DNA of 64,000 nucleotides from Terriglobia bacterium (GTDB lineage Bacteria > Acidobacteriota > Terriglobia > Terriglobales > Acidobacteriaceae). Positions 1-64,000 of the stretch are shown here, piece by piece; within the stretch, counting starts at the first letter, position 1; every line of letters starts with the position of its first letter. Both the position numbers and the translations under genes were made by a program. The notes under the pieces were generated by a model that worked only from the letters and a program-made list of their open reading frames with translations, ran no database searches and was not told where the DNA came from. The stretch covers positions 62,001 to 126,000 of the forward strand of contig JAIQGL010000010.1 of the NCBI GenBank assembly GCA_020072585.1. The letters run 5' to 3'.

Positions 1-2
1 TC

Positions 3-1022
3 TGTGATGGCCCTTCCGGGCTCTGGAGCCAGTTGCTCTCTCCCACTTTTGGGGCGCCGCTGCTATTTGGGAATTCGCTCGATGCGCCGCGAAAGGCCAG
101 CGAGTTGAGCGTGCATCAACTCATGGCAGACTATGGCTTTCCTTCCGTCGCCCCCCTAGACAGGCTTTATGGAATGGTAGGGACGCGCATCTTTCAATCG
201 CCCTCCCCACGTCTGCATAACTCTGCTTATAAGGCCCTCGACCATCCGGCATTGTTCTTACCCTTCCATTCAGAGAACTTCGAAATATTTTGGAGCGACA
301 TGGTGCAGTCTGGCGCACTTGATGCTCTGGGAATTCCCATTCAGGGGCTTGTGATAGTGTCGCCCCATAAAGAGGCTGCGGTGCCGATCGCAGACTTCAG
401 GAGTTCCAGTGTTAGCAAAGCGGGATCGAGCAATGTGTTTGCCTGCCGTAATGGCAGATGGAAAGCGGAAACTACCGACCCAGAGAGCATCGCGGCAATC
501 AGGCATCTTTGTCCGGTAAAGGCCGCGGTGATTGGTTGTGGTGGTGCCGGAAGGGCGATTGCTGCTGCCTTGCAGCAGACAGGCTCGGAGGTCACACTAG
601 TCAATCGCGGCCTGCGGCGCGGGGAGTATGCTATGCAGCTCCTGGGATTGCCCCTTGTCCCTCTCTCTGAATTTCGCGCTGGGGGTTTCGACGTAATTGT
701 CAATGCCACGCCTGTAGGCAAAGACAATGATGGATTTCCTTTCATTATCGACAGCCTTGAGGACCAGACCGTGATCATTGATCTTGCTTACAGTTCACAG
801 CCCACCCCACTTGTATCCGCAGTTTTGGAGCGTGGCGGCACTGCCATTGATGGACACGACGTTCTGCTAGTGCAAGTTCGAAAACAATTTCACCTAATGA
901 CCGGATTAGAAATGCCGGACGGCATTTCACGGGAAACCGTTCTGAGCAACACAGCTTACATGCCGCGAACAGCATTCGGGCCGGCGCACGGGCCGACAGG
1001 TACTTATGAATATTCCGCCTGA
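3..1022 (+). CDS. aroE: AroD-AroE fusion, 3' part (shikimate dehydrogenase domain), cut by window edge
   Basis: Shikimate dehydrogenase reduces 3-dehydroshikimate to shikimate with NADPH in the cytoplasm. The frame is open from base 3, so the TTG at 33 is probably not the true start. Residues before the AroE domain (GPSGLWSQLL, FGAPLLFG, then SELSVHQLMADYGFP) look like the tail of a type I dehydroquinase and a linker, as in fused AroDE proteins. The AroE part shows a substrate-domain start (MVGTRIFQSPSPRLHN), the catalytic lysine in SPHKEAA, a TTD near the conserved Asp, the NADP-binding glycines in VIGCGGAGRAIA, VNATPVG, and a C-terminal QVRKQF where family members have a conserved Gln. The stop overlaps the longest reading of the next gene. 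The fusion is inferred because most of the AroD half lies outside the window. Confidence 0.85.
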   Translation, partial: CDGPSGLWSQLLSPTFGAPLLFGNSLDAPRKASELSVHQLMADYGFPSVAPLDRLYGMVGTRIFQSPSPRLHNSAYKALDHPALFLPFHSENFEIFWSDMVQSGALDALGIPIQGLVIVSPHKEAAVPIADFRSSSVSKAGSSNVFACRNGRWKAETTDPESIAAIRHLCPVKAAVIGCGGAGRAIAAALQQTGSEVTLVNRGLRRGEYAMQLLGLPLVPLSEFRAGGFDVIVNATPVGKDNDGFPFIIDSLEDQTVIIDLAYSSQPTPLVSAVLERGGTAIDGHDVLLVQVRKQFHLMTGLEMPDGISRETVLSNTAYMPRTAFGPAHGPTGTYEYSA

Positions 1023-1047
1023 TCAAGAGAAGTCACGGAGCTTAGGG

Positions 1048-2256
1048 ATGGAAATGGACTCCACGATTGCCACATTGAACTCGCATCAGTTGGAACTCGT
1101 TACACGCGCGCGTAGTCTGGCCGAGCAGAAGTTCGCGTCCCGAGCGCCCCATTACGATCGCGAAGCAATCTTCCCTGCTGAAGACTTTGTCGACCTCCAT
1201 CACGAAGGGCTGCTCGGCACCGCGGTGCCTGCGACGTTCGGCGGATTAGGGTTAGGACCATACCGGGGAGATGTAATGCCGCTATGGCTGATGACAAAGG
1301 AATTCGCCAAAGCGGACCTCTCTCTGGCCAGGTGCTGGGAAGGCCATTGCAATTCCATGGTTTTGATTGATGGTATGGGAACGGAGGCACAAAAAAAACG
1401 GTGGTTCTCGCGTGTAGTCAATCAAGGCGAGACTTGGGTGGCATGGAGTGGCGAGCCGCAGTCTCGCGCAACGTCAGAAAAGGTAGCATTCGGAACCACA
1501 ACAACAAGAGTGCACGGCGGCTACGTGGTAAATGGCAACAAGGCATTCGCCACTAGTGCTGGTGGAGCGCACTGGGCCATCCTGCTCGTCAGCACCGCGG
1601 GCCCCGGCGGTGCAAGACATATGGGAGGCAGTCCGGAATCGCTGCTGTTGCTTGCCTGCGACCTTTCTCATCCATCCATCCAGGTGGATCCTTCGTGGTG
1701 GGACCCGATTGGTATGAGAGGCACGGCAAGTCATGTGGTCAAGTTCGACCATACGTTTATTCCAGATGAAAACATCATCGGGAGCCCGGGCCAATATCTG
1801 GCAGAGGGTTGGCAGACATGCTTCATTCCTCATTACGCAGCCACATTTCTTGGTGCAGCGGAAAAAGCTTACGAGTTCGCGCTTAACTATGTGAGATCGC
1901 AAAACAAAATGGCCGACCCTTACATTCAACATCACATTGGGCAGAGCGCAATTAATGTGGAAACCGGATACCTCTGGTTGCATCATGTCGCGAAGATGTG
2001 GGAAACAGGCAGACATGACCAAGCCCAGCTCGCGGGCAGCCGTGCGCGTCACGTGATGGAGTACCTGGCGGAGGACACGGTCAAGCGGAGCATCCGGGCA
2101 TGTGGCGCACGCAGCTTAAATCGCCCCAGCCCGCTGGAACGAATCTACCGTGATCTCTCACTCTATGTTCGTCACGATAACGACGACCATCTGTTGGCGA
2201 CAATTGGAAAGTCCTTGATGGGGCAGCAACACGATCCGTCTTTTTTTAAACCCTGA
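1048..2256 (+). CDS. Acyl-CoA dehydrogenase-fold flavoprotein (DszC/SfnC-like group possible)
   Basis: A protein of about 402 residues with the acyl-CoA dehydrogenase fold: an N-terminal helical domain with GLLGTAVPATFGGLG, a middle beta domain with VAWSGEPQ and GGYVVNGNKAFATSAGGA, and a C-terminal helical domain ending RHDNDDHLLATIGKSL. That C-terminal motif is more typical of the flavin monooxygenase-like members (DszC, SfnC and related) than of true acyl-CoA dehydrogenases. The reaction is not determined. An ATG at 1006 extends the frame by 14 codons and overlaps aroE; I prefer the ATG at 1048 because ACGGAG stands a few bases upstream. It is followed by an oxyanion-type ABC transporter, which could fit a role in organosulfur or cofactor metabolism, but that is inference. 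Confidence 0.8.
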   Translation: MEMDSTIATLNSHQLELVTRARSLAEQKFASRAPHYDREAIFPAEDFVDLHHEGLLGTAVPATFGGLGLGPYRGDVMPLWLMTKEFAKADLSLARCWEGHCNSMVLIDGMGTEAQKKRWFSRVVNQGETWVAWSGEPQSRATSEKVAFGTTTTRVHGGYVVNGNKAFATSAGGAHWAILLVSTAGPGGARHMGGSPESLLLLACDLSHPSIQVDPSWWDPIGMRGTASHVVKFDHTFIPDENIIGSPGQYLAEGWQTCFIPHYAATFLGAAEKAYEFALNYVRSQNKMADPYIQHHIGQSAINVETGYLWLHHVAKMWETGRHDQAQLAGSRARHVMEYLAEDTVKRSIRACGARSLNRPSPLERIYRDLSLYVRHDNDDHLLATIGKSLMGQQHDPSFFKP

Positions 2257-2304
2257 ATCGTAATGCGTGTTGAAGAAAGAGCGCTCATTGGCGGAAAACA
2301 CAAA

Positions 2305-3291
2305 ATGCACATTACCTGGCTAAAAAAGAGTATCTGGGTCGCATGCTTAATATCCCTCAGCACTCCTTCTCTGGCATGCGGTTCCAACCAGCAAGCGGAC
2401 AGAACTGTTTCCGTGCTCTATGCGGGGTCACTTGCGACGGTCATGGAAAACGGGATCGGTCCGGCTTTTGAGAAGGACTCAGGATACAGATACCAGGGAG
2501 AAGCTCAAGGCTCGTTGGGAGCTGCGCAGTTGATCCGGAACCACATGCGCATGCCCGATGTCTTTATTAGCGCAGATCCATTGGTCAACGTAAATCTGTT
2601 AATGGGGCCGCAGAACGGCAATCTGGAGCGATGGTTTATTGTTGTAGCCTCTTCTCAATTGGTTATTGCCTACAACCCCCACAGCAAATTCTCTGCAAAA
2701 TTTGAACAAGCCGCGGCAAACAAAATTCCCTGGTATGAAGTGCTGGCAACGCCTGGACTCCGGTTCGGGCGGGGAGACCCCGATGTCGATCCTAAAGGTT
2801 ATCGCACCCTTTTTATGTTTGAGCTGGCCGCCCAACACTACCACAGGCAAGACATACTCAAGTTACTGGGAGGCCCCTTGAATCCCGCCCAGGTATTTCC
2901 AGAAGTTGTGCTTTTGGCGCGCCTTGAGTCCGGCCAGTTTGACGCAGGGATCTTCTATAAGCACGAAATTATTCCCCGCCATCTGCCGTATATCAGCCTG
3001 CCCGCGGAAATCAACCTGGGAAATCCTCGCCACTCAGATTTTTATGCCCGGGAATCCTATACAACAACGTCGGGACAAAAGATCTCAGGCGCTCCCATCC
3101 TGTTCACTATAAGCATCCCGGAGTCAGCCCGCCATCATGATGCTGCTCTTGCATTTGTACGGTTCGTTCTTACTTCCGGCAAACTCCTGCAACAGTTTGG
3201 ATTTGGAGAAGGAGAGCATAGCTCAGGTGGAGATCGCACACAGATTCCGCTCCCTCTCCGGAATCTGGTTACAGGAGATTTTCAGCCATGA
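2305..3291 (+). CDS. Extracellular oxyanion-binding protein of ABC transporter (ModA/WtpA-like)
   Basis: Periplasmic substrate-binding component, likely for molybdate or tungstate. The N terminus MHITWLKKSIWVACLIS is a signal sequence, with a Cys after SLA (SLACGS) that could be a lipoprotein box. The mature protein begins with SVLYAGSL, the usual first strand of this family, and has the paired motifs GSLGAAQLIR and DVFISADP. The ATG at 2305 is chosen over 2263 because a GGCGGA stands upstream and the signal peptide then starts cleanly. The 3' end overlaps the permease start by 4 bases (ATGA), so translation is probably coupled. Substrate could also be sulfate or another oxyanion. Confidence 0.82.
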   Translation: MHITWLKKSIWVACLISLSTPSLACGSNQQADRTVSVLYAGSLATVMENGIGPAFEKDSGYRYQGEAQGSLGAAQLIRNHMRMPDVFISADPLVNVNLLMGPQNGNLERWFIVVASSQLVIAYNPHSKFSAKFEQAAANKIPWYEVLATPGLRFGRGDPDVDPKGYRTLFMFELAAQHYHRQDILKLLGGPLNPAQVFPEVVLLARLESGQFDAGIFYKHEIIPRHLPYISLPAEINLGNPRHSDFYARESYTTTSGQKISGAPILFTISIPESARHHDAALAFVRFVLTSGKLLQQFGFGEGEHSSGGDRTQIPLPLRNLVTGDFQP

Positions 3292-4115
3292 GCTACCGTG
3301 TAAAACCGACATTTCTGTTGTTTGGAGTGCTGGGCAGTCTTCTTCTGATTGAGCTCGTTTTACCTATTGCAAGTTTGTTCATTGATGCTGACTGGGCAAA
3401 TTGGATTTCGGCATTAAAACAATCGGATGCCCGTCAGGCACTGGTGGTATCACTGGAGACCTCTGCAATTTCCATGGTGGCAATGATTCTTTTCGGTGTG
3501 CCGCTCGGATATCTGCTGGCCCGGGCCAACCTGCCGCTCAAACGTTTCTGGATCAGCCTTGTATTTCTTCCAATGGTTGTTCCTGACCTGGCTGCTGGCA
3601 TCTTATTGCTGAAAGCGTTTGGCCCGTATGGCTTGATCGGCCAGCCGCTCGATGCCAGAGGCATGCCTTTGACCAATAACCTGGCTGGCATCATTTTGGC
3701 TCAGCTCTTTGTGGCTGCGCCGTTCGTAATTATCTCCTCGCTCGCAGGTTTTGCCAGTGTGGATCCGAAGTTAGAATTGGCCGCGGCTACGTTGGGTGAT
3801 TCGCGTTGGCATATCTTTCGCAGAATTGCCCTGCCCCTGGCATGGCCAGGAATTGCCGCGGGGCTTACCTTGGCATGGATCCGCGCCATCGGTGAGTTTG
3901 GTTCTACTCTCATCGTGGCTTATAGCCCGCATTCTCTGCCAGTCTATATGTGGATAAAGTTTGAATCTGATGGATTGTCTGGAGCACTACCGGCGGCGTT
4001 CTGCCTGGTGTCGCTGGCGACCGGCGCAGTTGTAGCCTCCATGTTGTTCAGCCAGCTCACCGGCTTTGCAGATGTCGTAACACCTTTCGGTAAGGCCGCG
4101 ACTGCGGAGAGCTAA
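3288..4115 (+). CDS. Molybdate/tungstate-type ABC transporter permease (ModB/WtpB-like)
   Basis: Inner-membrane channel subunit of 275 residues with about six hydrophobic segments: residues 5-25, 55-75, 85-105, 130-150, 185-205 and 235-255 approximately. The permease-ATPase contact loop is visible in ELAAATLGDSRWHIFRRIALP (EAA motif). It overlaps the binding-protein gene by 4 bases and ends 1 base before the ATPase gene, so the three form one transcript. Function follows from the family and neighbours; substrate as for the binding protein. Confidence 0.88.
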   Translation: MSYRVKPTFLLFGVLGSLLLIELVLPIASLFIDADWANWISALKQSDARQALVVSLETSAISMVAMILFGVPLGYLLARANLPLKRFWISLVFLPMVVPDLAAGILLLKAFGPYGLIGQPLDARGMPLTNNLAGIILAQLFVAAPFVIISSLAGFASVDPKLELAAATLGDSRWHIFRRIALPLAWPGIAAGLTLAWIRAIGEFGSTLIVAYSPHSLPVYMWIKFESDGLSGALPAAFCLVSLATGAVVASMLFSQLTGFADVVTPFGKAATAES

Positions 4116-4116
4116 T

Positions 4117-5754
4117 ATGCGTCTTGCTGCCACTCCCTTGCCCCACACCACTCCCGAGCCATCTTTGTATGTTGCCGTGCAAAAAAACTATTTCTCAAGT
4201 ACGAATGCGCGATTCCAACTGGATGTGACGTTCACTGCTCAGCCAGGCGTCACCATTCTGCTTGGACACTCCGGCGCGGGCAAAACCACTTTGCTGCGCT
4301 CCATTGCAGGCCTTTGCAATCCACAAAGAGGCCGCATTGTGAGCGGGGAGAAGGTGCTGTTCGACAGCGAGAAGAAGATCATAATTGAACCCTCCAAGCG
4401 ACACGTGGGGTTTGTATTCCAGGACTTGGCACTGTTTCCGCATCTGACTGTCGAGGAGAATGTGGCCTATGGTTTGAGAAAGTTGCAAGCTAAGGACCGC
4501 GATCAGAAGGTCCGGGAGATTCTTGAATCTTTTCAAATCACGAGTTTGTGCAGGCGTGTGCCTCGTGAAATCTCAGGTGGTGAGCAGCAAAGGGTCGCTT
4601 TGGCACGTTCGCTAGTCATGGAACCTTCAGTGTTGCTGCTAGATGAACCTCTATCCTCGCTGGACGCCCACACTAAGGCAGGAATCATTGACGATCTTCG
4701 TGCCTGGAATGACACGCACAGAATTCCGATGCTGTATGTCACACACAACCACGAGGAAGTTTTTGCTCTTGGCGAACGGGTCATCTCGCTTGAAAAAGGA
4801 AGGATTACGGCGGAGGGCTCGCCAGTGGAAATGGTGGCCGCGCCGTACAGGCATTCAATGGCGCAAATTCAAGGCTTTGAAAATCTGTTTGAGGCTGTGA
4901 TGAGTAACGTCCGAGAAAGCCAGGGTACAATGACTTGCCGGCTGTTGGGATCTCCAATTGAAATCCGGATGCCGTCTACACGAGTCGCTCCGAGTGTGCC
5001 GACTCACCTTGGGATTCGATCCGATGAAATTCTGCTAGCTACAAGCAAGCCTGCCGTTCTCCATTGCAACGTTATTCACGGGCGGATTCAGCAGATTGAT
5101 CATATAGGACGCAGGGTTGAGTTATGGATCGATTCGGGCCTGACATTCCGCGTAAATCTGAATGAAGAGGTACCCAAAACATTTCAATTGCGTAGTGGCG
5201 ATGATGTTTGGATGATCATTCGTCCACAAGCCTGCCATTTGATTCGAACCAAGAGATTGCGCGCCCTGCAACGTTTATTCGTCTTCATCTGCAGCCGGAA
5301 CACAAGCCGCTCTCCCATAGCCCAGGCACTCTGCAATGATGAGGTTGCCCGGCGATTGCGAGTACCGCAATACGCCTTGGGCAACAGGGGATTTCGTGCT
5401 GTCAGCGCCGGCCTGAATGCCAACCCCGGCGACTCAATGGCAATCGAAGCCCAGGAAGCCCTGCATAGACTCAATGTACCGATTCCCGCTCATCGATCGC
5501 AAAACTTTACGACTGAATTGGCCGCTAGGGCAGAATTAATTTTCTGTATGACCCAAGCACAGCGGCAGACGGCAATAAAAATGTTTCCAGAAGTGGCACC
5601 GAAGGTAGTTTGCCTTCGGCCCGGCCTGGATTTGGAAGACCCGCATAATGCCGGTACAGAAGACTTTATCCAGTTAGCCAGGTGCATGCAGGGTCTCATC
5701 CGGGACCTTATCGATCAACTCGTAATTCCGCTAGACACTCCAGAATCTGCCTGA
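4117..5754 (+). CDS. ABC transporter ATPase (ModC-like) fused to low-molecular-weight protein phosphatase domain
   Basis: A 545-residue fusion. Residues 1-240 are an ABC ATPase with Walker A GHSGAGKT (50-57), Q-loop (FQDL), signature ISGGEQQRVALARS (152-165), Walker B VLLLDEP (172-178) and the switch His in YVTHNHEE. Residues about 290-375 look like a TOBE/MOP regulatory domain, usual for oxyanion importers. Residues about 385-535 form a low-molecular-weight tyrosine/arginine phosphatase or ArsC-type arsenate reductase domain: the CX5R loop CSRNTSR (392-398), SAGLNANPG, AHRSQNFT, ELIFCMT, and a late Asp in LEDPH that can be the general acid. The frame is continuous with no linker stop. The fusion is unusual; a link between oxyanion uptake and a phosphatase or reductase domain is suggested but not shown. 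Confidence 0.88.
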   Translation: MRLAATPLPHTTPEPSLYVAVQKNYFSSTNARFQLDVTFTAQPGVTILLGHSGAGKTTLLRSIAGLCNPQRGRIVSGEKVLFDSEKKIIIEPSKRHVGFVFQDLALFPHLTVEENVAYGLRKLQAKDRDQKVREILESFQITSLCRRVPREISGGEQQRVALARSLVMEPSVLLLDEPLSSLDAHTKAGIIDDLRAWNDTHRIPMLYVTHNHEEVFALGERVISLEKGRITAEGSPVEMVAAPYRHSMAQIQGFENLFEAVMSNVRESQGTMTCRLLGSPIEIRMPSTRVAPSVPTHLGIRSDEILLATSKPAVLHCNVIHGRIQQIDHIGRRVELWIDSGLTFRVNLNEEVPKTFQLRSGDDVWMIIRPQACHLIRTKRLRALQRLFVFICSRNTSRSPIAQALCNDEVARRLRVPQYALGNRGFRAVSAGLNANPGDSMAIEAQEALHRLNVPIPAHRSQNFTTELAARAELIFCMTQAQRQTAIKMFPEVAPKVVCLRPGLDLEDPHNAGTEDFIQLARCMQGLIRDLIDQLVIPLDTPESA

Positions 5755-5773
5755 GATTGACTAGGTTCACTGT

Positions 5774-5790
5774 TATGCCTCGCCAAAATT
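5774..5790 (+). repeat. IS-B left terminal repeat, isolated
   Basis: Seventeen bases matching the left end of the complete IS-B copy at 36164 (core CTCGCCAAAATT). It is joined a few bases later to the interior of an IS-A transposase, so this is a scar of rearrangement between two elements. Confidence 0.5.
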
Positions 5791-5792
5791 CA

Positions 5793-6672
5793 AACCTGAT
5801 TCGAAGGATGAGCCTGGCCAATCCTCGCTGGGGTGCACCGAGAATTCATGGCTAACTGCTTAAGCTCGGCATTGATATCGGTGAAACCACAAGTATCCAA
5901 ATATATGGTCCGTCCGCGCAGACCACCTTCACAAACATGGAAAACATTCCTGAATAACCACATGCAGGACCTGGCTTCAACGGACTTCTTTGTCGTTCCA
6001 ACGGCAGCATTGCGGCTGCTGTTCGTTTTTATTGTGCTCTCGCATGAACGTCGGCGAGTGGTACATTTTGCCGTGACAGCTCACCCAACTGCCGAGTGGA
6101 CAGCGCAACAACTCATCGATATTTTCCCTTGGGATACCACGCCTCGATACTTGCTTCGCGACCGGGACAGAAGTTATGGAGAAGCATTCGAACAAACGAC
6201 TAGAGCAATGGAAATTCAAGAGGTCCTCGCGGCTCCACGCTCGCCTTGGCAGAATGCCTACGTCGAGAGATTGATTTGTTCTATCCGTCGTGAATTGTCT
6301 CGACCATGTGCTCGTCTTCAACGAGCGCGGTCTCCGGCGGGTCTTGAAGTCTTATTTGATTATTAGAGAGATCGCGAACTCATCTGGGACTCGAGAAGGA
6401 CACTCCGATTCCTCGCTCCGTCCAACCGCCTTCGCTTGGAAGAGTGATCGAAATACCGCAGGTCGGGGGCTTACACCATCGCTACGAACGACGGGCTGCG
6501 TAAGAAACCCTGATCAATCGCCGCAACCCGGGATACGATCCGGCTCTCGTTCGTCTTCGAGCATCCGCAGACGATCACGTTTCATTGCGGCGCGTGAATC
6601 GCTCAAACTTGTGTTCCAATTTTGGGCATTTCGTAACCCAAATTGGCCCGGATGGAGTTTTCGATAGGGACA
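5793..6672 (+). mobile_element. IS-A remnant: 5'-deleted, frameshifted integrase-core transposase
   Basis: The translated frames match the IS-A transposase at 35180 closely (SLANPRWGAPRIHG, WKTFLNNHMQDL, STDFFVVPTA, LLRDRD, SPWQNAYVERLI), but the first 100 or so residues are missing. A one-base insertion near 6296 throws the C terminus out of frame; the end, GGLHHRYERRAA, is readable to about 6502. The right end near 6654-6672 is the inverted complement of the IS-A left end at 35104 (TGTCCCTA, two bases, GAAAACTCC). It is inactive. It separates the transporter operon from the dsbA-like fragment. Confidence 0.8.
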
Positions 6673-6674
6673 CC

Positions 6675-7112
6675 CTACGGGATCTCGTGCTGAATGGCCT
6701 TGTTTAAAAGTGCGTAGTTCGCGGCAGAAAAATTATAGATGCGCCTTCCATCGACAAAGATGCTTGGAGTGCCGGTTACGCCTATTTCCTTCCCTAACTG
6801 AATCGAAGCCGCTAATTGATGCTCCACTTCCTGAGTTCCGGCACATCTGGCGATAAGCTCGTCGTCGCCGCCCCGAGACTTTATAAATAATCGGAGCTGG
6901 CTTTCGGCGTTTGGGACATTTATACCATCCTGGTGCGCATAGACTTCGTCCACAAGGGTCCAGAAAAGAGAAGCATTGTTGGCCGCAACACATTCAGCAT
7001 AAACAGCTGCTTTCCTGGCCCATGGGTGTACGTGAAGATTGTGGCATGTTTTATCTCTCCCTTCTAAAAAGACCGCCCCTTCTCCTCCGACCATCTTTTT
7101 CTCTGAACCCAT
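6675..7112 (-). pseudogene. DsbA-like thioredoxin-fold protein, N-terminal part lost
   Basis: From about residue 28 on, the sequence matches DsbA-family oxidoreductases (HPWARKAAVYAECVAANN, then FWTLVDEVYAHQDGI, and the cis-Pro region GVTGTPSIFVDGR). The thioredoxin N-terminal half with the CXXC active site is absent, and the first 27 residues look unrelated. An upstream minus-strand frame to about 7249 might hold a remnant of the signal region in another frame. The gene stops 3 bases from the end of the IS-A remnant. I call it a broken gene; it cannot be a working oxidase without CXXC. Confidence 0.65.
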
Positions 7113-7200
7113 GAGACGAGTGCTTTGAGCGTCAGTGTTTTGACTGGTTCCTGAGCGTTCGTCTCAATCAATGGGACGACGGAAAGGAAAGAAAGAGAAC

Positions 7201-7278
7201 GTGAGAAAGTTGATGTTGCTTTTTCTGTTGCTTGTGACCGCAACTGCATGTGGCCTCAATGAGATCCTGCCGACCTAG
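7201..7278 (+). other. Short lipoprotein-leader ORF, probably a truncated gene
   Basis: A GTG-started frame of 25 codons reads as a basic start, a leucine-rich stretch (LMLLFLLLVTATA) and a Cys, which is a typical lipoprotein signal. It stops 8 residues after the Cys. GGAAAGG lies about 20 bases upstream. It may be the surviving 5' end of a gene removed when the amine oxidase region was rearranged. It could also be chance. Confidence 0.3.
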
Positions 7279-7334
7279 TTTGGCGAACGACAAGACTCGA
7301 TGGTCAACGATCCCCAACGCTCAAGGGATTCGCA

Positions 7335-8711
7335 TCATGCGTGAGCGCCTGACGCACGAGCGATTTCCGAGGCCGCCCGGCTTCCCGACTGCACAGCTCC
7401 TTGCATTGAACTGGGCCAAATGGAAGTATGATCGCCAGCGAAGTGAATCCTCCCCTCCGGCGAGGCAGTATGCTGGACAACAGATTCAAGCTGTCCTGGC
7501 CGGAACCACATGTAAGCACCGAGCGACCAGGGCTCCGCGTCCCAACAGAATTGAGCATATTCTTCCAGGTTTTGGCGAGCACCCGGCACCAACGCTTCAG
7601 TTTGTGACAGCACACGGTCCAGCCTTTCACGGTTCGTCAAGGCTGCCAGCTTTCTGGATTCATCGCCAGCAATGAACGACTCCAGAATTCCCCGCTCACC
7701 GGGTTGATTCATTGTGGTTTCCCGCACGCTTTTGATGGGCAGATCGGTAAGCACAACTTTCGGCAATCCGTTCGTCTTCCAATAGCGTTTACGGGTCTGG
7801 AGAAAGGTGCGCGTCACGGACGTGTATGGGAGTTCACGGATGGCTTTCCGTTTGCCGGCGGAAAATGCCGGTTCCGTCTCGAGCGTCCTCAGAACAGAGA
7901 ATGGAAGCGTACAAATCGCATAATCAGCGTCGATGACGTCGAGTGCGCCAGCGCGCTCAAAAGTTATGGAAATTTTCTCTTGATTCTGGCGTATCTTCCT
8001 GACCGCCGCACCATAGATCAATTGGTTCTGCAAGCGGGACGCAAATGCTTGTGGAAATGCGTCGCTCCCGCCTTGAATGGCGTAGGTTACGGTTTTTCCC
8101 CGTGACAGCATTACTTCCCGCAGCAGATAGGTGGCCGATACCTCCTCGGGACCATCGCCCAGAGTATCGAAATTGCCCAACCGGATAAGGGCAATAGCAT
8201 CTTCCGAAGCTCCTTGCTGGCGCAGAAAATCGGCGAATGTCATTTTGTCAAATTGGTCGAGCAGATGGATGGAGTCAATGTTCTCAACCTGCTGCAACGC
8301 GGAGCCCAGGTATCGCGCGGATAATTTGCCCAGGCCAAGTGCACTCTCATCAGAGCGCAGTCCCAACCCGTCCAGCGATTTGTATATCTGTGCCGCCGGG
8401 AGCGGCATACCTTTCACGTGATAGGTAAGGTCGATGTCCGTGGGAACGAAAGCTTGGAGTGGTATGTCGAAGAGTTTCAAATATTTCAATACGTAGTCAT
8501 GATTGCTCAGGATCCAGGTGGCGCCCGCCTCAGCATACAGGCCATCTGCGAAGTTTCGCAGGGTGTGAACCCGGCCTCCCGGCCGATCACGAGCCTCAAG
8601 CACAATGACCCGATTACCAGCTTCGTGCAATTCGTATGCTGCAGTGAGGCCAGCAAGACCAGCCCCGAGTATAAGAATGGTTCTTTTCGGTGCGCTGACA
8701 TCTGCCGGCAT
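7335..8711 (-). CDS. Flavin-dependent monoamine oxidase-type amine oxidase
   Basis: A 458-residue FAD enzyme that would oxidise an amine or related substrate with release of hydrogen peroxide. The N-terminal dinucleotide fold is clear (ILILGAGLAGLTAAYELHEAG, with the Glu at the end of the second strand in VLEARDRPGGRVHT). The C-terminal FAD motif is HFAGDHTS followed by MQGAVQSGSRAA. There is no signal peptide. Length is normal for the family. It stands alone on the minus strand; the downstream side is the decayed 7.2 kb region. The substrate cannot be told from sequence. Confidence 0.88.
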   Translation of the reverse strand: MPADVSAPKRTILILGAGLAGLTAAYELHEAGNRVIVLEARDRPGGRVHTLRNFADGLYAEAGATWILSNHDYVLKYLKLFDIPLQAFVPTDIDLTYHVKGMPLPAAQIYKSLDGLGLRSDESALGLGKLSARYLGSALQQVENIDSIHLLDQFDKMTFADFLRQQGASEDAIALIRLGNFDTLGDGPEEVSATYLLREVMLSRGKTVTYAIQGGSDAFPQAFASRLQNQLIYGAAVRKIRQNQEKISITFERAGALDVIDADYAICTLPFSVLRTLETEPAFSAGKRKAIRELPYTSVTRTFLQTRKRYWKTNGLPKVVLTDLPIKSVRETTMNQPGERGILESFIAGDESRKLAALTNRERLDRVLSQTEALVPGARQNLEEYAQFCWDAEPWSLGAYMWFRPGQLESVVQHTASPEGRIHFAGDHTSIWPSSMQGAVQSGSRAASEIARASGAHA

Positions 8712-9026
8712 TCTTTCTCCTCCGACACATTCTGACGCGCACTATTCTACCTGAAAATATACCCTGCGCTTGTTTGATGATCTTCCCAATTTGGTTCCGC
8801 TTTTGGGATATCCACAACAAAATTAATTGAATAAAGTACTCCCTCGTCTTTCAGTTCACAATGGCGTTAACTGTTGCGTGCAAGTGGAGATCTAAGCAGC
8901 TCGAATTTTCACAAGTAAGCATGACTACTCTAGCCTATCCGAACAGGCTCACCGGCATGGTTAAGAACTTGTGGACGAGTTTTTGATCCAACGGGATTGT
9001 AGAAGGCAGTGCGCCTAGCAAGTTAT
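8712..9026. other. Intergenic, 315 bases
   Basis: Lies between the amine oxidase start and the end of the FG-GAP gene, both on the minus strand. It should carry the amine oxidase promoter. No RNA gene, repeat or clear hairpin terminator was seen. Confidence 0.5.
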
Positions 9027-11366
9027 CTACTGGTGATAGATTGGGATCCAGCCAGGAACGCCCTCAACTACTCGGATTGTATCGTTAATTGGTGGATTTT
9101 CTACACGCTGTACTAGACCGCTTGGCCACCGGATCTCAATGGCATCCGCCTTTATGAGTGAACCCAAGCCGAAATGCTGTTCACAGGGCAGACAGCCAAC
9201 ATTCGAACCGCCATAAATCTCCCGCATCTGACGCGTGCCTCCAGCAAGCAAACTGATGCGTGCGCCAATAGCGTCTCGGTTGCTTTTCGTACCAGCCAAG
9301 CGCACGTTAAGATAATTGCCAGGAAGTTTCGTGGGCCGATATACGGAGCTGGTCATGAGGTCGCCCGGATATGCCCCTCCGGCCGCTACAATGATCTCCA
9401 GGCGCCCGTCTCCGAACAGATCAGCACAATTCACGCCGTGGCTCTTGCCTATAAGCGGCAGACCTGATGTGAATGTCCGGTTATGGTATCTTCCGCCATC
9501 GTTTTCGAGCACGATCATAGGAACCAGGCGCTCCATTCGCGGGCTGCCGTTACCTAGTATCAGGTCGAGATTCCCATCATTATTGAGATCGCCAAAAGTC
9601 CCGCTCATTGTTCCCCAGCTGGTATCGATTCCGATATCGCGATCAAGCATGGTGAAGGTGCCGTCGCGATTGTTGTGATAGATGCAGGCAACAGGAGCGC
9701 CCTCACGAGCCGTGCCATTCTTAATGCTGAAGATTTCATCTTCATGATCGCACCATGCATACTGCACAATGTCCAGCCAACCGTCGTTGTTATAGTCACA
9801 TGAGAAGCATACAGATCCCATTTTGAACTGTGTAAAACCAGCCCTCAGGCTGGCATCAACGAAGGTTCCATCGCCCCTGTTCCAGAACAACTGTGGACGG
9901 CCAAGGCCGCTGCTGATGAACAGATCAGGATAGCCGTCGTTATTGTAATCACCCCAGGCTGCGCAGATGGACGGATAAAGGTTATATAGACCGGCAGGCT
10001 GGGTTACATCCGTAAATGTCCCATCGCCGTTGTTATGGAATAACTTATTCGGAACCCGATGGTCAAAAACGCCCCCAATGTTGTAGCAAATATAAAGATC
10101 AAGATAACCATCACAATCGTAATCCACCCAGGATGCAGAAAAAGCCGGTCCCCAGCTTTGGACGCCAGCCTTCTCTGTCACGTTTGTAAATGTGCCGTCT
10201 CCGTTATTGTGATAAAGCACACTGTCGCCAGAATAAAATCCCTGCCGGGTTACGAACACATCTACGAACCCATCGTTGTCATAGTCTGCAGCCGAGACAT
10301 TAAAGGCGTTTACGCATTGGTCTAGCCCTGATCTGGTAGACACATCGGTGAAGGTTCCGTCACCATTATTGCGGTATAGGCAGCATCCGCCATAGGCAGA
10401 CGCGATCATGACGTCCAGCAGGCCGTCATTGTTGTAATCAAAGACAGCCGTGCCCCGTCCCCCGCTTGTTTTGTCCAGTCCAATTTTTGCGGCAATGTCT
10501 TCATATTGAGTGGTCGCCGGCTCCCAGCCGGGTTTCATTTCCAGCCGGTATTCGGCTGGGACATCCTCTGGATATCCACCCATGGCTTCAGCGGAATACC
10601 AAAGCCACACGCGTGTGCGCTCCCGATTGGGATCAATGAACAGCGATTTTACACAGCTCTCAACAGCCTGCCGAAACCGTCCCGCACGGTAGTGGGCAAG
10701 GCCCAAGTGATGCAGCGCTGCAGCCTGGGTTGGCGGATTCTGGGCTGCAATCTCGAGTTCATGCACCGCCTGATCACAGAGTCCACACTTGATATAGGTG
10801 CGCCCCAACTCCAGCCGCGCGTCAAAATCGTTGGGATCCTTTTGCAGGCGCTCCGAATAACGGTCGATCAGTTCCGTGTACTCGAGTTTGAGATATACGC
10901 CCGCTTCGGAGAAGGTCTCCATGGCATTGTCCAAAAGAATAGGCGACTGGCGCACTCCGACCGTGGAATAAACTGCCAAAATGCGGAGCAATGATTCTGC
11001 CAACAGGCTGCTCACTGATAAGGGCAGCGTAAAAGGTAGAGCCAGGCCATTTGGTTTCCACAGATCGACAGATTGGAAACTTCGACGGGCGGCTTCCATT
11101 ATCTCGCCTGTCAGCTTGAGGAGATAAGGATCTCGCCGATTAGCGAACCACCCGATCCGCACTAATCGATTCGCGAAATCTGATAGGGCTGTGTCAAGGG
11201 CTGCAGGGCCATTTACAGGTGGCCCCTCTTGCCGCGAGCTGGCCTTCGTGCCCGTAAGCGCGGTCAACGTCTTGTGAATCGTCGTTTTTCCCAAGTCCAC
11301 AGCCATCAAGCCGGTTTCAAAGAATCTGGCGAGGACATCCTGCATAGGGTTATTGGAGTTGTTCAT
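9027..11366 (-). CDS. TPR plus FG-GAP/VCBS repeat protein with C-terminal ASPIC/UnbV domain (paralogue 1)
   Basis: A 779-residue protein. Residues about 1-190 are helical and unassigned; 190-270 hold two TPR-like units (DARLELGRTYIKCG, AALHHLGLAHYRAGR); about 290-680 hold seven or so FG-GAP/VCBS repeats with the calcium-type motif DYNNDGLLD and NNGDGTFTDV; 690-770 is the ASPIC/UnbV domain (GARISLLAGG, QHFGLG, IRWPSG). Proteins of this layout (CRTAC1-like) usually form a beta-propeller, but none has a settled biochemical role in bacteria. No signal peptide is visible. Its start overlaps the stop of the redoxin gene upstream (ATGA-type), so the two are co-translated. A close paralogue in the same arrangement lies at 15888-18332. 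Confidence 0.85.
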   Translation of the reverse strand: MNNSNNPMQDVLARFFETGLMAVDLGKTTIHKTLTALTGTKASSRQEGPPVNGPAALDTALSDFANRLVRIGWFANRRDPYLLKLTGEIMEAARRSFQSVDLWKPNGLALPFTLPLSVSSLLAESLLRILAVYSTVGVRQSPILLDNAMETFSEAGVYLKLEYTELIDRYSERLQKDPNDFDARLELGRTYIKCGLCDQAVHELEIAAQNPPTQAAALHHLGLAHYRAGRFRQAVESCVKSLFIDPNRERTRVWLWYSAEAMGGYPEDVPAEYRLEMKPGWEPATTQYEDIAAKIGLDKTSGGRGTAVFDYNNDGLLDVMIASAYGGCCLYRNNGDGTFTDVSTRSGLDQCVNAFNVSAADYDNDGFVDVFVTRQGFYSGDSVLYHNNGDGTFTNVTEKAGVQSWGPAFSASWVDYDCDGYLDLYICYNIGGVFDHRVPNKLFHNNGDGTFTDVTQPAGLYNLYPSICAAWGDYNNDGYPDLFISSGLGRPQLFWNRGDGTFVDASLRAGFTQFKMGSVCFSCDYNNDGWLDIVQYAWCDHEDEIFSIKNGTAREGAPVACIYHNNRDGTFTMLDRDIGIDTSWGTMSGTFGDLNNDGNLDLILGNGSPRMERLVPMIVLENDGGRYHNRTFTSGLPLIGKSHGVNCADLFGDGRLEIIVAAGGAYPGDLMTSSVYRPTKLPGNYLNVRLAGTKSNRDAIGARISLLAGGTRQMREIYGGSNVGCLPCEQHFGLGSLIKADAIEIRWPSGLVQRVENPPINDTIRVVEGVPGWIPIYHQ

Positions 11367-11923
11367 AGCTGTTTCGGCAGGTTGTAGTAGACGGACTGGA
11401 TTGCACAGCCAAAGCTGGCAGTGTCGTTGCGGGTCAAAGGCTGCCCAGCCAGGAACTCCCGAATCGCAGCTTCCAGGTAGGCCACGAAGTTTGGATCGTC
11501 CGGGTATTTGTAGTTATCGATGGCGCCACGATAGAGCAAGATCCGGTTGGCATCGATCAGGAACGCTCGCGGAGTCTGCTGGGTGAACCATCGGCTGGCC
11601 ACTGAACCATCCGGATCGTGCAGGATCGAAAACCGGAGGTTCCTTCGTACGGTCGAGTCGTGGATCTGCTGGGCGGTCTCTCCTTTTCGCGACGCGATCA
11701 CCAGCAATGATAGTTCGGGATGAATCTCGTTGAAGGTCGAAAGGTATAGATCATAACGGACGCAGTGTGAGCAGATGCAGGACCAGAAGATTACCACTGC
11801 GCCCTTCTTGCCCTTTAGAAATTCACCCAGACTTTGTGAGCCTCCGCGCGTATTGAGCAGCGTAAAATCTTCAAGCGCTGCTCCAATTTCCTGCGATTTT
11901 TGTATCGGAATCTGTTCTTGCAT
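11363..11923 (-). CDS. Redoxin (AhpC/TSA-like thioredoxin-fold) protein with CXXC (paralogue 1)
   Basis: A 186-residue thioredoxin-fold protein. The core FTLLNTRGGSQSLGEFLKGK precedes a strand VVIFW and the active-site region SCICSHC, where CSHC is a CXXC pair. The cis-Pro region is QQTPRAFLID. There is no signal sequence, so it is probably cytoplasmic. It is first in a two-gene operon and overlaps the FG-GAP gene by 4 bases. The partner pairing is repeated at 18329-18889, which suggests the redoxin acts on or with the FG-GAP protein. That is inference; cysteine-rich spots in the partner (GGCCLY, GCLPCEQ) would fit. Confidence 0.82.
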   Translation of the reverse strand: MQEQIPIQKSQEIGAALEDFTLLNTRGGSQSLGEFLKGKKGAVVIFWSCICSHCVRYDLYLSTFNEIHPELSLLVIASRKGETAQQIHDSTVRRNLRFSILHDPDGSVASRWFTQQTPRAFLIDANRILLYRGAIDNYKYPDDPNFVAYLEAAIREFLAGQPLTRNDTASFGCAIQSVYYNLPKQL

Positions 11924-12260
11924 ATGAGTTTTTTGGCCGCCGGATATGGAACCCGAGTTCTACGGACCAGGCACACTGGCAGGGAGTGCCAGTATTAACT
12001 AGACAAAGTTAACTGGAACTTTTTGCACAAATGCGACTTGAAAGTGATCGCAAGCGCTTTGCCTCAGTACCGATCAATCTTTCGATTGGGATCGCGGTTC
12101 AACGCTCCAGTTGTACCTTCCACCAATGCAAGTTTCTGCTTTTTAGGATCTGAGCCTTTTGCGAAGACATGGATAAAGAATCCTTTCAATTCCAACTGCA
12201 TTTTCCACCAGGCATAAATCCATAAATGTTGCCAAAGCGACAAGGTTATTCCCGCAAACT

Positions 12261-12487
12261 TCAGGCCATGGGCCGTCTATTCCGGTAGTTGTACTGACGC
12301 GGGTCGTTCATCGGGCCGCGCACGGTGTATTGCTGCCATCCGATAACGACTTCGGAGCAGGCTGGTCCACTTTTGAACGAGGAAGACGTACAGGTGCTGT
12401 TAGCCCCGGACTCGAAGATGCGGCCAACCATGACTGCGACAAAAACAAGTGTGTTGCTCCATCTTAGTGCGAAAGTCGCTTGAACAG
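12261..12487 (-). pseudogene. C-terminal gene fragment of unknown family
   Basis: A minus-strand open frame ending with TGA at 12261 reads as a hydrophobic stretch (WSNTLVFVAVMVG), two cysteines (STCTSS, PACSE) and a well-formed tail, VVIGWQQYTVRGPMNDP. No start codon with a ribosome site is visible. The coding look suggests the tail of an envelope protein whose 5' part was lost. The rest of 11924-12496 should contain divergent promoters for the redoxin operon and the SGNH-like gene; nothing else was recognised there. Confidence 0.35.
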
Positions 12488-12496
12488 GGCCAGATT

Positions 12497-15400
12497 ATGT
12501 GTGAGGTTTTTCAAGACCATAATGACGCTCCTATGCCTACCATGACGCAGTCTGTCGCCGATCAGCCCAGCAAAAACCCTCAACCACCTACTTCTCCGTC
12601 GCAGCCCCAGGTCAATAGCGGAAGTCTAAAAACTGGCCGCTTTGTTGTTATGGGTGAAGGCTTAGCGGCAGGCATAAGCAACTTCACTCTTAGCTTTGAT
12701 TCGCAGCAATGGAGCTTTGCCACCCAGATGGCAAGGCAAATGGGCATCAAATGTCCGCAGCGGCTCATACAAGCGCCCGGTATAGGGAATCTGGTTGGAT
12801 TTCCTCCGCTTCCGGTGCGTGTGCCCGCGCCATCGCAGTCAACGGTCATAGATCAGCTCCCACCCGCAGCTGTTTCCAATCTGGCTGTGCCCTCGCTTAC
12901 GCTCGACGACGCATTAAATCTCCAGGCGGTGCAACCGCTCATTCATCGTAACGACGCAAAGCAAAGTGCGATCAATCTAATTTGGGGCTTGGTTCCCATT
13001 TCCAACGGCGAAAAATCGGCGCCCACACAATTGCAGTACGCGCTACAGCAGTCTCCAACATTTACAGTGGTGGAGCTCGGGTATCATGAAATGCTGGAGG
13101 CTGCAGTTCTAGGAGATCCGAGACGGTTGCCGGAAACTGAGACCTTCATCTCCCAATATCGCGTTCTTCTCGAGAAGTTGAAGGAATCCGGATCACAGAT
13201 TTTGGTAACCACGATCCCTAATCCCATCGATACGGCACACTTTTCTTCGGTAAGCACAGCGGCACAGTTATTAAAAATTGACCAGGCTTCTCTCACCAAG
13301 CTCTACTCGATTCAGACCACTGACCTTATTACTGTAAACGGGATCAATGAGATCTCTTTCCAGTTGTTTTCTAAGTTGATCCAGCCTTTGCCGGCAAATT
13401 CGCTGCTTGCCGCTGACTCCGCCCGCAAAATCAGCCATCGGGTGCGGCAGATCAATGCAGAGCTCACAGGTCTGGTTTCAACGTACGGCACGCTGTATGA
13501 CTTGGCAGGCCTCTTTCACAAGATTGCCACCGAAGGATATGTGGCAGGCACGCGCAGATTGACGGCAGAGTTTCTGGGAGGCTTTTACTCATTAAACGGA
13601 TACTATCCAGGCGCGACTGGGCAGGCAATTATTGCGAATGAAATCCTGGCCGTTCTGAATCGCACCTATGGCAGCAATTTCGCAATGATCGACGTCAGCA
13701 CCGTAATGACTGGCGATTCAACTGCAGCTTGCCAGCAGGCGGCAGGGCCTGCGTGGTCGGCCAAGGATCTGGAACAGATCCCAGTTCAAAGCCCCGCCCC
13801 GTGTGGGCATGACTCGCCAGCGACGACAGCCGCAAAGCGCAGCACGAAACCGAAGATACAAAATGATTGGTCACCACTGGTTCCTAAAGAACCGAAGCTA
13901 CCCTTGAAACTCCCACCCGGACTCGAGCAGGTGCTCCCGTTGAGCAAAACGGCCAGTTATTTTGGGGATGCAATAGGAGCCGTTGATTGTCACGATCCCA
14001 TAGGCATTCAATGGGGTAGTTGCAATCTGCTATTCGGCGGCCTCGCGATGGGCGATAGTCATCTCAGCGGCTCGATCAGAATCAAATTCACTGAACCGGT
14101 CAACAATGTCAGCCACTTTGAAGTGTCTTTCGAGGGCGGATTTCAAGGTGAGGACTCTGTTCTTATCGCACCGCAGTTTTTCAAAATGCCCCTCCAACAG
14201 GGGCGCTTCGACGAGGTGCCGGGCACCACTTCTTCCGGTAATTTGAATCTGGAGACAGGAGAAGTCTCCGATCTGACTGTCTACGCCCGCCCCAGCAACA
14301 CCGCACTCATGGCTCTCGCGAACGTGAACCCCAATTTTCCCACACAGCCTTTGAGTTTTCCAGGACAATACGGTTATGTCTGGGCGAGCTTTGAGCAAAG
14401 AGCAGATGGCAAGCTGGACTTCAGCTTCTATGGTTCAACCTTTGTGCCATTGGGAAAAGACATCTCGTTCCCGCTAAACTTTGTAGGCCCCAGCGGACAG
14501 TTCGCCGCCATCCCCGGGGCCGGCACCGCGCTGCATCCTCATGTTCAGCTCAGTACAAAAGAGCCAGAAGCAGGAGATAGTGAGGAGATCAGCGCCGCCA
14601 TTCCGTTTAATACCGTGCAGGAATACACTCTGTTCACACACAACAGCGCTTTTGGTGATCTATTCACATTTAATTCTCCTGAGGTGGGTGGAAGGGCCAA
14701 AGGGCGTTCCCATCTCCTGGGGCGGCTACAGATTCAGTTTGGTCAGCGGACTGGAAGTTCGGTCCCAATTGCAGTTTGGTCTCTGCCTCCGGGTGCACTC
14801 ATGGCTCCCATGCCTGAATCTCCAATTACTCAAGTCTTTCCGGCGCCTCTTTCACAAGGCCCCCAAGGGTTTGACGAGCGTTCGAGATACCCCCTGAAAT
14901 CATATCCAATGACCTCTCTTTCTATTGTTGATGATCCATTTGACATCTCCGTGGGTGCGATCAACTTAGAGACAGGGCGAATGATCAATGACCTCCCACA
15001 TCGCGGATTCATTAACCAAACGGTGATCTATGCATTGTTGCGCATCGAGCCGCGGACGCCGAAGGGTTCATTCTATTTCCGTGGTCCGGCATTAATAACA
15101 AAGGACAAGCGTGACCAAATGGTCTTCCGGTTCAGAGGAATTACCCACCTGCCCTATCCGGAAGGATATCTTTTCCCGCGGCCAGACCTGGTTACCGGAT
15201 TCCCCGCCGGGCCAGGCGCGTATCTGGACCCATTTCTCTGGTTCCACGCGATCCAGAGCAATATAAGTCCTGACGTTGTGATGGAGGGAGAAGTACAGCA
15301 TATGCGGGCCACTTCAGGCGACGATTTCTCCTATCGATATCGCATTCCTTCTGATCCCGTAAACCAGGAGGTAGTCTTCGAGTATGAGAATCACACCCAA

Positions 15401-15679
15401 CAAGGTAAGTTTCGGATGCACAGCCTGGCCTGGGTTGACTTCTCCAACTCAGGAGCGACGCCATCTTCGAGAGACCCATACGATACTGTGACTTTTAGCG
15501 GATATGGCATCTGGACAAAAGACGACATCTGGAGCAACGTCACGACGAATACTCTGTTGCAAGCGTCCGTCCAGATTACAACTGCACCGGAGAAGCCCTA
15601 TACAGGGATTTCGATTGCCTACAATGTTGTTTCTAATGTGCACATCAAGCCGGAAAATGAGGTTGATGCCCTGCCTTGA
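12497..15679 (+). CDS. Large protein with degenerate SGNH/GDSL-hydrolase-like N-terminal domain
   Basis: About 1,060 residues. The N-terminal 430 residues follow the SGNH/GDSL hydrolase order (FVVMGEGLAAG, TVVELGYHEML, NGYYPGATGQAIIANEI), but block I has GEG where GDS carries the catalytic Ser, block III has GYHE where G-x-ND is usual, and block V has YYPG where the DxxH is expected. So it is probably not a hydrolase. A Pro/Lys-rich linker follows, then about 570 residues of beta-rich sequence I cannot assign, with two similar halves (GLAMGDSHLSGSIRIKF; KGRSHLLGRLQIQF). No signal peptide is seen. Starts at 12449, 12497 and 12535 are possible; none has a strong ribosome site. It lies between two redoxin/FG-GAP operons that point the other way. 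Confidence 0.6.
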   Translation: MCEVFQDHNDAPMPTMTQSVADQPSKNPQPPTSPSQPQVNSGSLKTGRFVVMGEGLAAGISNFTLSFDSQQWSFATQMARQMGIKCPQRLIQAPGIGNLVGFPPLPVRVPAPSQSTVIDQLPPAAVSNLAVPSLTLDDALNLQAVQPLIHRNDAKQSAINLIWGLVPISNGEKSAPTQLQYALQQSPTFTVVELGYHEMLEAAVLGDPRRLPETETFISQYRVLLEKLKESGSQILVTTIPNPIDTAHFSSVSTAAQLLKIDQASLTKLYSIQTTDLITVNGINEISFQLFSKLIQPLPANSLLAADSARKISHRVRQINAELTGLVSTYGTLYDLAGLFHKIATEGYVAGTRRLTAEFLGGFYSLNGYYPGATGQAIIANEILAVLNRTYGSNFAMIDVSTVMTGDSTAACQQAAGPAWSAKDLEQIPVQSPAPCGHDSPATTAAKRSTKPKIQNDWSPLVPKEPKLPLKLPPGLEQVLPLSKTASYFGDAIGAVDCHDPIGIQWGSCNLLFGGLAMGDSHLSGSIRIKFTEPVNNVSHFEVSFEGGFQGEDSVLIAPQFFKMPLQQGRFDEVPGTTSSGNLNLETGEVSDLTVYARPSNTALMALANVNPNFPTQPLSFPGQYGYVWASFEQRADGKLDFSFYGSTFVPLGKDISFPLNFVGPSGQFAAIPGAGTALHPHVQLSTKEPEAGDSEEISAAIPFNTVQEYTLFTHNSAFGDLFTFNSPEVGGRAKGRSHLLGRLQIQFGQRTGSSVPIAVWSLPPGALMAPMPESPITQVFPAPLSQGPQGFDERSRYPLKSYPMTSLSIVDDPFDISVGAINLETGRMINDLPHRGFINQTVIYALLRIEPRTPKGSFYFRGPALITKDKRDQMVFRFRGITHLPYPEGYLFPRPDLVTGFPAGPGAYLDPFLWFHAIQSNISPDVVMEGEVQHMRATSGDDFSYRYRIPSDPVNQEVVFEYENHTQQGKFRMHSLAWVDFSNSGATPSSRDPYDTVTFSGYGIWTKDDIWSNVTTNTLLQASVQITTAPEKPYTGISIAYNVVSNVHIKPENEVDALP

Positions 15680-15736
15680 GAAAAGGAAGCAAGCATCATT
15701 GATGGTTGGAGAGAAAACGACTCGCTGCAACGTGGT

Positions 15737-15753
15737 TGTGCTTCGTCAAAATT
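15737..15753 (+). repeat. IS-B left terminal repeat, isolated
   Basis: Sixteen of seventeen bases match the left end of the complete IS-B copy (TGTGCTTCGTCAAAATT here; the full copy has CGCC). No further IS-B sequence follows, so only the end is left. Confidence 0.4.
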
Positions 15754-15850
15754 GAAAGCGCACGTGTGCATATCGAAAATTCCATCGGAACTAGATTTTG
15801 CCAAAGTCGAGTGTTGAGAACCTGAACCTGGATAAGGCCGATGGACAGCG

Positions 15851-15880
15851 GGTCGGAGGTTCAAATCTTTCCTCCCAACT
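15851..15880 (+). repeat. tRNA 3'-end-like fragment
   Basis: Thirty bases resemble the T-arm and acceptor end of a tRNA (GTCGGAGGTTCAAATC followed by a pyrimidine-rich end). The first 16 bases match the tRNA-Pro gene at 54292-54368 on its sense strand; the remainder has diverged and no anticodon or D arm can be folded. It may be an old attachment-site scar or chance. Confidence 0.25.
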
Positions 15881-15887
15881 AATTTTT

Positions 15888-18332
15888 TCAATAGCCTTCA
15901 ACTGGTTTCTGGTGCATCGCCTGTATCTTTTCCCAGTTGGACTGGCCTTCAATAAATAACAGCGTCTGGTTCACCGGCAAATCGGTAAAATTCTGCAAGA
16001 GTCCGCTGGGCCAGCGAATCTGAACCGATTCGACTTTTTCCAGGTCACTGAGGCCGAAATGCTGCTCCAGGGGAAGGCACCCGAAGTTGCAGCCACCGGA
16101 AACCTCACGGTATTGCTGGCGTGCTCCCGCCGTCAGAATTACGCGGGCTCCGATGGCAGAACAATTACTCTTGACCCCACGTAGGCGAACATTCAAATAA
16201 TTACCCGGCAGTCGTTTAGGACAGAAGACGCGCGTGGTTAGAAGGTCGCCTGGGTAAGCGCCACCCGAACCAAGGAGTACCGAAAGACGCCCATCGCCGA
16301 AGAGATCAGCCATGGTGCAGCCATGTCCCTTAACAATGAAGGGCAGGCCGGAGGCGAAGGTTACATTGCGAAAACGAGTGCCGTCGTTCTCCAGCAGGGC
16401 TGCGGGCTCCAGGCGGTCCATTTTGGGGCTGCCGTTTCCCAACGCCAGGTCGAGATAACCATCATTGTTAAAATCGCCTACGTTTGCACTCATGGTGCCC
16501 CAGCAGCCAGTCAGGCCGATATCGCGGTCACGCTTGGTAAAAGTGCCATCACCATTGTTGTGATAAATCCGGGCCGGCGTACCGCGCAGCGGCCCTTTAC
16601 CATGGCGCAACGTATGTAACACGTCTTCATGGTCAGACCAGATGAATTGAAGCAGATCAAGTCGGCCATCGTTGTTGTAATCGCACCAAGTGCAAACAGT
16701 TCCCATACAAGTGCCGTCCACACCCGCCTCTGAGCTCACATCTGAGAATGTGCCATTGCCGTTGTTACGGTACAGCTGGGATTGACCGACTCCGTTCGAT
16801 AAGAAGAGGTCAGGGTAACCATCCTCGTTATAGTCGCCCCATGCCGAACCAATGGTCGGCCACCGAGTGAAAAGGCCAGCCGTTTTGGTGACGTCGGTGA
16901 AGGTGCCATCACCATTGTTGTGAAACAGGCGATTGGGCGTCTTGCGATCGAACATTCCGCCTGTATTGTTAGGCACAAAAAGATCAAGATTCCCGTCGAG
17001 ATCGTAGTCTACCCACGACGCGCTGAATACCGGCCCCCACATCTTCAGGCCGGCTTCGGCGGTAACATCGGTAAAGGTCCCATCTCCATTATTGCGAAAT
17101 AGCTGGCCTTCCCCGGGAATCCATCCGAAGCGGCCCATGAACAAATCAACATAGCCATCGTTGTTATAGTCCCCGGCAATGACGACAAAAATGTTGACGG
17201 CAGTGTCCAGGCCCGATTCCACCGACACATCAGTAAATGTTCCGTCACCATTGTTACGGTAGAGGTTACATCCGCCGTAGGCGCAGGCAATCACCACATC
17301 CAGCAGTCCGTCATTGTTGTAATCGAAGACTGCTATACCGCGGCCGCCGCTGGTCTTATCGAGCCCGATTTTTGCCGCAATGTCTTCGAATTCCACCGTT
17401 GGCTTCTCAAAGCCAACCTTCAATTCCATGTGGTGGCGCGGTGGGATATAGTCAGGATAGCCGCCCATCTTGTGGGCGGTAAGCCAAAGCCATGCACGGG
17501 CGCGTTGGTTTCCGGGATTGATAGCCAGAGAGCCGCTCGCCGCTCTGGCTGCTTCTTCCAGTCTTCCGGCACGGAAGAGAGCCACCGCCGCATCATACAG
17601 GGCCCTTTCACGCACGGACGGGTTGTCAGCCGCCTGCAACAGATTAGCGGCCGCTTGCTCATATAATCCGCACTTAATTTGAGTATGGCCAAGTTCGAAG
17701 CGTAATTCATCGTTGTCTGGGGTGCGGGCCAGCCAAGCCTCATACTTTGTCAGAAGGTTCGGATACTCCAGGTTTGCATAGAGCTGGTTATCAGTAAAAA
17801 TTTCGAAAATATCGGCACAAAATGTTGGAAAGTGCTGCGCGCCAACAGATTCGTAACTGACGAGGCCCCGTAATCCTGTTTCGGCCAGAAGAGTCCCCAT
17901 TGCGAGTACCAATTGAAGTGGAAAAACGAGGTTACGTGGATCACTTGAATCGAGGTAACGGAAGGATTTTCTGGCGGCTGCAAGAACCTCATGGAATGCC
18001 TTCCCCATCTCAGGGCTTTGCCGTGCAGTGATGCGCATGATGCACGCTAAACGATTTGCAAAATCTGCAGTGGCGGCATCAATGTTCTGCGGCCCTTCGA
18101 GCGGTGGTATTGCAAGCACCTTCTCGCGATCTTGACCTGTCATCGCTTGCAAAGAACTCTGCATTGCAGCCAGCGTGGCATGCATCACCGTAAGCGCCTT
18201 CTGAATCATGCGGGCCGAGTTGGGAAACGAGGACCCGGATTGCGCAATGTGAAAAGTGGGATCAAGCACGCGAAATCCAGCCTCGATCATTGAGATGGGC
18301 AGGCTAAAAGGGAAGGCCGGGGGCGAATTCAT
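15888..18332 (-). CDS. TPR plus FG-GAP/VCBS repeat protein with C-terminal ASPIC/UnbV domain (paralogue 2)
   Basis: An 814-residue paralogue of the 9027-11366 product with the same order: helical N-terminal 200 residues, TPR units (ELRFELGHTQIKCG, ALYDAAVALFRAGR), FG-GAP/VCBS repeats with DYNNDGLLD and NNGDGTFTDV, and an ASPIC/UnbV domain (GARVILTAGA, QHFGLSDL, IRWPSGLL). One stretch, EDIAAKIGLDKTSGGRG, is identical in both. No signal peptide is visible. The start overlaps the upstream redoxin stop by 4 bases. The shared layout and order show duplication of a two-gene unit. Confidence 0.85.
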   Translation of the reverse strand: MNSPPAFPFSLPISMIEAGFRVLDPTFHIAQSGSSFPNSARMIQKALTVMHATLAAMQSSLQAMTGQDREKVLAIPPLEGPQNIDAATADFANRLACIMRITARQSPEMGKAFHEVLAAARKSFRYLDSSDPRNLVFPLQLVLAMGTLLAETGLRGLVSYESVGAQHFPTFCADIFEIFTDNQLYANLEYPNLLTKYEAWLARTPDNDELRFELGHTQIKCGLYEQAAANLLQAADNPSVRERALYDAAVALFRAGRLEEAARAASGSLAINPGNQRARAWLWLTAHKMGGYPDYIPPRHHMELKVGFEKPTVEFEDIAAKIGLDKTSGGRGIAVFDYNNDGLLDVVIACAYGGCNLYRNNGDGTFTDVSVESGLDTAVNIFVVIAGDYNNDGYVDLFMGRFGWIPGEGQLFRNNGDGTFTDVTAEAGLKMWGPVFSASWVDYDLDGNLDLFVPNNTGGMFDRKTPNRLFHNNGDGTFTDVTKTAGLFTRWPTIGSAWGDYNEDGYPDLFLSNGVGQSQLYRNNGNGTFSDVSSEAGVDGTCMGTVCTWCDYNNDGRLDLLQFIWSDHEDVLHTLRHGKGPLRGTPARIYHNNGDGTFTKRDRDIGLTGCWGTMSANVGDFNNDGYLDLALGNGSPKMDRLEPAALLENDGTRFRNVTFASGLPFIVKGHGCTMADLFGDGRLSVLLGSGGAYPGDLLTTRVFCPKRLPGNYLNVRLRGVKSNCSAIGARVILTAGARQQYREVSGGCNFGCLPLEQHFGLSDLEKVESVQIRWPSGLLQNFTDLPVNQTLLFIEGQSNWEKIQAMHQKPVEGY

Positions 18333-18889
18333 AAAACTTTCGGCAGGCTGTAATACACAGATTCTACCGCACAGCCAAAACTTGCCACCTCGGTTCGCGA
18401 GAGCGGTTTACCCGATAATAATTCTGTGATCGCAAGTTCGAGGTACGCCGTGTGATCGGCGTCCCCGGGGTATTTATAGTTGTCAATTGCTCCTCTGTAT
18501 TGCAGCAGGTAATTGCTATCGATGAGAAAGGCGCGCGGTGTCTGCTGCACGAACCAATCTTTGGCCACCTCGCCAGAGACATCGTGGAGGATTGGGAATG
18601 TCAGTCTCCGCTTCCTGGCCATCGATTGGAGTTGCAATAGTGTTTCCCCACGCCGGGATGCTATTGCGGCCACACCCAGTTCGCGATGCCGTTGCTGGAA
18701 GGTGTTCAGGTACTCATCGTAGCGCGTGCAGTGCGAGCAGGCTCCCGACCAGAACACGATGACGGCCCCCTTTTTTTCATTCATCAGCATGCGCAAGCTA
18801 ACGTTGTTACCATCGATCGAAGTGAGAGTAAAGTCTTCCACTGGCGCGCCAACTTTCTGCTTAGCCGGGCGTTTTGCTTTCTCTGCCAT
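18329..18889 (-). CDS. Redoxin (AhpC/TSA-like thioredoxin-fold) protein with CXXC (paralogue 2)
   Basis: A 186-residue protein, the same length as its paralogue at 11363. It has the core FTLTSIDGNNVSLRMLM, strand VIVFW, the CXXC region GACSHCTRYD and the cis-Pro stretch QQTPRAFLIDSN. There is no signal peptide. It is the first gene of a two-gene operon and overlaps the FG-GAP gene. A basic, lysine-rich N terminus (AEKAKRPAKQK) differs from paralogue 1. Electron donor and substrate are unknown. Confidence 0.82.
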   Translation of the reverse strand: MAEKAKRPAKQKVGAPVEDFTLTSIDGNNVSLRMLMNEKKGAVIVFWSGACSHCTRYDEYLNTFQQRHRELGVAAIASRRGETLLQLQSMARKRRLTFPILHDVSGEVAKDWFVQQTPRAFLIDSNYLLQYRGAIDNYKYPGDADHTAYLELAITELLSGKPLSRTEVASFGCAVESVYYSLPKVL

Positions 18890-19218
18890 GGATCACCTGT
18901 AGCTGTGAACATGTTAGACGGTCAGCCCTCCTCCACCAATAGTATGAAGCCATTAGGTATTTATATGGGCGACGACGCTTGTGCTGTTCGCCTACGGCAA
19001 AGCATCCCGTTCGTCGTGTGGTCTCAGAGTCACATTTGAAATGTCTGCTTCGCCAATCTGGGCTCCCACATAGGGTTTGGCCGCTGCAGTTGAAATTGGA
19101 CTGCTGCGCGTTGCAAGGTCTCCTTCCCGTTCTTTATCCACACGCCATATCCGCTCAATAGGAGGCTTTCACTGTCACATTTTTGCCTACAGTCCCGCGT
19201 TTTCCTACAGTCCCGTGC
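18890..19218. other. Intergenic, about 330 bases
   Basis: Upstream of the redoxin operon and presumably holding its promoter. A short stretch near 19167 (CACTGTCACATTTTTGCCTAC) resembles one near 37597, which suggests a shared mobile-element scar. Nothing else was recognised. Confidence 0.4.
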
Positions 19219-19272
19219 TGTAGCTCGCCAAAATTAAAATCTGCCGTGATTTCAACAGTTTCCACAGCGCTG
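19219..19272 (+). repeat. IS-B left-end fragment
   Basis: About 54 bases match the first 55 bases of the complete IS-B (CTCGCCAAAATT, then ATTTCAACAGTTTCCACA). The match stops after that. It truncates the 3' end of the minus-strand pseudogene next to it. Confidence 0.65.
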
Positions 19273-19746
19273 GATTTTCAGATCATTGATTGTCCCGGAC
19301 TGGGAGTGACCTCGTGTTCGATCAAGCCCAACAGGTGCAACGTCTTGTGAGTCTCCGGCTTCTGGCGATCGGCGAAATCCAGGATCAAAAAGTCGACAAC
19401 CCGCCGCGGAAAGTCGCCAATGTTCGGGAGCGCTCCGCCTCCTCCAGCCTGTATTTCGAGGTGAACCTGACCAATGGCGTTGACCGTCGAAAACCAGCTT
19501 TGCGAATAAGTTCCCGATTGCAGTCGCCAACGCAGTTGCGTCCGTGGCTTGAGCTAGTTGCTGAACTGAGTTGATCGGGCCATCCGCCTCGGACGATAGA
19601 ATCGCTAGACCTGGACCGAAAGCAGCCGGTATCTCGTAACCCAATTTGCGGAAAAACGCCACCGCTTGCGCTGGCGTTTTAACCGCGCGCAACGGCGAGA
19701 TGGCGAGTCCCGCTTGGGTGAGAACGGATTGAAGAGCGTCAGCCAT
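19273..19746 (-). pseudogene. Frameshifted remnant of an unrecognised gene
   Basis: The first 85 codons from ATG 19746 read as a normal helical protein (MADALQSVLTQAGLAISPLR, then LGYEIPAAFGPGLAIL). Near 19490 the frame is lost, but the next frame continues in similar style (VHLEIQAGGGG, then RRVVDFLILDFADRQKPETHKTLHLLGLIEHE) to a stop near 19290. The IS-B end lies just after. I do not recognise the family with confidence; it looks like the N-terminal part of a much larger protein. Confidence 0.45.
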
Positions 19747-19815
19747 AGCTCAAGGTGTCAGCGGCGTTTGGTGAACGAAGTTATCAACAGCGGTATTGAT
19801 GATCTCGGCGACTCC

Positions 19816-20076
19816 TCACGGCGAAAAACCGCTTCCATCGGGCATCATATTAGGAATGTTTTGCCAGCAAATTGCTCCCTCCCCCGTCAGCTTGAGGCCG
19901 TCAAATTTCTTTTTAAGATCCTCGTCGTAGTCGGCGTCTCCAGGAATAATTTTCTTCCACTTAATCAGGATTCCTTCAGAGCGCACTTCCATGATCTCGA
20001 TCAAAGCTATAAGAAGGCTAAGGCTGATGGTAAGTTGGGGCCGAGCTTCGGACCGCAACTTGAATGCGGCAAACAT
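19816..20076 (-). CDS. Small ORF of unknown function in decayed region
   Basis: An 86-residue frame from ATG 20076, with GGGAGG about 8 bases upstream. It begins MFAAFKLRSEARPQL and later reads VRSEGILIKWKKIIPGDADYDEDLKKKFDG. Composition is protein-like and acidic/basic mixed. It ends 70 bases before the pseudogene at 19746 in the same direction and may have been its operon partner. It could itself be a truncated piece. Confidence 0.35.
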   Translation of the reverse strand: MFAAFKLRSEARPQLTISLSLLIALIEIMEVRSEGILIKWKKIIPGDADYDEDLKKKFDGLKLTGEGAICWQNIPNMMPDGSGFSP

Positions 20077-20323
20077 CGCCGCCACCTCCCTTCATCGACG
20101 CTTTTCGCCCCCAACTTATTAAAGAAATCTGTCGAAGTATTGCTGACAACGTTGCCGTGCTGTATGTCTTCGATCAGCCCAGGATCTTGGTCTGAAAACT
20201 GTGTCCCGATTTCCATCTACCTCCGCAGTAGCACAGGATCAAGTCACGTTTATGCGGGAAATACCGATACCATCGGGACCCTGCACCACCTGGACGAAGA
20301 AGAATGCTATTCAGCCAGCTTGA

Positions 20324-20554
20324 TCAAGGGATAGGCGGCTTGATGTCTGGAACGTCTGGCTTCGGTGAAGTGGATCCGGAACCCGAAAAAGTGGTTCCGG
20401 ATCCTGTAAAGAAGACCTGTGCCCCGCCGCAGAACGACTCGATATAGCAGGTATGTTCAGGAATAAGAGAAATGATTTTTCGGGCGATATGATTCTTGCC
20501 CCCGAGATATGAGAGTGGTCCAACCATGAAGTCGTTTTTAAATGATGAAGACAA
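20324..20554 (-). pseudogene. D12-class adenine-specific DNA methyltransferase, N-terminal fragment
   Basis: The start of a Dam-like enzyme is clear: PLSYLGGKNHIARKIISLIP followed by ESFCGGAQVFF, which is the N-terminal segment including the AdoMet-binding FxGG region. After about 50 residues the sequence changes to an unrelated Gly/Ser/Pro stretch and stops. The DPPY catalytic motif is missing. It probably belonged to a prophage or restriction-type element. Confidence 0.65.
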
Positions 20555-20555
20555 T

Positions 20556-20990
20556 TCGCCTGAGAGCTGACTCGCCGGTTTCGATCTGTAGTCAGAAGAC
20601 GCTTTGTTTCAAAGTGCAAACCTGCGGCTACCGCATCCAGGGAAGACAGGACCAACTGGCTGGATGGAATTTGTGGGAAGAGAACGCGCATCATATAGCG
20701 CAGTTCTTCTTTGCTCTCAAGCGGTGGATCACCAAACGATTCCAGAATTTCCTGCCCAGATATTTCGTAAACCGGATGCTTTGAGGGCCTCGGTAATGGC
20801 CTTGCGAATTTCCGGCGCTGTATTGGCGGTATCATGCAACACTGCCGTTGCTGGAAGAAAAGTTGCTATGCATCGCAAGACGTAGCCCACTGACGCCTCT
20901 GCTGCTTTTGGCATTGCACGTAATGAATATGCTTCTTAAATATTCAAGCTGTTGCTCCTTAAAGACTGCCAGTCCCAGGCTGTCTTGGGA
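20556..20990 (-). pseudogene. Frameshifted remnant, possibly RuvC-like (RNase H-fold) resolvase
   Basis: Three minus-strand frames join by small shifts: LGLAVFKEQQLEYLRSI; then VLRCIATFLPATAVLHDTAN, EIRKAITEALKAS; then KHPVYEISGQEILESFG, ELRYMMRVLFPQIP, and SSLDAVAAGLHFETKRLL. A first strand followed by a hydrophobic sheet and a last helix with Asp in a DAVAAGL context is like RuvC-type nucleases. This is a fold guess only. It lies just upstream of the D12 methylase fragment in the same direction. Confidence 0.35.
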
Positions 20991-21166
20991 AAGAGCTATC
21001 GATAGTGTTTGATGGCATTCGAAACTCGCGGATAGCAATGTTCTTGAATGACCATACAGCTGCTGCCGATGAAATCTGCGAACCGTGCACCACGTGTCTG
21101 TTTCAGCAGAGCCACTCCTATTTGGCTCTTTTGATGCGAGTTGTGTCTTGAATTCCCAGGATCAAT

Positions 21167-21451
21167 GTGATTCTGAGGTCGAGATCCATAACCACAGCCG
21201 TTTCTGGTAGCGTATCTCGTCTGCTTAAAGTGAATCCCGGTACACAGACTATCGTGAACACCCCATTCCCTGTTGCAGCCTGGAGTGAACCCCTGAGGCG
21301 CATTGAAGGCCAGCAGAAAGCCAAAGGCATCCGGATTGCGTTCGAAGACTTGCTGATCGGCGCGACTGCGCTCCATCTTGGCTATGCTGTGGCCACATTC
21401 AATCTCCGCCACCTCCAAAACATCCCAGGCCTCTCCGTGATTCAGTCCTGA
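21167..21451 (+). pseudogene. PIN-domain (VapC-like) toxin, C-terminal fragment
   Basis: The C-terminal 45 residues read as the end of a PIN-domain ribonuclease (FEDLLIGATALHLGYAVATFN, then LRHLQNIPGLSVI), with the usual late acidic residue and the Asn/Arg/His-containing strand. The N-terminal half with the first catalytic Asp is not recognisable in this frame. No antitoxin gene is beside it. It is a relic of a toxin-antitoxin module. Confidence 0.6.
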
Positions 21452-21511
21452 AGTGTCATTTGTTTTAGGCGCGGATCAATTTTTTGACTATACGGCATCA
21501 CGATCTGGGAA

Positions 21512-21580
21512 GAGACCACCATCTACCTGCATCTTTTACAGCGTCATCTCGGCGCCACCGCCAGCCCGCTGGATACTGCC
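21512..21580 (+). pseudogene. Tyrosine recombinase/integrase C-terminal scrap
   Basis: About 23 codons read ETTIYLHLLQRHLGATASPLD. This is the region around and after the active-site Tyr of XerC/D-like integrases, where TTxIYLHLSxRHL is common. Everything upstream is gone. It supports the view that 19.2-21.6 kb is what remains of an integrated element. Confidence 0.45.
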
Positions 21581-21755
21581 GCCTATTCAATAAACTCCAA
21601 CGCTTCTGCTAACGGTTCGCAACGGCTTCAATTTCCTGGGTTTCCTTGCTCTCCGGTGTAGTATATAAGACGAAAGTCCCTTAAATTTCTTCTATTCCAT
21701 GCACATGAGTAACAATGTTTCAGGAAACGTGTCGTATTTCCCTGGAGGTGCTCGG

Positions 21756-24700
21756 ATGAAGTCACGTCATCCTGTGTTTACCGTCGTTATGTTTTTTGCG
21801 GTTCTCGTTGCTCTATCGCAGGCGCAAACTGGGGTGCTCAGCCCAGGGGTGACTGCCGAAAAAAAGACTAATGATGGAGTAGTTGTCGAGCAGGTGGCAA
21901 AGAACTCTGAAGGAGAAAAGGCAAGTCTCCATCCAGGAGACATCATCTTGCGATGGACGCGCGGCAATGCCAATGGCAAGGTCGAGACTCCATTTGATTT
22001 GTCCTGGGTAGAAGCCGAGCAAGTGCAACGCGGGCGGGTGACGCTCGAAGGTTTGAGGAACAACCAAAAACTGACCTGGAATCTCGGACCAGCGCATTGG
22101 GATGTCAAGGCACGGCCAAATCTGCAAGAACCTCTTTTATCTATTTACCATGAAGGACAGGACTTGGCCGAAACCGGCAAGCTCGCCAAAGCCATGGAGC
22201 ATTGGCAGAGAGTTGCAGCTCAGGCTCAACAATCACAGCCCGGATGGGTGAGCGCGTGGCTGTTTTTTCAGCAGGCAGAGGCACTCGCCAGCGCGCGTCA
22301 GTGGAAGGAGGCTGATAGCGCTTATCAAAAAGCGCTTGACGCATCTCCAGGACAGCCAGCCATTGCTCAAATATTGCGCCGGCGGGCACGTGTTTTTCAG
22401 TCTCAGAATGATTGGAACAACGCAGAAAAGTATTACCGACAGGCGATTGCAGAGGCTGAGAAGGTCCGCCCGGGAAGTTTATTTATTGCAACATGCCTTA
22501 ACAACCTGGGTGTCCTGTTCGCGACAGGCGGGAAAATGGATATGGCTGAAGAGCAATTTGTCAGGTCTCTAGCCATCCGGCAGAAACTTGCTCCCGATAG
22601 TCTTGATGAAGCGGAGAGCCTGGATGATCTTGGTATTGTTGAAGGACAACGGGGAAATTTGCAAAAAGCGGAAGAATACTCCCGCAAAGCAGTAGCCATC
22701 ACAGAACGATTAATTCCTGAAAGCATTGATCTTGCAATCTCCCTCAACAACCTGGGGTACATCATGATCCGGAAGGGAGATTTGGATGCGTCCGCTTCGT
22801 TTTTCGAACGGGCGCTTGCTCTCGAAGAGAAGCTTGAGCCGGAGCAACTGGCGACTGCCAGCACTTTGACGAACCTGGGTACTATTGCACGGGAGCAGGG
22901 CAACCTGAGAAAAGCGGAGTCCTACCATCGCCGCTCTCTCGACATTCGACAAAAAATTTCTCCCCGGGGGATAGATTATAGCGCGGGCCTCAACAATCTG
23001 GCGATGATCTATACCGAACGCGGAGACCTCATCGAAGCCGAAAAACTTTATCTACAAGCCGTCGCGATTCTCGAAAAAATCGCTCCGCGAAGCCACAATA
23101 TGTCGGTGGCTTTGACCAATCTCGGGGATCTTAATCATTACCGGGGAGATGTGGATATGGCTGGCGAGTATTTCCGCCGGGCTTTAGCGATCGCGGAAAA
23201 AATTGGGTCGAATGGCATGGATGTCGCCGGTCTGCTTGGTAACCTTGGGAGCATAGCCCAGGAGCAAGGCAACCCCACGGCAGCATCGGAGTATTTTCAC
23301 AGGGCTCTGTCTATCAGCGAAAAAGTCGCTCCTGACAGCCTGGATACGGCGGAAACACTCAATAAATTGGGTAGTTTCGAGCAGGAGCAAAATGCCAATC
23401 AACAGGCCAGAGAGTATTATGAGCGTGCTTTACAGATAGAAGAGAAAGTAGCTCCTCACGGCCCATTAGCTGCACTGAGCTTGAACAGCCTTGGAGACCT
23501 GTCTGCTCGCGAGAATGACCTGTCCAAGGCTGAAGCTAATTACAGGCGCGCGCTTGAGATCAGAGAAAAGCTCTCCTTAAAGCATACTGAGTACGCAGAA
23601 TCCCTGGCATCGCTGGCTTCACTTCTGCATCGAAAAGGACAGACAGAGGAAGCCGCAAAATTATTCGCTCAGGCACTGGATGCTTTTGAGAGCCAGCTTG
23701 CTGTACTGGGAGGCGGGGAAGACATCAGCTCCGGCTTTCGCGCCAGGCATATCGACTACTACAAAGAATACATTGATCTCCTGGTCCAGCAAAAACAGCC
23801 CGAGCTTGCCTTCCAGATACTCGAACGCCTGCGGGCGCGGGAGCTTTTGAAGGTCCTGACGGCACACGTCGATCTCAGTAAAGGCGGGGCTGCGTCGCTG
23901 CTTGCGCAGCAGCGTGCGCTGGCTGCTGACCTTGCAGCCAAATCTAATCGCCGTATCGTGCTCTTAAATGACGAGCATACGGAAGAGAAAATCTCAGCTT
24001 TTGATAAGGAAATTCATACACTTGAGACACAACTGGAAGAGCTGAACTCACAAATCGGTAAAAGCAACCCGGATTATGCTGCGCTGACTCAACCGAAACC
24101 TTTAAGCGTGAAAGAAGTGCAAGAGCATCTGCTCGATGCCGACACAGCCCTGCTGGCGTATGACTTAGGGGAAGAGCGCAGCTATCTTTGGCTTGTGACC
24201 TCGGATTCTTCGACAACCTACGAACTGCCAAAACGCAGCGAGATTGAAGCCGCAGCCCGCAAGCTTCGCACAATTCTCACTGCACGTAATAACGGCAGCA
24301 AAAACGAAACCGATGTTGGCCGGCTTGCTCGCGCAAAGGGGGCTGATGCCGCATTTCCGGCAGCGGCAGCGAGGTTGAGCCGTACGATTTTGAACGCGCC
24401 TGCCTCCCGCCTTAAGCACAAACGGCTGTTCGTGGTAAGCGATGGAATTCTGCAATATATACCCTTTGCGGTTCTTCCTGTTCCCGGCAGTTCAACGCCT
24501 TTCATGCGCAACCATGAAGTTGTGAACTTACCTTCTGCGTCGGTCCTGGCAGTGCTGAAAGCGCAGACAGCAGGAAGAGCACCGGCTGCGAAGGCTGTTG
24601 CTGTGCTGGCCGATCCAGTTTTCGACGTCAACGATGCACGAGTCAGAACCGCCCAGGCATCGCTGCGAAAACAAGTTGTAGCCGAACAAGTTCGCACGAA

Positions 24701-25361
24701 AACTGAGGACTCTCTTGTATCCGATACGCATGGCAAGCCACTATTCCTCCGCTCCGCATCAGAAATTGGGGTGATCAAAGGAGGCGCGTCATTTCCAAGA
24801 CTGGTCTTTGCCCGGGCCGAAGCGGAAGCGATCTTACAGGGAATTCCGGCTGGCCAAAGTCTAAAAGCGCTGGACTTTAAAGCCAGCCGCGCCACGGCAG
24901 CCAGCCAGGATCTATACGACTATCGCGTTGTACACTTTGCTACTCATGGACTGCTGAACAGCGAACATCCAGAACTATCCGGACTGGTCTTGTCACTGGT
25001 GGATGAGCATGGGAAGGAGCAAAATGGTTTTCTCGGGCTCAAAGATATTTACAACCTAAATCTCCGTGCAGATCTCGTAGTTCTCAGCGCGTGTGAAACT
25101 GGATTGGGAAAGGAGGTCCAGGGCGAAGGCCTGGTGGGAGTTGCCCGTGGGTTCATGTACGCTGGAGCCTCCAGCGTGGTGGCAAGCTTATGGAAGGTGG
25201 ATGACCTGGCGACAGCTGAGTTTATGAAGGTGTTTTACAAAGCGATGCTGAATGACAAAATGCGTCCGGCGGCAGCGCTGCGTTATGCTCAAATCGCGAT
25301 GAGCAAGCGGTGGACGGCGCCGTACTTTTGGGCCGGATTTGTGTTGCAGGGGCAGCCGTAG
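21756..25361 (+). CDS. Secreted PDZ-TPR-CHAT protein (caspase-like protease domain)
   Basis: About 1,200 residues. The start at ATG 21756 is preferred over 21699 because GGAGGT lies 8 bases upstream and the signal peptide (HPVFTVVMFFAVLVALSQAQ) then begins directly. A PDZ-like region follows (VVVEQVAKNSEGEKASLHPGDIILRW, broken here into its motif ASLHPGDIIL). Some ten TPR units occupy residues about 130-650 (LNNLGVLFATGGKMDMAEEQ and similar). A coiled-coil linker leads to a CHAT domain at about 800-1200, with the catalytic dyad in HFATHG (His near 1064) and SACETG (Cys near 1113). CHAT domains are caspase/separase-clan proteases. Two genes for a sigma-like and an anti-sigma-like protein follow, so expression may be under their control. 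Substrate unknown. Confidence 0.88.
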   Translation: MKSRHPVFTVVMFFAVLVALSQAQTGVLSPGVTAEKKTNDGVVVEQVAKNSEGEKASLHPGDIILRWTRGNANGKVETPFDLSWVEAEQVQRGRVTLEGLRNNQKLTWNLGPAHWDVKARPNLQEPLLSIYHEGQDLAETGKLAKAMEHWQRVAAQAQQSQPGWVSAWLFFQQAEALASARQWKEADSAYQKALDASPGQPAIAQILRRRARVFQSQNDWNNAEKYYRQAIAEAEKVRPGSLFIATCLNNLGVLFATGGKMDMAEEQFVRSLAIRQKLAPDSLDEAESLDDLGIVEGQRGNLQKAEEYSRKAVAITERLIPESIDLAISLNNLGYIMIRKGDLDASASFFERALALEEKLEPEQLATASTLTNLGTIAREQGNLRKAESYHRRSLDIRQKISPRGIDYSAGLNNLAMIYTERGDLIEAEKLYLQAVAILEKIAPRSHNMSVALTNLGDLNHYRGDVDMAGEYFRRALAIAEKIGSNGMDVAGLLGNLGSIAQEQGNPTAASEYFHRALSISEKVAPDSLDTAETLNKLGSFEQEQNANQQAREYYERALQIEEKVAPHGPLAALSLNSLGDLSARENDLSKAEANYRRALEIREKLSLKHTEYAESLASLASLLHRKGQTEEAAKLFAQALDAFESQLAVLGGGEDISSGFRARHIDYYKEYIDLLVQQKQPELAFQILERLRARELLKVLTAHVDLSKGGAASLLAQQRALAADLAAKSNRRIVLLNDEHTEEKISAFDKEIHTLETQLEELNSQIGKSNPDYAALTQPKPLSVKEVQEHLLDADTALLAYDLGEERSYLWLVTSDSSTTYELPKRSEIEAAARKLRTILTARNNGSKNETDVGRLARAKGADAAFPAAAARLSRTILNAPASRLKHKRLFVVSDGILQYIPFAVLPVPGSSTPFMRNHEVVNLPSASVLAVLKAQTAGRAPAAKAVAVLADPVFDVNDARVRTAQASLRKQVVAEQVRTKTEDSLVSDTHGKPLFLRSASEIGVIKGGASFPRLVFARAEAEAILQGIPAGQSLKALDFKASRATAASQDLYDYRVVHFATHGLLNSEHPELSGLVLSLVDEHGKEQNGFLGLKDIYNLNLRADLVVLSACETGLGKEVQGEGLVGVARGFMYAGASSVVASLWKVDDLATAEFMKVFYKAMLNDKMRPAAALRYAQIAMSKRWTAPYFWAGFVLQGQP

Positions 25362-25427
25362 TTAAGTCGCGTAAAGCTGATCCCGATAATCTGATGACTG
25401 ACTGGCTGTACTCTGGGACAACGACAA

Positions 25428-26036
25428 ATGGCTAACCTGTCAAGGGAACGGTTCACCGGCCTTCTCGCAAGTTTGCACTCGGACCGTGTTGTAGCAGCGG
25501 AAAAGTACGTTATGCTGCGGCACAAGCTGGTAAGATTTTTTGAGCGGTTCCAATATGGCGACCCTGAAGACCTTGCCGACGATGCCCTTGACCGCATTGC
25601 GAAAAAACTTGAAACAGAAGCCATCCATAATTTGAACTCTTTTGCGTATTCAGTCGCCGTGAAGATTTCCCTTGAGATCCAGAAGGATTCGGCGAGATTT
25701 GTCTCCATTGATGGCCGTGAAGATTGGGAGGATTCACTGGTAGGTGAACGTGATCCGGAGGCCCGGATCATCGACAGCATGCGAAAAATGAGAAATGCCC
25801 AGTGCCTGAATGCGTGCCTTCAGCGCCTTCGTGCAGGCGATCACGAATTGCTGCTTGAATATTATGAGGGTGAAAAGCAGGAGAGGATACGACGTAGGCA
25901 AGAGCTTGCTGAAAAACGCGCAACAACGCTGGCCAGACTCAGAAGCGAGGTCAACCTGTTTAGGGAGAAACTGCGCGCTTGTGTTAACCGGTGTCTGCGC
26001 TCAAATTTGAAGTTCATCCAAACACGGCTGAAATAG
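25428..26036 (+). CDS. ECF sigma factor-like protein
   Basis: A 202-residue protein. Its first 70 residues resemble sigma-70 region 2 in reduced form (LVRFFERFQYGDPEDLADDALDRIAKKL), and the C-terminal 60 residues (ERIRRRQELAEKRATTLARLRSEVNLFREKLRACV) fit a region-4-like helical segment. Similarity is distant, so this is a family-level guess helped by the neighbour, which looks like an anti-sigma factor and starts 20 bases downstream. The pair would control genes including the CHAT protein. An alternative is a plain helical DNA-binding protein. Confidence 0.55.
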   Translation: MANLSRERFTGLLASLHSDRVVAAEKYVMLRHKLVRFFERFQYGDPEDLADDALDRIAKKLETEAIHNLNSFAYSVAVKISLEIQKDSARFVSIDGREDWEDSLVGERDPEARIIDSMRKMRNAQCLNACLQRLRAGDHELLLEYYEGEKQERIRRRQELAEKRATTLARLRSEVNLFREKLRACVNRCLRSNLKFIQTRLK

Positions 26037-26055
26037 TCTGCGAGAAAGAGATCTG

Positions 26056-26979
26056 ATGGAAGCTTCCCGGCAGGAAAAGACGATGCGATACTTGCTCGGC
26101 AAGCTCTCTGAGCAGGAGAGGGTCGAATTTGAGGCCGAGTGCTTTGACAACGATGATTTCTTTCATGAAACGGTTGATCTTGAAAATGACCTGCTGCATT
26201 CCTATCTTCGCGGCGAACTTTCGCAGATGGAGCGGGAAGCATTTGAAAAGGGCTATCTCATCACGCCGGCAAGACAGCAAAAAGTAGAGTTTGCTCAGGC
26301 ACTGGAGCAGCGTCTATACGGAACTGAGGGAGTACGAGCCTCTTCTGAACAGGAACGCCCGCCGGCCAGGAGCGAAACGCCGGTTGGCCCAGCCATGCAA
26401 ACCTGGCGCGTACGTTTTATCGTGAGCGCAATTGCTCTGGCAGCGGCAGCAGTTATTCTCTGGATGGGAATCATCAATTACCAGCTGAACAGAGAACTGA
26501 GACAGTTGCGGTCCGAACAAACAGAGTTACAGCGTGCAGAGCGCGATCTGGAAATAAAACTGGCGGCACTTACGGCGCGACTACAGGAAAGTAATTCTGA
26601 GGGTCAGCAGCTACCCACTCACCCGCAGATCGATATTATGGCCTTCAACCTGACGCCGGGCTTATCCAGAAGCTCCGGTGCGGTGAAGCAACTTTTTGTT
26701 CCTCCCGAGGTGCTTCAAATCGAGATGAGGCTTTATTTAGAAGACGATAAATTCTCCAGCTATCGAGCCTCACTCCAAACTACCCAAGGCAAGCAGATGT
26801 TGCAGACGTCAGGGCTGAAGAGCCACAAGGATTCCCGGGGCCGTTCTTTCATTTACTTTGTGGTTCCATCCAATGCTCTCAGTAGAGGCGACTACCTGAT
26901 TAAACTGGATGGCAAAGCAAGCATAGGTACAATTGAAGAAAATATTACAGCTTATCAATTTGCTGTGGTGAGTCGCTGA
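26056..26979 (+). CDS. Anti-sigma factor-like single-pass membrane protein
   Basis: A 307-residue protein with a cytoplasmic N-terminal domain of about 115 residues that begins MRYLLGKLSEQERVEFE, the usual start of acidobacterial anti-sigma proteins without a zinc motif. One membrane helix lies near 118-140 (VRFIVSAIALAAAAVILWMG), followed by a short coiled coil (LRQLRSEQTELQRAERDLEIKL) and an outer domain of about 130 residues. It likely holds the sigma-like protein inactive until an envelope signal arrives. Spacing to the upstream gene is 19 bases. Confidence 0.65.
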   Translation: MEASRQEKTMRYLLGKLSEQERVEFEAECFDNDDFFHETVDLENDLLHSYLRGELSQMEREAFEKGYLITPARQQKVEFAQALEQRLYGTEGVRASSEQERPPARSETPVGPAMQTWRVRFIVSAIALAAAAVILWMGIINYQLNRELRQLRSEQTELQRAERDLEIKLAALTARLQESNSEGQQLPTHPQIDIMAFNLTPGLSRSSGAVKQLFVPPEVLQIEMRLYLEDDKFSSYRASLQTTQGKQMLQTSGLKSHKDSRGRSFIYFVVPSNALSRGDYLIKLDGKASIGTIEENITAYQFAVVSR

Positions 26980-27057
26980 TCCCCCTGATTTCCAGATAGA
27001 TTTTTCAAACGCTAGACTAGCAGCCGACATTGTACGGAGTTGACTTATGCCATAACA

Positions 27058-27088
27058 AAGAGTGCACTTTAAATTTTGGCGAGGCACA
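27058..27088 (-). repeat. IS-B right-end fragment
   Basis: About 30 bases match the right end of the complete IS-B copy near 37448-37477 (core TTTTGGCGA, then GGCACA versus AGGACA). No transposase sequence is next to it. It lies in the gap between the anti-sigma gene and the RHS gene. Confidence 0.5.
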
Positions 27089-27190
27089 GCAATCTAGCGT
27101 GTGGATCGCATTGGTAAATGATTGGCTCCAATTTGCTCCTCAAGTAGAGTATTTTGGAGCCAAAAAAAACCAGCCTTGGCATAGAGATAA

Positions 27191-28951
27191 CTAATCGCCC
27201 CTCGATGTAGGGGCCCAAATGGTTTGGATCTGTTGTCCACACCTTATCTGAAATGGAACCCTGTTTTCCTCAATGTGCGGTGATTCCCGCTCAAATTCAG
27301 GGCGTTCGCCGCTTGAGGGGCTACAAAGCTTGGGACATTCAGCGAGATTGCCTCGGTAAAGATTGATGCATTGCATAGTACAACTAGAGCTAGTATCGAG
27401 CGGCCAGGGGAAGTCGCGTTCTCCAGGCGTCGCAGCACGCATGGATGGAATGTCAGGCGTAGCAGCGCGCATGGACGGAATGTTATCGCCCGGGGGTGTG
27501 TGCATCAAGAAATAAAGTACACTGGTATTAATTGGCGTTTGCCTGGAAGGCCCCTGCGGAATCGGGCAAGGAGGTGGAACTGCCGCTTTCTGCGGCCCGA
27601 TGGGATGATCATACATCCGCGAGCCTGGCGCGCCTCCACCTCCATACCCCCCAATTGAAACCGGTGTAAATGGCGGCCAAAAAGGAAGCAAAGGAAGCAC
27701 CGGATAGGGGGCGCTAACGGTTATGCTATCGCCTGGCGTGCCGTGAACCCACGTTCCCTCTCCGTCACGACACTCGCCCTCCGTCGCTCCTCCATCCTCC
27801 GGTGCATCATCCATCGAGCCGTCATCCCATTCGCAGAAGTCCAACCCTAATGGATCACGCAAGTTCACTGGGTTGTTCAACACGTATGAATACCGATTAA
27901 GAGACTGCGGGTTCGCCAAATCCATGCTGCCCAGGTAAGGATCAGGCGTGGTCCAGCGTCCCTGGACACTGGAATACTTGCGGAACCAGGTGTGATCGAG
28001 CTGCGTTTCCTGATCGCGATCATAGCCGGCAAACAGATCGGGCGAAACAGACTGGCCGGCTCCCGGTGTGCAGGTCAGACCGTCGCCGAAGGGCAGGTTC
28101 CTGCATGTCTCGGCAACTGTCCCGTCAGGAAGCGTTTTCACCCGGCTGCTGCCCAGCCAATCGGAATGGCGGAAGTAGGTGGTATTGCTCGCGTAGGTCG
28201 CCAGATGACGGCCTCCGGCATAAACTTCGCTGCGGATCCAGGCGCCGGTGGCAGTGTCTCTCTCCGCAATCACGCGTCCCGCCAAATCGTAAAGGAATTC
28301 CGTCGCTGCGCTGGGCACAGTCTTACTCACGCGGTGGCCAAAGGCATCATAGGTGTAGGATGCCGCCGAGCTCCCGTCTGCCTTTAAGTCAACCTTGACC
28401 AGCCGGTTTTCCGCGTCATAGGTATACGTGTGAAAGCCGTCATCGATGACATTGCCCAGAGTGTCATACTTCACGCCGCTGCCAATAATGCGATTGGAGT
28501 TGTCAAAAACAAGTTGCGTGGATGGCGCCATGCCTTGAGTTACATTCTCATGCCAACGGTTGCCGTAGGCATCATAGTCAAAGCTCTGGCCTTGCCCACC
28601 ACCGGAGGCTGTGAGCAAGCGATTGAACTCATCGTAGGAGTAGCTCCAGTTACCGTTCAACGAATCTTGCGCAGTAACGATATTGGCGTTTGGGCTGTAG
28701 TCCAAGACGAAATTATAAATAGGAACGGGAATGCTGCTTGCCTGGGCCGGCGGAGTGGGACTCATAAGTTGCCCTCCCGCAGCTGTTTGGGGTGCAGTCA
28801 GAGTCATCGAACCAGCCACGGTCCCGGCTTTGATCTGGGAGAATCCCGGAGTTCCTGCAACCGACTGGCCTAATGAGGCCAAAGGCGCAAACGTCATGGC
28901 GGCAACCAGTATCAGGCCAACTAGTATCAAACGAAGGAAATTAGATTTCAC
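27191..28951 (-). CDS. RHS/YD-repeat protein with core domain and variable C-terminal tail
   Basis: A 586-residue secreted protein. A signal peptide (FLRLILVGLILVAAMTFAPLA) is followed by YD repeats (GNWSYSYDEFNRLLTASGG, YDAENRLVKVD) and the RHS-associated core (DPYLGSMDLANPQSLNRYSYVLNNPVNLRDPLG). After the core, about 200 residues are variable, Pro-rich and Cys-containing, with a short repeat SMRAATP twice. In many RHS proteins this tail is a toxin; here no known toxin motif is recognised and no immunity gene is evident. At 586 residues it is short for an RHS protein, so it may be a derived cassette. Confidence 0.8.
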   Translation of the reverse strand: MKSNFLRLILVGLILVAAMTFAPLASLGQSVAGTPGFSQIKAGTVAGSMTLTAPQTAAGGQLMSPTPPAQASSIPVPIYNFVLDYSPNANIVTAQDSLNGNWSYSYDEFNRLLTASGGGQGQSFDYDAYGNRWHENVTQGMAPSTQLVFDNSNRIIGSGVKYDTLGNVIDDGFHTYTYDAENRLVKVDLKADGSSAASYTYDAFGHRVSKTVPSAATEFLYDLAGRVIAERDTATGAWIRSEVYAGGRHLATYASNTTYFRHSDWLGSSRVKTLPDGTVAETCRNLPFGDGLTCTPGAGQSVSPDLFAGYDRDQETQLDHTWFRKYSSVQGRWTTPDPYLGSMDLANPQSLNRYSYVLNNPVNLRDPLGLDFCEWDDGSMDDAPEDGGATEGECRDGEGTWVHGTPGDSITVSAPYPVLPLLPFWPPFTPVSIGGYGGGGAPGSRMYDHPIGPQKAAVPPPCPIPQGPSRQTPINTSVLYFLMHTPPGDNIPSMRAATPDIPSMRAATPGERDFPWPLDTSSSCTMQCINLYRGNLAECPKLCSPSSGERPEFERESPHIEENRVPFQIRCGQQIQTIWAPTSRGD

Positions 28952-29071
28952 GAGGGCATCTCCCTATCGTTACCAAACTTGAGATCAATCCACAAACTGG
29001 TCTAAGCAACAGCAAACCCTTGTTACAACTTGCTTCATGGAGCACCAGCCGAAGCAGTAGCCGGTCACGGC

Positions 29072-32000
29072 TCACGGGCCACACACCTGCGGGTTTTTGT
29101 TCTTGATTGTGGCCGAAGCCGTGCCGGTCACGGTTCCATCGGTGACAGTGACCATAAGTGGGATCAATAATGGGACGGTTCCTTTCGGTCCTGACGGGAT
29201 TGTCACAGTCAACGTGGAAGAGCCTGGACTACCGATGGATTCGGGAGTGAAGGTGGCCGTGGCGCCCTTTGGCAGCCCGCTGACGCTCAAAACCAGACTG
29301 CCGCTGAGGCCGTTCATTGCCGGTACAGTCACTGTATAAATAACAGGCATGCAATCCGATGCTTCCTGCGTATGAGGCGTCACCAAAATTGGGATTTGAT
29401 TGTATGTGGCGGTCGCCAGCCCACTGTCCAGATATTCTGGCTGCATGGCGATGGCGACGAAAGTGGCTGGACCATTCAGCACAATCGGGCCGGTGTAAAG
29501 AGGCGACCCTGCCCAGGGTGTACTGCCATCCGTGGTGTAATGAATGGCCGCAAGGCTGGAAGTTGCATCGGAAATTGTAATTGCCTGGCCCACTGGATAC
29601 ACTCCACTTGCCGGGGTGAAAGTCGGGACGGCCAAGTGAATGTTGGAGCGAGTCACAGTCAGAGTTCCGGGTTGAATAGTAGTGGTGTAATTTCCTAACT
29701 TTCCGGCAGGATCCAAAAGTGTAGCGTTAATAGGATAGGTCCCAAGCAGACTCTGGGGCGTCGCTGGAGTCGTATATTGGGCCGTAATGTTGTCTCCATT
29801 CCGTATACCGGTAATCGTTCCATCCAACGGTGGGTTAGGGTCGAGGTACATGCGGGTTTTGTTGTTGACAATAACTTGAAGCGAAGCAGGCGTGACCGTG
29901 AGTACGCCCGGAGTCGACGAGACGGCGTAGTTGGGCAGCCTTCCACCCGGATCTGCAAGTGTAGGCGAAATCGGGTATGTGCCGACGTTGCTGCCGGCGG
30001 TCGCGAAAGTCGTAAAGTTGGGCGCGATATTATCGTTATTCTGCAACCCTGAAATGGTTCCTGTAAATACCGGGTTGGGGGCTCCATAAACGCGGGTAGC
30101 AGAGTTGACCGAGACGATGAGCGGAGCAGGCGTCACACTCAGTGTCCCGTTCAAGAGGGTGACTGTGTAATTGCCAAGCTTGCCTCCGGGATCCGATAAA
30201 ACCGGATTAATCACGTATGCCCCCACTGGGCTAGCCGGCGTGGCAGCAGACTGGAAGCTCACAGTTATGTTGTCGTTATTCTGCAGGCCCGAGAGCGTTC
30301 CAGTGAAGACCGGATTGGCTGCTCCATACAGACGAGAGGCTGAGGCGGCGGTTGCGGATAACGCCGCCGGCGTCACAACCTGGAGGACCTGGTCAGAGCC
30401 AGCCGGGAACACGGAATCCCCGCCATAGGAAGCAGTTATGGAATGTGTTCCCGCGCTAAGAAGACTTGTACCTAAAAACGCCTGCACGGAGCTGTCAAGC
30501 GGCACTGTACCCAGGACCTGGTTTCCATCCTTGAAGGTGACGGCGCCGGTGGGGACCGCGCTACCGCCGATTGCGGAGACATGCACGGTGAACCCTACAT
30601 TTTGTCCGTAAACAGAGCTCCCGCTGCTCGTGAGCGACACGGTGGAGGACGGACACACCAACGACTTAGGGCTTGTCCCAAGTTCGGCGCCATTCTCGAA
30701 CTTCACACTCACTTGATGGGTTACCCCATCCCGCATGCTGGCCGGCGTCGGGATGCCGAAGCCATGGAGTCCGTTGTCCCCAAGATAAGCACCCACATCA
30801 GGACGGAAAGAATTGGCCAGTACGGTCGACAACGCAGCACCGTTATCGTAGATGGTCACCGTGATGGCGGTGTTCAAACTATTCCTGTCGGCTGCCCAGC
30901 CAAAGATGTTGTCGCATCCGGCATGGTCCAGAAACCCTTCATAATTGTGTGCATTGGGCGGTGGGACTGCGACCGCGGCATACGTTTGCAGCAGGCCTCG
31001 CGGCGTGAAACTAGCGCTCTCCTGCACGCCATTCCCCAGAGCCGCGCTGACCATGCCGAATGCTCCGTAATGCACATTACTCAACAACTGTGGAGGGTGA
31101 TGGATGTCCCCTACAGAGCTCAACATGTCAGTAAGACGGCCGGCGGTGTTGTAAGAATAATTGAACGCGGCCCCCGCGACGCTGGTGGAAGAAATCAGAT
31201 TCCCAGAAAGATCGTATCGATAGTCCAGCTGGAACGGCGTGGTGACGCTCGGTGTGCGTTGCCAAGAAGTGACGATCCTCCCTATGGAATCAAAACTATT
31301 GATTGCTTCCGTGGAGGAACTCATGGCGCTTGTCATACGACCGATGGAGTTATTGAGGGCGGCGCCACCAGCTGAAAGTTCATCGTAATTGAAGAGTGTG
31401 CCGTCGGTTTTACCGTCATCATAAGATATCGAGAGCGGCCGGTGCAGCGCGTCATAGGTATAGGTTGTCGTCACCTGGACATTAGAACCAGGCTGCTGGT
31501 TCGGGGCCGGGCGCACACGAGTCACCAGCAGGCTGTCACTATCATAGGTATAGGACGTGGTGGAGCCCCACTCCAGTTCTAATTCCGAGGTCATGCGCCC
31601 AAGACTGTCATAGGCGTAGCTGCGATTCGCCAGGCTGCCCTGCGTCACTGTCGTCAGATTGTCAAGAGCGTCATAACCATAGGAGGTCAGAAACCCTGTG
31701 GCGGCAATATCAAGCCCGCAACTTGCGGGAGTTCCTCCACTGCCCAAAAGCGTGCTATTAGAGACCTCGCATACCTGGGTGAGCCTGCCCAGCGCATCCA
31801 ACTGTAGGATTCGCGACACCGCGTTTCCCTCATCAGTGATCTGAGTGGCCCTGCCGGTGTAGCTGTATTGCACACTGCTTCCGTCCGAATGCGTGAGACG
31901 AGTAATGCGCCCAAGCGCATCATACTCGTAACGGTCGCCCGCTCCGAAACACACCTTGGCGGCAGACAGACCGGAGCCTTGATAGGGGCTGGACCGAAAA

Positions 32001-34132
32001 GCCAAGCGGCCCATCGAGTCATAGCAAAAATCTTGTATATCAAAAGGAGCTGCTTCCCCATTGGCCATGATTGCGCGCGAGGCACGTCCGTAGCCGTCCA
32101 ACTCCGTCTCAGAAAACAGCATGAATGGATCATTGATCAGTTGTTGGGCGGTGACGTGGTTCGCATCCGGATAACGAAGTGATATTAGCCCGCCATCAGG
32201 CAAATTGGTCTGCGTGGGCCGTAACAGACTGTCATAGAAGAAGGTCGTGAGATTGCCGTTCTCGTCTCTTGCGCTGGTCAATAGGCCAGTATGGGTGTCG
32301 TAGTTGGCTGAATTGACGTGATGAGCGGGGCCGGGCGAGTTGGTGTCGGGAAGGGCAATTTGCGAGGCATAGGCGCCGGTGGAATCATAGCTGAATGTCG
32401 CAACATGACCGCCCGGGTCGCTCACTGATTGCAGCATGCCAGTATCAAAATACTTGTATGTGGTTGTTAAGAAGCCATTGCTGGTGTTCAGCCACTCGTT
32501 CCGGTGGGTCAGATTGCCGCGCGAACCAGTGACAGGAACATGTTGCGGCAGCCCGGGAGTAGCTATCAAGGCCGTGTCATCGTAGCTAAACGTGGTCTTC
32601 GCGACCTGTTGTCCATTCATGTCATAGACAGTGATATCGGACTGCCGGTCAAAAATATTGTTGCCCAAAGATACATAATTGATCACCGTCTTCCGCGCCA
32701 GCTGACCTACTTGTCCGCTCCCGTAATGATATTGATCAAACTCAGTAGGCAGGCCTTGGTTGTTATAGAAGGTCTTCGTCCATCCAGTCTGAGCATTGTC
32801 CAACCGTACCTGATCGACCTTTACTGAGATCGGCGGGATAACAACGCCCTGGATGCAACCTTGCGGGTTGTCGGTATCAAAATAACAAGTGAACCGGAAA
32901 AAAACCGCATGACCTGGGGCTGCAACCCCGGAGTAGGCCAGCATCTGCGTTTCGTAAATTCCTGAAAAGTTGTAAACAGTCTGGTTACCTGCGGGATCGG
33001 TTTCGGTAGTTACCCACTCAGTGCCAGAACCACTCCGGCTGTATTGCCAAGTTCCCCCGTCCGACGTTGTCACGTTCACACCCGCGCTGCTGCCGTCGTC
33101 GCAGACGATCCCATTGTTCCCTCCAGGGTAGGCATAGTTGATCGTTACTCCAGTCGGCAGTGTGACAGAGGCGATCCGGCCAGTCACGCTCGCCGCATCT
33201 CCCGGAGTGCTCTCATAGGAAAACTTATAGGAGGTCTGGTCCGGGAAAACTATGCTGACGATCAGTGGCTTATTTGTCGCGCTATACTCGGCGATACCAC
33301 CGCATCCAAAATTCGTTCGCACCGAGAATGCCTGATAGTTCAAAACCACTGATTGTGACGCGCCGTTGCTGTCGGTGTAGGCCAGACTGACCGGATTGGG
33401 CGCGGCTCCGGAAACCGTGAGGGCGGTCGTACCCAGTGTGTCAATGAATGTTCCGACACCATTGGCCATGTTGGTGCTGATCACGTTGCCGTTCACATCC
33501 GCGACCGATCCGCTTCCGTTAGGGTCATTTTCCGGCGGGTGAATGACAACACCGTTGACGAAATGAATTTCCGTAGGTCCGCCGCTGTTGGGCTGAAAGG
33601 TCAAGGAGTAACCGGACCCGTCCGAGGCGGGTTGACTTAGCAAGTCCCGGGCATCATCGCAATCGGTGTCCGTTACCGCGATGCCGAGAAAGGAATGCGG
33701 CACCCCGAATTTGTCGTGATAAACAAAATTACTAAAGACAGTTCTACTTCCAGGCACGTGGTCGGGGCAGGGCCGAGTGGCCGTCCTGTAACTGAGATAG
33801 CCGGTGATTGCTTCGGACATCCCGTGCCAGCCAAAATTCGGCTGTGGCTGCCATGACAAACTTCCCGGGTCACCCGAGGGAACCCAAACGGAGTTGTCAT
33901 AGGTCATCGCATAATTGAAAGGCGTTCCTCGACCCGGCTTGCCCATGATCGGAATCGTGACCCGGCTGTTCAGGTTGGCGATGTTCAAAACCGTCGGCCC
34001 AAAAGATTTGAATGTCCCAAAGGCGGGCGTTCCAGTCACCACTTGGGCAGACATGGCAAGAGTTGCGAGGATCAAAGGACACAAGAATAAGAAACGAATG
34101 AAAGCAGGTTTCACAAGCATCTTCCTCATCAT
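29072..34132 (-). CDS. Large RHS/YD-repeat protein with C-terminal Ig-like and MBG repeats
   Basis: A 1,686-residue secreted protein. A signal peptide (FIRFLFLCPLILATLAMSAQ) leads into an N-terminal beta region and many YD repeats between about residues 560 and 1060 (YGYDALDNLTTVTQG, YTYDALHRPLSISYDD). The C-terminal 500 residues hold an Ig-like domain (VTFKDGNQVLGTVPL, SITASYGGDS), three MBG-type repeats (ASRLYGAANPVFTGTLSGLQ and copies), a chitobiase-like segment (IHYTTDGSTPWAGSPLYTGP) and a last Ig-like domain. There is no RHS core junction and no toxin. It is likely a cell-surface shell or adhesin-type protein. It precedes the shorter RHS gene by 120 bases in the same direction. Confidence 0.82.
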   Translation of the reverse strand: MMRKMLVKPAFIRFLFLCPLILATLAMSAQVVTGTPAFGTFKSFGPTVLNIANLNSRVTIPIMGKPGRGTPFNYAMTYDNSVWVPSGDPGSLSWQPQPNFGWHGMSEAITGYLSYRTATRPCPDHVPGSRTVFSNFVYHDKFGVPHSFLGIAVTDTDCDDARDLLSQPASDGSGYSLTFQPNSGGPTEIHFVNGVVIHPPENDPNGSGSVADVNGNVISTNMANGVGTFIDTLGTTALTVSGAAPNPVSLAYTDSNGASQSVVLNYQAFSVRTNFGCGGIAEYSATNKPLIVSIVFPDQTSYKFSYESTPGDAASVTGRIASVTLPTGVTINYAYPGGNNGIVCDDGSSAGVNVTTSDGGTWQYSRSGSGTEWVTTETDPAGNQTVYNFSGIYETQMLAYSGVAAPGHAVFFRFTCYFDTDNPQGCIQGVVIPPISVKVDQVRLDNAQTGWTKTFYNNQGLPTEFDQYHYGSGQVGQLARKTVINYVSLGNNIFDRQSDITVYDMNGQQVAKTTFSYDDTALIATPGLPQHVPVTGSRGNLTHRNEWLNTSNGFLTTTYKYFDTGMLQSVSDPGGHVATFSYDSTGAYASQIALPDTNSPGPAHHVNSANYDTHTGLLTSARDENGNLTTFFYDSLLRPTQTNLPDGGLISLRYPDANHVTAQQLINDPFMLFSETELDGYGRASRAIMANGEAAPFDIQDFCYDSMGRLAFRSSPYQGSGLSAAKVCFGAGDRYEYDALGRITRLTHSDGSSVQYSYTGRATQITDEGNAVSRILQLDALGRLTQVCEVSNSTLLGSGGTPASCGLDIAATGFLTSYGYDALDNLTTVTQGSLANRSYAYDSLGRMTSELELEWGSTTSYTYDSDSLLVTRVRPAPNQQPGSNVQVTTTYTYDALHRPLSISYDDGKTDGTLFNYDELSAGGAALNNSIGRMTSAMSSSTEAINSFDSIGRIVTSWQRTPSVTTPFQLDYRYDLSGNLISSTSVAGAAFNYSYNTAGRLTDMLSSVGDIHHPPQLLSNVHYGAFGMVSAALGNGVQESASFTPRGLLQTYAAVAVPPPNAHNYEGFLDHAGCDNIFGWAADRNSLNTAITVTIYDNGAALSTVLANSFRPDVGAYLGDNGLHGFGIPTPASMRDGVTHQVSVKFENGAELGTSPKSLVCPSSTVSLTSSGSSVYGQNVGFTVHVSAIGGSAVPTGAVTFKDGNQVLGTVPLDSSVQAFLGTSLLSAGTHSITASYGGDSVFPAGSDQVLQVVTPAALSATAASASRLYGAANPVFTGTLSGLQNNDNITVSFQSAATPASPVGAYVINPVLSDPGGKLGNYTVTLLNGTLSVTPAPLIVSVNSATRVYGAPNPVFTGTISGLQNNDNIAPNFTTFATAGSNVGTYPISPTLADPGGRLPNYAVSSTPGVLTVTPASLQVIVNNKTRMYLDPNPPLDGTITGIRNGDNITAQYTTPATPQSLLGTYPINATLLDPAGKLGNYTTTIQPGTLTVTRSNIHLAVPTFTPASGVYPVGQAITISDATSSLAAIHYTTDGSTPWAGSPLYTGPIVLNGPATFVAIAMQPEYLDSGLATATYNQIPILVTPHTQEASDCMPVIYTVTVPAMNGLSGSLVLSVSGLPKGATATFTPESIGSPGSSTLTVTIPSGPKGTVPLLIPLMVTVTDGTVTGTASATIKNKNPQVCGP

Positions 34133-34364
34133 TCACAGTTCAGACAAATCTCGACAAAACGGTCACATATGACTGCCTTCAGCGACGGCCTTCATGAATA
34201 TTCTCTGTACAAGTCAAAAGTCGCCTCGCCAAATATGCGTGGCGCCATCGCTCTTCAGTTTCGTTGGCCTTGTTTGCCGATTCGTCTGCATTGCAGCTAT
34301 CCCTCTGTAGGAGGTGGCGTTTCAAAGCGAAGTATTAGAAATTTATTTTTGCGGTGCAGAGGGT

Positions 34365-34522
34365 TGTGCTTCGCCAAAATTGTGATCTGCTGTGATTTCA
34401 ACAGCTTACACAAGGCGAGCACTCCACGTCGTCTGCGATAAAGCTTGCCATGCTCCCGGTCCTATTGAGTCTATTTCGACGCTTCTTTCATTTTCGACGT
34501 GAACTGTTCACAAGAATCTGCT
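34365..34522 (+). mobile_element. IS-B left-end fragment with start of transposase
   Basis: About 155 bases match the complete IS-B from its left end through the first 25 codons of its transposase (CTTCGCCAAAATT, ATTTCAACAG, ACGTCGTCTGC, then a frame like MLRLLLGLFRR). The match ends near 34522 and runs into the remains of an XRE gene, which it has cut. Confidence 0.75.
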
Positions 34523-34529
34523 TTACGGA

Positions 34530-34829
34530 GAATTTGGTGCGCGTCTGGCGGCGGCCCGTAAGCGAAAACGCCTTCCTAGGCGGCGCTCGGCACCCTTTCC
34601 GGGTTCTCGGCCAGCATAACCAATATCGAGCGGGGTAGGCAGGCCGTGCAGCTCCACCACGTATACACGTTCGCATCTATCCAACAGCTGACATCCAAGA
34701 GTTGTGCCCGAAGCAGACCGGTGCTGAGAAGCGCGTTAACGAACCCACGGCAACGCCGCAAGAGAAGTTTCTGCGGCAGGCGAAAGAGATTTTGCACAAC
34801 GTGAGTACGAAATCAGAGGCGCCACGATG
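34530..34829 (+). pseudogene. XRE-family regulator, broken (partner of ImmA/IrrE-like gene)
   Basis: Pieces of a helix-turn-helix regulator can be read across small frame changes: FGARLAAARKRKRL, then TNIERGRQAVQLHHVYTFA (the second and third helices of an XRE domain), then ADIQELCPKQTG and KFLRQAKEILHNV up to a TGA that overlaps the ATG of the next gene. The first codons were removed by the IS-B fragment. Such XRE genes typically control a neighbouring ImmA-type protease pair in mobile elements. Confidence 0.5.
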
Positions 34830-35103
34830 ACTGACGTCGATTTCGAAATCCGAAAGAAAGTTGAAGAGCTCCTTCAGCGGTTTAACATACTGAAGCCACC
34901 TGTCCCGGTAGACCAACTTACAAAACAATTAGGGATCCTCTTGTGCCTTCTTCCCGCCGACGATGAGATTTCCGGTGCCATCGTCCGCAAAGACGGACGC
35001 GTAGTTGTTGCAATTAATCCCGCACACCATAACAATCGCCAGCGCTTCACGATCGCCCACGAACTGGCCACTTCTTTTTTCACTCAGGCGTGGGAAGAGC
35101 ACG
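34827..35103 (+). pseudogene. ImmA/IrrE-type metallopeptidase, frameshifted and truncated
   Basis: The first 75 codons from ATG 34827 match ImmA/IrrE proteases (PVPVDQLTKQLGI, ISGAIVRKDGRVVVAINP, RFTIAHEL). At the zinc motif the frame reads HELATSFF; adding one base restores HELGHFFFHSG, so a single-base deletion has broken it. About 50 bases further on the gene is cut by the left end of an IS-A copy at 35104. In living systems ImmA proteases cleave the XRE-type repressor; here both partners are dead. Confidence 0.65.
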
Positions 35104-36163
35104 TGTCCCTAGTGAAAACTCCGTTCTGATTGAATCAGTTGAATTTAATGACGGCCGCTTGTAGTCTTCCCTCTTCTCCATGTTTGATATTCTCTTCCTC
35201 TTGCTTTCGTCTCTGCGAAGCTGTCTGAGTACCCGTGCGGCCTTGCAATCTGAAATCCTGGCGCTACGCCATCAGGTTCTTGTCTTGCAGCGCGTCACAC
35301 GCGGCCGCCGACTTCGCTTGAAAGTGGCGGATCGAGTGTTTTGGGTGTGGTTGTCTCGTCTATGGAAGAACTGGGGGGTGCCTCTGCGAATCATAAAACC
35401 AGAGACCGTCATCGCGTGGAATCGCAAGGGATTTCGGCTGTACTGGACATGGAAGAGTCGAGCACGGAATGGTCGCCCACCGATCACTTGCGAGGTTCGA
35501 GCTCTGATCCGCAAGATGAGCTTGGCCAATCCTCGCTGGGGCGCACCGAGAATTCACGGCGAACTGCTCAAACTCGGTATTGATGTCGGTGAAACAACCG
35601 TGGCCAAGTATTTGGTCCGTCCCCGTAGGCCGTCCTCGCAAACATGGAAGACATTTCTGAACAACCACATGCAGGACTTGGTCTCAACCGACTTCTTCGT
35701 TGTTCCAACAGCAACATTCCGGCTGCTGTTCGTTTTTATTGTGCTCTCGCATGATCGTCGTCGTATCGTGCACTTTGGCGTCACTGCCCATCCCACGGCC
35801 GAATGGACAGCACAACAACTTATCAATGCGTTTCCCTGGAGTTCCACACCTCGATACTTACTCCGTGACCGGGACGGAAGTTTTGGAGAACCATTTCCGC
35901 AAGCGGCCAAAGCGATGCAGATACGGGAAATCCTCGCGGCTCCTCGCTCACCTTGGCAGAATGCTTATGTGGAGAGGCTGATTGGCTCAATCCGTCGCGA
36001 CTGCCTCGACCATGTTCTCATTCTCAAACGAGCGAGGCCTGCGGCGCATTCTGAGATCTTACTTTGCTTATTACGAGGAATCGCGAACTCACTTGGGACT
36101 GGAGAAGGATGCTCCGATTCCTCGCCCAGTACAACTCCCCTCTGTTGGAAGAGTGATTCAATT
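35104..36163 (+). mobile_element. IS-A copy: frameshifted transposase, right end replaced by IS-B
   Basis: The left end at 35104 (TGTCCCTAGTGAAAACTCC) is the complement of the right end of the 5.8 kb remnant. The transposase frame starts at ATG 35180 and reads as an integrase-core DDE enzyme: helix-turn-helix segment, STDFFVVPTATF (first Asp), LLRDRDGSFG (second Asp), SPWQNAYVERLIGSIRRD (Glu). One extra base near 36029 shifts the C terminus, which continues in the other frame (NERGLRRILRSYFAYYEESRTHLGLEKDAP) until IS-B begins at 36164, within the codons for SVGRVIQ. It is inactive. Confidence 0.82.
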
Positions 36164-37477
36164 TGTGCTTCGCCAAAATTGCGAGCTGCTGTTATTTCAA
36201 CAGTTTCCACAAAGGCGGCGTTCAACGTCGTCTGCTATAAAGCTTGCCATGCTCCGGCTCCTGTTAGGTCTGTTTCGACGCTGCCTCTCCTTTCGACGTG
36301 ACCTCCTGCTGGAAAATCTGGCCCTTCGCCAACAGCTCTTGGCTTTGGAGCGCAGGAAACCAAAACCCAGACTTGCTCACATTGATCGGCTGTTCTGGGT
36401 TGCTGTCAGGCGGCTGTGGCCGAAATGGGAACAAGCCTTGGTAATCGTAACGCCGGAAACTGTTGTTCGTTGGCATCGCGCCGGCTTCCGGCTCTACTGG
36501 AATTGGCTTTCCCGCCATCGAGTCGTTGTGGGTAGAAAGCGAATCAGTAAAGAATTGCAGGATCTGATCTTCCGCATGGCGGCCGAGAATCCGCCATGGG
36601 GCGCTCCGCGCATCCATGGCGAATTGCTAAAACTCGGATTTGATATCTCTGAGCGAACTGTTTCTCGCTGGGCGCGGGAAGTCCCGAAGAATCCGGAACC
36701 GGCAAGACGTTGGCAGGCCTTCCTTGACAATCACCGCGAAGCCATCGCTGCGATGGATTTCTTCACTGTTCCAACAATCACCTTTGGCGTCCTGTATTGC
36801 TTCTTCGTGATCGCCCATGATCGCCGACGAATCTTGCACTGCAACGTCACTCAGCATCCCACCGGCCTTTGGATCGCGCAGCAACTGCGTGAAGCCTTTC
36901 CTTATGATGACAAGCACAAGTACCAGATTCATGACCGCGATGCCAAGTTTGGAGAAGTAGTGAACGAGGCTGTAAGTGCAATCGGCTTGTCGCCCACGAG
37001 AACGTCATTTCGGAGTCCCTGGCAGAACGGGATTGCAGAGCGCTGGGTTGCCAGCTGCAGGCGCGACTTGCTAGATCACATCATTCCATTGAACGAAAAG
37101 CACCTGAAACGTCTCATAGCAGAATATGTCCATTATTACTATGGCGACCGAACCCATCTCGGGTTGGACAAGGATACGCCTGATGAGCGGCCGGCCGCAA
37201 CTCCAAACCAGAGCTCTCGCGTCGTATCATTCCCACGGCCTGGCGGCTTACACCATCGTTACGACCTTGCTGCTTAGCTCCTCGTTCTTTTTGGGTCTGA
37301 TTCTCAGATGCCCAACGGAAAAACAAGCTACGTGAACTCGCTGGCCCGGTCCCGTGTTCTTCTTTGGAAGAATTGCCGGACGCAACGTGAAGACAGCCAA
37401 AACTCACCTTCGCCGGTGCGACAGCGCATAGCCGCGCTGCTCCGTGAATGGTGCGCTTTCAGTTTTGGCGAAGGACA
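36164..37477 (+). mobile_element. IS-B, complete insertion sequence
   Basis: A 1,314-bp element. The left end is TGTGCTTCGCCAAAATT and the right end is the complement of TGTCCTTCGCCAAAACT, so the terminal repeats match at 15 of 17 positions. It contains one transposase gene. It has truncated IS-A. No target duplication is clear, perhaps because the right flank was later rearranged. Fragments of the same element occur at 5774, 15737, 19219, 27058, 34365, 44616 and 51240. Confidence 0.85.
36249..37277 (+). CDS. IS-B transposase, integrase-core (DDE) type
   Basis: A 342-residue transposase from ATG 36249. It has an N-terminal basic/helical region (LALRQQLLALERRKPKPRLA), a helix-turn-helix segment with the motif NPPWGAPRIHGELLKLG, and a DDE core: AAMDFFTVPTI (Asp), IHDRDAKFG (Asp), SPWQNGIAERWVASCRRDLLDH (Glu). 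It ends GGLHHRYDLAA, close to the end of the IS-A enzyme. The frame is intact, so this copy may be active. The reading frame is open upstream to 35982, but that part encodes the tail of the IS-A transposase. Confidence 0.88.
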   Translation: MLRLLLGLFRRCLSFRRDLLLENLALRQQLLALERRKPKPRLAHIDRLFWVAVRRLWPKWEQALVIVTPETVVRWHRAGFRLYWNWLSRHRVVVGRKRISKELQDLIFRMAAENPPWGAPRIHGELLKLGFDISERTVSRWAREVPKNPEPARRWQAFLDNHREAIAAMDFFTVPTITFGVLYCFFVIAHDRRRILHCNVTQHPTGLWIAQQLREAFPYDDKHKYQIHDRDAKFGEVVNEAVSAIGLSPTRTSFRSPWQNGIAERWVASCRRDLLDHIIPLNEKHLKRLIAEYVHYYYGDRTHLGLDKDTPDERPAATPNQSSRVVSFPRPGGLHHRYDLAA

Positions 37478-37669
37478 GCCCTATCCAGATTGAAGCACGT
37501 CGCTTTGGCTTACACTTGTAGGGTACTTACAGCCTTGCTGCTTGCAACTCAGGATAAATCTCTAATGGATCTTCCACGTTATAAAGCTTTGGAGGTCAAC
37601 ACTGTCGCATTTTTACCTACGGCGGGGATTTTCAGGACTTCTGAAGGCTTGTATCTAGTTGAAAATAAA

Positions 37670-37718
<49 letters not shown>

Positions 37719-38208
37719 ATTCCAGAGCTTATTGAAACCGATTGAAATTTGTGGCTCTTAACTGATTGATATTGAACCTGTTGCGAGCCGCTCATTGAGA
37801 GCTGTTGCGAATTGTTGAAGTCGGAGGCTTTCTCAGCACAAAATCGTCTACACTCGGTTAGACTGAACCCTTCTCCTGGTTACAGTTTCCGATTACAACA
37901 CCTCGCGGCCTTATGAAATGTGAACCCTTCACTTGGAAAACAATCTTGCCTTTCACAACTTTGCCACAATGCTAATTTTTTTCCGTCATCTCGTTGATTC
38001 TTCGAGCCGGGTATGCTCCGCGAGTCGAAGGTGCAGTGGTAGCGTCCAGTTAGGCGCTTGAAAGCGCAAACCGGCGCCACTTTATTTTTCGCCCCGCCGG
38101 TGAAACGGTTCGCCATCTTTCGTCACAATTTATAGAAGGAATTTAATTCGCTCCAGCGGCAAACCAGACGGGCCCGACCGCGCAAATGCAGCATTACGAG
38201 GAGCTTCC
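37719..38208. other. Intergenic inside left end of island, 490 bases
   Basis: No integrase or RNA gene was recognised. A near repeat (GAAACCGATTGAAATTT) follows the attachment site. The last 60 bases should hold the leader of the 38209 gene, with GAGGAG about 8 bases before its ATG. Confidence 0.4.
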
Positions 38209-39774
38209 ATGCCTGAACCGGCCCCCAAACCCAGTAATCTGATTGAACCAGACGAGCTGAACCTGGACGCCACTGTTCCCCAATGCCTGGATGACCAGTA
38301 TGTCTCCGACAGGGTAATGGACCGGATGCTTAAGAAGAAAGCGGACTACCTGGACCCGGAAATCAGCGACATGCGCGAGAATGAAATTCGCACAGAATTT
38401 CTACGCTCCTTGACCTACTCGTCACAACTGGTAATTAATCGGGCGTTTTTCAACCTCAATAAGCAGTTGATCAAGTTGTATTCCGTTCCCGGCACGGCCG
38501 ACTTCAAAGCCTTTGCCACGCTGCTTTCCCAAAAAAAGATCCTTCCATTTCTGGCAAAAGGCAAATCCATTGATGCCAACCCCGACATCCGGACCAATGA
38601 GGACGCCAACGTAGCGCTCAGCAAGCTGCTGGAAACAACCGGAGACAAGATCTGCTGTGTCCGCTTGGCCAAAGATGATAGAGCGAATGAAAGAAATGTA
38701 GAATTCTTGTACTCGGCTTTTGGCGGTTATCTTTCCTCCCTGCGAAACCTGCAGCCCCTGCAGCTGCATGCCATGGCGCAGGAACTTTTCAATCGGGAAA
38801 TGGAAGGACAGGAATTCGAACAGTTCCGGGCCAATCTATACAAACTGGCCGACTATGCCTACAAACAAGGCACGGTACGAAGGCAAAAGGTATATGAAGA
38901 GTTCTTCGTAGTCCCGGGAAGCTCGGAGAAAGAGAAGGAAGCGAATGTCGACCTCGGAAGGTTCCAGGAACCCACACGGGAGAACCATCTGCGCGAACTC
39001 AAGAGACTGGTGGACTTGCGCTACAACACCAACCTTCCGGACAGGTTGAAGAGGTACTCTTTCACACCTTTAGACCTGCCTACGCGCATCGCGCTGCAGG
39101 ATGAACTTAAGGAATATAACAGGCAGCTTAGCAACCAGGAAGTGGCGGAGTTCGTGGAGGACTCCCTGACCAATCTGCAACGAAGGTTCATGGCGGATCA
39201 GCAACGCAGCATGTACCTGCCTCTGCTGCAGCACTTGAGCTTATCTGACATAGTCGAGATCCAGAAGCTGGATGAGTGGAATATCTTCATCAACAAGCAA
39301 CAGAGCGTCTTGAGGCATCCCCTGAAGATGCGCGAGAACCTCGACGATTTTCAAAACGAGCTGATACGGCTCCAGGCCAAAATTTCCGAGCTTTTCAAAA
39401 ACGGAGAGATCGGGGCCAAGTCGCGTGTTGCCAAAAGATATGCCACGTTCATCACGGTCGGGCTGCAGATTCTTGGGAAGCTGGTGCTGTTGGGCGTTTC
39501 TCGTCACTTCAGTCAAGCCGCGAATCCTTACCTCTACAAAATCCTTGAATCCGCGGCGACAGAAGCCACGGGCTATACCGTGAAGCTGATCGTCAACATG
39601 ATTGACCTGGATTCCCGGAAGATCGATAGCGACCTGAGCTACAGCATCGACCTCATGCGCTATGACAATCCGATGAACAAAGAAGAATTGCAAGACCTGA
39701 TTCGCCGAATCGAAAGCCTGGGCGGGGACCCAGTGAAAGAGAGCAAGATGCCGGACCAGACCAAGCAGGTTTGA
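38209..39774 (+). CDS. Unrecognised 521-residue protein with C-terminal hydrophobic region
   Basis: I do not recognise the family. The ATG at 38209 has a good ribosome site (GAGGAG). The protein is highly charged and mostly helical; a long middle part (residues about 150-400) looks like a bundle or coiled coil (DRLKRYSFTPLDLPTRIALQ, LSDIVEIQKLDEWNIFINKQ). Residues about 405-430 are hydrophobic (YATFITVGLQILGKLVLLGV) and a second apolar stretch is near 437-465, which suggests membrane contact. There is no signal peptide. It is the first gene inside the island and is followed after 23 bases by a Nudix gene on the same strand. Function unknown. Confidence 0.7.
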   Translation: MPEPAPKPSNLIEPDELNLDATVPQCLDDQYVSDRVMDRMLKKKADYLDPEISDMRENEIRTEFLRSLTYSSQLVINRAFFNLNKQLIKLYSVPGTADFKAFATLLSQKKILPFLAKGKSIDANPDIRTNEDANVALSKLLETTGDKICCVRLAKDDRANERNVEFLYSAFGGYLSSLRNLQPLQLHAMAQELFNREMEGQEFEQFRANLYKLADYAYKQGTVRRQKVYEEFFVVPGSSEKEKEANVDLGRFQEPTRENHLRELKRLVDLRYNTNLPDRLKRYSFTPLDLPTRIALQDELKEYNRQLSNQEVAEFVEDSLTNLQRRFMADQQRSMYLPLLQHLSLSDIVEIQKLDEWNIFINKQQSVLRHPLKMRENLDDFQNELIRLQAKISELFKNGEIGAKSRVAKRYATFITVGLQILGKLVLLGVSRHFSQAANPYLYKILESAATEATGYTVKLIVNMIDLDSRKIDSDLSYSIDLMRYDNPMNKEELQDLIRRIESLGGDPVKESKMPDQTKQV

Positions 39775-39797
39775 GCTCATGTATATTGAAAATTGCA

Positions 39798-40349
39798 ATG
39801 ACCATTCCCAAAATCAAAAGAATCCAAGCCGTGGAAGTGTATCGCAACCGGTTCGGCTCCCTGTATGACGATGAGGTAAAAGCGCCTGATGGGACCGCCG
39901 GCCGCTATTTGCGCTGGCAATGGCAGAATCCCGGCGTGGTCATTATCCCCTTTGACGGAACAGCAGTCGCCTTCTCGCAAAACTTTCGTTATCCGGCAGA
40001 CCGGGAAATGATCGAGCTTCCCCGCGGCTTTTGCCGCGAAGGAGAATCAACCCAAGACGCCGCTTTCCGCGAATTGGAAGAAGAGGCCGGTTTGTCCGCC
40101 GGCGAGGCCGCCATCATCGGCAACATTTTTCCTGACAGCGGATTTATCGGAAGCTCGGTTCCCGTCGCGCTTCTGCACGTAATTTCGCGCGAGCAGTCGA
40201 AACAGAAGACAGAATCAATGGAGTCTATCGGCAGCAGCCTGATTTGGCTCAATGCAACCGGGATCGACCACTATATCCGGGAAGGCCATCTCCTGTGCGG
40301 CGTCACCCTGGCTGCCATTTCCGTCCTGAAAAGCAGGGGTATTTTATGA
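39798..40349 (+). CDS. Nudix hydrolase, ADP-ribose pyrophosphatase-like
   Basis: A 183-residue Nudix enzyme that would hydrolyse a nucleoside diphosphate linked to another group. The Nudix box is complete: G, FCREGE, then AAFRELEEEAGLS (catalytic Glu residues in REL-EEE). Upstream strands (GVVIIPFDGTAVAFSQNFR) and the Pro/Arg motif fit the ADP-ribose or related sugar-nucleotide group. The in-frame TTG at 39771 overlaps the upstream gene; ATG 39798 is chosen. It forms a likely pair with the unknown gene before it. The substrate is not certain. Confidence 0.85.
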   Translation: MTIPKIKRIQAVEVYRNRFGSLYDDEVKAPDGTAGRYLRWQWQNPGVVIIPFDGTAVAFSQNFRYPADREMIELPRGFCREGESTQDAAFRELEEEAGLSAGEAAIIGNIFPDSGFIGSSVPVALLHVISREQSKQKTESMESIGSSLIWLNATGIDHYIREGHLLCGVTLAAISVLKSRGIL

Positions 40350-40427
40350 ACTGCGCGGCAAAAAGCGACTGTAAAAACGATCCTATTTCCAGGCACTCTC
40401 CTGATCAAAAACAAGGTTACATTTACA

Positions 40428-41912
40428 ATGAAAATTCACAAGCCTGATAAATGCTTTATCACCCTAATTATCTTAGTGGTCTTCTTGGCGGTTCATTCGT
40501 CTGCTGCAGTTGCCCAGGACGCGGCGGCTTTCAGTAAGACCCCAGCGATTCCGGGTTTTACTTTATCTCCGGACCGAGGCATATTCCTTGTGCTCTCGGA
40601 TATTCACTTTGACCCTTTTTCCGATCCTGTCCTCGCTCGAAAACTGGCTTCACATCCGGTGGAAAGATGGGAGGACGACTTCCATTCATCGTCGGCTGCG
40701 GGGTTTTCACAATATGGAGCTGACACCAATTATCCCCTTCTAGTTGCGGTGTTAAAGGCAGCGCAAGATTATGGCGTCAAGCAGCACTATGACTATGTCA
40801 TTGTGACGGGCGACTACCTTGCCCATGAATTCAAAAAACAATATCAGCAGCTGATCGGTAATGATGAAGCAGCGTTTCAGGCTTTTGTAATCAAGACCAT
40901 GATTTTTATTAGCCGCACGATTCAGGCGAGCTTTCCTTCACTGCCGGTGTTTGGAATTTTGGGAAATAATGATTCAGTTTGCGGCGATTACCGGCTTCGT
41001 CCCGGCTCGATCTTTCTCGATAGGATGGCAAAAGAATGGAAAGGAGTGGCATCTGATAAGGAAGCATACCGCGATTTCGCAGCTGGCGGATTTTATGCTG
41101 CTCCTCACCCGACTGTCCCAAATCATGAACTACTAATTCTAAATAGCACATTCTGGTCGGCTTCATATAATGATGCTTGCTCTCCGATTCCGACTGATCC
41201 AGGTTCAGCCGAGCTTGGGTGGCTGACGTGGAAGCTTTATCTGCTGCAGCTTAAAAAAAAGACGGCAACCCTCATCATGCACATACCTCCAGGAATAGAC
41301 GCATATAACTCTTCCCGTTCGGGTGCCTGCGGGCCGGCAATATCTTTATGGAATCCAAAATATGCCACCAACTTTTTACAAATTATTGCGACTTTTAAAA
41401 GCATATTGCGCGATGGTTATGCAGGCCACATGCACATGGATGACTTTCGTGTAATCAGGGACCTGGCAGGCAAACCTTTTTTCGAGATTCACTCTGTCCC
41501 TGCTATCAGTCCCAATTACAACAATAATCCTTCTTTTGAGATCGGTATCTATAGAAGAAGCGATGCTGGCTTGGTTGATTATGCAGTGATTTATTTGGCC
41601 AATTTGGCGAGCTTTAAAGATGCTAAGTCTGCTGTTTTGCCCTCGTGGCTAATTGAATATTCCGTTAATTCCGAGTATCACATTCCAGAATATGGCCCTG
41701 AAGCCGCGATGAAAATTGCTGTAGCAATCCGATCAGACGAGAACATGCGGTCCCAATATTTGCGTTTTTACAATGTGCAAAGCGCAAAACCTGCATCGGT
41801 GACGACCAATAACTGGCTCAGTTATTCCTGCGCTCAGACCGAGTTAACTCAGGAAGCGTTTAGCCAGTGTTCTTGCAAAAACACAGGACACGACACCAAG
41901 CCAGACAGATAG
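40428..41912 (+). CDS. Secreted calcineurin-like metallophosphoesterase (acid sphingomyelinase-like)
   Basis: A 494-residue phosphodiesterase. The N terminus (KCFITLIILVVFLAVHSSAAVAQD) is a signal peptide, so it acts outside the cytoplasm. All metal-binding motifs are present: DIH in LSDIHFD, GD in VTGDYL, GNN in ILGNNDS, MHIP and GHMH. The order and the long inserts match the acid-sphingomyelinase-like branch; related enzymes also cleave nucleotides or other phosphodiesters. It starts 78 bases after the Nudix gene on the same strand. The 3' end overlaps by 53 bases with an RHS gene fragment on the other strand. Confidence 0.85.
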   Translation: MKIHKPDKCFITLIILVVFLAVHSSAAVAQDAAAFSKTPAIPGFTLSPDRGIFLVLSDIHFDPFSDPVLARKLASHPVERWEDDFHSSSAAGFSQYGADTNYPLLVAVLKAAQDYGVKQHYDYVIVTGDYLAHEFKKQYQQLIGNDEAAFQAFVIKTMIFISRTIQASFPSLPVFGILGNNDSVCGDYRLRPGSIFLDRMAKEWKGVASDKEAYRDFAAGGFYAAPHPTVPNHELLILNSTFWSASYNDACSPIPTDPGSAELGWLTWKLYLLQLKKKTATLIMHIPPGIDAYNSSRSGACGPAISLWNPKYATNFLQIIATFKSILRDGYAGHMHMDDFRVIRDLAGKPFFEIHSVPAISPNYNNNPSFEIGIYRRSDAGLVDYAVIYLANLASFKDAKSAVLPSWLIEYSVNSEYHIPEYGPEAAMKIAVAIRSDENMRSQYLRFYNVQSAKPASVTTNNWLSYSCAQTELTQEAFSQCSCKNTGHDTKPDR

Positions 41913-42711
41913 AATTGAACCGCGACCATTCCTCTGGTGCAAACTCAGGCGGTTTACCAATCGGCTCATTAGCAAATCGATCAAAAGCTAACAATTTGCA
42001 GTATGAACTGTGGTCACCAGCGAAGAGGTAGTCGAAACTGTGCTGCGAAAGCCTCGGGCTTCTGCACAAGACCCCGGCTGAGCCACTCATTGTAACTTCT
42101 TCAGGAACCCGAAACGTATATAACTGACCTTCTGGATGATAGTGTGCCAAATCGGAATCGAAGCTGGTCGAAAGACTACGTCCTGCCGAAACACCCTCGC
42201 CGAGGTTCCCTTGATGAAATAAAGCGACATCATGCGCACCTTCGACCGAACCGTCGGCTATCGCAGTCCCAGCAAGATCTGCTGCTTCCTCGCCAACTAC
42301 TTCGTCGACAGCTGCCACGGCTGGTGCAGCAAGAATCATTGTATCGTAATGCGGGACGATACCAATTTGTCCCAAACGTTTTTCATTACCGATGCACCAA
42401 GACTCCGGGTATGTCCGACAGGTGTACTTGGAAGAATAAGGCTCATACCAGAACGCATGCCAGAAATCTTTCCACCACTTCTGGTTTTCTTTCCTGCCAG
42501 CAAAGATTTCCGATGGCACGGGCACTCCGCCACCCAGGCCTGTCGCGTCTTTGAGGTTGGTAGGGCTATCAGAAACATACGCATAGGAATTTACGCCGGC
42601 AGCAAATCCGAGCGGGTCCTGGCTGATAAATCTTCCCAACAGTGGGGAGTAGTAGCGTGCCCGGTAGTAATACAGTCCGTTAGCCTCATTTTCTCGCCCT
42701 GTGGGGCGCAA
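41860..42711 (-). pseudogene. RHS protein C-terminal fragment with possible ADP-ribosyltransferase-like toxin tail
   Basis: The 5' end starts inside the RHS core (GLYYYRARYYSPLLGRFISQ, then PTNLKDATGLG); all upstream repeats are missing. After the core, about 215 residues of cassette follow. The last part (ALFHQGNLGEGV, GRSLSTSFDSDLAHYHPEG, LYTFRVPEEV) has an STS motif and layout like ADP-ribosyltransferase toxins; this assignment is tentative. The tail ends in a Cys-rich stretch. It has no start of its own and no evident immunity partner, so it is a displaced RHS tip or an orphan cassette. Confidence 0.6.
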
Positions 42712-42761
42712 AAACCTCGTCAGACAGCAACGTGCTCATCCCAAAGAGATGCTGGCAAGGT

Positions 42762-43316
42762 CTAGATGTCATTGTCGGCTAGGAACCGACCAAGATCATT
42801 CGTCTCCAACCAGTGGTACAGGTGAACCTGATAGAGGTAGGAGGCCACAAGTTCCTCTCCCAGTTCGTGGGTTTCGCTGCACAAGAATGGGATTTGAAGT
42901 CCCGCCAGTACCGCGACCAACGATTGCGTAACACGATTCGGATTGGCAGCGGTGTGATCGTACGGCGACTTGACCCGGCTCAAGGTGCTCGTGACCACCA
43001 GAAGACGGTTCGGGTATTGGGCCATCCGCCGCAGTCGATTGATAAACACGCACCGGTCGGTCGTACAAGAATGAATGAGATCGGAGAGATCCTTCCGTTC
43101 TACTACACACATATCCTCCATGCCGGCAATGGAGTAATCTCCCAGCTTGAGTGCCGTGCGCTCAATGCCCGCGAACCAGCCTGCAAAGCGAGAAAAATCC
43201 AACGGATTCTGTTCGCGCGTATCTACCAGAAGAACTGGACGCGGAGTTTTGAGCTGTGTTCCACCACGTTCGGCGATGACCGGAACAATTGGTGGGGCTA
43301 CTGGCGCAGCTGTCAT
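42762..43316 (-). CDS. ERCC4-domain nuclease
   Basis: A 184-residue protein made almost only of an ERCC4 (XPF/Mus81-type) nuclease domain: LLVDTREQNPLDF, LKLGDYSIAG, CVVERKDLSDLIHS. The D, ERK and KD residues of the active site (Asp in VDTRE, and VERK) are present. Such stand-alone forms occur in phages and mobile elements and cut branched or single-stranded DNA. There is no helix-hairpin-helix domain. It lies between an RHS fragment and a transposase. Confidence 0.82.
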   Translation of the reverse strand: MTAAPVAPPIVPVIAERGGTQLKTPRPVLLVDTREQNPLDFSRFAGWFAGIERTALKLGDYSIAGMEDMCVVERKDLSDLIHSCTTDRCVFINRLRRMAQYPNRLLVVTSTLSRVKSPYDHTAANPNRVTQSLVAVLAGLQIPFLCSETHELGEELVASYLYQVHLYHWLETNDLGRFLADNDI

Positions 43317-43373
43317 TTACCAAGCCAGCAGTGAGGTTATCAATGTGCGCCGTCTTCTCATGGTCTCAGCAGT

Positions 43374-44505
43374 TTAAGCTGCGACTTCTTCCAGCCAGTA
43401 TTCATGGTGCAACCCACCCAAAATCGGCCTTTTTGTGACCCGCCAGCCCTCCGGAATCCGATGACGGTGGGGTGGTGTTGCGACCCTTGCTTGTGGCTCG
43501 CGAACAGGTAATCCCGGTCCAAGGCTGCGGTGTGGACGCCCGTGATTATAATGGCGAATCCAATCACGCAAGATTGCTCGCAGATGTTTCTCGCTGAGCG
43601 GAATCATGAAATCCAGACACTCCCGCCGCATTGTCCCAATCAATCGTTCACAATATGCATTGGCTTGCGGCGCTCGGACTGGTGTTCGCAGAACCTTGAG
43701 GCCTAGATTCTCTATTGTCTGATCGACGTCGGCAGAGAAGATGCTGTCACGATCATGGATTAGGAACCGATACGAGTGATCGCTCGGGATCGCTTCGCGG
43801 AACTGCTGGACCGTCCATGCTGCCGTGGGATGTGCAGTGACATTGCAGTGGAGAATTCTCCGCGTGCCGATCTCCATCACTACCAGCACATACAATCTGC
43901 GGAATGTCGCGGTCACGACCGTAGCAAAATCGCAGGCTACAAGAGCACCGGCGTGATTGTGCACAAACGTCTTCCAGCGCTGAGATGAGACTCGTCTCGG
44001 ACCGGAGCTCACACCCTCCGGCCAATACTTCTTCACCGTCCGCGGTGAGACCAGGATGCCCAGTTTGAGCGACAGTTCATCTGCCACTCGCTCTTGTCCC
44101 CAAGTCGGATTGTTCGTGACCATCTCGACAATCAATCGTCGGATGTTCTTTGGCAACCGTGGTCTTCCGCCGCGTGACTTCCAACACCAGAACAGCTGAA
44201 ACGCTTTTTTATGCCAGCCGGTGAAGGTATCCGGCGTTACATTGACCAGAGCGCTCCTCCAGTCAAAGAATTTGGATGAGGAGTAGCATCGACAGCCGCG
44301 CTCCATCGTCGAATCGGCGAGGCTTAATCTTGCGTTCCTGGTAGAACGCAAGCTGTTTGCGCAGGAACAAAATCTCAGCCGCCAAGGCGGCTTGAGAATG
44401 GGCCATCAGCGGAAAGAAGCACAGCCCCTCGCTGAGCAAACCCTTGCATATATCAAGGAATCGGAAAACCGTCGGGAAGAATGACATGCCCTGGGAGAAT
44501 CCCAC
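43374..44505 (-). pseudogene. IS-C transposase, integrase-core (DDE) type, N-terminal frameshift
   Basis: The main frame (43374-44351) carries a helix-turn-helix segment (NNPTWGQERVADEL) and the DDE core (ACDFATVVTATF, IHDRDSIFS, APQANAYCERLIGTMRRECLDF). The N terminus (AALAAEILFLRKQLAFYQERK, IKPRRFDDGARLSMLLLIQ) lies in another frame from 44505, so one frameshift near 44290 separates the two. It differs from IS-A and IS-B. The terminal repeats were not found. Inactive unless the shift is programmed. Confidence 0.75.
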
Positions 44506-44615
44506 ATCAGATCAGCGAAGGCAAGGCAAATTGTTGGCTTCCCCTGTCGAAACCACCACTATCCGCAAACCATTGATTCATTTGAAATCATGCTGCCCGA
44601 CGAGGTTTTTGCGCA

Positions 44616-44834
44616 CCACAGTCATTTCCACGGCTCGGCGGCCTACACCACCGTTACGACGTTGCTGCCTAACTCCACGTTCTTGTTGGGTCTGATTCTC
44701 AGATGCCATGAGAAATACGCGCTAACGTGAACTCGCTCGCGGTCCTGTGTCCTTCTTAAAAAAACCGGACGCAACATGAAGACAAACTAAAACTCACGCT
44801 GACCGATGTTGCGCTTTGGTATTGGCGAAGGACA
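44616..44834 (+). mobile_element. IS-B right-end fragment
   Basis: About 220 bases match the last 255 bases of complete IS-B (GGGTCTGATTCTCAGATGCC, CCGGACGCAAC, and the right end TTGGCGAAGGACA). A frame related to the end of the transposase is no longer open. It ends 15 bases from the stop of the orphan permease gene. Confidence 0.75.
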
Positions 44835-44848
44835 CCAGCTTTAACTTG

Positions 44849-47311
44849 TCATTCATATCGAAGAGCGATCATAGGATCCACGCGTGTAGCCCGGAGTGCT
44901 GGTAGATAGCAGGAAAAAAGTGATATCCCCGCCAAGAGCAGGGATACGGCTGTAAACGTAAGTGGATCTGTTGGCCGAACTCCATATAAAAAACTCGTCA
45001 TCAAACGAGTGACCATCAGCGAGGCCACAATGCCAATTACAATTCCGGCAACGACGAGCCGAACACCCTGGCCAATCACCATGCCAAACACGTTCCTGCG
45101 ATTGGCCCCAAGCGCCATCCTTATGCCGATTTCCGGGGTACGTTGGGTTACCGAGTACGAAATCACGCCATACAATCCAACTGATGCGAGCAACAGGGCC
45201 AATGCCGCAAATGATCCGAGCAAGAGCAATGAAAACCGTGGCCCTGCCATTGAACTCTTAACCACGGCCTGCAATGTTGCGAGCTTAGTGACCGGAATGT
45301 CTCGATCGAGTGAATAAATTGCTTTCTTCGTGCCGCCAGCCACTGATATGGGGTCAGACGCAGTTCGCAGCACAACGTGCATGGTCAACATAGAAGGATA
45401 CGGCTTTTGGGTATAGGGCACATACATCTCGGGGCCAGGGTCTTCTCGTAAAGAGATTTGCTTGACATCTCCCACGATCCCAACAATCGTCATAGCTGGA
45501 AACCGTAGGCTGCCAAGGCCAAGTTGTCTGCCTAACGGGTCTTCGCCCGGCCAGTATTTCTTCGCCATCGCGCTATTAATGATGGTTACCGGAACTGAAT
45601 CTGCGGTATCTGACTCAAGAAACTCGCGGCCGCGCAGGACCGGTGTTCCGACCGTGGAAAAGAAGCCGGGTGAGGCAATGTTGTAATTTGAGAATGGTTT
45701 GGCCTGATTGTCTGCGACGGGGTGGTCAGGAATGCGAATCACGCCACTCTCAGTGGCTCCATCCATCGGTACCGTATAGGCGATAGCCGCTGAACGAACG
45801 CCCGGAACTGACTGCAACTGCTGAAGTGCTCTTTGATAAAGCGCCACAATTCGATCTGTATCAGGGTATTTAGAGTCAGGAAGAGATAGTTCAAAAGTGA
45901 GAACCCGATCTGGATTGAAACCGCCGTCAACGCGGAGCAGGCGAAAGAAAGTTTGCATTAGCAAGCCCGCCGAGACCACCAGAACCAGCGCGAAAGCAAC
46001 TTCCAAAATCATGAGTGAGTTGCGGATTTTGGAACCCTTGGCACTTCCGCTCGTTCTCTGGCCACCTTCTTTGAGAGAATTGAACAGGTTCTCCCTTGCC
46101 GCGGAAATTGCGGGGGCCAGCCCGAATAAGATTCCGGTGATAAAAGTAATCCCGATGGTGAAGGCAAAGACCCAAAGGTGAAGACCAACCTCTCGTAGCC
46201 GAGGTACGTCTGTCGGTCCAAAGATTTTTAAGCAATAGATTGCCCCCGCCGCAACCAGCGTTCCCGCCAGCCCGCCACCCACTGCCAGCAGAACGCTTTC
46301 GATCAACAATTGCCGTATGATCCGAAACCTTCCTGCACCTAATGCTGCGCGTAACGTAAATTCTCGTTTGCGCCCAATTGAACGCGTTAGAAGCAAATTA
46401 GCAACGTTAGAGCAGCAAATGAGAAGGACCACGCCTACTGCTCCCATAAGCAAGAGTAGCGGGCGATGCATGTTTCCTGTGACCTGCGTAGTGAGTGGCG
46501 TTACACGAGAATTGAACCAGCCTTTGTATTTGGGAAACTCGACCTCCTCGCGCTTGGCAAATATATTCATCTCCTCCTGGGCGCTAGCGATCGTGATGCC
46601 CGGTCTCAGGCGGCCAATCACGGCGAGGTCAGCTGGTTGATTAGGCCGGGGCACCAAGGGAAGAGCCAGCGGCACCCAAAGTTCGGCTTCCCGTGGAAAG
46701 CTGAAACTTCCAGGCATTTCCTCGGCCCGAGGAAATGCAAAGCCGGAAGGCATCACTCCAACAACGGTATATGCTTCACCGTTCAAATCCATGGTATTTC
46801 CCAAAATATCTGTGCGGCCTCCAAACTGGCTTTGCCATACTGCATAGCTCAAGATCACTTCATGTTCGTGGCCCGGCTGGTCCTCTTCCATGGTGAAAGT
46901 GCGTCCCCACCCTGGCGAAATTCCTAGAGCAGAGAAAAAACCGGTGGATACTCGAAGTCCCTCCATCACGGTAGGCTCGCCTGACCCAGTGAGATTAAAA
47001 GAATCGCTCTTGAAAGCACCCAGACTTTGGAAGGTCTTGGATTCGTTTAAGAAAAGCCGGAAATCATGCAAGCCCCAGGGAAATTCGTCGTATCCAAGAT
47101 TTAATCCAGGAGGCACCAGCCGCCAGGGAATTACAATTTTCTCTGCCTCCGGGTAGGACAAGGGCTGCAGTAAGATCGCATTTACGACGCTGAATACAGC
47201 TACGCTGGCACCAATTCCCAAAGCCAGCGTCAATACTGCTACTGGCGTGATGCTGGAGGCCCTTGTATGTATGCGGAGGGCATATTTCAAATCCTGTAGC
47301 CAGGTGCTCAT
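44849..47311 (-). CDS. MacB/FtsX-type ABC permease without ATPase (acidobacterial duplicated orphan permease)
   Basis: An 820-residue inner-membrane protein with the duplicated MacB/FtsX layout: N-terminal helix (VAVLTLALGIGASVAVFSVVN), a periplasmic domain (to about residue 240), three helices near 275-400 (including LLLLMGAVGVVLLICCSNVANLLL), a second periplasmic domain (about 430-680), and three closing helices (FSLLLLGSFAALALLLASVGLYG, VVAGIVIGIVASLMV, FTAVSLLLAGISLFSCY). No ATPase gene is next to it, as is common for this group. It lies 143 bases downstream of the TPR gene on the same strand, so it could export the small peptide made at 50872. That role is inference. Confidence 0.85.
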   Translation of the reverse strand: MSTWLQDLKYALRIHTRASSITPVAVLTLALGIGASVAVFSVVNAILLQPLSYPEAEKIVIPWRLVPPGLNLGYDEFPWGLHDFRLFLNESKTFQSLGAFKSDSFNLTGSGEPTVMEGLRVSTGFFSALGISPGWGRTFTMEEDQPGHEHEVILSYAVWQSQFGGRTDILGNTMDLNGEAYTVVGVMPSGFAFPRAEEMPGSFSFPREAELWVPLALPLVPRPNQPADLAVIGRLRPGITIASAQEEMNIFAKREEVEFPKYKGWFNSRVTPLTTQVTGNMHRPLLLLMGAVGVVLLICCSNVANLLLTRSIGRKREFTLRAALGAGRFRIIRQLLIESVLLAVGGGLAGTLVAAGAIYCLKIFGPTDVPRLREVGLHLWVFAFTIGITFITGILFGLAPAISAARENLFNSLKEGGQRTSGSAKGSKIRNSLMILEVAFALVLVVSAGLLMQTFFRLLRVDGGFNPDRVLTFELSLPDSKYPDTDRIVALYQRALQQLQSVPGVRSAAIAYTVPMDGATESGVIRIPDHPVADNQAKPFSNYNIASPGFFSTVGTPVLRGREFLESDTADSVPVTIINSAMAKKYWPGEDPLGRQLGLGSLRFPAMTIVGIVGDVKQISLREDPGPEMYVPYTQKPYPSMLTMHVVLRTASDPISVAGGTKKAIYSLDRDIPVTKLATLQAVVKSSMAGPRFSLLLLGSFAALALLLASVGLYGVISYSVTQRTPEIGIRMALGANRRNVFGMVIGQGVRLVVAGIVIGIVASLMVTRLMTSFLYGVRPTDPLTFTAVSLLLAGISLFSCYLPALRATRVDPMIALRYE

Positions 47312-47454
47312 ATTCGCTCCTCCGTTATCTTAATGCGATTCGAATGCAGTCGAAAAGTCAAAATTTGGAAGCAGCATAACCGCAAATCGACATGCGGGAG
47401 ATCAATGCATTTTGCTCCACTCAAGACGTGCATTTCCATTTTAGATTGTAGTGC

Positions 47455-49449
47455 CTATCCGGAGATCGGCGATTGCAACGTGAGGGTGATTTTTTTCAGT
47501 CTAGCTTGAATTTCCAATCGATCCTCATCTGGAGGATTCAAACTTAGGGCCAATCGCAGATCCTGGGCGGCCTCGTGATATTGTGCGAGATTAGTAAGAA
47601 CAGTTGCACGGTTCTGATAGAGCTCTGCCCGGTCCGGTTTCAAGTCAACTGCCCGATTGAAGTCCTCCAGCGACAAGAGAAGATCGCCGACGAAATAGTA
47701 TGTTGCGCCACGGCTCGCCAGTACCTCCCACTGATTGGAATCAAGAGACAGCGCTTCAGTGTAGTCAGATATTGCTGCCTCCACGTGACCAGATTCTTCA
47801 TGGGCTTTGGCCCGTCCCACGAGCGCTAATAGCTGACGGGGTTGAAGATCAAGAGCTCGCGAATATGCTTCGATTGCTTCAGCCATGGCGCCCATCCGCC
47901 GGTGGCACTGCCCAAGGTTGGTAAAGACTTCAAAGTAAGGAGGGCTCAATTCTATGGCTTTGAGATAATCTCCTCGCGCCTCCTGGAGACGTCCTAGCCG
48001 GAGCAGCAGATTACCTCGCTCGTTATAGTATTCCGAATAGTTTGGATCCATCGCCATAACAACAGCATACTGATCGAGCGCCTCGCTGTAAGAACCAGTG
48101 GCGGAGTAAACCTGGGCAATGTTGTAAACCAGGACTGAGCGATGAAGCCGGTGTTTGTCAGCGCTGAGATGAGTGTTCAGCCGAACGATCCCGCTTTTGC
48201 ATAGATCCAGGGCTTCCTGGTGGCGGCCCTGGAAGCTACGGATCATGGCAAGACCATTGCGGTTGAACACTGAATGCAAGTGGCGCTCGCCATCCGGTAA
48301 ATCAGATTCCTCAATCGCCTCCAGGCCGCGATCAAGATACTCCTCACCCTTTGCAAAATCGCGAGGCTGACTATAGCGCGCATATAGCATCGCAATCATA
48401 TAGAAAACCTGTCCGCGCCAGCTGGGATGGCCCTCCACCGCCTTCAGGCCTTCTTGCTCAGCTAGATGAAGGCCGCCTTTCGCGTCCTGCAGGCCAGAAT
48501 AGCAGGCCAGCATTTTCATGATGATCGACCATCGCAAGTGCTCATTCTCCGGTTGATGTTCCGCGGCCAGAGACAAGATCCCCTCACTATAGCGAAGACC
48601 TTCTTCATAAAGGCCAAGGGGGTTACATATCTCCAGGGCCAGATATTTGTAATGGAGCACTTTTTCAGGGCGAGCCGCCAGCCGCCATAGCCTGATCAGT
48701 TGCGGCAGCTTTGCTTGCCTCTCAAGAAGGTCCTCACCTATCCGCTCCTCGAGGTCGCTCGCCATTTGCGCAGCCACGGCCCGATCCAATGGCACTGGCG
48801 GTTCGTCAAGCAGGCGGAGAGGCCTGACTGCAATTGGCTGAGATGAAAGGAATAACGTCCGGACTTTCTCCCCTTGACCACGCGCCACACATAGCAGCAG
48901 ATGAAAACCTAGCCGTTCGCCTCTGCGTCGCATCAACTCTTTGAAAAAATAACTGGTCATCGGTCCTGAAAAATCGTAGCTATCGCAGGCAATGACCCAC
49001 TGACTCTGGTTGCTGGTTGCACTCTTCCAATTATCAAGCAGGTCGATTAGTCCGTGCACAATACGGAATGCACGGTCGGCAGCATAGTTACGCGACCTTT
49101 CGCTGGGTGGGGCAAGGTCAGTAAGGCTTGGATTCCGTACGCTCAACTGTCGTCTTAATTGGGGGAGTACCTGCACCAATTCAAAAACATGCTGCTCTAC
49201 CAGATCGGGCCTTTGCGCTTGGATTTCCGGAAGAAGGTCGGAAAAGAATTCGTTGACTCCCGCCCACGGGCCGCCTAAATCAAAATCACAATCCAAATAG
49301 AACGTGCGTTCGCGTGACTTAGCGAGCTCTTGCAAATGATTCTCAAGCCAGTGCCGGCGATTTGCACCAGCCGCAGCTTCCACAATCAGCACGCGCTCCA
49401 AGCCGTGATTCACGGAAAGCTGATCCTCAAAACAGTGCGAGGCTGCCAT
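47455..49449 (-). CDS. Degenerate STAND-type NTPase domain plus TPR repeats
   Basis: About 664 residues. The first 290 residues follow the AAA/STAND order but have lost the nucleotide-binding motifs: the P-loop position reads VLIVEAAAGANRRHW (no GKT), and the Walker B position reads WVIACDSYDFSGPMTSYFF, followed by FHLLLCVARG like a sensor strand. The rest is TPR, clearest from about residue 400 to the end (YNERGNLLLRLGRLQEARGD, FTNLGQCHRRMGAMAEAIEAY). I choose ATG 49449, with GAAAGGA about 10 bases upstream; a GTG at 49467 lies within the protease gene. Spacing to the protease gene is 4 bases, so they are coupled. It is likely a scaffold, sensor or regulator of the peptide system. Confidence 0.75.
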   Translation of the reverse strand: MAASHCFEDQLSVNHGLERVLIVEAAAGANRRHWLENHLQELAKSRERTFYLDCDFDLGGPWAGVNEFFSDLLPEIQAQRPDLVEQHVFELVQVLPQLRRQLSVRNPSLTDLAPPSERSRNYAADRAFRIVHGLIDLLDNWKSATSNQSQWVIACDSYDFSGPMTSYFFKELMRRRGERLGFHLLLCVARGQGEKVRTLFLSSQPIAVRPLRLLDEPPVPLDRAVAAQMASDLEERIGEDLLERQAKLPQLIRLWRLAARPEKVLHYKYLALEICNPLGLYEEGLRYSEGILSLAAEHQPENEHLRWSIIMKMLACYSGLQDAKGGLHLAEQEGLKAVEGHPSWRGQVFYMIAMLYARYSQPRDFAKGEEYLDRGLEAIEESDLPDGERHLHSVFNRNGLAMIRSFQGRHQEALDLCKSGIVRLNTHLSADKHRLHRSVLVYNIAQVYSATGSYSEALDQYAVVMAMDPNYSEYYNERGNLLLRLGRLQEARGDYLKAIELSPPYFEVFTNLGQCHRRMGAMAEAIEAYSRALDLQPRQLLALVGRAKAHEESGHVEAAISDYTEALSLDSNQWEVLASRGATYYFVGDLLLSLEDFNRAVDLKPDRAELYQNRATVLTNLAQYHEAAQDLRLALSLNPPDEDRLEIQARLKKITLTLQSPISG

Positions 49450-49453
49450 TTGC

Positions 49454-50704
49454 TTACGTCCTTTCACCTCGTATTAGACTGCGAATCCATAGCGTCAATC
49501 CAAGGCTTACTGGCATTAGAAAGTAGAACGTGAACATGATAGCGTCGATAAAATTGCCGGGGTTGGCGGAGTAACCAGCTCTTACAGCACTGGCAAGGCT
49601 AACTGAATAACGGATGAACAACGGTATGGTCACTACGGAGAGAAGATATAGGGCTACGACTCTGCCGAGTACCCACACCGCAGCATACACACGGATCACC
49701 TTCCGTTCGGAAGCAGGTATCCCTGCCTGGTTCACCCTGCGGATCCAGGGTACTACGCGAGCCAACAGATTGCGCAGAAAGCCCTCGGTATCGCTGAGTA
49801 GACTCCTGCAATTGAACAAACTGGCGATCACATAATAGAAATCGGTACGAATAAACAGAAGGCATTGCCAAATAATGCGCATCACGTAAGTGAAGGATAA
49901 GGCGCGTACTACCTGTAAAACGAGCGCAGGCAGAGCCAACCAGTGGCGACTTTGCGCGAAGACAACCAGAAAAAGCAGAGCGCCAGAAACCGCATCTATG
50001 ATGGCGCCGGCAAATAACGGCAGATAACGCTGACGCTTGGGAACAGCCCACAGCCCCGTAAGATCGGTTTCCGCGACAACATGCCACAACCGGTGGCTGA
50101 TTCCCATGCGTGAGTTGATTCCTAGGGCGCGGGCTGCAATCAGATGTCCAAGCTCATGTATGAACACTGCGGCATAGCCTACGACAATGAGGATCATCCA
50201 GATGAGCGTCCGATGGTCAGCAAAATAAAGATCGCGAGGCCGCGGAGTTATTGATGGATCGTGAATTATCAATGCGAGCGCCACCGCAATCAGTACAGCG
50301 CTACCAACCAACACTGTCCGGCTAAAGAGCAGCTGCGCAAACGACTGAGAAATGTTCGTAAAGTGGTAGCGAACCTTTCGCGGCGGCTCCAGGCCGGTAC
50401 GGGCAACGCCACTGATCCCGCTTTCATTGCTACCCGAGGCCAACGTAACGATCCCCTTGGCTTCCATAAAGCCGAGGAACTCATCCAGATCAGGCAGTTC
50501 ACCGTGCCTTTTTTGATAGAGATCTGCGACCTGTCCAACACACTTACCATCGGCAAGGTCCTCTAACAATTCAACAGCTTCTGGCGGCACTGCCAAGAAA
50601 ACCCCGGTTTCAGCGCGCCCAATAATTATGTCTATTCCTTCCTGTTGCTGCGTGAAGGGCTCAACATTTACTATGGTGTCTCGCGTATATATAGGCATTG
50701 TCAT
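49454..50704 (-). CDS. PqqD-like domain fused to M50-family membrane metalloprotease
   Basis: A 416-residue protein. Residues about 20-90 resemble a PqqD-type peptide-binding domain (GVFLAVPPEAVELLEDL, VADLYQKRHGE, EFLGFMEAKGIVTL). From 125 on it is a multi-pass membrane protein of the M50 (site-2-protease-like) class: HELGH at 183-187 in a membrane helix, and the third zinc ligand in RTDFYY (286-291), as in the branch found beside peptide bacteriocin genes. A PqqD domain binds leader peptides, so the likely substrate is the 24-residue product of the gene 168 bases upstream. It would cut or mature that peptide at the membrane. The 5' leader contains a perfect 26-base palindrome. Confidence 0.8.
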   Translation of the reverse strand: MTMPIYTRDTIVNVEPFTQQQEGIDIIIGRAETGVFLAVPPEAVELLEDLADGKCVGQVADLYQKRHGELPDLDEFLGFMEAKGIVTLASGSNESGISGVARTGLEPPRKVRYHFTNISQSFAQLLFSRTVLVGSAVLIAVALALIIHDPSITPRPRDLYFADHRTLIWMILIVVGYAAVFIHELGHLIAARALGINSRMGISHRLWHVVAETDLTGLWAVPKRQRYLPLFAGAIIDAVSGALLFLVVFAQSRHWLALPALVLQVVRALSFTYVMRIIWQCLLFIRTDFYYVIASLFNCRSLLSDTEGFLRNLLARVVPWIRRVNQAGIPASERKVIRVYAAVWVLGRVVALYLLSVVTIPLFIRYSVSLASAVRAGYSANPGNFIDAIMFTFYFLMPVSLGLTLWIRSLIRGERT

Positions 50705-50712
50705 ATCAGGTA

Positions 50713-50738
50713 CTGGGAACCGCCCGGGCGGTTCCCAG
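50713..50738. promoter_or_regulatory. Perfect 26-base palindrome between peptide gene and protease gene
   Basis: The sequence is fully self-complementary, centred on CCCGGG, with GC-rich arms (CTGGGAACCGCCC). Transcribed from the minus strand it can form a very stable hairpin 8 bases before the protease start. There is no T-run, so it is not a standard intrinsic terminator. It may protect or end the peptide mRNA and lower translation of the protease gene. Confidence 0.7.
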
Positions 50739-50871
50739 CATGAATGCGGGCGTCATGGATTTTAGCCAGACTGAGAACTGCCCTGTTCTCTGGTCTGCCG
50801 CTCAACTCATCTACCGTAGAGCTCCCATGAAAATGACATTCCGCTGGCTGCTCCGCAGTAGACTATAGTGC

Positions 50872-50946
50872 TTATGCGGCGCAAGGAATGTAACCTGCTG
50901 CAGTTGTCTTCAAGGTTTCTACTTCACGAATAACGATTTTCTTCAT
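50872..50946 (-). CDS. Candidate precursor peptide, 24 residues
   Basis: A 25-codon gene below normal size limits. It begins MKKIVIREVE and ends TTAAGYIPCAA. A near-perfect ribosome site (AAAGGAGG) stands 8 bases before its ATG, stronger than any other in this window. The product would have a charged, strand-forming N-terminal part and a small, apolar C-terminal part with one Cys, one Pro and one Tyr, which fits a leader and core of a modified or processed peptide. The next genes on the strand are a PqqD-M50 protease, a STAND/TPR-like protein and a permease. No radical SAM, lanthionine or YcaO enzyme is seen. It may be a signal peptide-pheromone or bacteriocin-like product; function unknown. 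Confidence 0.65.
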   Translation of the reverse strand: MKKIVIREVETLKTTAAGYIPCAA

Positions 50947-50996
50947 GGGACTTTCCTCCTTTCTTTATGTAGTTACGACAGCCTTTCTATGCCTAC

Positions 50997-51025
50997 CATT
51001 TACTTAAGCATGCATAAGCTTGCAA
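50997..51025 (-). promoter_or_regulatory. Possible sigma-70-type promoter of the peptide gene
   Basis: On the minus strand TTGCAA at 51020-51025 and TAAATG at 50997-51002 are 17 bases apart, about 50 bases before the peptide start. An AT-rich, partly palindromic stretch (AAGCTTATGCATGCTT) lies between them and could bind a regulator. Match to consensus is moderate. Confidence 0.35.
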
Positions 51026-51187
51026 AAGTTGATGAGCGTTATAAATGTAAGTAGGACAGATTGCGAATATTGTTCCCATGTAATTCACAAACTATATCCC
51101 TGAGATATTTACGAGGCTATAGTTTGTGCAGTTAAATTTTTGCTTATAGTCTATTTTGGGAAAGCGTTTCAATATGGAAATGAACTA

Positions 51188-51532
51188 TTAGAATATTAGA
51201 GCCGTCAGATTAACAATCAAATGAGTTAACCTTAGCCGCTGTCGGTCGCCAAAATTGTGGTCTGCTGTAATTTCAACAGTTTCCACGAGCGAGCGTGTCA
51301 CGTCGTCTGCTATTCGCGTTGAATGGCAGACCGTGACGACACGATCTAAGAACTTAAGATTCTCGTCCAGCCCACCGATCTGAACTCCGAACTCTGCTGA
51401 GGATTTCGCTTCATCACTACCTAACCACGCAAGATCTTGATCGAATTCTTCCTCATGTTGCAAGAGATGTGTAGCAAGCTCCCGGATGCGGTCTCCCCAT
51501 GCCCGTATGGTCAATTTATTCGAACGGGTCAT
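51188..51532 (-). CDS. Short ORF coupled to IS-D transposase, 3' end replaced by IS-B end
   Basis: A 114-codon frame whose ATG overlaps the transposase stop by 4 bases. The first 75 residues read as a helical acidic protein (IRAWGDRIRELATHLLQHEE, FDQDLAWLGSDEA). From about 51312 onward the frame runs through the IS-B left end and reads IS-B sequence, so the original C terminus is lost. It may be an accessory gene of IS-D. The family is not recognised. Confidence 0.4.
   Translation of the reverse strand: MTRSNKLTIRAWGDRIRELATHLLQHEEEFDQDLAWLGSDEAKSSAEFGVQIGGLDENLKFLDRVVTVCHSTRIADDVTRSLVETVEITADHNFGDRQRLRLTHLIVNLTALIF
51240..51312 (+). repeat. IS-B left-end fragment
   Basis: About 70 bases match the left end of the complete IS-B (GGTCGCCAAAATT, ATTTCAACAGTTTCCACG, ACGTCGTCTGCTAT). 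It lies within the end of the short coupled ORF. Confidence 0.7.
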
Positions 51533-52596
51533 GCCGCCTCGCCCTCATAGAATTTGAGCAGACCACCAAGTCGCTCTCGGCATCGCACTCTTTCTCGCCG
51601 CTGAGTTGGCCGGCTTAGCTCCGGAAAAAGCAGTAAGTTCTCCTTGCCTTGATGATTCCGTTCCCTGTGATAATGCAACTCGTAGTGGTACAGCGCTCGT
51701 TTCAGCGAACGCTCGCCAAACAGAATCAGCTTCGAAAGACATTCCTCTTTGACCGACCTAACCCATCGCTCGGCAAATGCATTCAGATTCGGACTTTTGG
51801 GTGGCAGAGCAACAACCTTGATCTTTTCCGCCGCAACCAACTCACGAAACGATGCGCAATACTTGCTATCGCGATCATGAAGCAAATATTGGCAATTGGT
51901 TAGAAATCCAGTTCCTTCCATCGTCACGTTACGTGCCATTTGCTCCATCCACTCCTGATCGGGATGACGCGTGACACCCGCCAGATAAATTCGCCTGCTC
52001 TCCAGATGCAGGAAAAACAGCACATAGTATGTCTTCAATCCCTTGAGCGTAAGCACTTCCACCGTGAAGAAGTCTGTTCCAACAATCACTGCCATGTGCG
52101 CGCGAATGAAGTCCTTCCAACTCGTGGTCTGTTTTCGCTTCGGAGCTGGCGGAATGTCATGGTGTCTGAGGATGTTACCCACTGTTTGATCTGAGAGCTC
52201 ATAACCCAGATTGGTCATTGCTCCCTTAATTCGATCATCACCCCAACTCGGATTCTCCCTAGCTATTCGCACCACCAGACGCTCAATTTCCTCAGTCACG
52301 GGAGGGCGGCCCAGGGCTCTCCGGAACTTGGATCCATCGAATTTCTTCGCGATCAGTTCTCGATACCAGCGCAACAGCGTATCTGGTTTGGCAGCTGCTG
52401 CAACATCGGCCAGTGCTTTCCGCCCCAACCGATGAGCGATTTCGGCTAATGTTGTCTTTTCCGAGCTGGAGAGCAGCAACCTGCCTTTGATCTTTGCTTT
52501 AAGGATGCGGTTTTCTGCCGCCAAATATTCGTTCCTGAGTAACAGTTCCTGGTCCACTGTTCCTGTGATGTATGCCAACATACGCGCCCAGATCAT
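51529..52596 (-). CDS. IS-D transposase, integrase-core (DDE) type
   Basis: A 355-residue intact transposase. It has an N-terminal helical part (LLRNEYLAAENRILKAKIKG), a helix-turn-helix segment (ENPSWGDDRIKGAMTNLGYE), and a DDE core: VGTDFFTVEVLT (Asp), LHDRDSKYC (Asp), NAFAERWVRSVKEECLSK (Glu). It is different from IS-A, IS-B and IS-C. Terminal repeats were not identified. It lies between the peptide system and the XRE/S-4TM pair. Confidence 0.85.
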   Translation of the reverse strand: MIWARMLAYITGTVDQELLLRNEYLAAENRILKAKIKGRLLLSSSEKTTLAEIAHRLGRKALADVAAAAKPDTLLRWYRELIAKKFDGSKFRRALGRPPVTEEIERLVVRIARENPSWGDDRIKGAMTNLGYELSDQTVGNILRHHDIPPAPKRKQTTSWKDFIRAHMAVIVGTDFFTVEVLTLKGLKTYYVLFFLHLESRRIYLAGVTRHPDQEWMEQMARNVTMEGTGFLTNCQYLLHDRDSKYCASFRELVAAEKIKVVALPPKSPNLNAFAERWVRSVKEECLSKLILFGERSLKRALYHYELHYHRERNHQGKENLLLFPELSRPTQRRERVRCRERLGGLLKFYEGEAA

Positions 52597-52721
52597 TTGT
52601 CGTCCTACCTGTTCCGTGGAACTGGATTCTACGTGCTGTTGGCGTTCACAAGAAGGGTGTAAAAGGTGGGAGACTAACCTGCCTTAAATTGTTGCCGGTC
52701 CTCGACTTCCAGCCGACGCGG

Positions 52722-53111
52722 ATGAGTATTTTGACCACACGCCAACAAGCAGCCCTGCGTAACGATGTGCCGGCAGTAGGCCGGGTGCTCCGGCGCGCGC
52801 GAGAACACCGGGGCCTTAAATTAAGGGAAGTTGAACGGCGCATCGGAAGGTCGAGCGCGTACTTGTCACAGGTCGAGCGTGGGCTTATTCGACAGCCGGA
52901 TCCTGCGGTCCTGTTGGAACTGGCTGACCTTTATAAGCTCGACTTCATGACGCTGGCGAATTGGGCTGGCTGGACGGGCGAGCTAGAGGGCGCTGCAGAT
53001 AGCCGTAATTCTGGATCGTTTCTAGTACGCCGCGTCTTGGAACTTGACGACCGACAGCGCGCGGAGATTCTCAGTTACATTGAGAAGCTACTTCACGAAC
53101 GGCGCACCTAA
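52722..53111 (+). CDS. XRE-family transcriptional regulator
   Basis: A 129-residue DNA-binding protein. Residues about 15-75 form the helix-turn-helix (VGRVLRRAREHRGLKLREVE, RRIGRSSAYLSQVERGLIRQ, PDPAVLLELADLYKLD). The C-terminal 40 residues are a helical dimer part (VLELDDRQRAEILSYIEKLL). The frame is open upstream to 52572, but ATG 52722 begins the protein without an odd extension. It is convergent with the S-4TM gene, whose end is 16 bases away, and probably controls it or other island genes. Confidence 0.82.
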   Translation: MSILTTRQQAALRNDVPAVGRVLRRAREHRGLKLREVERRIGRSSAYLSQVERGLIRQPDPAVLLELADLYKLDFMTLANWAGWTGELEGAADSRNSGSFLVRRVLELDDRQRAEILSYIEKLLHERRT

Positions 53112-53127
53112 CTTAGAGAATGAACCT

Positions 53128-54043
53128 TCAAAAACCGCCAGCCTTTGCTTGTCGAACGAACTCGGCGGCGGCCACATTCATCCGCTCCTCTTCGGAGCGC
53201 CGTAACAATTTGTAAATCCAGTCAAAGATCATGGGGGCTGTGGAGCGTCGGCTGAAGATCGCATTCTGTAATTGCCGCGAACGAACGGATAACTCTTCGT
53301 CTGATAGTTGCTTTTCGATGGCCGCCGTCCAAAGCATGCTGCTCTTCTCTCTCAGCAGATCTGAGGTGTCTGCGGCTTCGCCTTGCTCCTGAAATTGCCG
53401 GATGCCCCAAAGGAACATCGGGAAGATCGGCGCTAGTACGCCGACCGTGAGCTGCTCTAGCGATGCGCCGTTGCGGAAACCAATAAAAGCAACGGTCGCG
53501 CCGAGGATCAACAAAATGCAGGCAAGCCAGGTTCGATACCGTCGCCGAAGTGCGGCATCCCACCGAAGGTTTGTTCGTTGGCAGACGATTCTGCCGAGAG
53601 ACAGCGGTAAGTCGACAACGGCCGTCGGATACCAATCCTTCAACTGGGGGTCTTCTTTTCCGCCACGATACGCTGAGGACGCGGCGTGTATGTCTTCTTC
53701 GTCCGGACGATATCCCACTCCAATATCATCCCAGCCAAGGTTCAGCACATTTGCAGTCAAATAGCTCTTGAATTTTGGCTGCGACTGTTCTCATCTTCTT
53801 CTGCAAAGGCTCAAGAACTGCGATGTCGAGAACCGAAATTGCAATCCCGTAGAACGCCAAGCCTCCCTTCAACGAAGGCCAGAATAGCTCTGCGATGGCT
53901 CCAGCGACCGGAAAGGCGACGGTTAGAACAGCTTGCAGCCCCATGACAATCTTCGCTTTGCCATAAAGATAGCGTTGTGCCCGCAGCTTTTTTATTTCCT
54001 CCGGAGCGTTCTGCCGTGTGGTGATTGTGTCTGCCATATTCAA
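53128..54043 (-). pseudogene. S-4TM family (SLATT-related) pore-forming effector, one frameshift
   Basis: Two overlapping frames make one protein of about 304 residues. The first (54043-53726) reads APEEIKKLRAQRYLYGKAK, two membrane helices and EPLQKKMRTVAAKIQELFDC. The second (53760-53128) continues with WDDIGVGYRPDEEDI, then LSLGRIVCQRTNLRWDAALR, two more membrane helices and a helical tail. This order fits the S-4TM putative pore-forming effectors found in anti-phage and nucleotide-signalling systems. Removing one A from an AAA run at 53750-53752 restores the frame. So it is a recent mutation, a sequencing slip or a programmed shift. No cyclase gene is nearby. Confidence 0.72.
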
Positions 54044-54291
54044 CCGTAATTCTTGAAAATGCTGTCAAATCTTCCTATTTTTGCGAGGGCTACACCGAGT
54101 CCTTTCCAAACCACCGCGGAATCCAGGTCGTTTATCGACTTAAGCGTAATTCGGCTGTGGGAAATGTCAATTCTAGACGATCAGGCTTTGGGAGAGTTGC
54201 CTTGTTGATATCTGAGGCTTTCGCAGCCTCAATTTCGCCTACACCGCTGAGGGCGGGAGACCAGAAATCGCTTGTATCTGATTGAAATAAT

Positions 54292-54368
<77 letters not shown>

Positions 54369-54618
54369 ACAAAAGAAACCACCCCAGACGGGCGGCATCG
54401 GTAGAAACTTATTATAACAGAGTGACATGCATCCCGAACGAGCTGAGTTGAGAGCTTTTGATTAGGCGCTGCGTACAGCAATCGCCTTGAATTGCAGGCG
54501 GACCTCGGTTCCCAGCCAAAACTTGAGGGTGAGCATCTTGCAGTCACGGACGAGCAATGTTGCCACACGGTCATGGCCGATTGTTCATCGACAGCAGGTA
54601 TTCACCTGATTGTGGCCC

Positions 54619-55485
54619 ATGGGCCGCCAGCCAACAATCACAGTTCCCTCTTCGTCTTTTATGCTTTCACTTGAACTATGTGAACGAGCCGCGCCAGCGG
54701 AAACCGCGACTGATCCGGGGTTAACAGTTTCTGAAACTCCCGTTGCCGGATCGGCGAGTGCGCTTGCGTCCGGAGTCGAAACGGGTGCGATTGACTCAGG
54801 AAAGAGTACGGCCGCTTCGCCTGTCGGTCGCGCGCATCGGTTCAAATATCTGTCGACGCGTCGTCTGATTGTTCTGGCCTGCATTGTTCTGTGCATGCGA
54901 ATCTTCGTAGGTGAGGCTTCCGTCGTTCCTACTGCTTCCATGGAAGGCACTATCCTTGTAGGCGACCACCTTTTTATGGACAAGCTGCTTTACGGACCCG
55001 AGATTCCTCTCGTCCATTGGCGTCTGCCCGTGATCAAAACAATTCACCGTGGAGACATCATCGTCTTCCGGTATCCCAAAGATCCGTCGGAAACTTTTCT
55101 TAAGCGTGTGGCCGCCGTCGGCGGTGACAGTCTGGAGATCCGGAACGGTGTGCTTTACGTAAACTTGCTACCGGTGTCGGAGCCTTACGCGGTACACAAC
55201 ACGCTGGTACACAGCCCGCACGAGAGTTGGGGGCCGACCCTTGTACCCGAAGGCAGGCTGTTCGTGATGGGAGACAATCGTGACAATTCCAGCGACAGCC
55301 GTGACTGGGGATTTGTTCCCGTCGACAACGTAATCGGCGAACCGATGTTTGTCTATTGGTCGTATGACGCGCCAACGTCACGCTGGCTCGATGAAAATCT
55401 AGGACACAAAATTTCCTTTTACGCTTCCATTGCAGGTAATTTCTTTTCCCACACACGCTGGCACCGCACGGGAACACTTCTTTAA
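54619..55485 (+). CDS. lepB: Signal peptidase I
   Basis: Cleaves signal peptides from exported proteins at the outer face of the inner membrane. One membrane helix (RRLIVLACIVLCMRIFVGE) is followed by the catalytic Ser in PTASMEGTI and the catalytic Lys in FLKRVAAVGGD; the later boxes (VMGDNRDNSSDSRDWGFVP) are complete. A long Ala/Ser-rich cytoplasmic N terminus of about 70 residues precedes the helix. The start is not certain: ATG at 54619 or 54661, neither with a clear ribosome site. It stands next to the tRNA gene, outside the island. Confidence 0.9.
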   Translation: MGRQPTITVPSSSFMLSLELCERAAPAETATDPGLTVSETPVAGSASALASGVETGAIDSGKSTAASPVGRAHRFKYLSTRRLIVLACIVLCMRIFVGEASVVPTASMEGTILVGDHLFMDKLLYGPEIPLVHWRLPVIKTIHRGDIIVFRYPKDPSETFLKRVAAVGGDSLEIRNGVLYVNLLPVSEPYAVHNTLVHSPHESWGPTLVPEGRLFVMGDNRDNSSDSRDWGFVPVDNVIGEPMFVYWSYDAPTSRWLDENLGHKISFYASIAGNFFSHTRWHRTGTLL

Positions 55486-55517
55486 AGGTTACCGCCCCTG
55501 TTGCTTCTAAAAAGCGG

Positions 55518-56438
55518 CTATGCTTTTGCTCTCACCAAATCTTCTGCTTCTTTTTGCACTGCCGGCTCGGAACCAAAAGCAGTAATCCAGTGTACGTCCG
55601 GCTCACGGCGAAACCAGGTCAACTGCCGTTTGGCAAAATTTCTGTGTCCCTGCTGCGCCGCCACAATCGCCTGTTCCAGTGAGAGCTCTCCGCGCAGATG
55701 CTGCATGGCTTGTTTGTAACCAAGGGAGGTCAGGGGCCACAGAGAAGGACCGTACTTCCTGGCAATCGTCTCAGCCTCTTCCACCAAACCAGCAGAAAAC
55801 ATTTCGCAGGCACGATGGTTGATGCGCTCGTACAGCGCTGCGCGATCCGGGTTCAAGCCGATGCGAAGAATTGTGAAGCCCTCAAGCGCGTCCCGGCCTT
55901 GTTGCCAAAGTCCGGTCATAGGCGCCCGCGCGCTGATGCTGACTTCCAATGCGCGTATCATTTTGGGCGTATCGTTGGCGTGGATGGCTTGCGCGGCAAC
56001 TGGGTCCAGGCGGCGCAGAAGTTTGTGCAGATAAGTAGAGCCGCGTTCCGCGGCTCGATCACGCAATCGGGTACGCAATTCTGCCGAACGCGCCGGCCCC
56101 GCGAACAGACCTTCCAGCAGTGCACGCAGGTAAAGACCGGAGCCACCAACAACGATCGGCAGATGACCGCGAGAAGTAATGTCACGAAGCGCCTGTCTCG
56201 CCAGCCGTGAATAGTCCCCTGACGTTATCAATTCGTCCGGCGCAGCAATGTCAATCATATGATGTGGAATCCGCTGATGGTCGGCCAGCGAGGGTTTGGC
56301 GGTACCTATTTCAAACTCACGATAGACAGCTACAGAATCGCAACTGACAATTTCGCCCTGCAAGCGCTCGGCAAGATGCAATGAGAGCGAAGTCTTGCCG
56401 CTGGCTGTAGGACCAAGAATTACCACGAGCAAAGGCAT
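55518..56438 (-). CDS. miaA: tRNA dimethylallyltransferase
   Basis: Transfers a dimethylallyl group to A37 of tRNAs that read codons starting with U. The P-loop GPTASGKTS, IVSCDSVAVYREFEIGTAKP, PHHMIDIAAPDE, VVGGSGLYLRALLEG and LTSLGYKQ are all present. The frame extends upstream to 56573, but the family starts a few residues before the P-loop, so ATG 56438 (or 56444) is chosen. It is convergent with lepB. About 306 residues, normal for the family. Confidence 0.92.
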   Translation of the reverse strand: MPLLVVILGPTASGKTSLSLHLAERLQGEIVSCDSVAVYREFEIGTAKPSLADHQRIPHHMIDIAAPDELITSGDYSRLARQALRDITSRGHLPIVVGGSGLYLRALLEGLFAGPARSAELRTRLRDRAAERGSTYLHKLLRRLDPVAAQAIHANDTPKMIRALEVSISARAPMTGLWQQGRDALEGFTILRIGLNPDRAALYERINHRACEMFSAGLVEEAETIARKYGPSLWPLTSLGYKQAMQHLRGELSLEQAIVAAQQGHRNFAKRQLTWFRREPDVHWITAFGSEPAVQKEAEDLVRAKA

Positions 56439-56651
56439 GCTCATGCCCCACTCCAGACCCGCCGCAGCAGGACGAACAAAAGTATCAGCAGGGCCAACAA
56501 TGCCAAGCCCAAGGCTTGCTGTCTTTGAGCATCCATTCATCACATTGTAGCTAGGGTGAGCAAATGAGAGCATATAGAGATCACTCAGAGTTGAAGTTGA
56601 AAATGCTAAACTCTAGCGCGGCAGCTGATGCTGGCAGCTACAAACGTATCC

Positions 56652-57509
56652 ATGGGAACGGTTGCAAAATATAAATTCGATGACTTTGAAGCTGACCTCC
56701 GCGCCGCGGAGCTGCGCCGGGCCGGAACGCGTCTAAAGCTGCAGTTGCAGCCCTTTCAGGTCCTGGTGGCGCTGTTGGAACGTCCGAAAGAAGTGGTCAC
56801 GCGTGAGCAGCTGCGACAGCGCCTGTGGCCGGAAGATACCTTCGTCGACTTTGACCACGGCCTGAATACAGCCATGGTCAAACTGCGTGACGTGTTGGGT
56901 GATTCCGCCAGCCATCCGAAATTCATTGAGACAATCGCCAAGCGCGGCTACCGTTTCCTTGGAAGCGCGGAGGTTGTACTTGATCAGCCCATGGCCGCGC
57001 CTGAGCAAGCACTGGCGATTGTTGAAGCCTCCCAACCAAGCCCGTCACTGCTCGACGGACAAGCGGCTATCACTCCGCCTGAACATGATTCAGGCCTTCC
57101 CCGCGCCAGCAGAACCACGGCCCGCCTGCTGTTTACGCTGACGCAGATCATGTATCTCATCTTCTATCTGTCTGCGCTCTTCCGCTGGGAGAACACTTAT
57201 CAGGCCTCATTCATGGCCTGGCGAGGAGCAGGAACGGTGGCTTTCGTCGTTTATCTGGCAACTTCGCTGGTAGGCCTGGCCGTGCGTTTGTATCTGATCT
57301 CTGCTACGGCCATGGACTATCATCTGCTTGGCAGCAAGTACCGCATTCTTACTCCCGCTCTTTTTGTGCTGGATATGATCTGGGCCATCGCGCCGCTTCT
57401 TATTGCTGACCGCATCGGACTGGGCTTTGCCCTGGGCGCATGCGCCGCGCTGATTTATATGCCGTTCGCGCAGCGCACCCTCATGAAAATGATGCAGCGC
57501 GGCCGGTAA
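56652..57509 (+). CDS. Winged-helix (OmpR/CadC-type) regulator with four membrane helices
   Basis: About 285 residues. Residues 1-105 are a winged-helix DNA-binding domain (VAKYKFDDFEADLRAAELRR, LQPFQVLVALLERP, VVTREQLRQRLWPEDTFVDF, IETIAKRGYRFLG). After a linker, four hydrophobic helices occupy the C-terminal half (LLFTLTQIMYLIFYLSALF, VAFVVYLATSLVGLAVRLYL, ALFVLDMIWAIAPLLI, FALGACAALIYMPF). In most acidobacterial relatives the C-terminal part is TPR or WD-like; here it is membrane only, so it may bind DNA from the membrane like CadC. Regulated genes are not known. Confidence 0.8.
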   Translation: MGTVAKYKFDDFEADLRAAELRRAGTRLKLQLQPFQVLVALLERPKEVVTREQLRQRLWPEDTFVDFDHGLNTAMVKLRDVLGDSASHPKFIETIAKRGYRFLGSAEVVLDQPMAAPEQALAIVEASQPSPSLLDGQAAITPPEHDSGLPRASRTTARLLFTLTQIMYLIFYLSALFRWENTYQASFMAWRGAGTVAFVVYLATSLVGLAVRLYLISATAMDYHLLGSKYRILTPALFVLDMIWAIAPLLIADRIGLGFALGACAALIYMPFAQRTLMKMMQRGR

Positions 57510-57520
57510 CGCCTTGTTCG

Positions 57521-58555
57521 TTATTCCAGATCGTTCTTGTCCGGGTTGTAGTAGAAGCGCGCCCTGATCTGCAGATAGTCGCCGGCAAATACGGCAGGCA
57601 AATTGGGCAATGGAATCGCATCGGTAATGGCGCCCCAGGCGGCGCGGTCCAGCGCAACATCGCCCGAGCTTGAGATCAGCTTCATGCCCATAACTTTGCC
57701 GTCTTTGGTAATGGCAAACTCAATTACCACAACTCCCTTCCTCATGATCGGCGGCATAGCGGACTCCGGAATTAACGGGTCCCAGTGGGTTTGCACGGTA
57801 TAGCGCAGGCGCTTCATATATGGACCAAAGTCCACGCCCATGGTGTCACTCAGGATTTCCAGTCCGCCCTTTGCGTCAACCCTGGGACGCGCGGCGCTGC
57901 CATACTCTCCCCCGCCAAACTCTACAGTTGGACTGCCGTGCCCACTGGCCACGGCGTGAATTGCATCATTCACAGAAGAGCCAGCAGAGGAAATTGCAAA
58001 CGGTGATTTCTTGGGAGCTGCGGGGACTGGCGTTTCTAGTTGCGCAACTTTAGGCGGCTGCTGTTGCGCTTCTGAAACAGGAGCAGTACCCTGCGTAGTT
58101 GTTGGGTTCTCCTGCATGGCCTGCTGGCCTGCGGGCGGCGGTGTTGAGGCTTTGGGCGGTCCAGGCTTGCGCGCGTCAAGCAGTTTGCGCAACGCCTCTT
58201 TGTCCACAGCCGGAGTTCGCGTTTGCGCGATGCGGTCTTTATCGGAAATCACATCAGTTTTGGGCGGCTGCTTTACTTTGAGCTGGTCGTCCGGCAATGA
58301 CAAAAAAGTGGTTTGCTGTTTCTCTTTGATGGGAACAATGACGGGCTGATTGCCCGTCCACTTGGGACCAAGCAAAAGCAGGGCAATCACGATGCCGTGG
58401 ACCACCAGGGAGAGCCATGCAGCCTCCCGACGGCGATATGTAGTGATGTCGTCTTGCAGATCGGCGACCAGCAAATGCAAGTCTGCTTCGGTGATCTTCA
58501 CCGGAGGCCCCACCGCACGACGCTGGCTTTCTGCCGGACGCTTTTGTTCTTCCAT
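57521..58555 (-). CDS. TonB-like energy-transducer family protein
   Basis: A 344-residue protein with a cytoplasmic N terminus, one membrane helix near residues 43-62 (AAWLSLVVHGIVIALLLLG), a long Pro/Gln-rich linker (PPKASTPPPAGQQAMQE) and a C-terminal TonB-type domain (RYTVQTHWDPLIPESAM, GVVVIEFAITKDGKVMGMKL, AWGAITDAIPLPNLP). TonB proteins pass proton-motive energy to outer-membrane receptors, but no ExbBD or receptor gene is nearby and many acidobacterial members are of unknown use. It is convergent with the winged-helix gene. Confidence 0.82.
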   Translation of the reverse strand: MEEQKRPAESQRRAVGPPVKITEADLHLLVADLQDDITTYRRREAAWLSLVVHGIVIALLLLGPKWTGNQPVIVPIKEKQQTTFLSLPDDQLKVKQPPKTDVISDKDRIAQTRTPAVDKEALRKLLDARKPGPPKASTPPPAGQQAMQENPTTTQGTAPVSEAQQQPPKVAQLETPVPAAPKKSPFAISSAGSSVNDAIHAVASGHGSPTVEFGGGEYGSAARPRVDAKGGLEILSDTMGVDFGPYMKRLRYTVQTHWDPLIPESAMPPIMRKGVVVIEFAITKDGKVMGMKLISSSGDVALDRAAWGAITDAIPLPNLPAVFAGDYLQIRARFYYNPDKNDLE

Positions 58556-58759
58556 TACCGGAATAAACCACCACCAGCCTTCACAGGCACTGTTGCATCC
58601 TTGGTTACTATTCTCTCACTAGAACGGTGCCTATGAGATGTCCTTGCGGGCGCTGGGGATGAAAAAGAACGATTTTCTAGTAGAAATGACTCATTACCAA
58701 GGGAGCAAATTTCAGGCCTTAACACTTGTTTACAGGTCATCCGCACCTTTACAAGGATT

Positions 58760-59788
58760 TTACAGCGCGTGCAGCTGCGCTCGGCGCGCATGGTCCTCAA
58801 TGGCAGAAAGAATGCTAAGCGCCGCAGCCAGCGCGCGGCGACCGTCCTCCAGCGAAACCACCGGCTTGCTGCGGTGACGAACTGCATGCAAGAACGATTT
58901 CAGTTCAGCCCGCAAAGGCTCTTCCGCTTCCACCTTTGGCTTGTTCAGCGTCACACCTGGAATCGGAAGAGTGGAAGGCGTCTCGGCAAATGCCATCAGG
59001 CTGTGAAGAGAAAACTTTTCTTCCTGTGTAACGCGAATCTGAAAAACATCCTGGCGGCCGTAATCAATGGAGATATATTCCTTCGGCTGGAAAAAACGCA
59101 GCTTGCGCACGCGCTCCGTACTGATGCGGCTGGCCGTCAGGTTGGCGACGCAGCCGGACTCGAATTCCATGCGTACGTTGGCGATGTCCACTTTTTCCGT
59201 GACCACCGGCAAGCCAACCGCGCGTATTTCCTTCAATGGAGACTGAACGAACGAAAGCACTACATCAATATCGTGGATCATCAGGTCCAGCACCACGTCG
59301 ACATCCAGGCTGCGCGGGCTGAAAACGCTGAGACGATGCACCTCAAAAAACATCGGGTGCGTAATCAGCGGCAGCGTTGCTCTCACTGCTGGATTGAATC
59401 TTTCCAGGTGGCCAACTTGCACAATGCGCTGGTTGGCATTCGCCAGGCTTATGAGCTCATCGGCTTCGTCCAGGGTTGAGGCCAATGGCTTTTCAATGAG
59501 CACATCAATGCCGGCAGCCATCAGCGCCGCAGCCACTGAACGGTGGTGGATTGTGGGCACAGCCACTGAGGCTGCGTCCACGCGGCCAAACAGCTCTTCC
59601 ACGTTGGAAAATGCTAAGCAACCAAATTGGCTGGCTACGGCCTGGGCCTGCGCGGTGTCATTATCCACCACGGCCACCAGTTCCACGCCATGCTCCTGTT
59701 TCTGTAAGTCATGGTAAACGCGGGCGTGATTGCGGCCAAAGGAGCCTACACCAACGACCGCCACCCGAATTGGACTTTCGTCAGCCAA
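58760..59788 (-). CDS. Gfo/Idh/MocA-family oxidoreductase
   Basis: A 342-residue NAD(P)-dependent sugar-type dehydrogenase. The nucleotide-binding start is VAVVGVGSFGRNHARVY, the second part has IEKPLASTLDEADEL with the catalytic-region Glu-Lys-Pro, VGHLERFNPAVR, and LMIHDIDVVL with the conserved Asp/His. Members act on sugar nucleotides, inositol or related compounds. The substrate is not identifiable. It stands alone between the TonB-like gene and a divergent pilin-like gene. Confidence 0.85.
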   Translation of the reverse strand: MADESPIRVAVVGVGSFGRNHARVYHDLQKQEHGVELVAVVDNDTAQAQAVASQFGCLAFSNVEELFGRVDAASVAVPTIHHRSVAAALMAAGIDVLIEKPLASTLDEADELISLANANQRIVQVGHLERFNPAVRATLPLITHPMFFEVHRLSVFSPRSLDVDVVLDLMIHDIDVVLSFVQSPLKEIRAVGLPVVTEKVDIANVRMEFESGCVANLTASRISTERVRKLRFFQPKEYISIDYGRQDVFQIRVTQEEKFSLHSLMAFAETPSTLPIPGVTLNKPKVEAEEPLRAELKSFLHAVRHRSKPVVSLEDGRRALAAALSILSAIEDHARRAQLHAL

Positions 59789-59856
59789 AGATTGATTTTC
59801 TCAGAGCCGGGGCAAAGCAGCAAAGGATATCATGAGCGCGCTGGGGGGAATACCGT

Positions 59857-60243
59857 ATGGGACGCGCTTTTGGCTTTCTGAGTTTGATAGTCGTTGTGGC
59901 GGCCGGGGCCTACATTTATATGCGGCAAACACAGGGCGTGATGACCGCCGGCACTAGCAATCCCACCGCGACGGTGGATTTAATTGGTGTGAGAAACGAT
60001 CTGCTGGCGATTGCTCAAGCGGAACGCAGCCACGCCGCTTCACAGGGGACCTTTGTCTCCATTGACGCGCTACGGTCACAAGGAGAACTTACCATGGAGC
60101 GGAACAATCGCGGCCCTTACAACTATACCGCCGAAATAAGCGATTCCTCATTCCGTGTCGTGGCCACTTACTCCGGTCCTGAAAGTTCCGGCATGCCAAA
60201 GACCATCAGCATTGACCAGACCATGCAGATCAGCCAGCAATAA
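59857..60243 (+). CDS. Small single-pass protein, pilin-like, unknown function
   Basis: A 128-residue protein with an N-terminal hydrophobic helix (FGFLSLIVVVAAGAYIYM) and a short outer domain. The segment DLLAIAQAERSHAASQGTFVSIDALRSQGEL resembles the middle of acidobacterial type IV pilin-like minor proteins, but the prepilin cleavage motif is not present. I would describe it as a membrane-anchored or secreted protein of unknown role. Confidence 0.6.
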   Translation: MGRAFGFLSLIVVVAAGAYIYMRQTQGVMTAGTSNPTATVDLIGVRNDLLAIAQAERSHAASQGTFVSIDALRSQGELTMERNNRGPYNYTAEISDSSFRVVATYSGPESSGMPKTISIDQTMQISQQ

Positions 60244-60402
60244 TGCCTATTCCCGCTGTTTGACTGTGCCTGCAATGAAGCGTTGATCGTTTTCTCCCCG
60301 AGCCATCCCATTTTCATGATGCCCGTTCGGTATTTTGCGGCTTGGCCACAATCTTCACGCCTCATATAAACTGCTCACGCAGGTTCACGGGGATGGCCAA
60401 GG

Positions 60403-60816
60403 ATGAAATTTCACACCGAATACCTCACTTTCAACACCAAAAAGCACCGCGAATACATCCACATCACGCCACAGGTGGAAAAGATTGTCCAGACCAGCGG
60501 TGTAACCAACGGCATGGCACTGGTTTCAGCCATGCATATCACCGCCGGTGTTTATGTGAATGACGATGAACGAGGATTGATCCAGGACATCGACAAGTGG
60601 CTGGAACAACTGGCGCCATTCAATGAGGCCTACCTTCACCACCAGACCGGCGAGAACAATGGCGACTCACACCTGAAAGCGCTTTTGGTGCACCATCAGG
60701 TCATCCTGCCGGTAACAAACGGCAAGCTATTGCTGGGAACTTGGCAGCGAGTGTTTTACGCGGAGTTTGACGGCCAGAGGCAAAAGCGTGTGGTGGTTGC
60801 CGTGATGGGAGAATGA
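60403..60816 (+). CDS. yjbQ: YjbQ-family protein (UPF0047)
   Basis: A 137-residue protein of the YjbQ family. The motifs THI-like [68 protein letters not shown] and [10 protein letters not shown] cover the full length; His and Asp residues form the putative metal site. Members have weak thiamine-phosphate synthase activity but their true role is not settled. The start at 60403 is preceded by ACGGGGA. Confidence 0.9.
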
Positions 60817-60890
60817 GAACGGAGCTTGCGTTCTGCCAAACCGGCGCGATGTAGCCGCGCTGGCGTAATCACCACAGCTCGTGCAATCTC

Positions 60891-62339
60891 TTAGTGGACC
60901 ATTTTCCCGTGAACCAGGTCCTGTCCGTTGTTCTGCGGAGCAGCCGGCAACTTCAGCAACATTTCCGGACGGCCTTCAGAAAATAACAGTTCACCACCAA
61001 TGGAATACACCAACTCCTGTATGCAGGAGAGTTCCTTGGCGATAATATTTTTCGCGTCCTGTATAGGGGCCGGGGAATCATCGTTTGCTTTCCACTTTAA
61101 CTCAAGGAAACAACGGCCATCATTGAGCTGTGCTGAAATCGTCAGCACAAGCGGCCGCGTATTGCGCCCAATCAGCTTACTTAGAAACAAAACCATCAAC
61201 TGGCGCAGTACAGGATTGCTGGTCACCTGGATCGAGGAATTCCACTGGCGATCCAGCGTGAGCAGCCCGGAATTAAGCAGCACGATGAAATCATTGAAGA
61301 GGTCGTTGAGCAATACATCCAGTGACGTCCATGGACCGCTGGGTACCGAACCCTCCCGCACAAGGGCCGAGATACTTTTCGCCAGTGAAATGGCCCGGTC
61401 TGCCTGCTGCTCAATGTTCCTGAGGTCCGCCTGCTGCGTGGGAACGGCGCCGCTGTGCATGCCCAATACTTCCAGGAAGCAACGCACGCTGGTCAAGGGC
61501 TGGGCCAGATCATGCGCCACCGAGTGAATCAGTGCCCGCAATGGCGTTTGTTGCACGCTGATGGAGTCGCTTGATCCTGTAAGAGTATTGGACTGATAAG
61601 TGTAATGGACGTCTGGATGCGTATCATCCGCATCCTTGTTGGCCCCCGGCATTCCTCCGGGCGATGGCGCGGGTCTGCCAATCCTGTATCCAGAGCCGCG
61701 GACGGTGTAGATCAGCTTGCCTTCATCGGAAAAGTCCACCTTTTTTCGCAGGTAGTTCACGTAGACGTCAACCAGGTTGCTGTCTGTTTCCGGCTGCAGA
61801 CCCCAGGATTCACGCAGCAGGTTCTGGCGGCTGACCGTGTCTCCCGCGTGGCGCATCAGCAGGAATAGCAGGTCAAACTCCTTGGGGCTGAGCTTGATCT
61901 CCCGCTTGCCGCGGTGGACCTTGCGTGAAGCCGGGTCGAGCTCCAGATTTTCCACACGCAGCACACTGAGTAACGGGTCGGCCTTGCGACGCAACAAGGC
62001 GTTGGTCCGCGCTGCAAGCTCCTGAAATGAAAAAGGCTTGGTAATGTAATCGTCGGCGCCCAGGTTAAGTGATTGAATACGGTCAGAGACGCGATTGCGT
62101 GCGCTCAGCACCATCACCGGGGTCTCCAGGCCATCAGCGCGCAATTTTTCCAACAACTTCAATCCGTCCGTCTGGCCGAAATTCAAATCCAGGATGATCA
62201 GCTTATAGTTCTGCCGCTGCAGCTCGGAAATAACGCTATCTTCGTTGAGTGCGGTGTGCACGGAATAGCCTTCCGATTCCAGAGACTTGGATAAGAATGT
62301 TGCCAGGTGAAGATCGTCATCGGCGAGGAGTATCGACAT
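60891..62339 (-). CDS. Response regulator (REC + winged helix) fused to histidine-kinase-like module
   Basis: A 482-residue protein. Residues 1-115 are a receiver domain with phosphoacceptor Asp51 (LIILDLNFG), the Asp pair near the start (ADDD) and Lys101 (ITKPFS). Residues 125-220 are an OmpR/PhoB winged helix (EIKLSPKEFDLLFLLMRHAG, VDVYVNYLRKKVD, YTVRGSGYRIG). After a linker, residues about 265-330 form a dimerisation/phosphotransfer segment with an H-box (SVAHDLAQPLTSVRCFLE, His276). The last 150 residues fit a degenerate ATPase-like domain: no N, G1 or G2 box is clear. Order REC-HTH-HK in one chain is rare. Signal and targets are unknown. Confidence 0.85.
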   Translation of the reverse strand: MSILLADDDLHLATFLSKSLESEGYSVHTALNEDSVISELQRQNYKLIILDLNFGQTDGLKLLEKLRADGLETPVMVLSARNRVSDRIQSLNLGADDYITKPFSFQELAARTNALLRRKADPLLSVLRVENLELDPASRKVHRGKREIKLSPKEFDLLFLLMRHAGDTVSRQNLLRESWGLQPETDSNLVDVYVNYLRKKVDFSDEGKLIYTVRGSGYRIGRPAPSPGGMPGANKDADDTHPDVHYTYQSNTLTGSSDSISVQQTPLRALIHSVAHDLAQPLTSVRCFLEVLGMHSGAVPTQQADLRNIEQQADRAISLAKSISALVREGSVPSGPWTSLDVLLNDLFNDFIVLLNSGLLTLDRQWNSSIQVTSNPVLRQLMVLFLSKLIGRNTRPLVLTISAQLNDGRCFLELKWKANDDSPAPIQDAKNIIAKELSCIQELVYSIGGELLFSEGRPEMLLKLPAAPQNNGQDLVHGKMVH

Positions 62340-62706
62340 GGCAATCTACCTCCTTCTATCTATGTGGGCCGCGATGGAAACTCTTAAGGCGCGCTTCCTC
62401 ATCTAACCCGTTTCTTAAGCATCTACAAGAAAACTAATGGCTAGATGATGGTGATTCTAGAACATAAAAATACTCTATGCTCGACATTAGCGTAATTTTA
62501 TGAAGCTAGACAGGTCGGCGTTGCAGATATTTTTCCCTGTCGGGCCACGCCCCGGACGCCGAGGCATTCAAAGCCCATGAAACCCTACTGTTATCATAGT
62601 GTTCACGGAATGCTTGTTAAGGTATGCGCGGCGGGCGCGCCCCGCAACCTGCAAAATCTTGATACGATAGTGAGTTTGGATCTTGGGAAAGGCGGCGCCT
62701 GCATTA
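62340..62706. other. Divergent intergenic, 367 bases
   Basis: Between the response-regulator gene (minus) and the aldehyde dehydrogenase gene (plus), so it should hold both promoters. GGAAAGG at about 62687 is a possible ribosome site for the latter. No repeat or RNA gene was recognised. Confidence 0.45.
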
Positions 62707-64000
62707 ATGGCAGCAAAAGTTTTCAAGAATTTCATCGGCGGCGAATGGGTTGAATCCCGCAGCGGCCAAACCTACGAAAACCTGAACCCTGCTGACACGC
62801 GCGACGTGATCGGTGTGTTTCAACGTTCTGACAAGCGGGATGTGGATGATGCGGTTTCCGCCGCGCGCCAGGCATTTGAACGCTGGCGGCTGGTGCCTGC
62901 TCCCAAACGCGCTGAGATCATCTACCGCGCAGGGGAGATACTGCTGGAACGCAAGGAAGAGTACGCTCGCCTGATGACACGCGAGATGGGTAAAGTGCTG
63001 AAAGAGACGCGCGGCGATGTGCAGGAAGCCGTGGACACCGCGTACTACATGGCCGGAGAGGGCCGGCGGCAGTTCGGCGCAACAGTCCCTTCAGAGCTCC
63101 CCAATAAATTTGCCATGGCGGTACGCATGCCGATTGGTGTATGCGGCATGATCGCTCCCTGGAATTTTCCCATGGCGATCCCCTCCTGGAAGCTCCTGCC
63201 GGCGCTGGTCTGCGGCAACACATGCGTGATCAAGCCTGCTGAAGACACGCCGCTTTCCACGCTGAACCTGTTGAAGGCACTGACTGACGCCGGCTTGCCT
63301 AAAGGCGTGGTCAACGTGGTGACAGGATTTGGCCCTGAGGTGGGCGCGCCGATAGCGGAGCATGCGAACGTGCAGGCAATTTCATTTACCGGCTCAAGCG
63401 AGGTCGGCCGCACCGTGGGTGTAACCGCGGCACAGAGTTTCAAACCGTGCTCGCTGGAGATGGGCGGCAAGAATGCCATCATTATTCTTGATGACGCTAA
63501 TCTCGATCTCGCGCTCGATGGCGTTCTGTGGGGCGCTTTTGGCACCACAGGACAACGCTGCACCGCTGCCAGCCGAGTGATTGTGCAGAAAGGTGTTTAC
63601 CGGCAGTTCGCTGACCGGCTGATCTATCGCGCTCAGCGCCTCAAGGTAGGCAACGGTCAGGACGAAAGCGTGGAGATGGGCCCGCAGATCAATGAACAGC
63701 AGGTGGCCACCACGGAGAAATACGTCCAGATTGGCAAGAATGAAGGCGCAAAGCTGGAAGCCGGCGGCAAGGCGCTGAATACTCCTGACCACGTTTATGG
63801 ATGGTTCTTTGAGCCGACCATCTTCACTGACGTGAATGAAAAGATGCGCATTGCCCAGGAAGAAATCTTTGGCCCTGTGCTCAGCCTGATTCCGGTTGAC
63901 TCGTTTGATCAGGCGATTGAGATCGCCAACGGCGTAACCTACGGGTTATCGTCGTCTGTTTACACGCGCGACGTGAATAAAGCTTTCCGTGCAATGCGCG
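62707..64000 (+). CDS. NAD(P)-dependent aldehyde dehydrogenase, 3' end outside window
   Basis: Oxidises an aldehyde to the acid. From ATG 62707 the frame is open to the window end (about 431 codons, out of a usual 480-500). Family motifs are present: [46 protein letters not shown], the general-base Glu in LEMGGKNAI, the catalytic Cys in [12 protein letters not shown], and [13 protein letters not shown]. No substrate can be given. The gene reads plus, divergent from the response regulator. Confidence 0.92.

Follow-up and report, generated by a model that had tools for sequence, protein, structure and literature searches.

Within the 64,000-nucleotide stretch of Terriglobia bacterium DNA analyzed here (the window), a gene of just 24 residues precedes genes for a membrane protease and a TPR protein. 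Does this tiny gene specify the precursor of a peptide product and, if it does, which of its neighbors belong to the same system? The features on which the question turns are given in Table 1.

Table 1. Features of the locus, with positions in the window
Feature	Position	Strand	Remarks
Transposase (rve_3), downstream border of segment	43374..44351	(-)	profile match
ADOP-family permease, downstream neighbor	44849..47311	(-)	TIGR03434 match, E 1.4e-281
TPR protein, STAND/AAA-like N-domain without Walker-A lysine	47455..49449	(-)	gene common to 22 family loci
Putative RRE-fused M50/site-2-type membrane protease, 416 aa	49454..50704	(-)	HELGH 183-187, Asp288
Predicted RRE/PqqD-like domain, protease residues about 10-90	50435..50677	(-)	predicted structure comparison
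Perfect GC-rich hairpin, gap between peptide and M50 genes	50713..50738	(-)	no U-tract by eye
24-residue precursor-like peptide gene	50872..50946	(-)	product MKKIVIREVETLKTTAAGYIPCAA
Leader peptide of window precursor			MKKIVIREVETLKTTAA
Shine-Dalgarno AAAGGAGG	50955..50962	(-)	8 nt before peptide ATG
Transposase (rve_3), upstream border of segment	51529..52596	(-)	profile match

Both the tiny gene and the ribosome-binding site that the original prediction had placed in front of it are present. The promoter-like pair also claimed upstream found no support: a scan of 50400-51700, for sites of the sigma-70 type only, returned 0. A leader of the form MKK-[FI]-x-[VI]-REVET-[VL]-KTT-[AS]-A-x-Y, single-copy in the window's genome, is shared by the window and the protease's three closest relatives, in each case directly 5' of the M50 gene. 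For this leader pN (0.02-0.17) is far below pS (0.46-0.89) in all six comparisons, and dN/dS is 0.11, 0.03, 0.20 and 0.07 in the four for which the ratio is defined. Constraint in the Lysobacterales peptides falls on the leader half and the core half alike. In these three closest relatives the upstream ORF is conserved at the codon level, neither its absence nor a loss of the reading frame being found there, and the proposal that the peptide is a conserved, selected partner of the protease and TPR protein is thereby supported. Judged by its sequence, the peptide gene is real; a short precursor under codon-level selection beside its putative enzymes is what would be expected of a RiPP. Scans of 11 peptides gave no NCBIfam match and one Pfam match at chance level (E 0.089).

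The protease had been described as a PqqD-like domain fused to an M50 enzyme. Its M50 part has a Pfam match (E 1.8e-5), at 24.6 bits under the gathering score of 27.2, and H183, E184, H187 and D288 are invariant in 10 of 10 aligned M50 proteins; an HExxH motif with a distal Asp (D288) as presumed zinc ligands marks the protein as a putative M50/site-2 enzyme. The PqqD-like part is recognizable by fold but not by sequence: Pfam and NCBIfam profile scans gave no match to it, whereas Foldseek returned probabilities of 1.00 to TbiB1 and 0.99 to PqqD (E-values 0.03 and 0.62). Comparison of the predicted structure gave Z scores of 10.2 to TbiB1, 10.1 to lasso B1 and 9.1 to PqqD; a methyltransferase domain also scores 8.4, so that the margin for the RRE assignment is modest. 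Superpositions have an rmsd of 2.2-2.5 over 79-86 residues, and the modeled fold, a winged helix of some 80-90 residues with beta strands followed by three helices, is that of an RRE/PqqD domain. Block means of pLDDT are 60-86 across this part of the model, which is poor elsewhere (mean pLDDT 59). Co-occurrence with a conserved leader suggests that the domain may bind its cognate leader. A search of PDB sequences with the protease returned two matches (E 0.1-0.3), which we take to be chance.

The three nearest protease relatives are full-length, 38-40% identical, and come from three of the 348 genomes searched in a Lysobacterales order; the same three account for the matches in 3 of 197 genomes of the family of G894. 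Four further matches in the order are weak and partial (E 2e-10 to 8e-9) and have no leader motif in their 1.5-kb flanks. In two overlapping sets, 200 genomes from the family to which the window belongs and 396 from its phylum, only the window's own genome has the protease, and the single match among 321 genomes of the class is the one already known. A Streptomyces plasmid has the identical peptide-M50-TPR order and a similar leader. No recognizable peptide accompanies more distant, ThiF-linked M50 relatives in Streptomyces, and viral contigs yielded no relative of the protease.

A different picture emerges from the TPR gene, whose ATG at 49449 lies, as predicted, 4 nt past the M50 stop. With the full window TPR protein as query 105 plasmid records matched; of the best 20 of these, 11 were analyzed (H22-H30, Nonomuraea via H101 and Streptomyces NBC_01450 via H65), the remaining nine being judged generic TPR proteins. 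A separate search returned 26 records, 18 of which were analyzed; the other eight repeat species already represented. The 22 loci (the window, L002, L014, L015, L016 with L030, L017, L018, L020, L024-L029 and L032-L039; L025 and L039 are unannotated) span Pseudomonadota, Bacillota, Actinomycetota and Fusobacteriota in addition to the window. The TPR gene is the only gene present in all annotated loci. It is this gene, and not the protease, that the loci share, the protease being an accessory confined to one branch – a point absent from the original prediction. A TPR profile matched in 1 of 299 genomes of the phylum of G566, a figure that says little because three candidates were scored per genome.

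Upstream of the protease or TPR gene, 20 of the 22 loci carry a short precursor-like ORF of 20-43 aa (once 72). Of the 20, 18 have Tyr in the same motif; it falls at residue 18-22 in 17 of them, and the Microvirga ORF, of 72 aa, carries it in the same motif near its C-terminus. Tyr is missing from the peptides of Nonomuraea and Streptomyces NBC_01450; the latter, annotated as 57 aa and read here as 28 aa from an inner ATG without a Shine-Dalgarno (SD) sequence, has Phe19. Rhizobia and their relatives from four genera share the C-terminal sequence IRTTTPYTGTV. The two loci without an upstream ORF (L037 and L038) belong to two plasmids of one Acinetobacter lwoffii strain; an MFS gene is present on one plasmid, and on one the TPR gene is in pieces. 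The TPR and MFS genes of Acinetobacter have an ORF of 25 aa between them on the opposite strand. That like short genes stand before related TPR proteins in bacteria of widely separate groups points to a family of peptide products not described before; peptides so short align weakly between branches, and a single origin is therefore not proven.

The frequency of upstream ORFs was compared to that in shuffled sequence for 19 loci; L016 runs over the beginning of its record, L025 has no clear gene start and L038 has a fragmented TPR gene, and these three were left out. Loose criteria (SD-led, ATG start, 18-45 aa, at most 400 nt upstream of the operon) are satisfied in 15 of the 19, one of which, L020, passes through an unrelated ORF; the mean over 50 shuffles was 2.48 of 19 (maximum 8) and the random-window background 169/2000 (8%), windows close to the true site being skipped and scored as misses. 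Strict criteria (in addition M[KRE], at least four K/R in residues 2-16, Y/F at 17-23) are satisfied in 13 of 19, compared to 0.06 (maximum 1) in shuffles and 5 of 2000 random windows. Having no SD words of the required kind, the Lysobacterales peptides scored as misses. The strict criteria took their form from the loci examined first, making the eight later loci the cleaner test: six of these have the ORF.

In the window the peptide gene is separated from the M50 gene by a hairpin, which with its flanks folds at -25.3 kcal/mol; none of 30 shuffles was equally strong. Possibly it is a stabilizer or partial terminator. Equivalent gaps were taken from 19 loci, leaving out L016, L025, L037 and L038 and taking in L022, a ThiF-linked locus for which no TPR gene is annotated; 18 were testable (the Listeria gap is 3 nt). 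The hairpin beats all 30 shuffles in 15 of the 18 and 29 of 30 in two more, and the Streptomyces NBC_01450 gap has no special hairpin.

Partners of the TPR gene differ between branches. Outside the protease branch they are an MFS, LysE or ABC exporter, with or without a hydrolase, an O-methyltransferase or ThiF, and no protease; flank length differs between loci, so that absence of a neighbor holds only within the flanks examined. ThiF (in L022 and L029) and MFS are partners at the Exiguobacterium and Priestia koreensis loci; the minimal form, in rhizobia, is peptide, TPR protein and exporter, the exporter of Rhizobium sp. CC1099 being of LysE type. The original prediction had counted the ADOP-type permease as exporter. 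Its identity holds but the role is not supported: the window's genome has 38 ADOP matches, and 20 related loci contain no ADOP relative (best tblastn E 0.6). The permease gene starts 143 nt after the TPR gene and its membership in the system is doubtful. Within the flanks examined no exporter was identified at the window or the Lysobacterales copies; five ORFs beside the Lysobacterales TPR gene include none, two having Pfam matches (AraC-type regulator, beta-lactamase family). Nor do these five ORFs, or the 10 window proteins scanned, include a known modification enzyme, in agreement with what had been claimed for the window.

The TPR protein itself had been called STAND-like. Relatives lend this some credence through weak AAA_16 matches (E 1e-4 in L015, 0.05-0.06 in L016 and L028), but the window's N-domain has no such match and reads AAAGANRRHW at Walker A, where an active STAND/AAA NTPase would have G-x4-GK-[ST]. 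As sole query the N-part matched no plasmid and no phage record. In a scan of a defense library all matches were weak and fell inside the TPR part; they were to models for TPR, PrimPol and Avs3a, with E-values from 6e-4 to 7e-3.

Several known systems share components with the locus. One is the daptide protein MpaP, according to PMC10036551 an RRE fused to an intramembrane site-2 protease; as in the window, the RRE is N-terminal and a short precursor gene adjoins. The window peptide, however, lacks the ELExMEAP leader motif and C-terminal Thr described there for daptides, and the 10 window proteins scanned include a TPR protein instead of an oxidative decarboxylase, aminotransferase or methyltransferase. 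Microcin C-like systems (ThiF-like MccB, exporter) resemble the family in their short precursors, which in one clade of MccB measure 17-56 aa (PMC6495379), and in the ThiF and MFS partners of Exiguobacterium and Priestia koreensis; in place of MccB, absent from the 10 window proteins scanned, the window has the TPR protein and putative RRE-M50 protease. Neither 'TPR' nor 'tetratricopeptide' occurs in the main text of that paper. EpeP, TglG and TmoG, of epipeptide and pearlin pathways, are likewise membrane M50 proteases for small ribosomal peptides (PMC10885120), but among the window proteins scanned there is neither a radical SAM enzyme nor a tRNA ligase, and the window has the predicted RRE fusion and TPR partner. 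TPR accessories appear in RiPP clusters as ammosamide AmmC2 and the TPR-containing putative arginase PbsE (PMC12424672 and PMC12257519); graspetide loci also have TPR proteins, whose role is unclear (PMC8939145). AmmC2 and PbsE adjoin established modification enzymes, whereas here the TPR gene is the one constant. Among the matches listed from the open-access literature, which mostly leaves subscription papers outside, no paper describes a TPR-linked tiny-peptide family; of 34 papers that contain one of the peptide strings, the 10 listed have only 'irevet', in infection and veterinary contexts, which we take to be chance text.

Taken together, these data make it likely that the locus represents a RiPP-like family not described before, with a TPR protein that carries or modifies the peptide and, in the window's branch, an RRE-fused site-2-type protease that cuts it. 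We infer leader binding, a cut, a role for the TPR protein, export and a modified product in the following form. A tiny precursor would be made, with a leader of about 11-16 residues and a short core at the C-terminus, which in the window would be GYIPCAA or nearly so; the hairpin may raise peptide level by protecting mRNA or limiting read-through. The TPR superhelix would bind the precursor and then carry it or join in its chemistry. In the window's branch the N-terminal RRE of the membrane protease would bind the REVETxKT leader and the zinc site would cut the peptide, freeing the core at the membrane; protease-less branches have MFS, LysE or ABC exporters, with or without hydrolase, methyltransferase or ThiF.

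The same arrangement admits other explanations. TPR proteins are classic peptide receptors, and the peptide could be a signal, matured and released by the protease and sensed by the TPR protein, which as in RRNPP quorum sensing would control expression or activity. Invariant R357, N397 and N442 (alignment numbering) in the TPR part resemble the backbone-clamping residues of other TPR receptors, and regulator models match below cut-off (BTAD, E 0.0015, in the window protein; Regulator_TrmB, E 0.004, in L028). Yet no HTH match, the companion of TPR in RRNPP proteins, was found in the TPR proteins scanned; the peptides are short with no Sec signal by eye; the exporters are of MFS, LysE or ABC type; and hydrolase, O-methyltransferase and ThiF partners suggest chemistry. 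We regard signaling as unlikely. That the peptide is only a pearlin-like carrier, its C-terminus serving as the scaffold for a small molecule that the M50 protease then cuts off, would accord with TglG and TmoG, which release C-terminal amino acids from carrier peptides (PMC10885120), and with LysE and MFS exporters, which suit small products. A peptide aminoacyl-tRNA ligase or similar enzyme is nevertheless missing from the 10 window proteins scanned, and the C-terminal sequence kept in rhizobia speaks against a mere scaffold, making this quite improbable.

If instead the short ORF were a regulatory uORF encoding a ribosome-arrest or attenuator peptide, the hairpin would be part of an attenuation switch. 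The position of the ORF directly upstream in nearly all loci, the strong hairpin that follows in most testable gaps and the conserved C-terminal residues all fit. Against it, Exiguobacterium has three full tandem copies, each with its own SD, that are separated by 6-8 synonymous changes and no nonsynonymous ones; Priestia koreensis also has three, in a ThiF-linked locus, though these differ by at most 1 nt and may be a recent duplication. Moreover, the adjacent protease carries a predicted RRE fold, and both halves of the Lysobacterales peptides are constrained. A uORF is in our judgment very unlikely.

The RiPP-like reading extends to a bolder one, which we put forward tentatively and with rather less than even confidence: a class of tiny peptide products in at least four phyla, on plasmids and transposon-bordered segments, whose sole universal gene, for the TPR protein, would perform the central step (new chemistry or a chaperoned hand-over) on a C-terminal motif that includes a conserved Tyr, while proteases, exporters, methyltransferases and ThiF would be interchangeable add-ons. 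If right, this is a ribosomal peptide family that would be overlooked by genome-mining tools keyed on known modification enzymes. The minimal rhizobial form poses the question of how a TPR protein acts on a peptide, and precursors of down to 20 residues are easily synthesized and tested. A search of E. coli genomes at megablast level did not find the Klebsiella segment. Loci of this candidate family are carried by environmental genomes and by plasmids from Klebsiella, Pantoea, Listeria, Bacillus, rhizobia and Streptomyces.

The segment 44849-50946 is read on the minus strand in the order 24-codon ORF, M50 protease, TPR protein, ADOP permease, with a transposase gene on either flank. The gene layout of the original prediction, a 24-codon gene with a Shine-Dalgarno (SD) sequence 8 nt before its ATG, followed on the same strand by the M50 gene, a TPR gene 4 nt further and an ADOP permease, is thus borne out; the promoter-like pair that had also been proposed upstream of the peptide gene did not turn up in a consensus scan.

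Features of the segment and its surroundings, in window coordinates
Feature	Coordinates	Strand	Remarks
24-codon ORF	50872-50946	minus	consensus SD 8 nt 5' of ATG
M50-type membrane protein, 416 aa	49454-50704	minus	second in order, after the 24-codon ORF
TPR protein, 664 aa	47455-49449	minus	starts 4 nt past M50 gene
ADOP permease	44849-47311	minus	143 nt past TPR gene
Transposase gene, one flank	43374-44351		
Transposase gene, other flank	51529-52596		
tRNA-Pro (cgg)	54292-54368		near the transposase-bordered segment
Protein with N-terminal RHS-like repeats	41860-43316		repeats by eye (Pfam negative); adjoins ERCC4-domain protein

Querying a genome-contig collection with the protease returned a single relative, on a Lysobacterales MAG contig, where MKKFQIREVETVKTTAAMYECRVCFPDWLCDIIEGPQD lies immediately 5' of the protease gene and a TPR gene immediately 3'. 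A search of 348 Lysobacterales-order genomes added two full-length protease copies, on contigs of 336 kb and 282 kb, with the same leader. The three Lysobacterales peptides read MKKF-[QV]-[IV]-REVETVKTT-[AS]-AMYECR, compared with MKKIVIREVETLKTTAAGYIPCAA in the window. Of six leader comparisons, four allowed dN/dS to be computed, with values of 0.03-0.20; the remaining two have nearly saturated synonymous sites (pS 0.87-0.89) and a pN of 0.10-0.16. The peptide gene is conserved upstream of these three protease homologues, with its leader kept at the codon level, while the core is unlike between the window and these relatives, which fits the expectation for a precursor.

The AlphaFold2 model of the protease is poor overall (mean pLDDT 59), with a usable N-terminus. 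The top seven Foldseek matches (E-values from 0.03 upward) are, judging partly by their titles, RiPP recognition elements (RREs) or RRE-bearing RiPP enzymes. For residues 1-90, VIA Z is 10.2 for TbiB1, 10.1 for a lasso B1 protein and 9.1 for PqqD, with a methyltransferase (8hkr) reaching 8.4. The proposed fusion of a PqqD-like domain to an M50 protease is thus supported by the modelled fold. H183, E184, H187 and D288 are invariant in all ten aligned proteases.

The family was widened by searching plasmids with the TPR protein (best 20 of 105 records). One Streptomyces plasmid has the window's order of peptide ORF, M50 and TPR, its ORF annotated as 57 aa and ending in MRKISVRRTEPIKVTSAPFSHQPAIVPV; loci without an annotated M50 gene still have a short ORF 5' of the TPR gene.

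Short ORFs before the TPR gene, and partner genes
Locus	Short ORF	Partners
Priestia	MKTVKITKKVVKASNAVMYSGN	
Bacillus badius	MKKVKVKATPVKAANAVVYSGN	
Bacilli		TPR, small protein, O-methyltransferase, MFS
Rhizobium	MKKKIAETNTVIRTTTPYTGTV	TPR, LysE
Mesorhizobium	MKKKIAETTTVIRTTTPYTGTV	no annotated partner directly after TPR
Vibrio	MKKSMLKKLPKLNKKVRTTTPYQAA	
Exiguobacterium, three copies	MKTVVIKKNSVRAKVVLGYN	TPR, MFS; adjoining ThiF and a methyltransferase
Streptomyces NBC_00503	MKVKVSEKQDTVRTTTSYVAG	TPR, MFS, prolyl oligopeptidase-like, ATP-grasp
Agrobacterium	MKKKVALSKASIRTTTPYTGTV	TPR, MFS
Microvirga	72 aa, ending IRTTTPYTGTV as in relatives	
Pantoea, Klebsiella		TPR, MFS, hydrolase
Listeria, Acinetobacter		TPR, MFS
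Streptobacillus		TPR, hydrolase, ABC

A second set of eight loci, retrieved once the idea of an upstream ORF existed, contained the ORF in six (Streptobacillus, two Pantoea species, Klebsiella, Listeria and Nonomuraea); none was found upstream in the other two, Acinetobacter plasmids of one strain. Overall, 20 of 22 TPR-family loci carry it. Tyrosine occupies residue 18-22 in 17 of the 20 peptides, and in Microvirga it falls within the same C-terminal motif; Streptomyces NBC_01450 (Phe19) and Nonomuraea are without it. On one of the Acinetobacter plasmids (L037:5440-5760, minus) a 25-aa ORF, MKLLVSSPAIVKVSYKTAYALKVEA, lies between the TPR and MFS genes in opposite orientation; it may be a precursor that has moved, or a chance ORF. 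The Vibrio TPR gene (L024:3251-5520) is annotated as two overlapping ORFs, which may reflect a frameshift or sequencing error.

To define chance expectation, 400 nt upstream at 19 loci were compared with shuffles and 2000 random windows. Of the 19 loci, 15 have an ATG ORF of 18-45 aa preceded by an SD (against a mean of 2.48 and a maximum of 8 in shuffles, and 169/2000 random windows), although NBC_01450 passes solely through an unrelated ORF. Requiring in addition a basic N-terminus leaves 14 (mean 0.26, maximum 3; 14/2000), and Tyr/Phe at 17-23 leaves 13 (mean 0.06, maximum 1; 5/2000). The Lysobacterales and NBC_01450 peptides, being without the required SD words, were scored as misses. Between the three Exiguobacterium copies there are 6-8 synonymous differences and not one that alters the peptide. 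The hairpin between short ORF and next gene beats 30/30 shuffles in 15 of 18 testable gaps, a set that includes the ThiF-linked Priestia koreensis locus, and 29/30 in two more; in NBC_01450 it is not special, 24 of 30 shuffles being at least as strong. In Listeria only 3 nt separate the short ORF from the next gene. A terminator that separates the precursor gene of microcin C from the enzyme genes is reported to increase precursor transcript (PMC6495379). The peptide gene and its family are real, beyond what the original prediction could know; the peptide product itself is predicted.

The TPR gene is the sole gene common to annotated loci of the family. Its modelled product (mean pLDDT 79.3, pTM 0.73, the TPR part good) resembles the TPR superhelix of O-GlcNAc transferase as well as designed TPRs, which establishes a repeat fold for the model, not a function. 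In the N-domain strands and helices alternate, and relatives give a weak AAA_16 match; the P-loop is eroded in the window and missing from Bacilli. R119, Y349, R357, F394, N397, A412 and N442 are invariant across 18 aligned proteins, of which one is truncated where its contig stops. On three Bacilli plasmids (L014, L026, L029) a 77-84 aa protein adjoins the O-methyltransferase gene (Pfam negative for the two scanned).

As part of the system the permease fares less well: the ADOP gene is present, but the 6.9-Mb genome holds 38 ADOP matches (some being pieces of one gene), and among 20 related loci tblastn gave no relative, its best E being 0.6. We treat the permease as a neighbour. So many ADOP permeases in one genome suggest a member of the Acidobacteriota. 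For the protease there is a precedent in daptides, for which an RRE-site-2-protease fusion is already reported (PMC10036551). We file the window system as a RiPP-like variant. That the family is a peptide class centred on the TPR protein is a bolder reading, which we hold tentatively and as somewhat improbable.

M50 relatives also occur beside ThiF. On three Streptomyces plasmids (L003, L005, L021) one lies immediately 3' of a ThiF adenylyltransferase gene, with a BTAD regulator also upstream in two; no tiny peptide was recognised at these loci. On a Priestia koreensis plasmid (L022:4000-8176), a tandem array of three 21-aa ORFs, MKKIVVRKLATVTVPQLRPGT, every one with its own SD, is followed by ThiF, then a solute-binding-like protein, an M50 relative and finally MFS.
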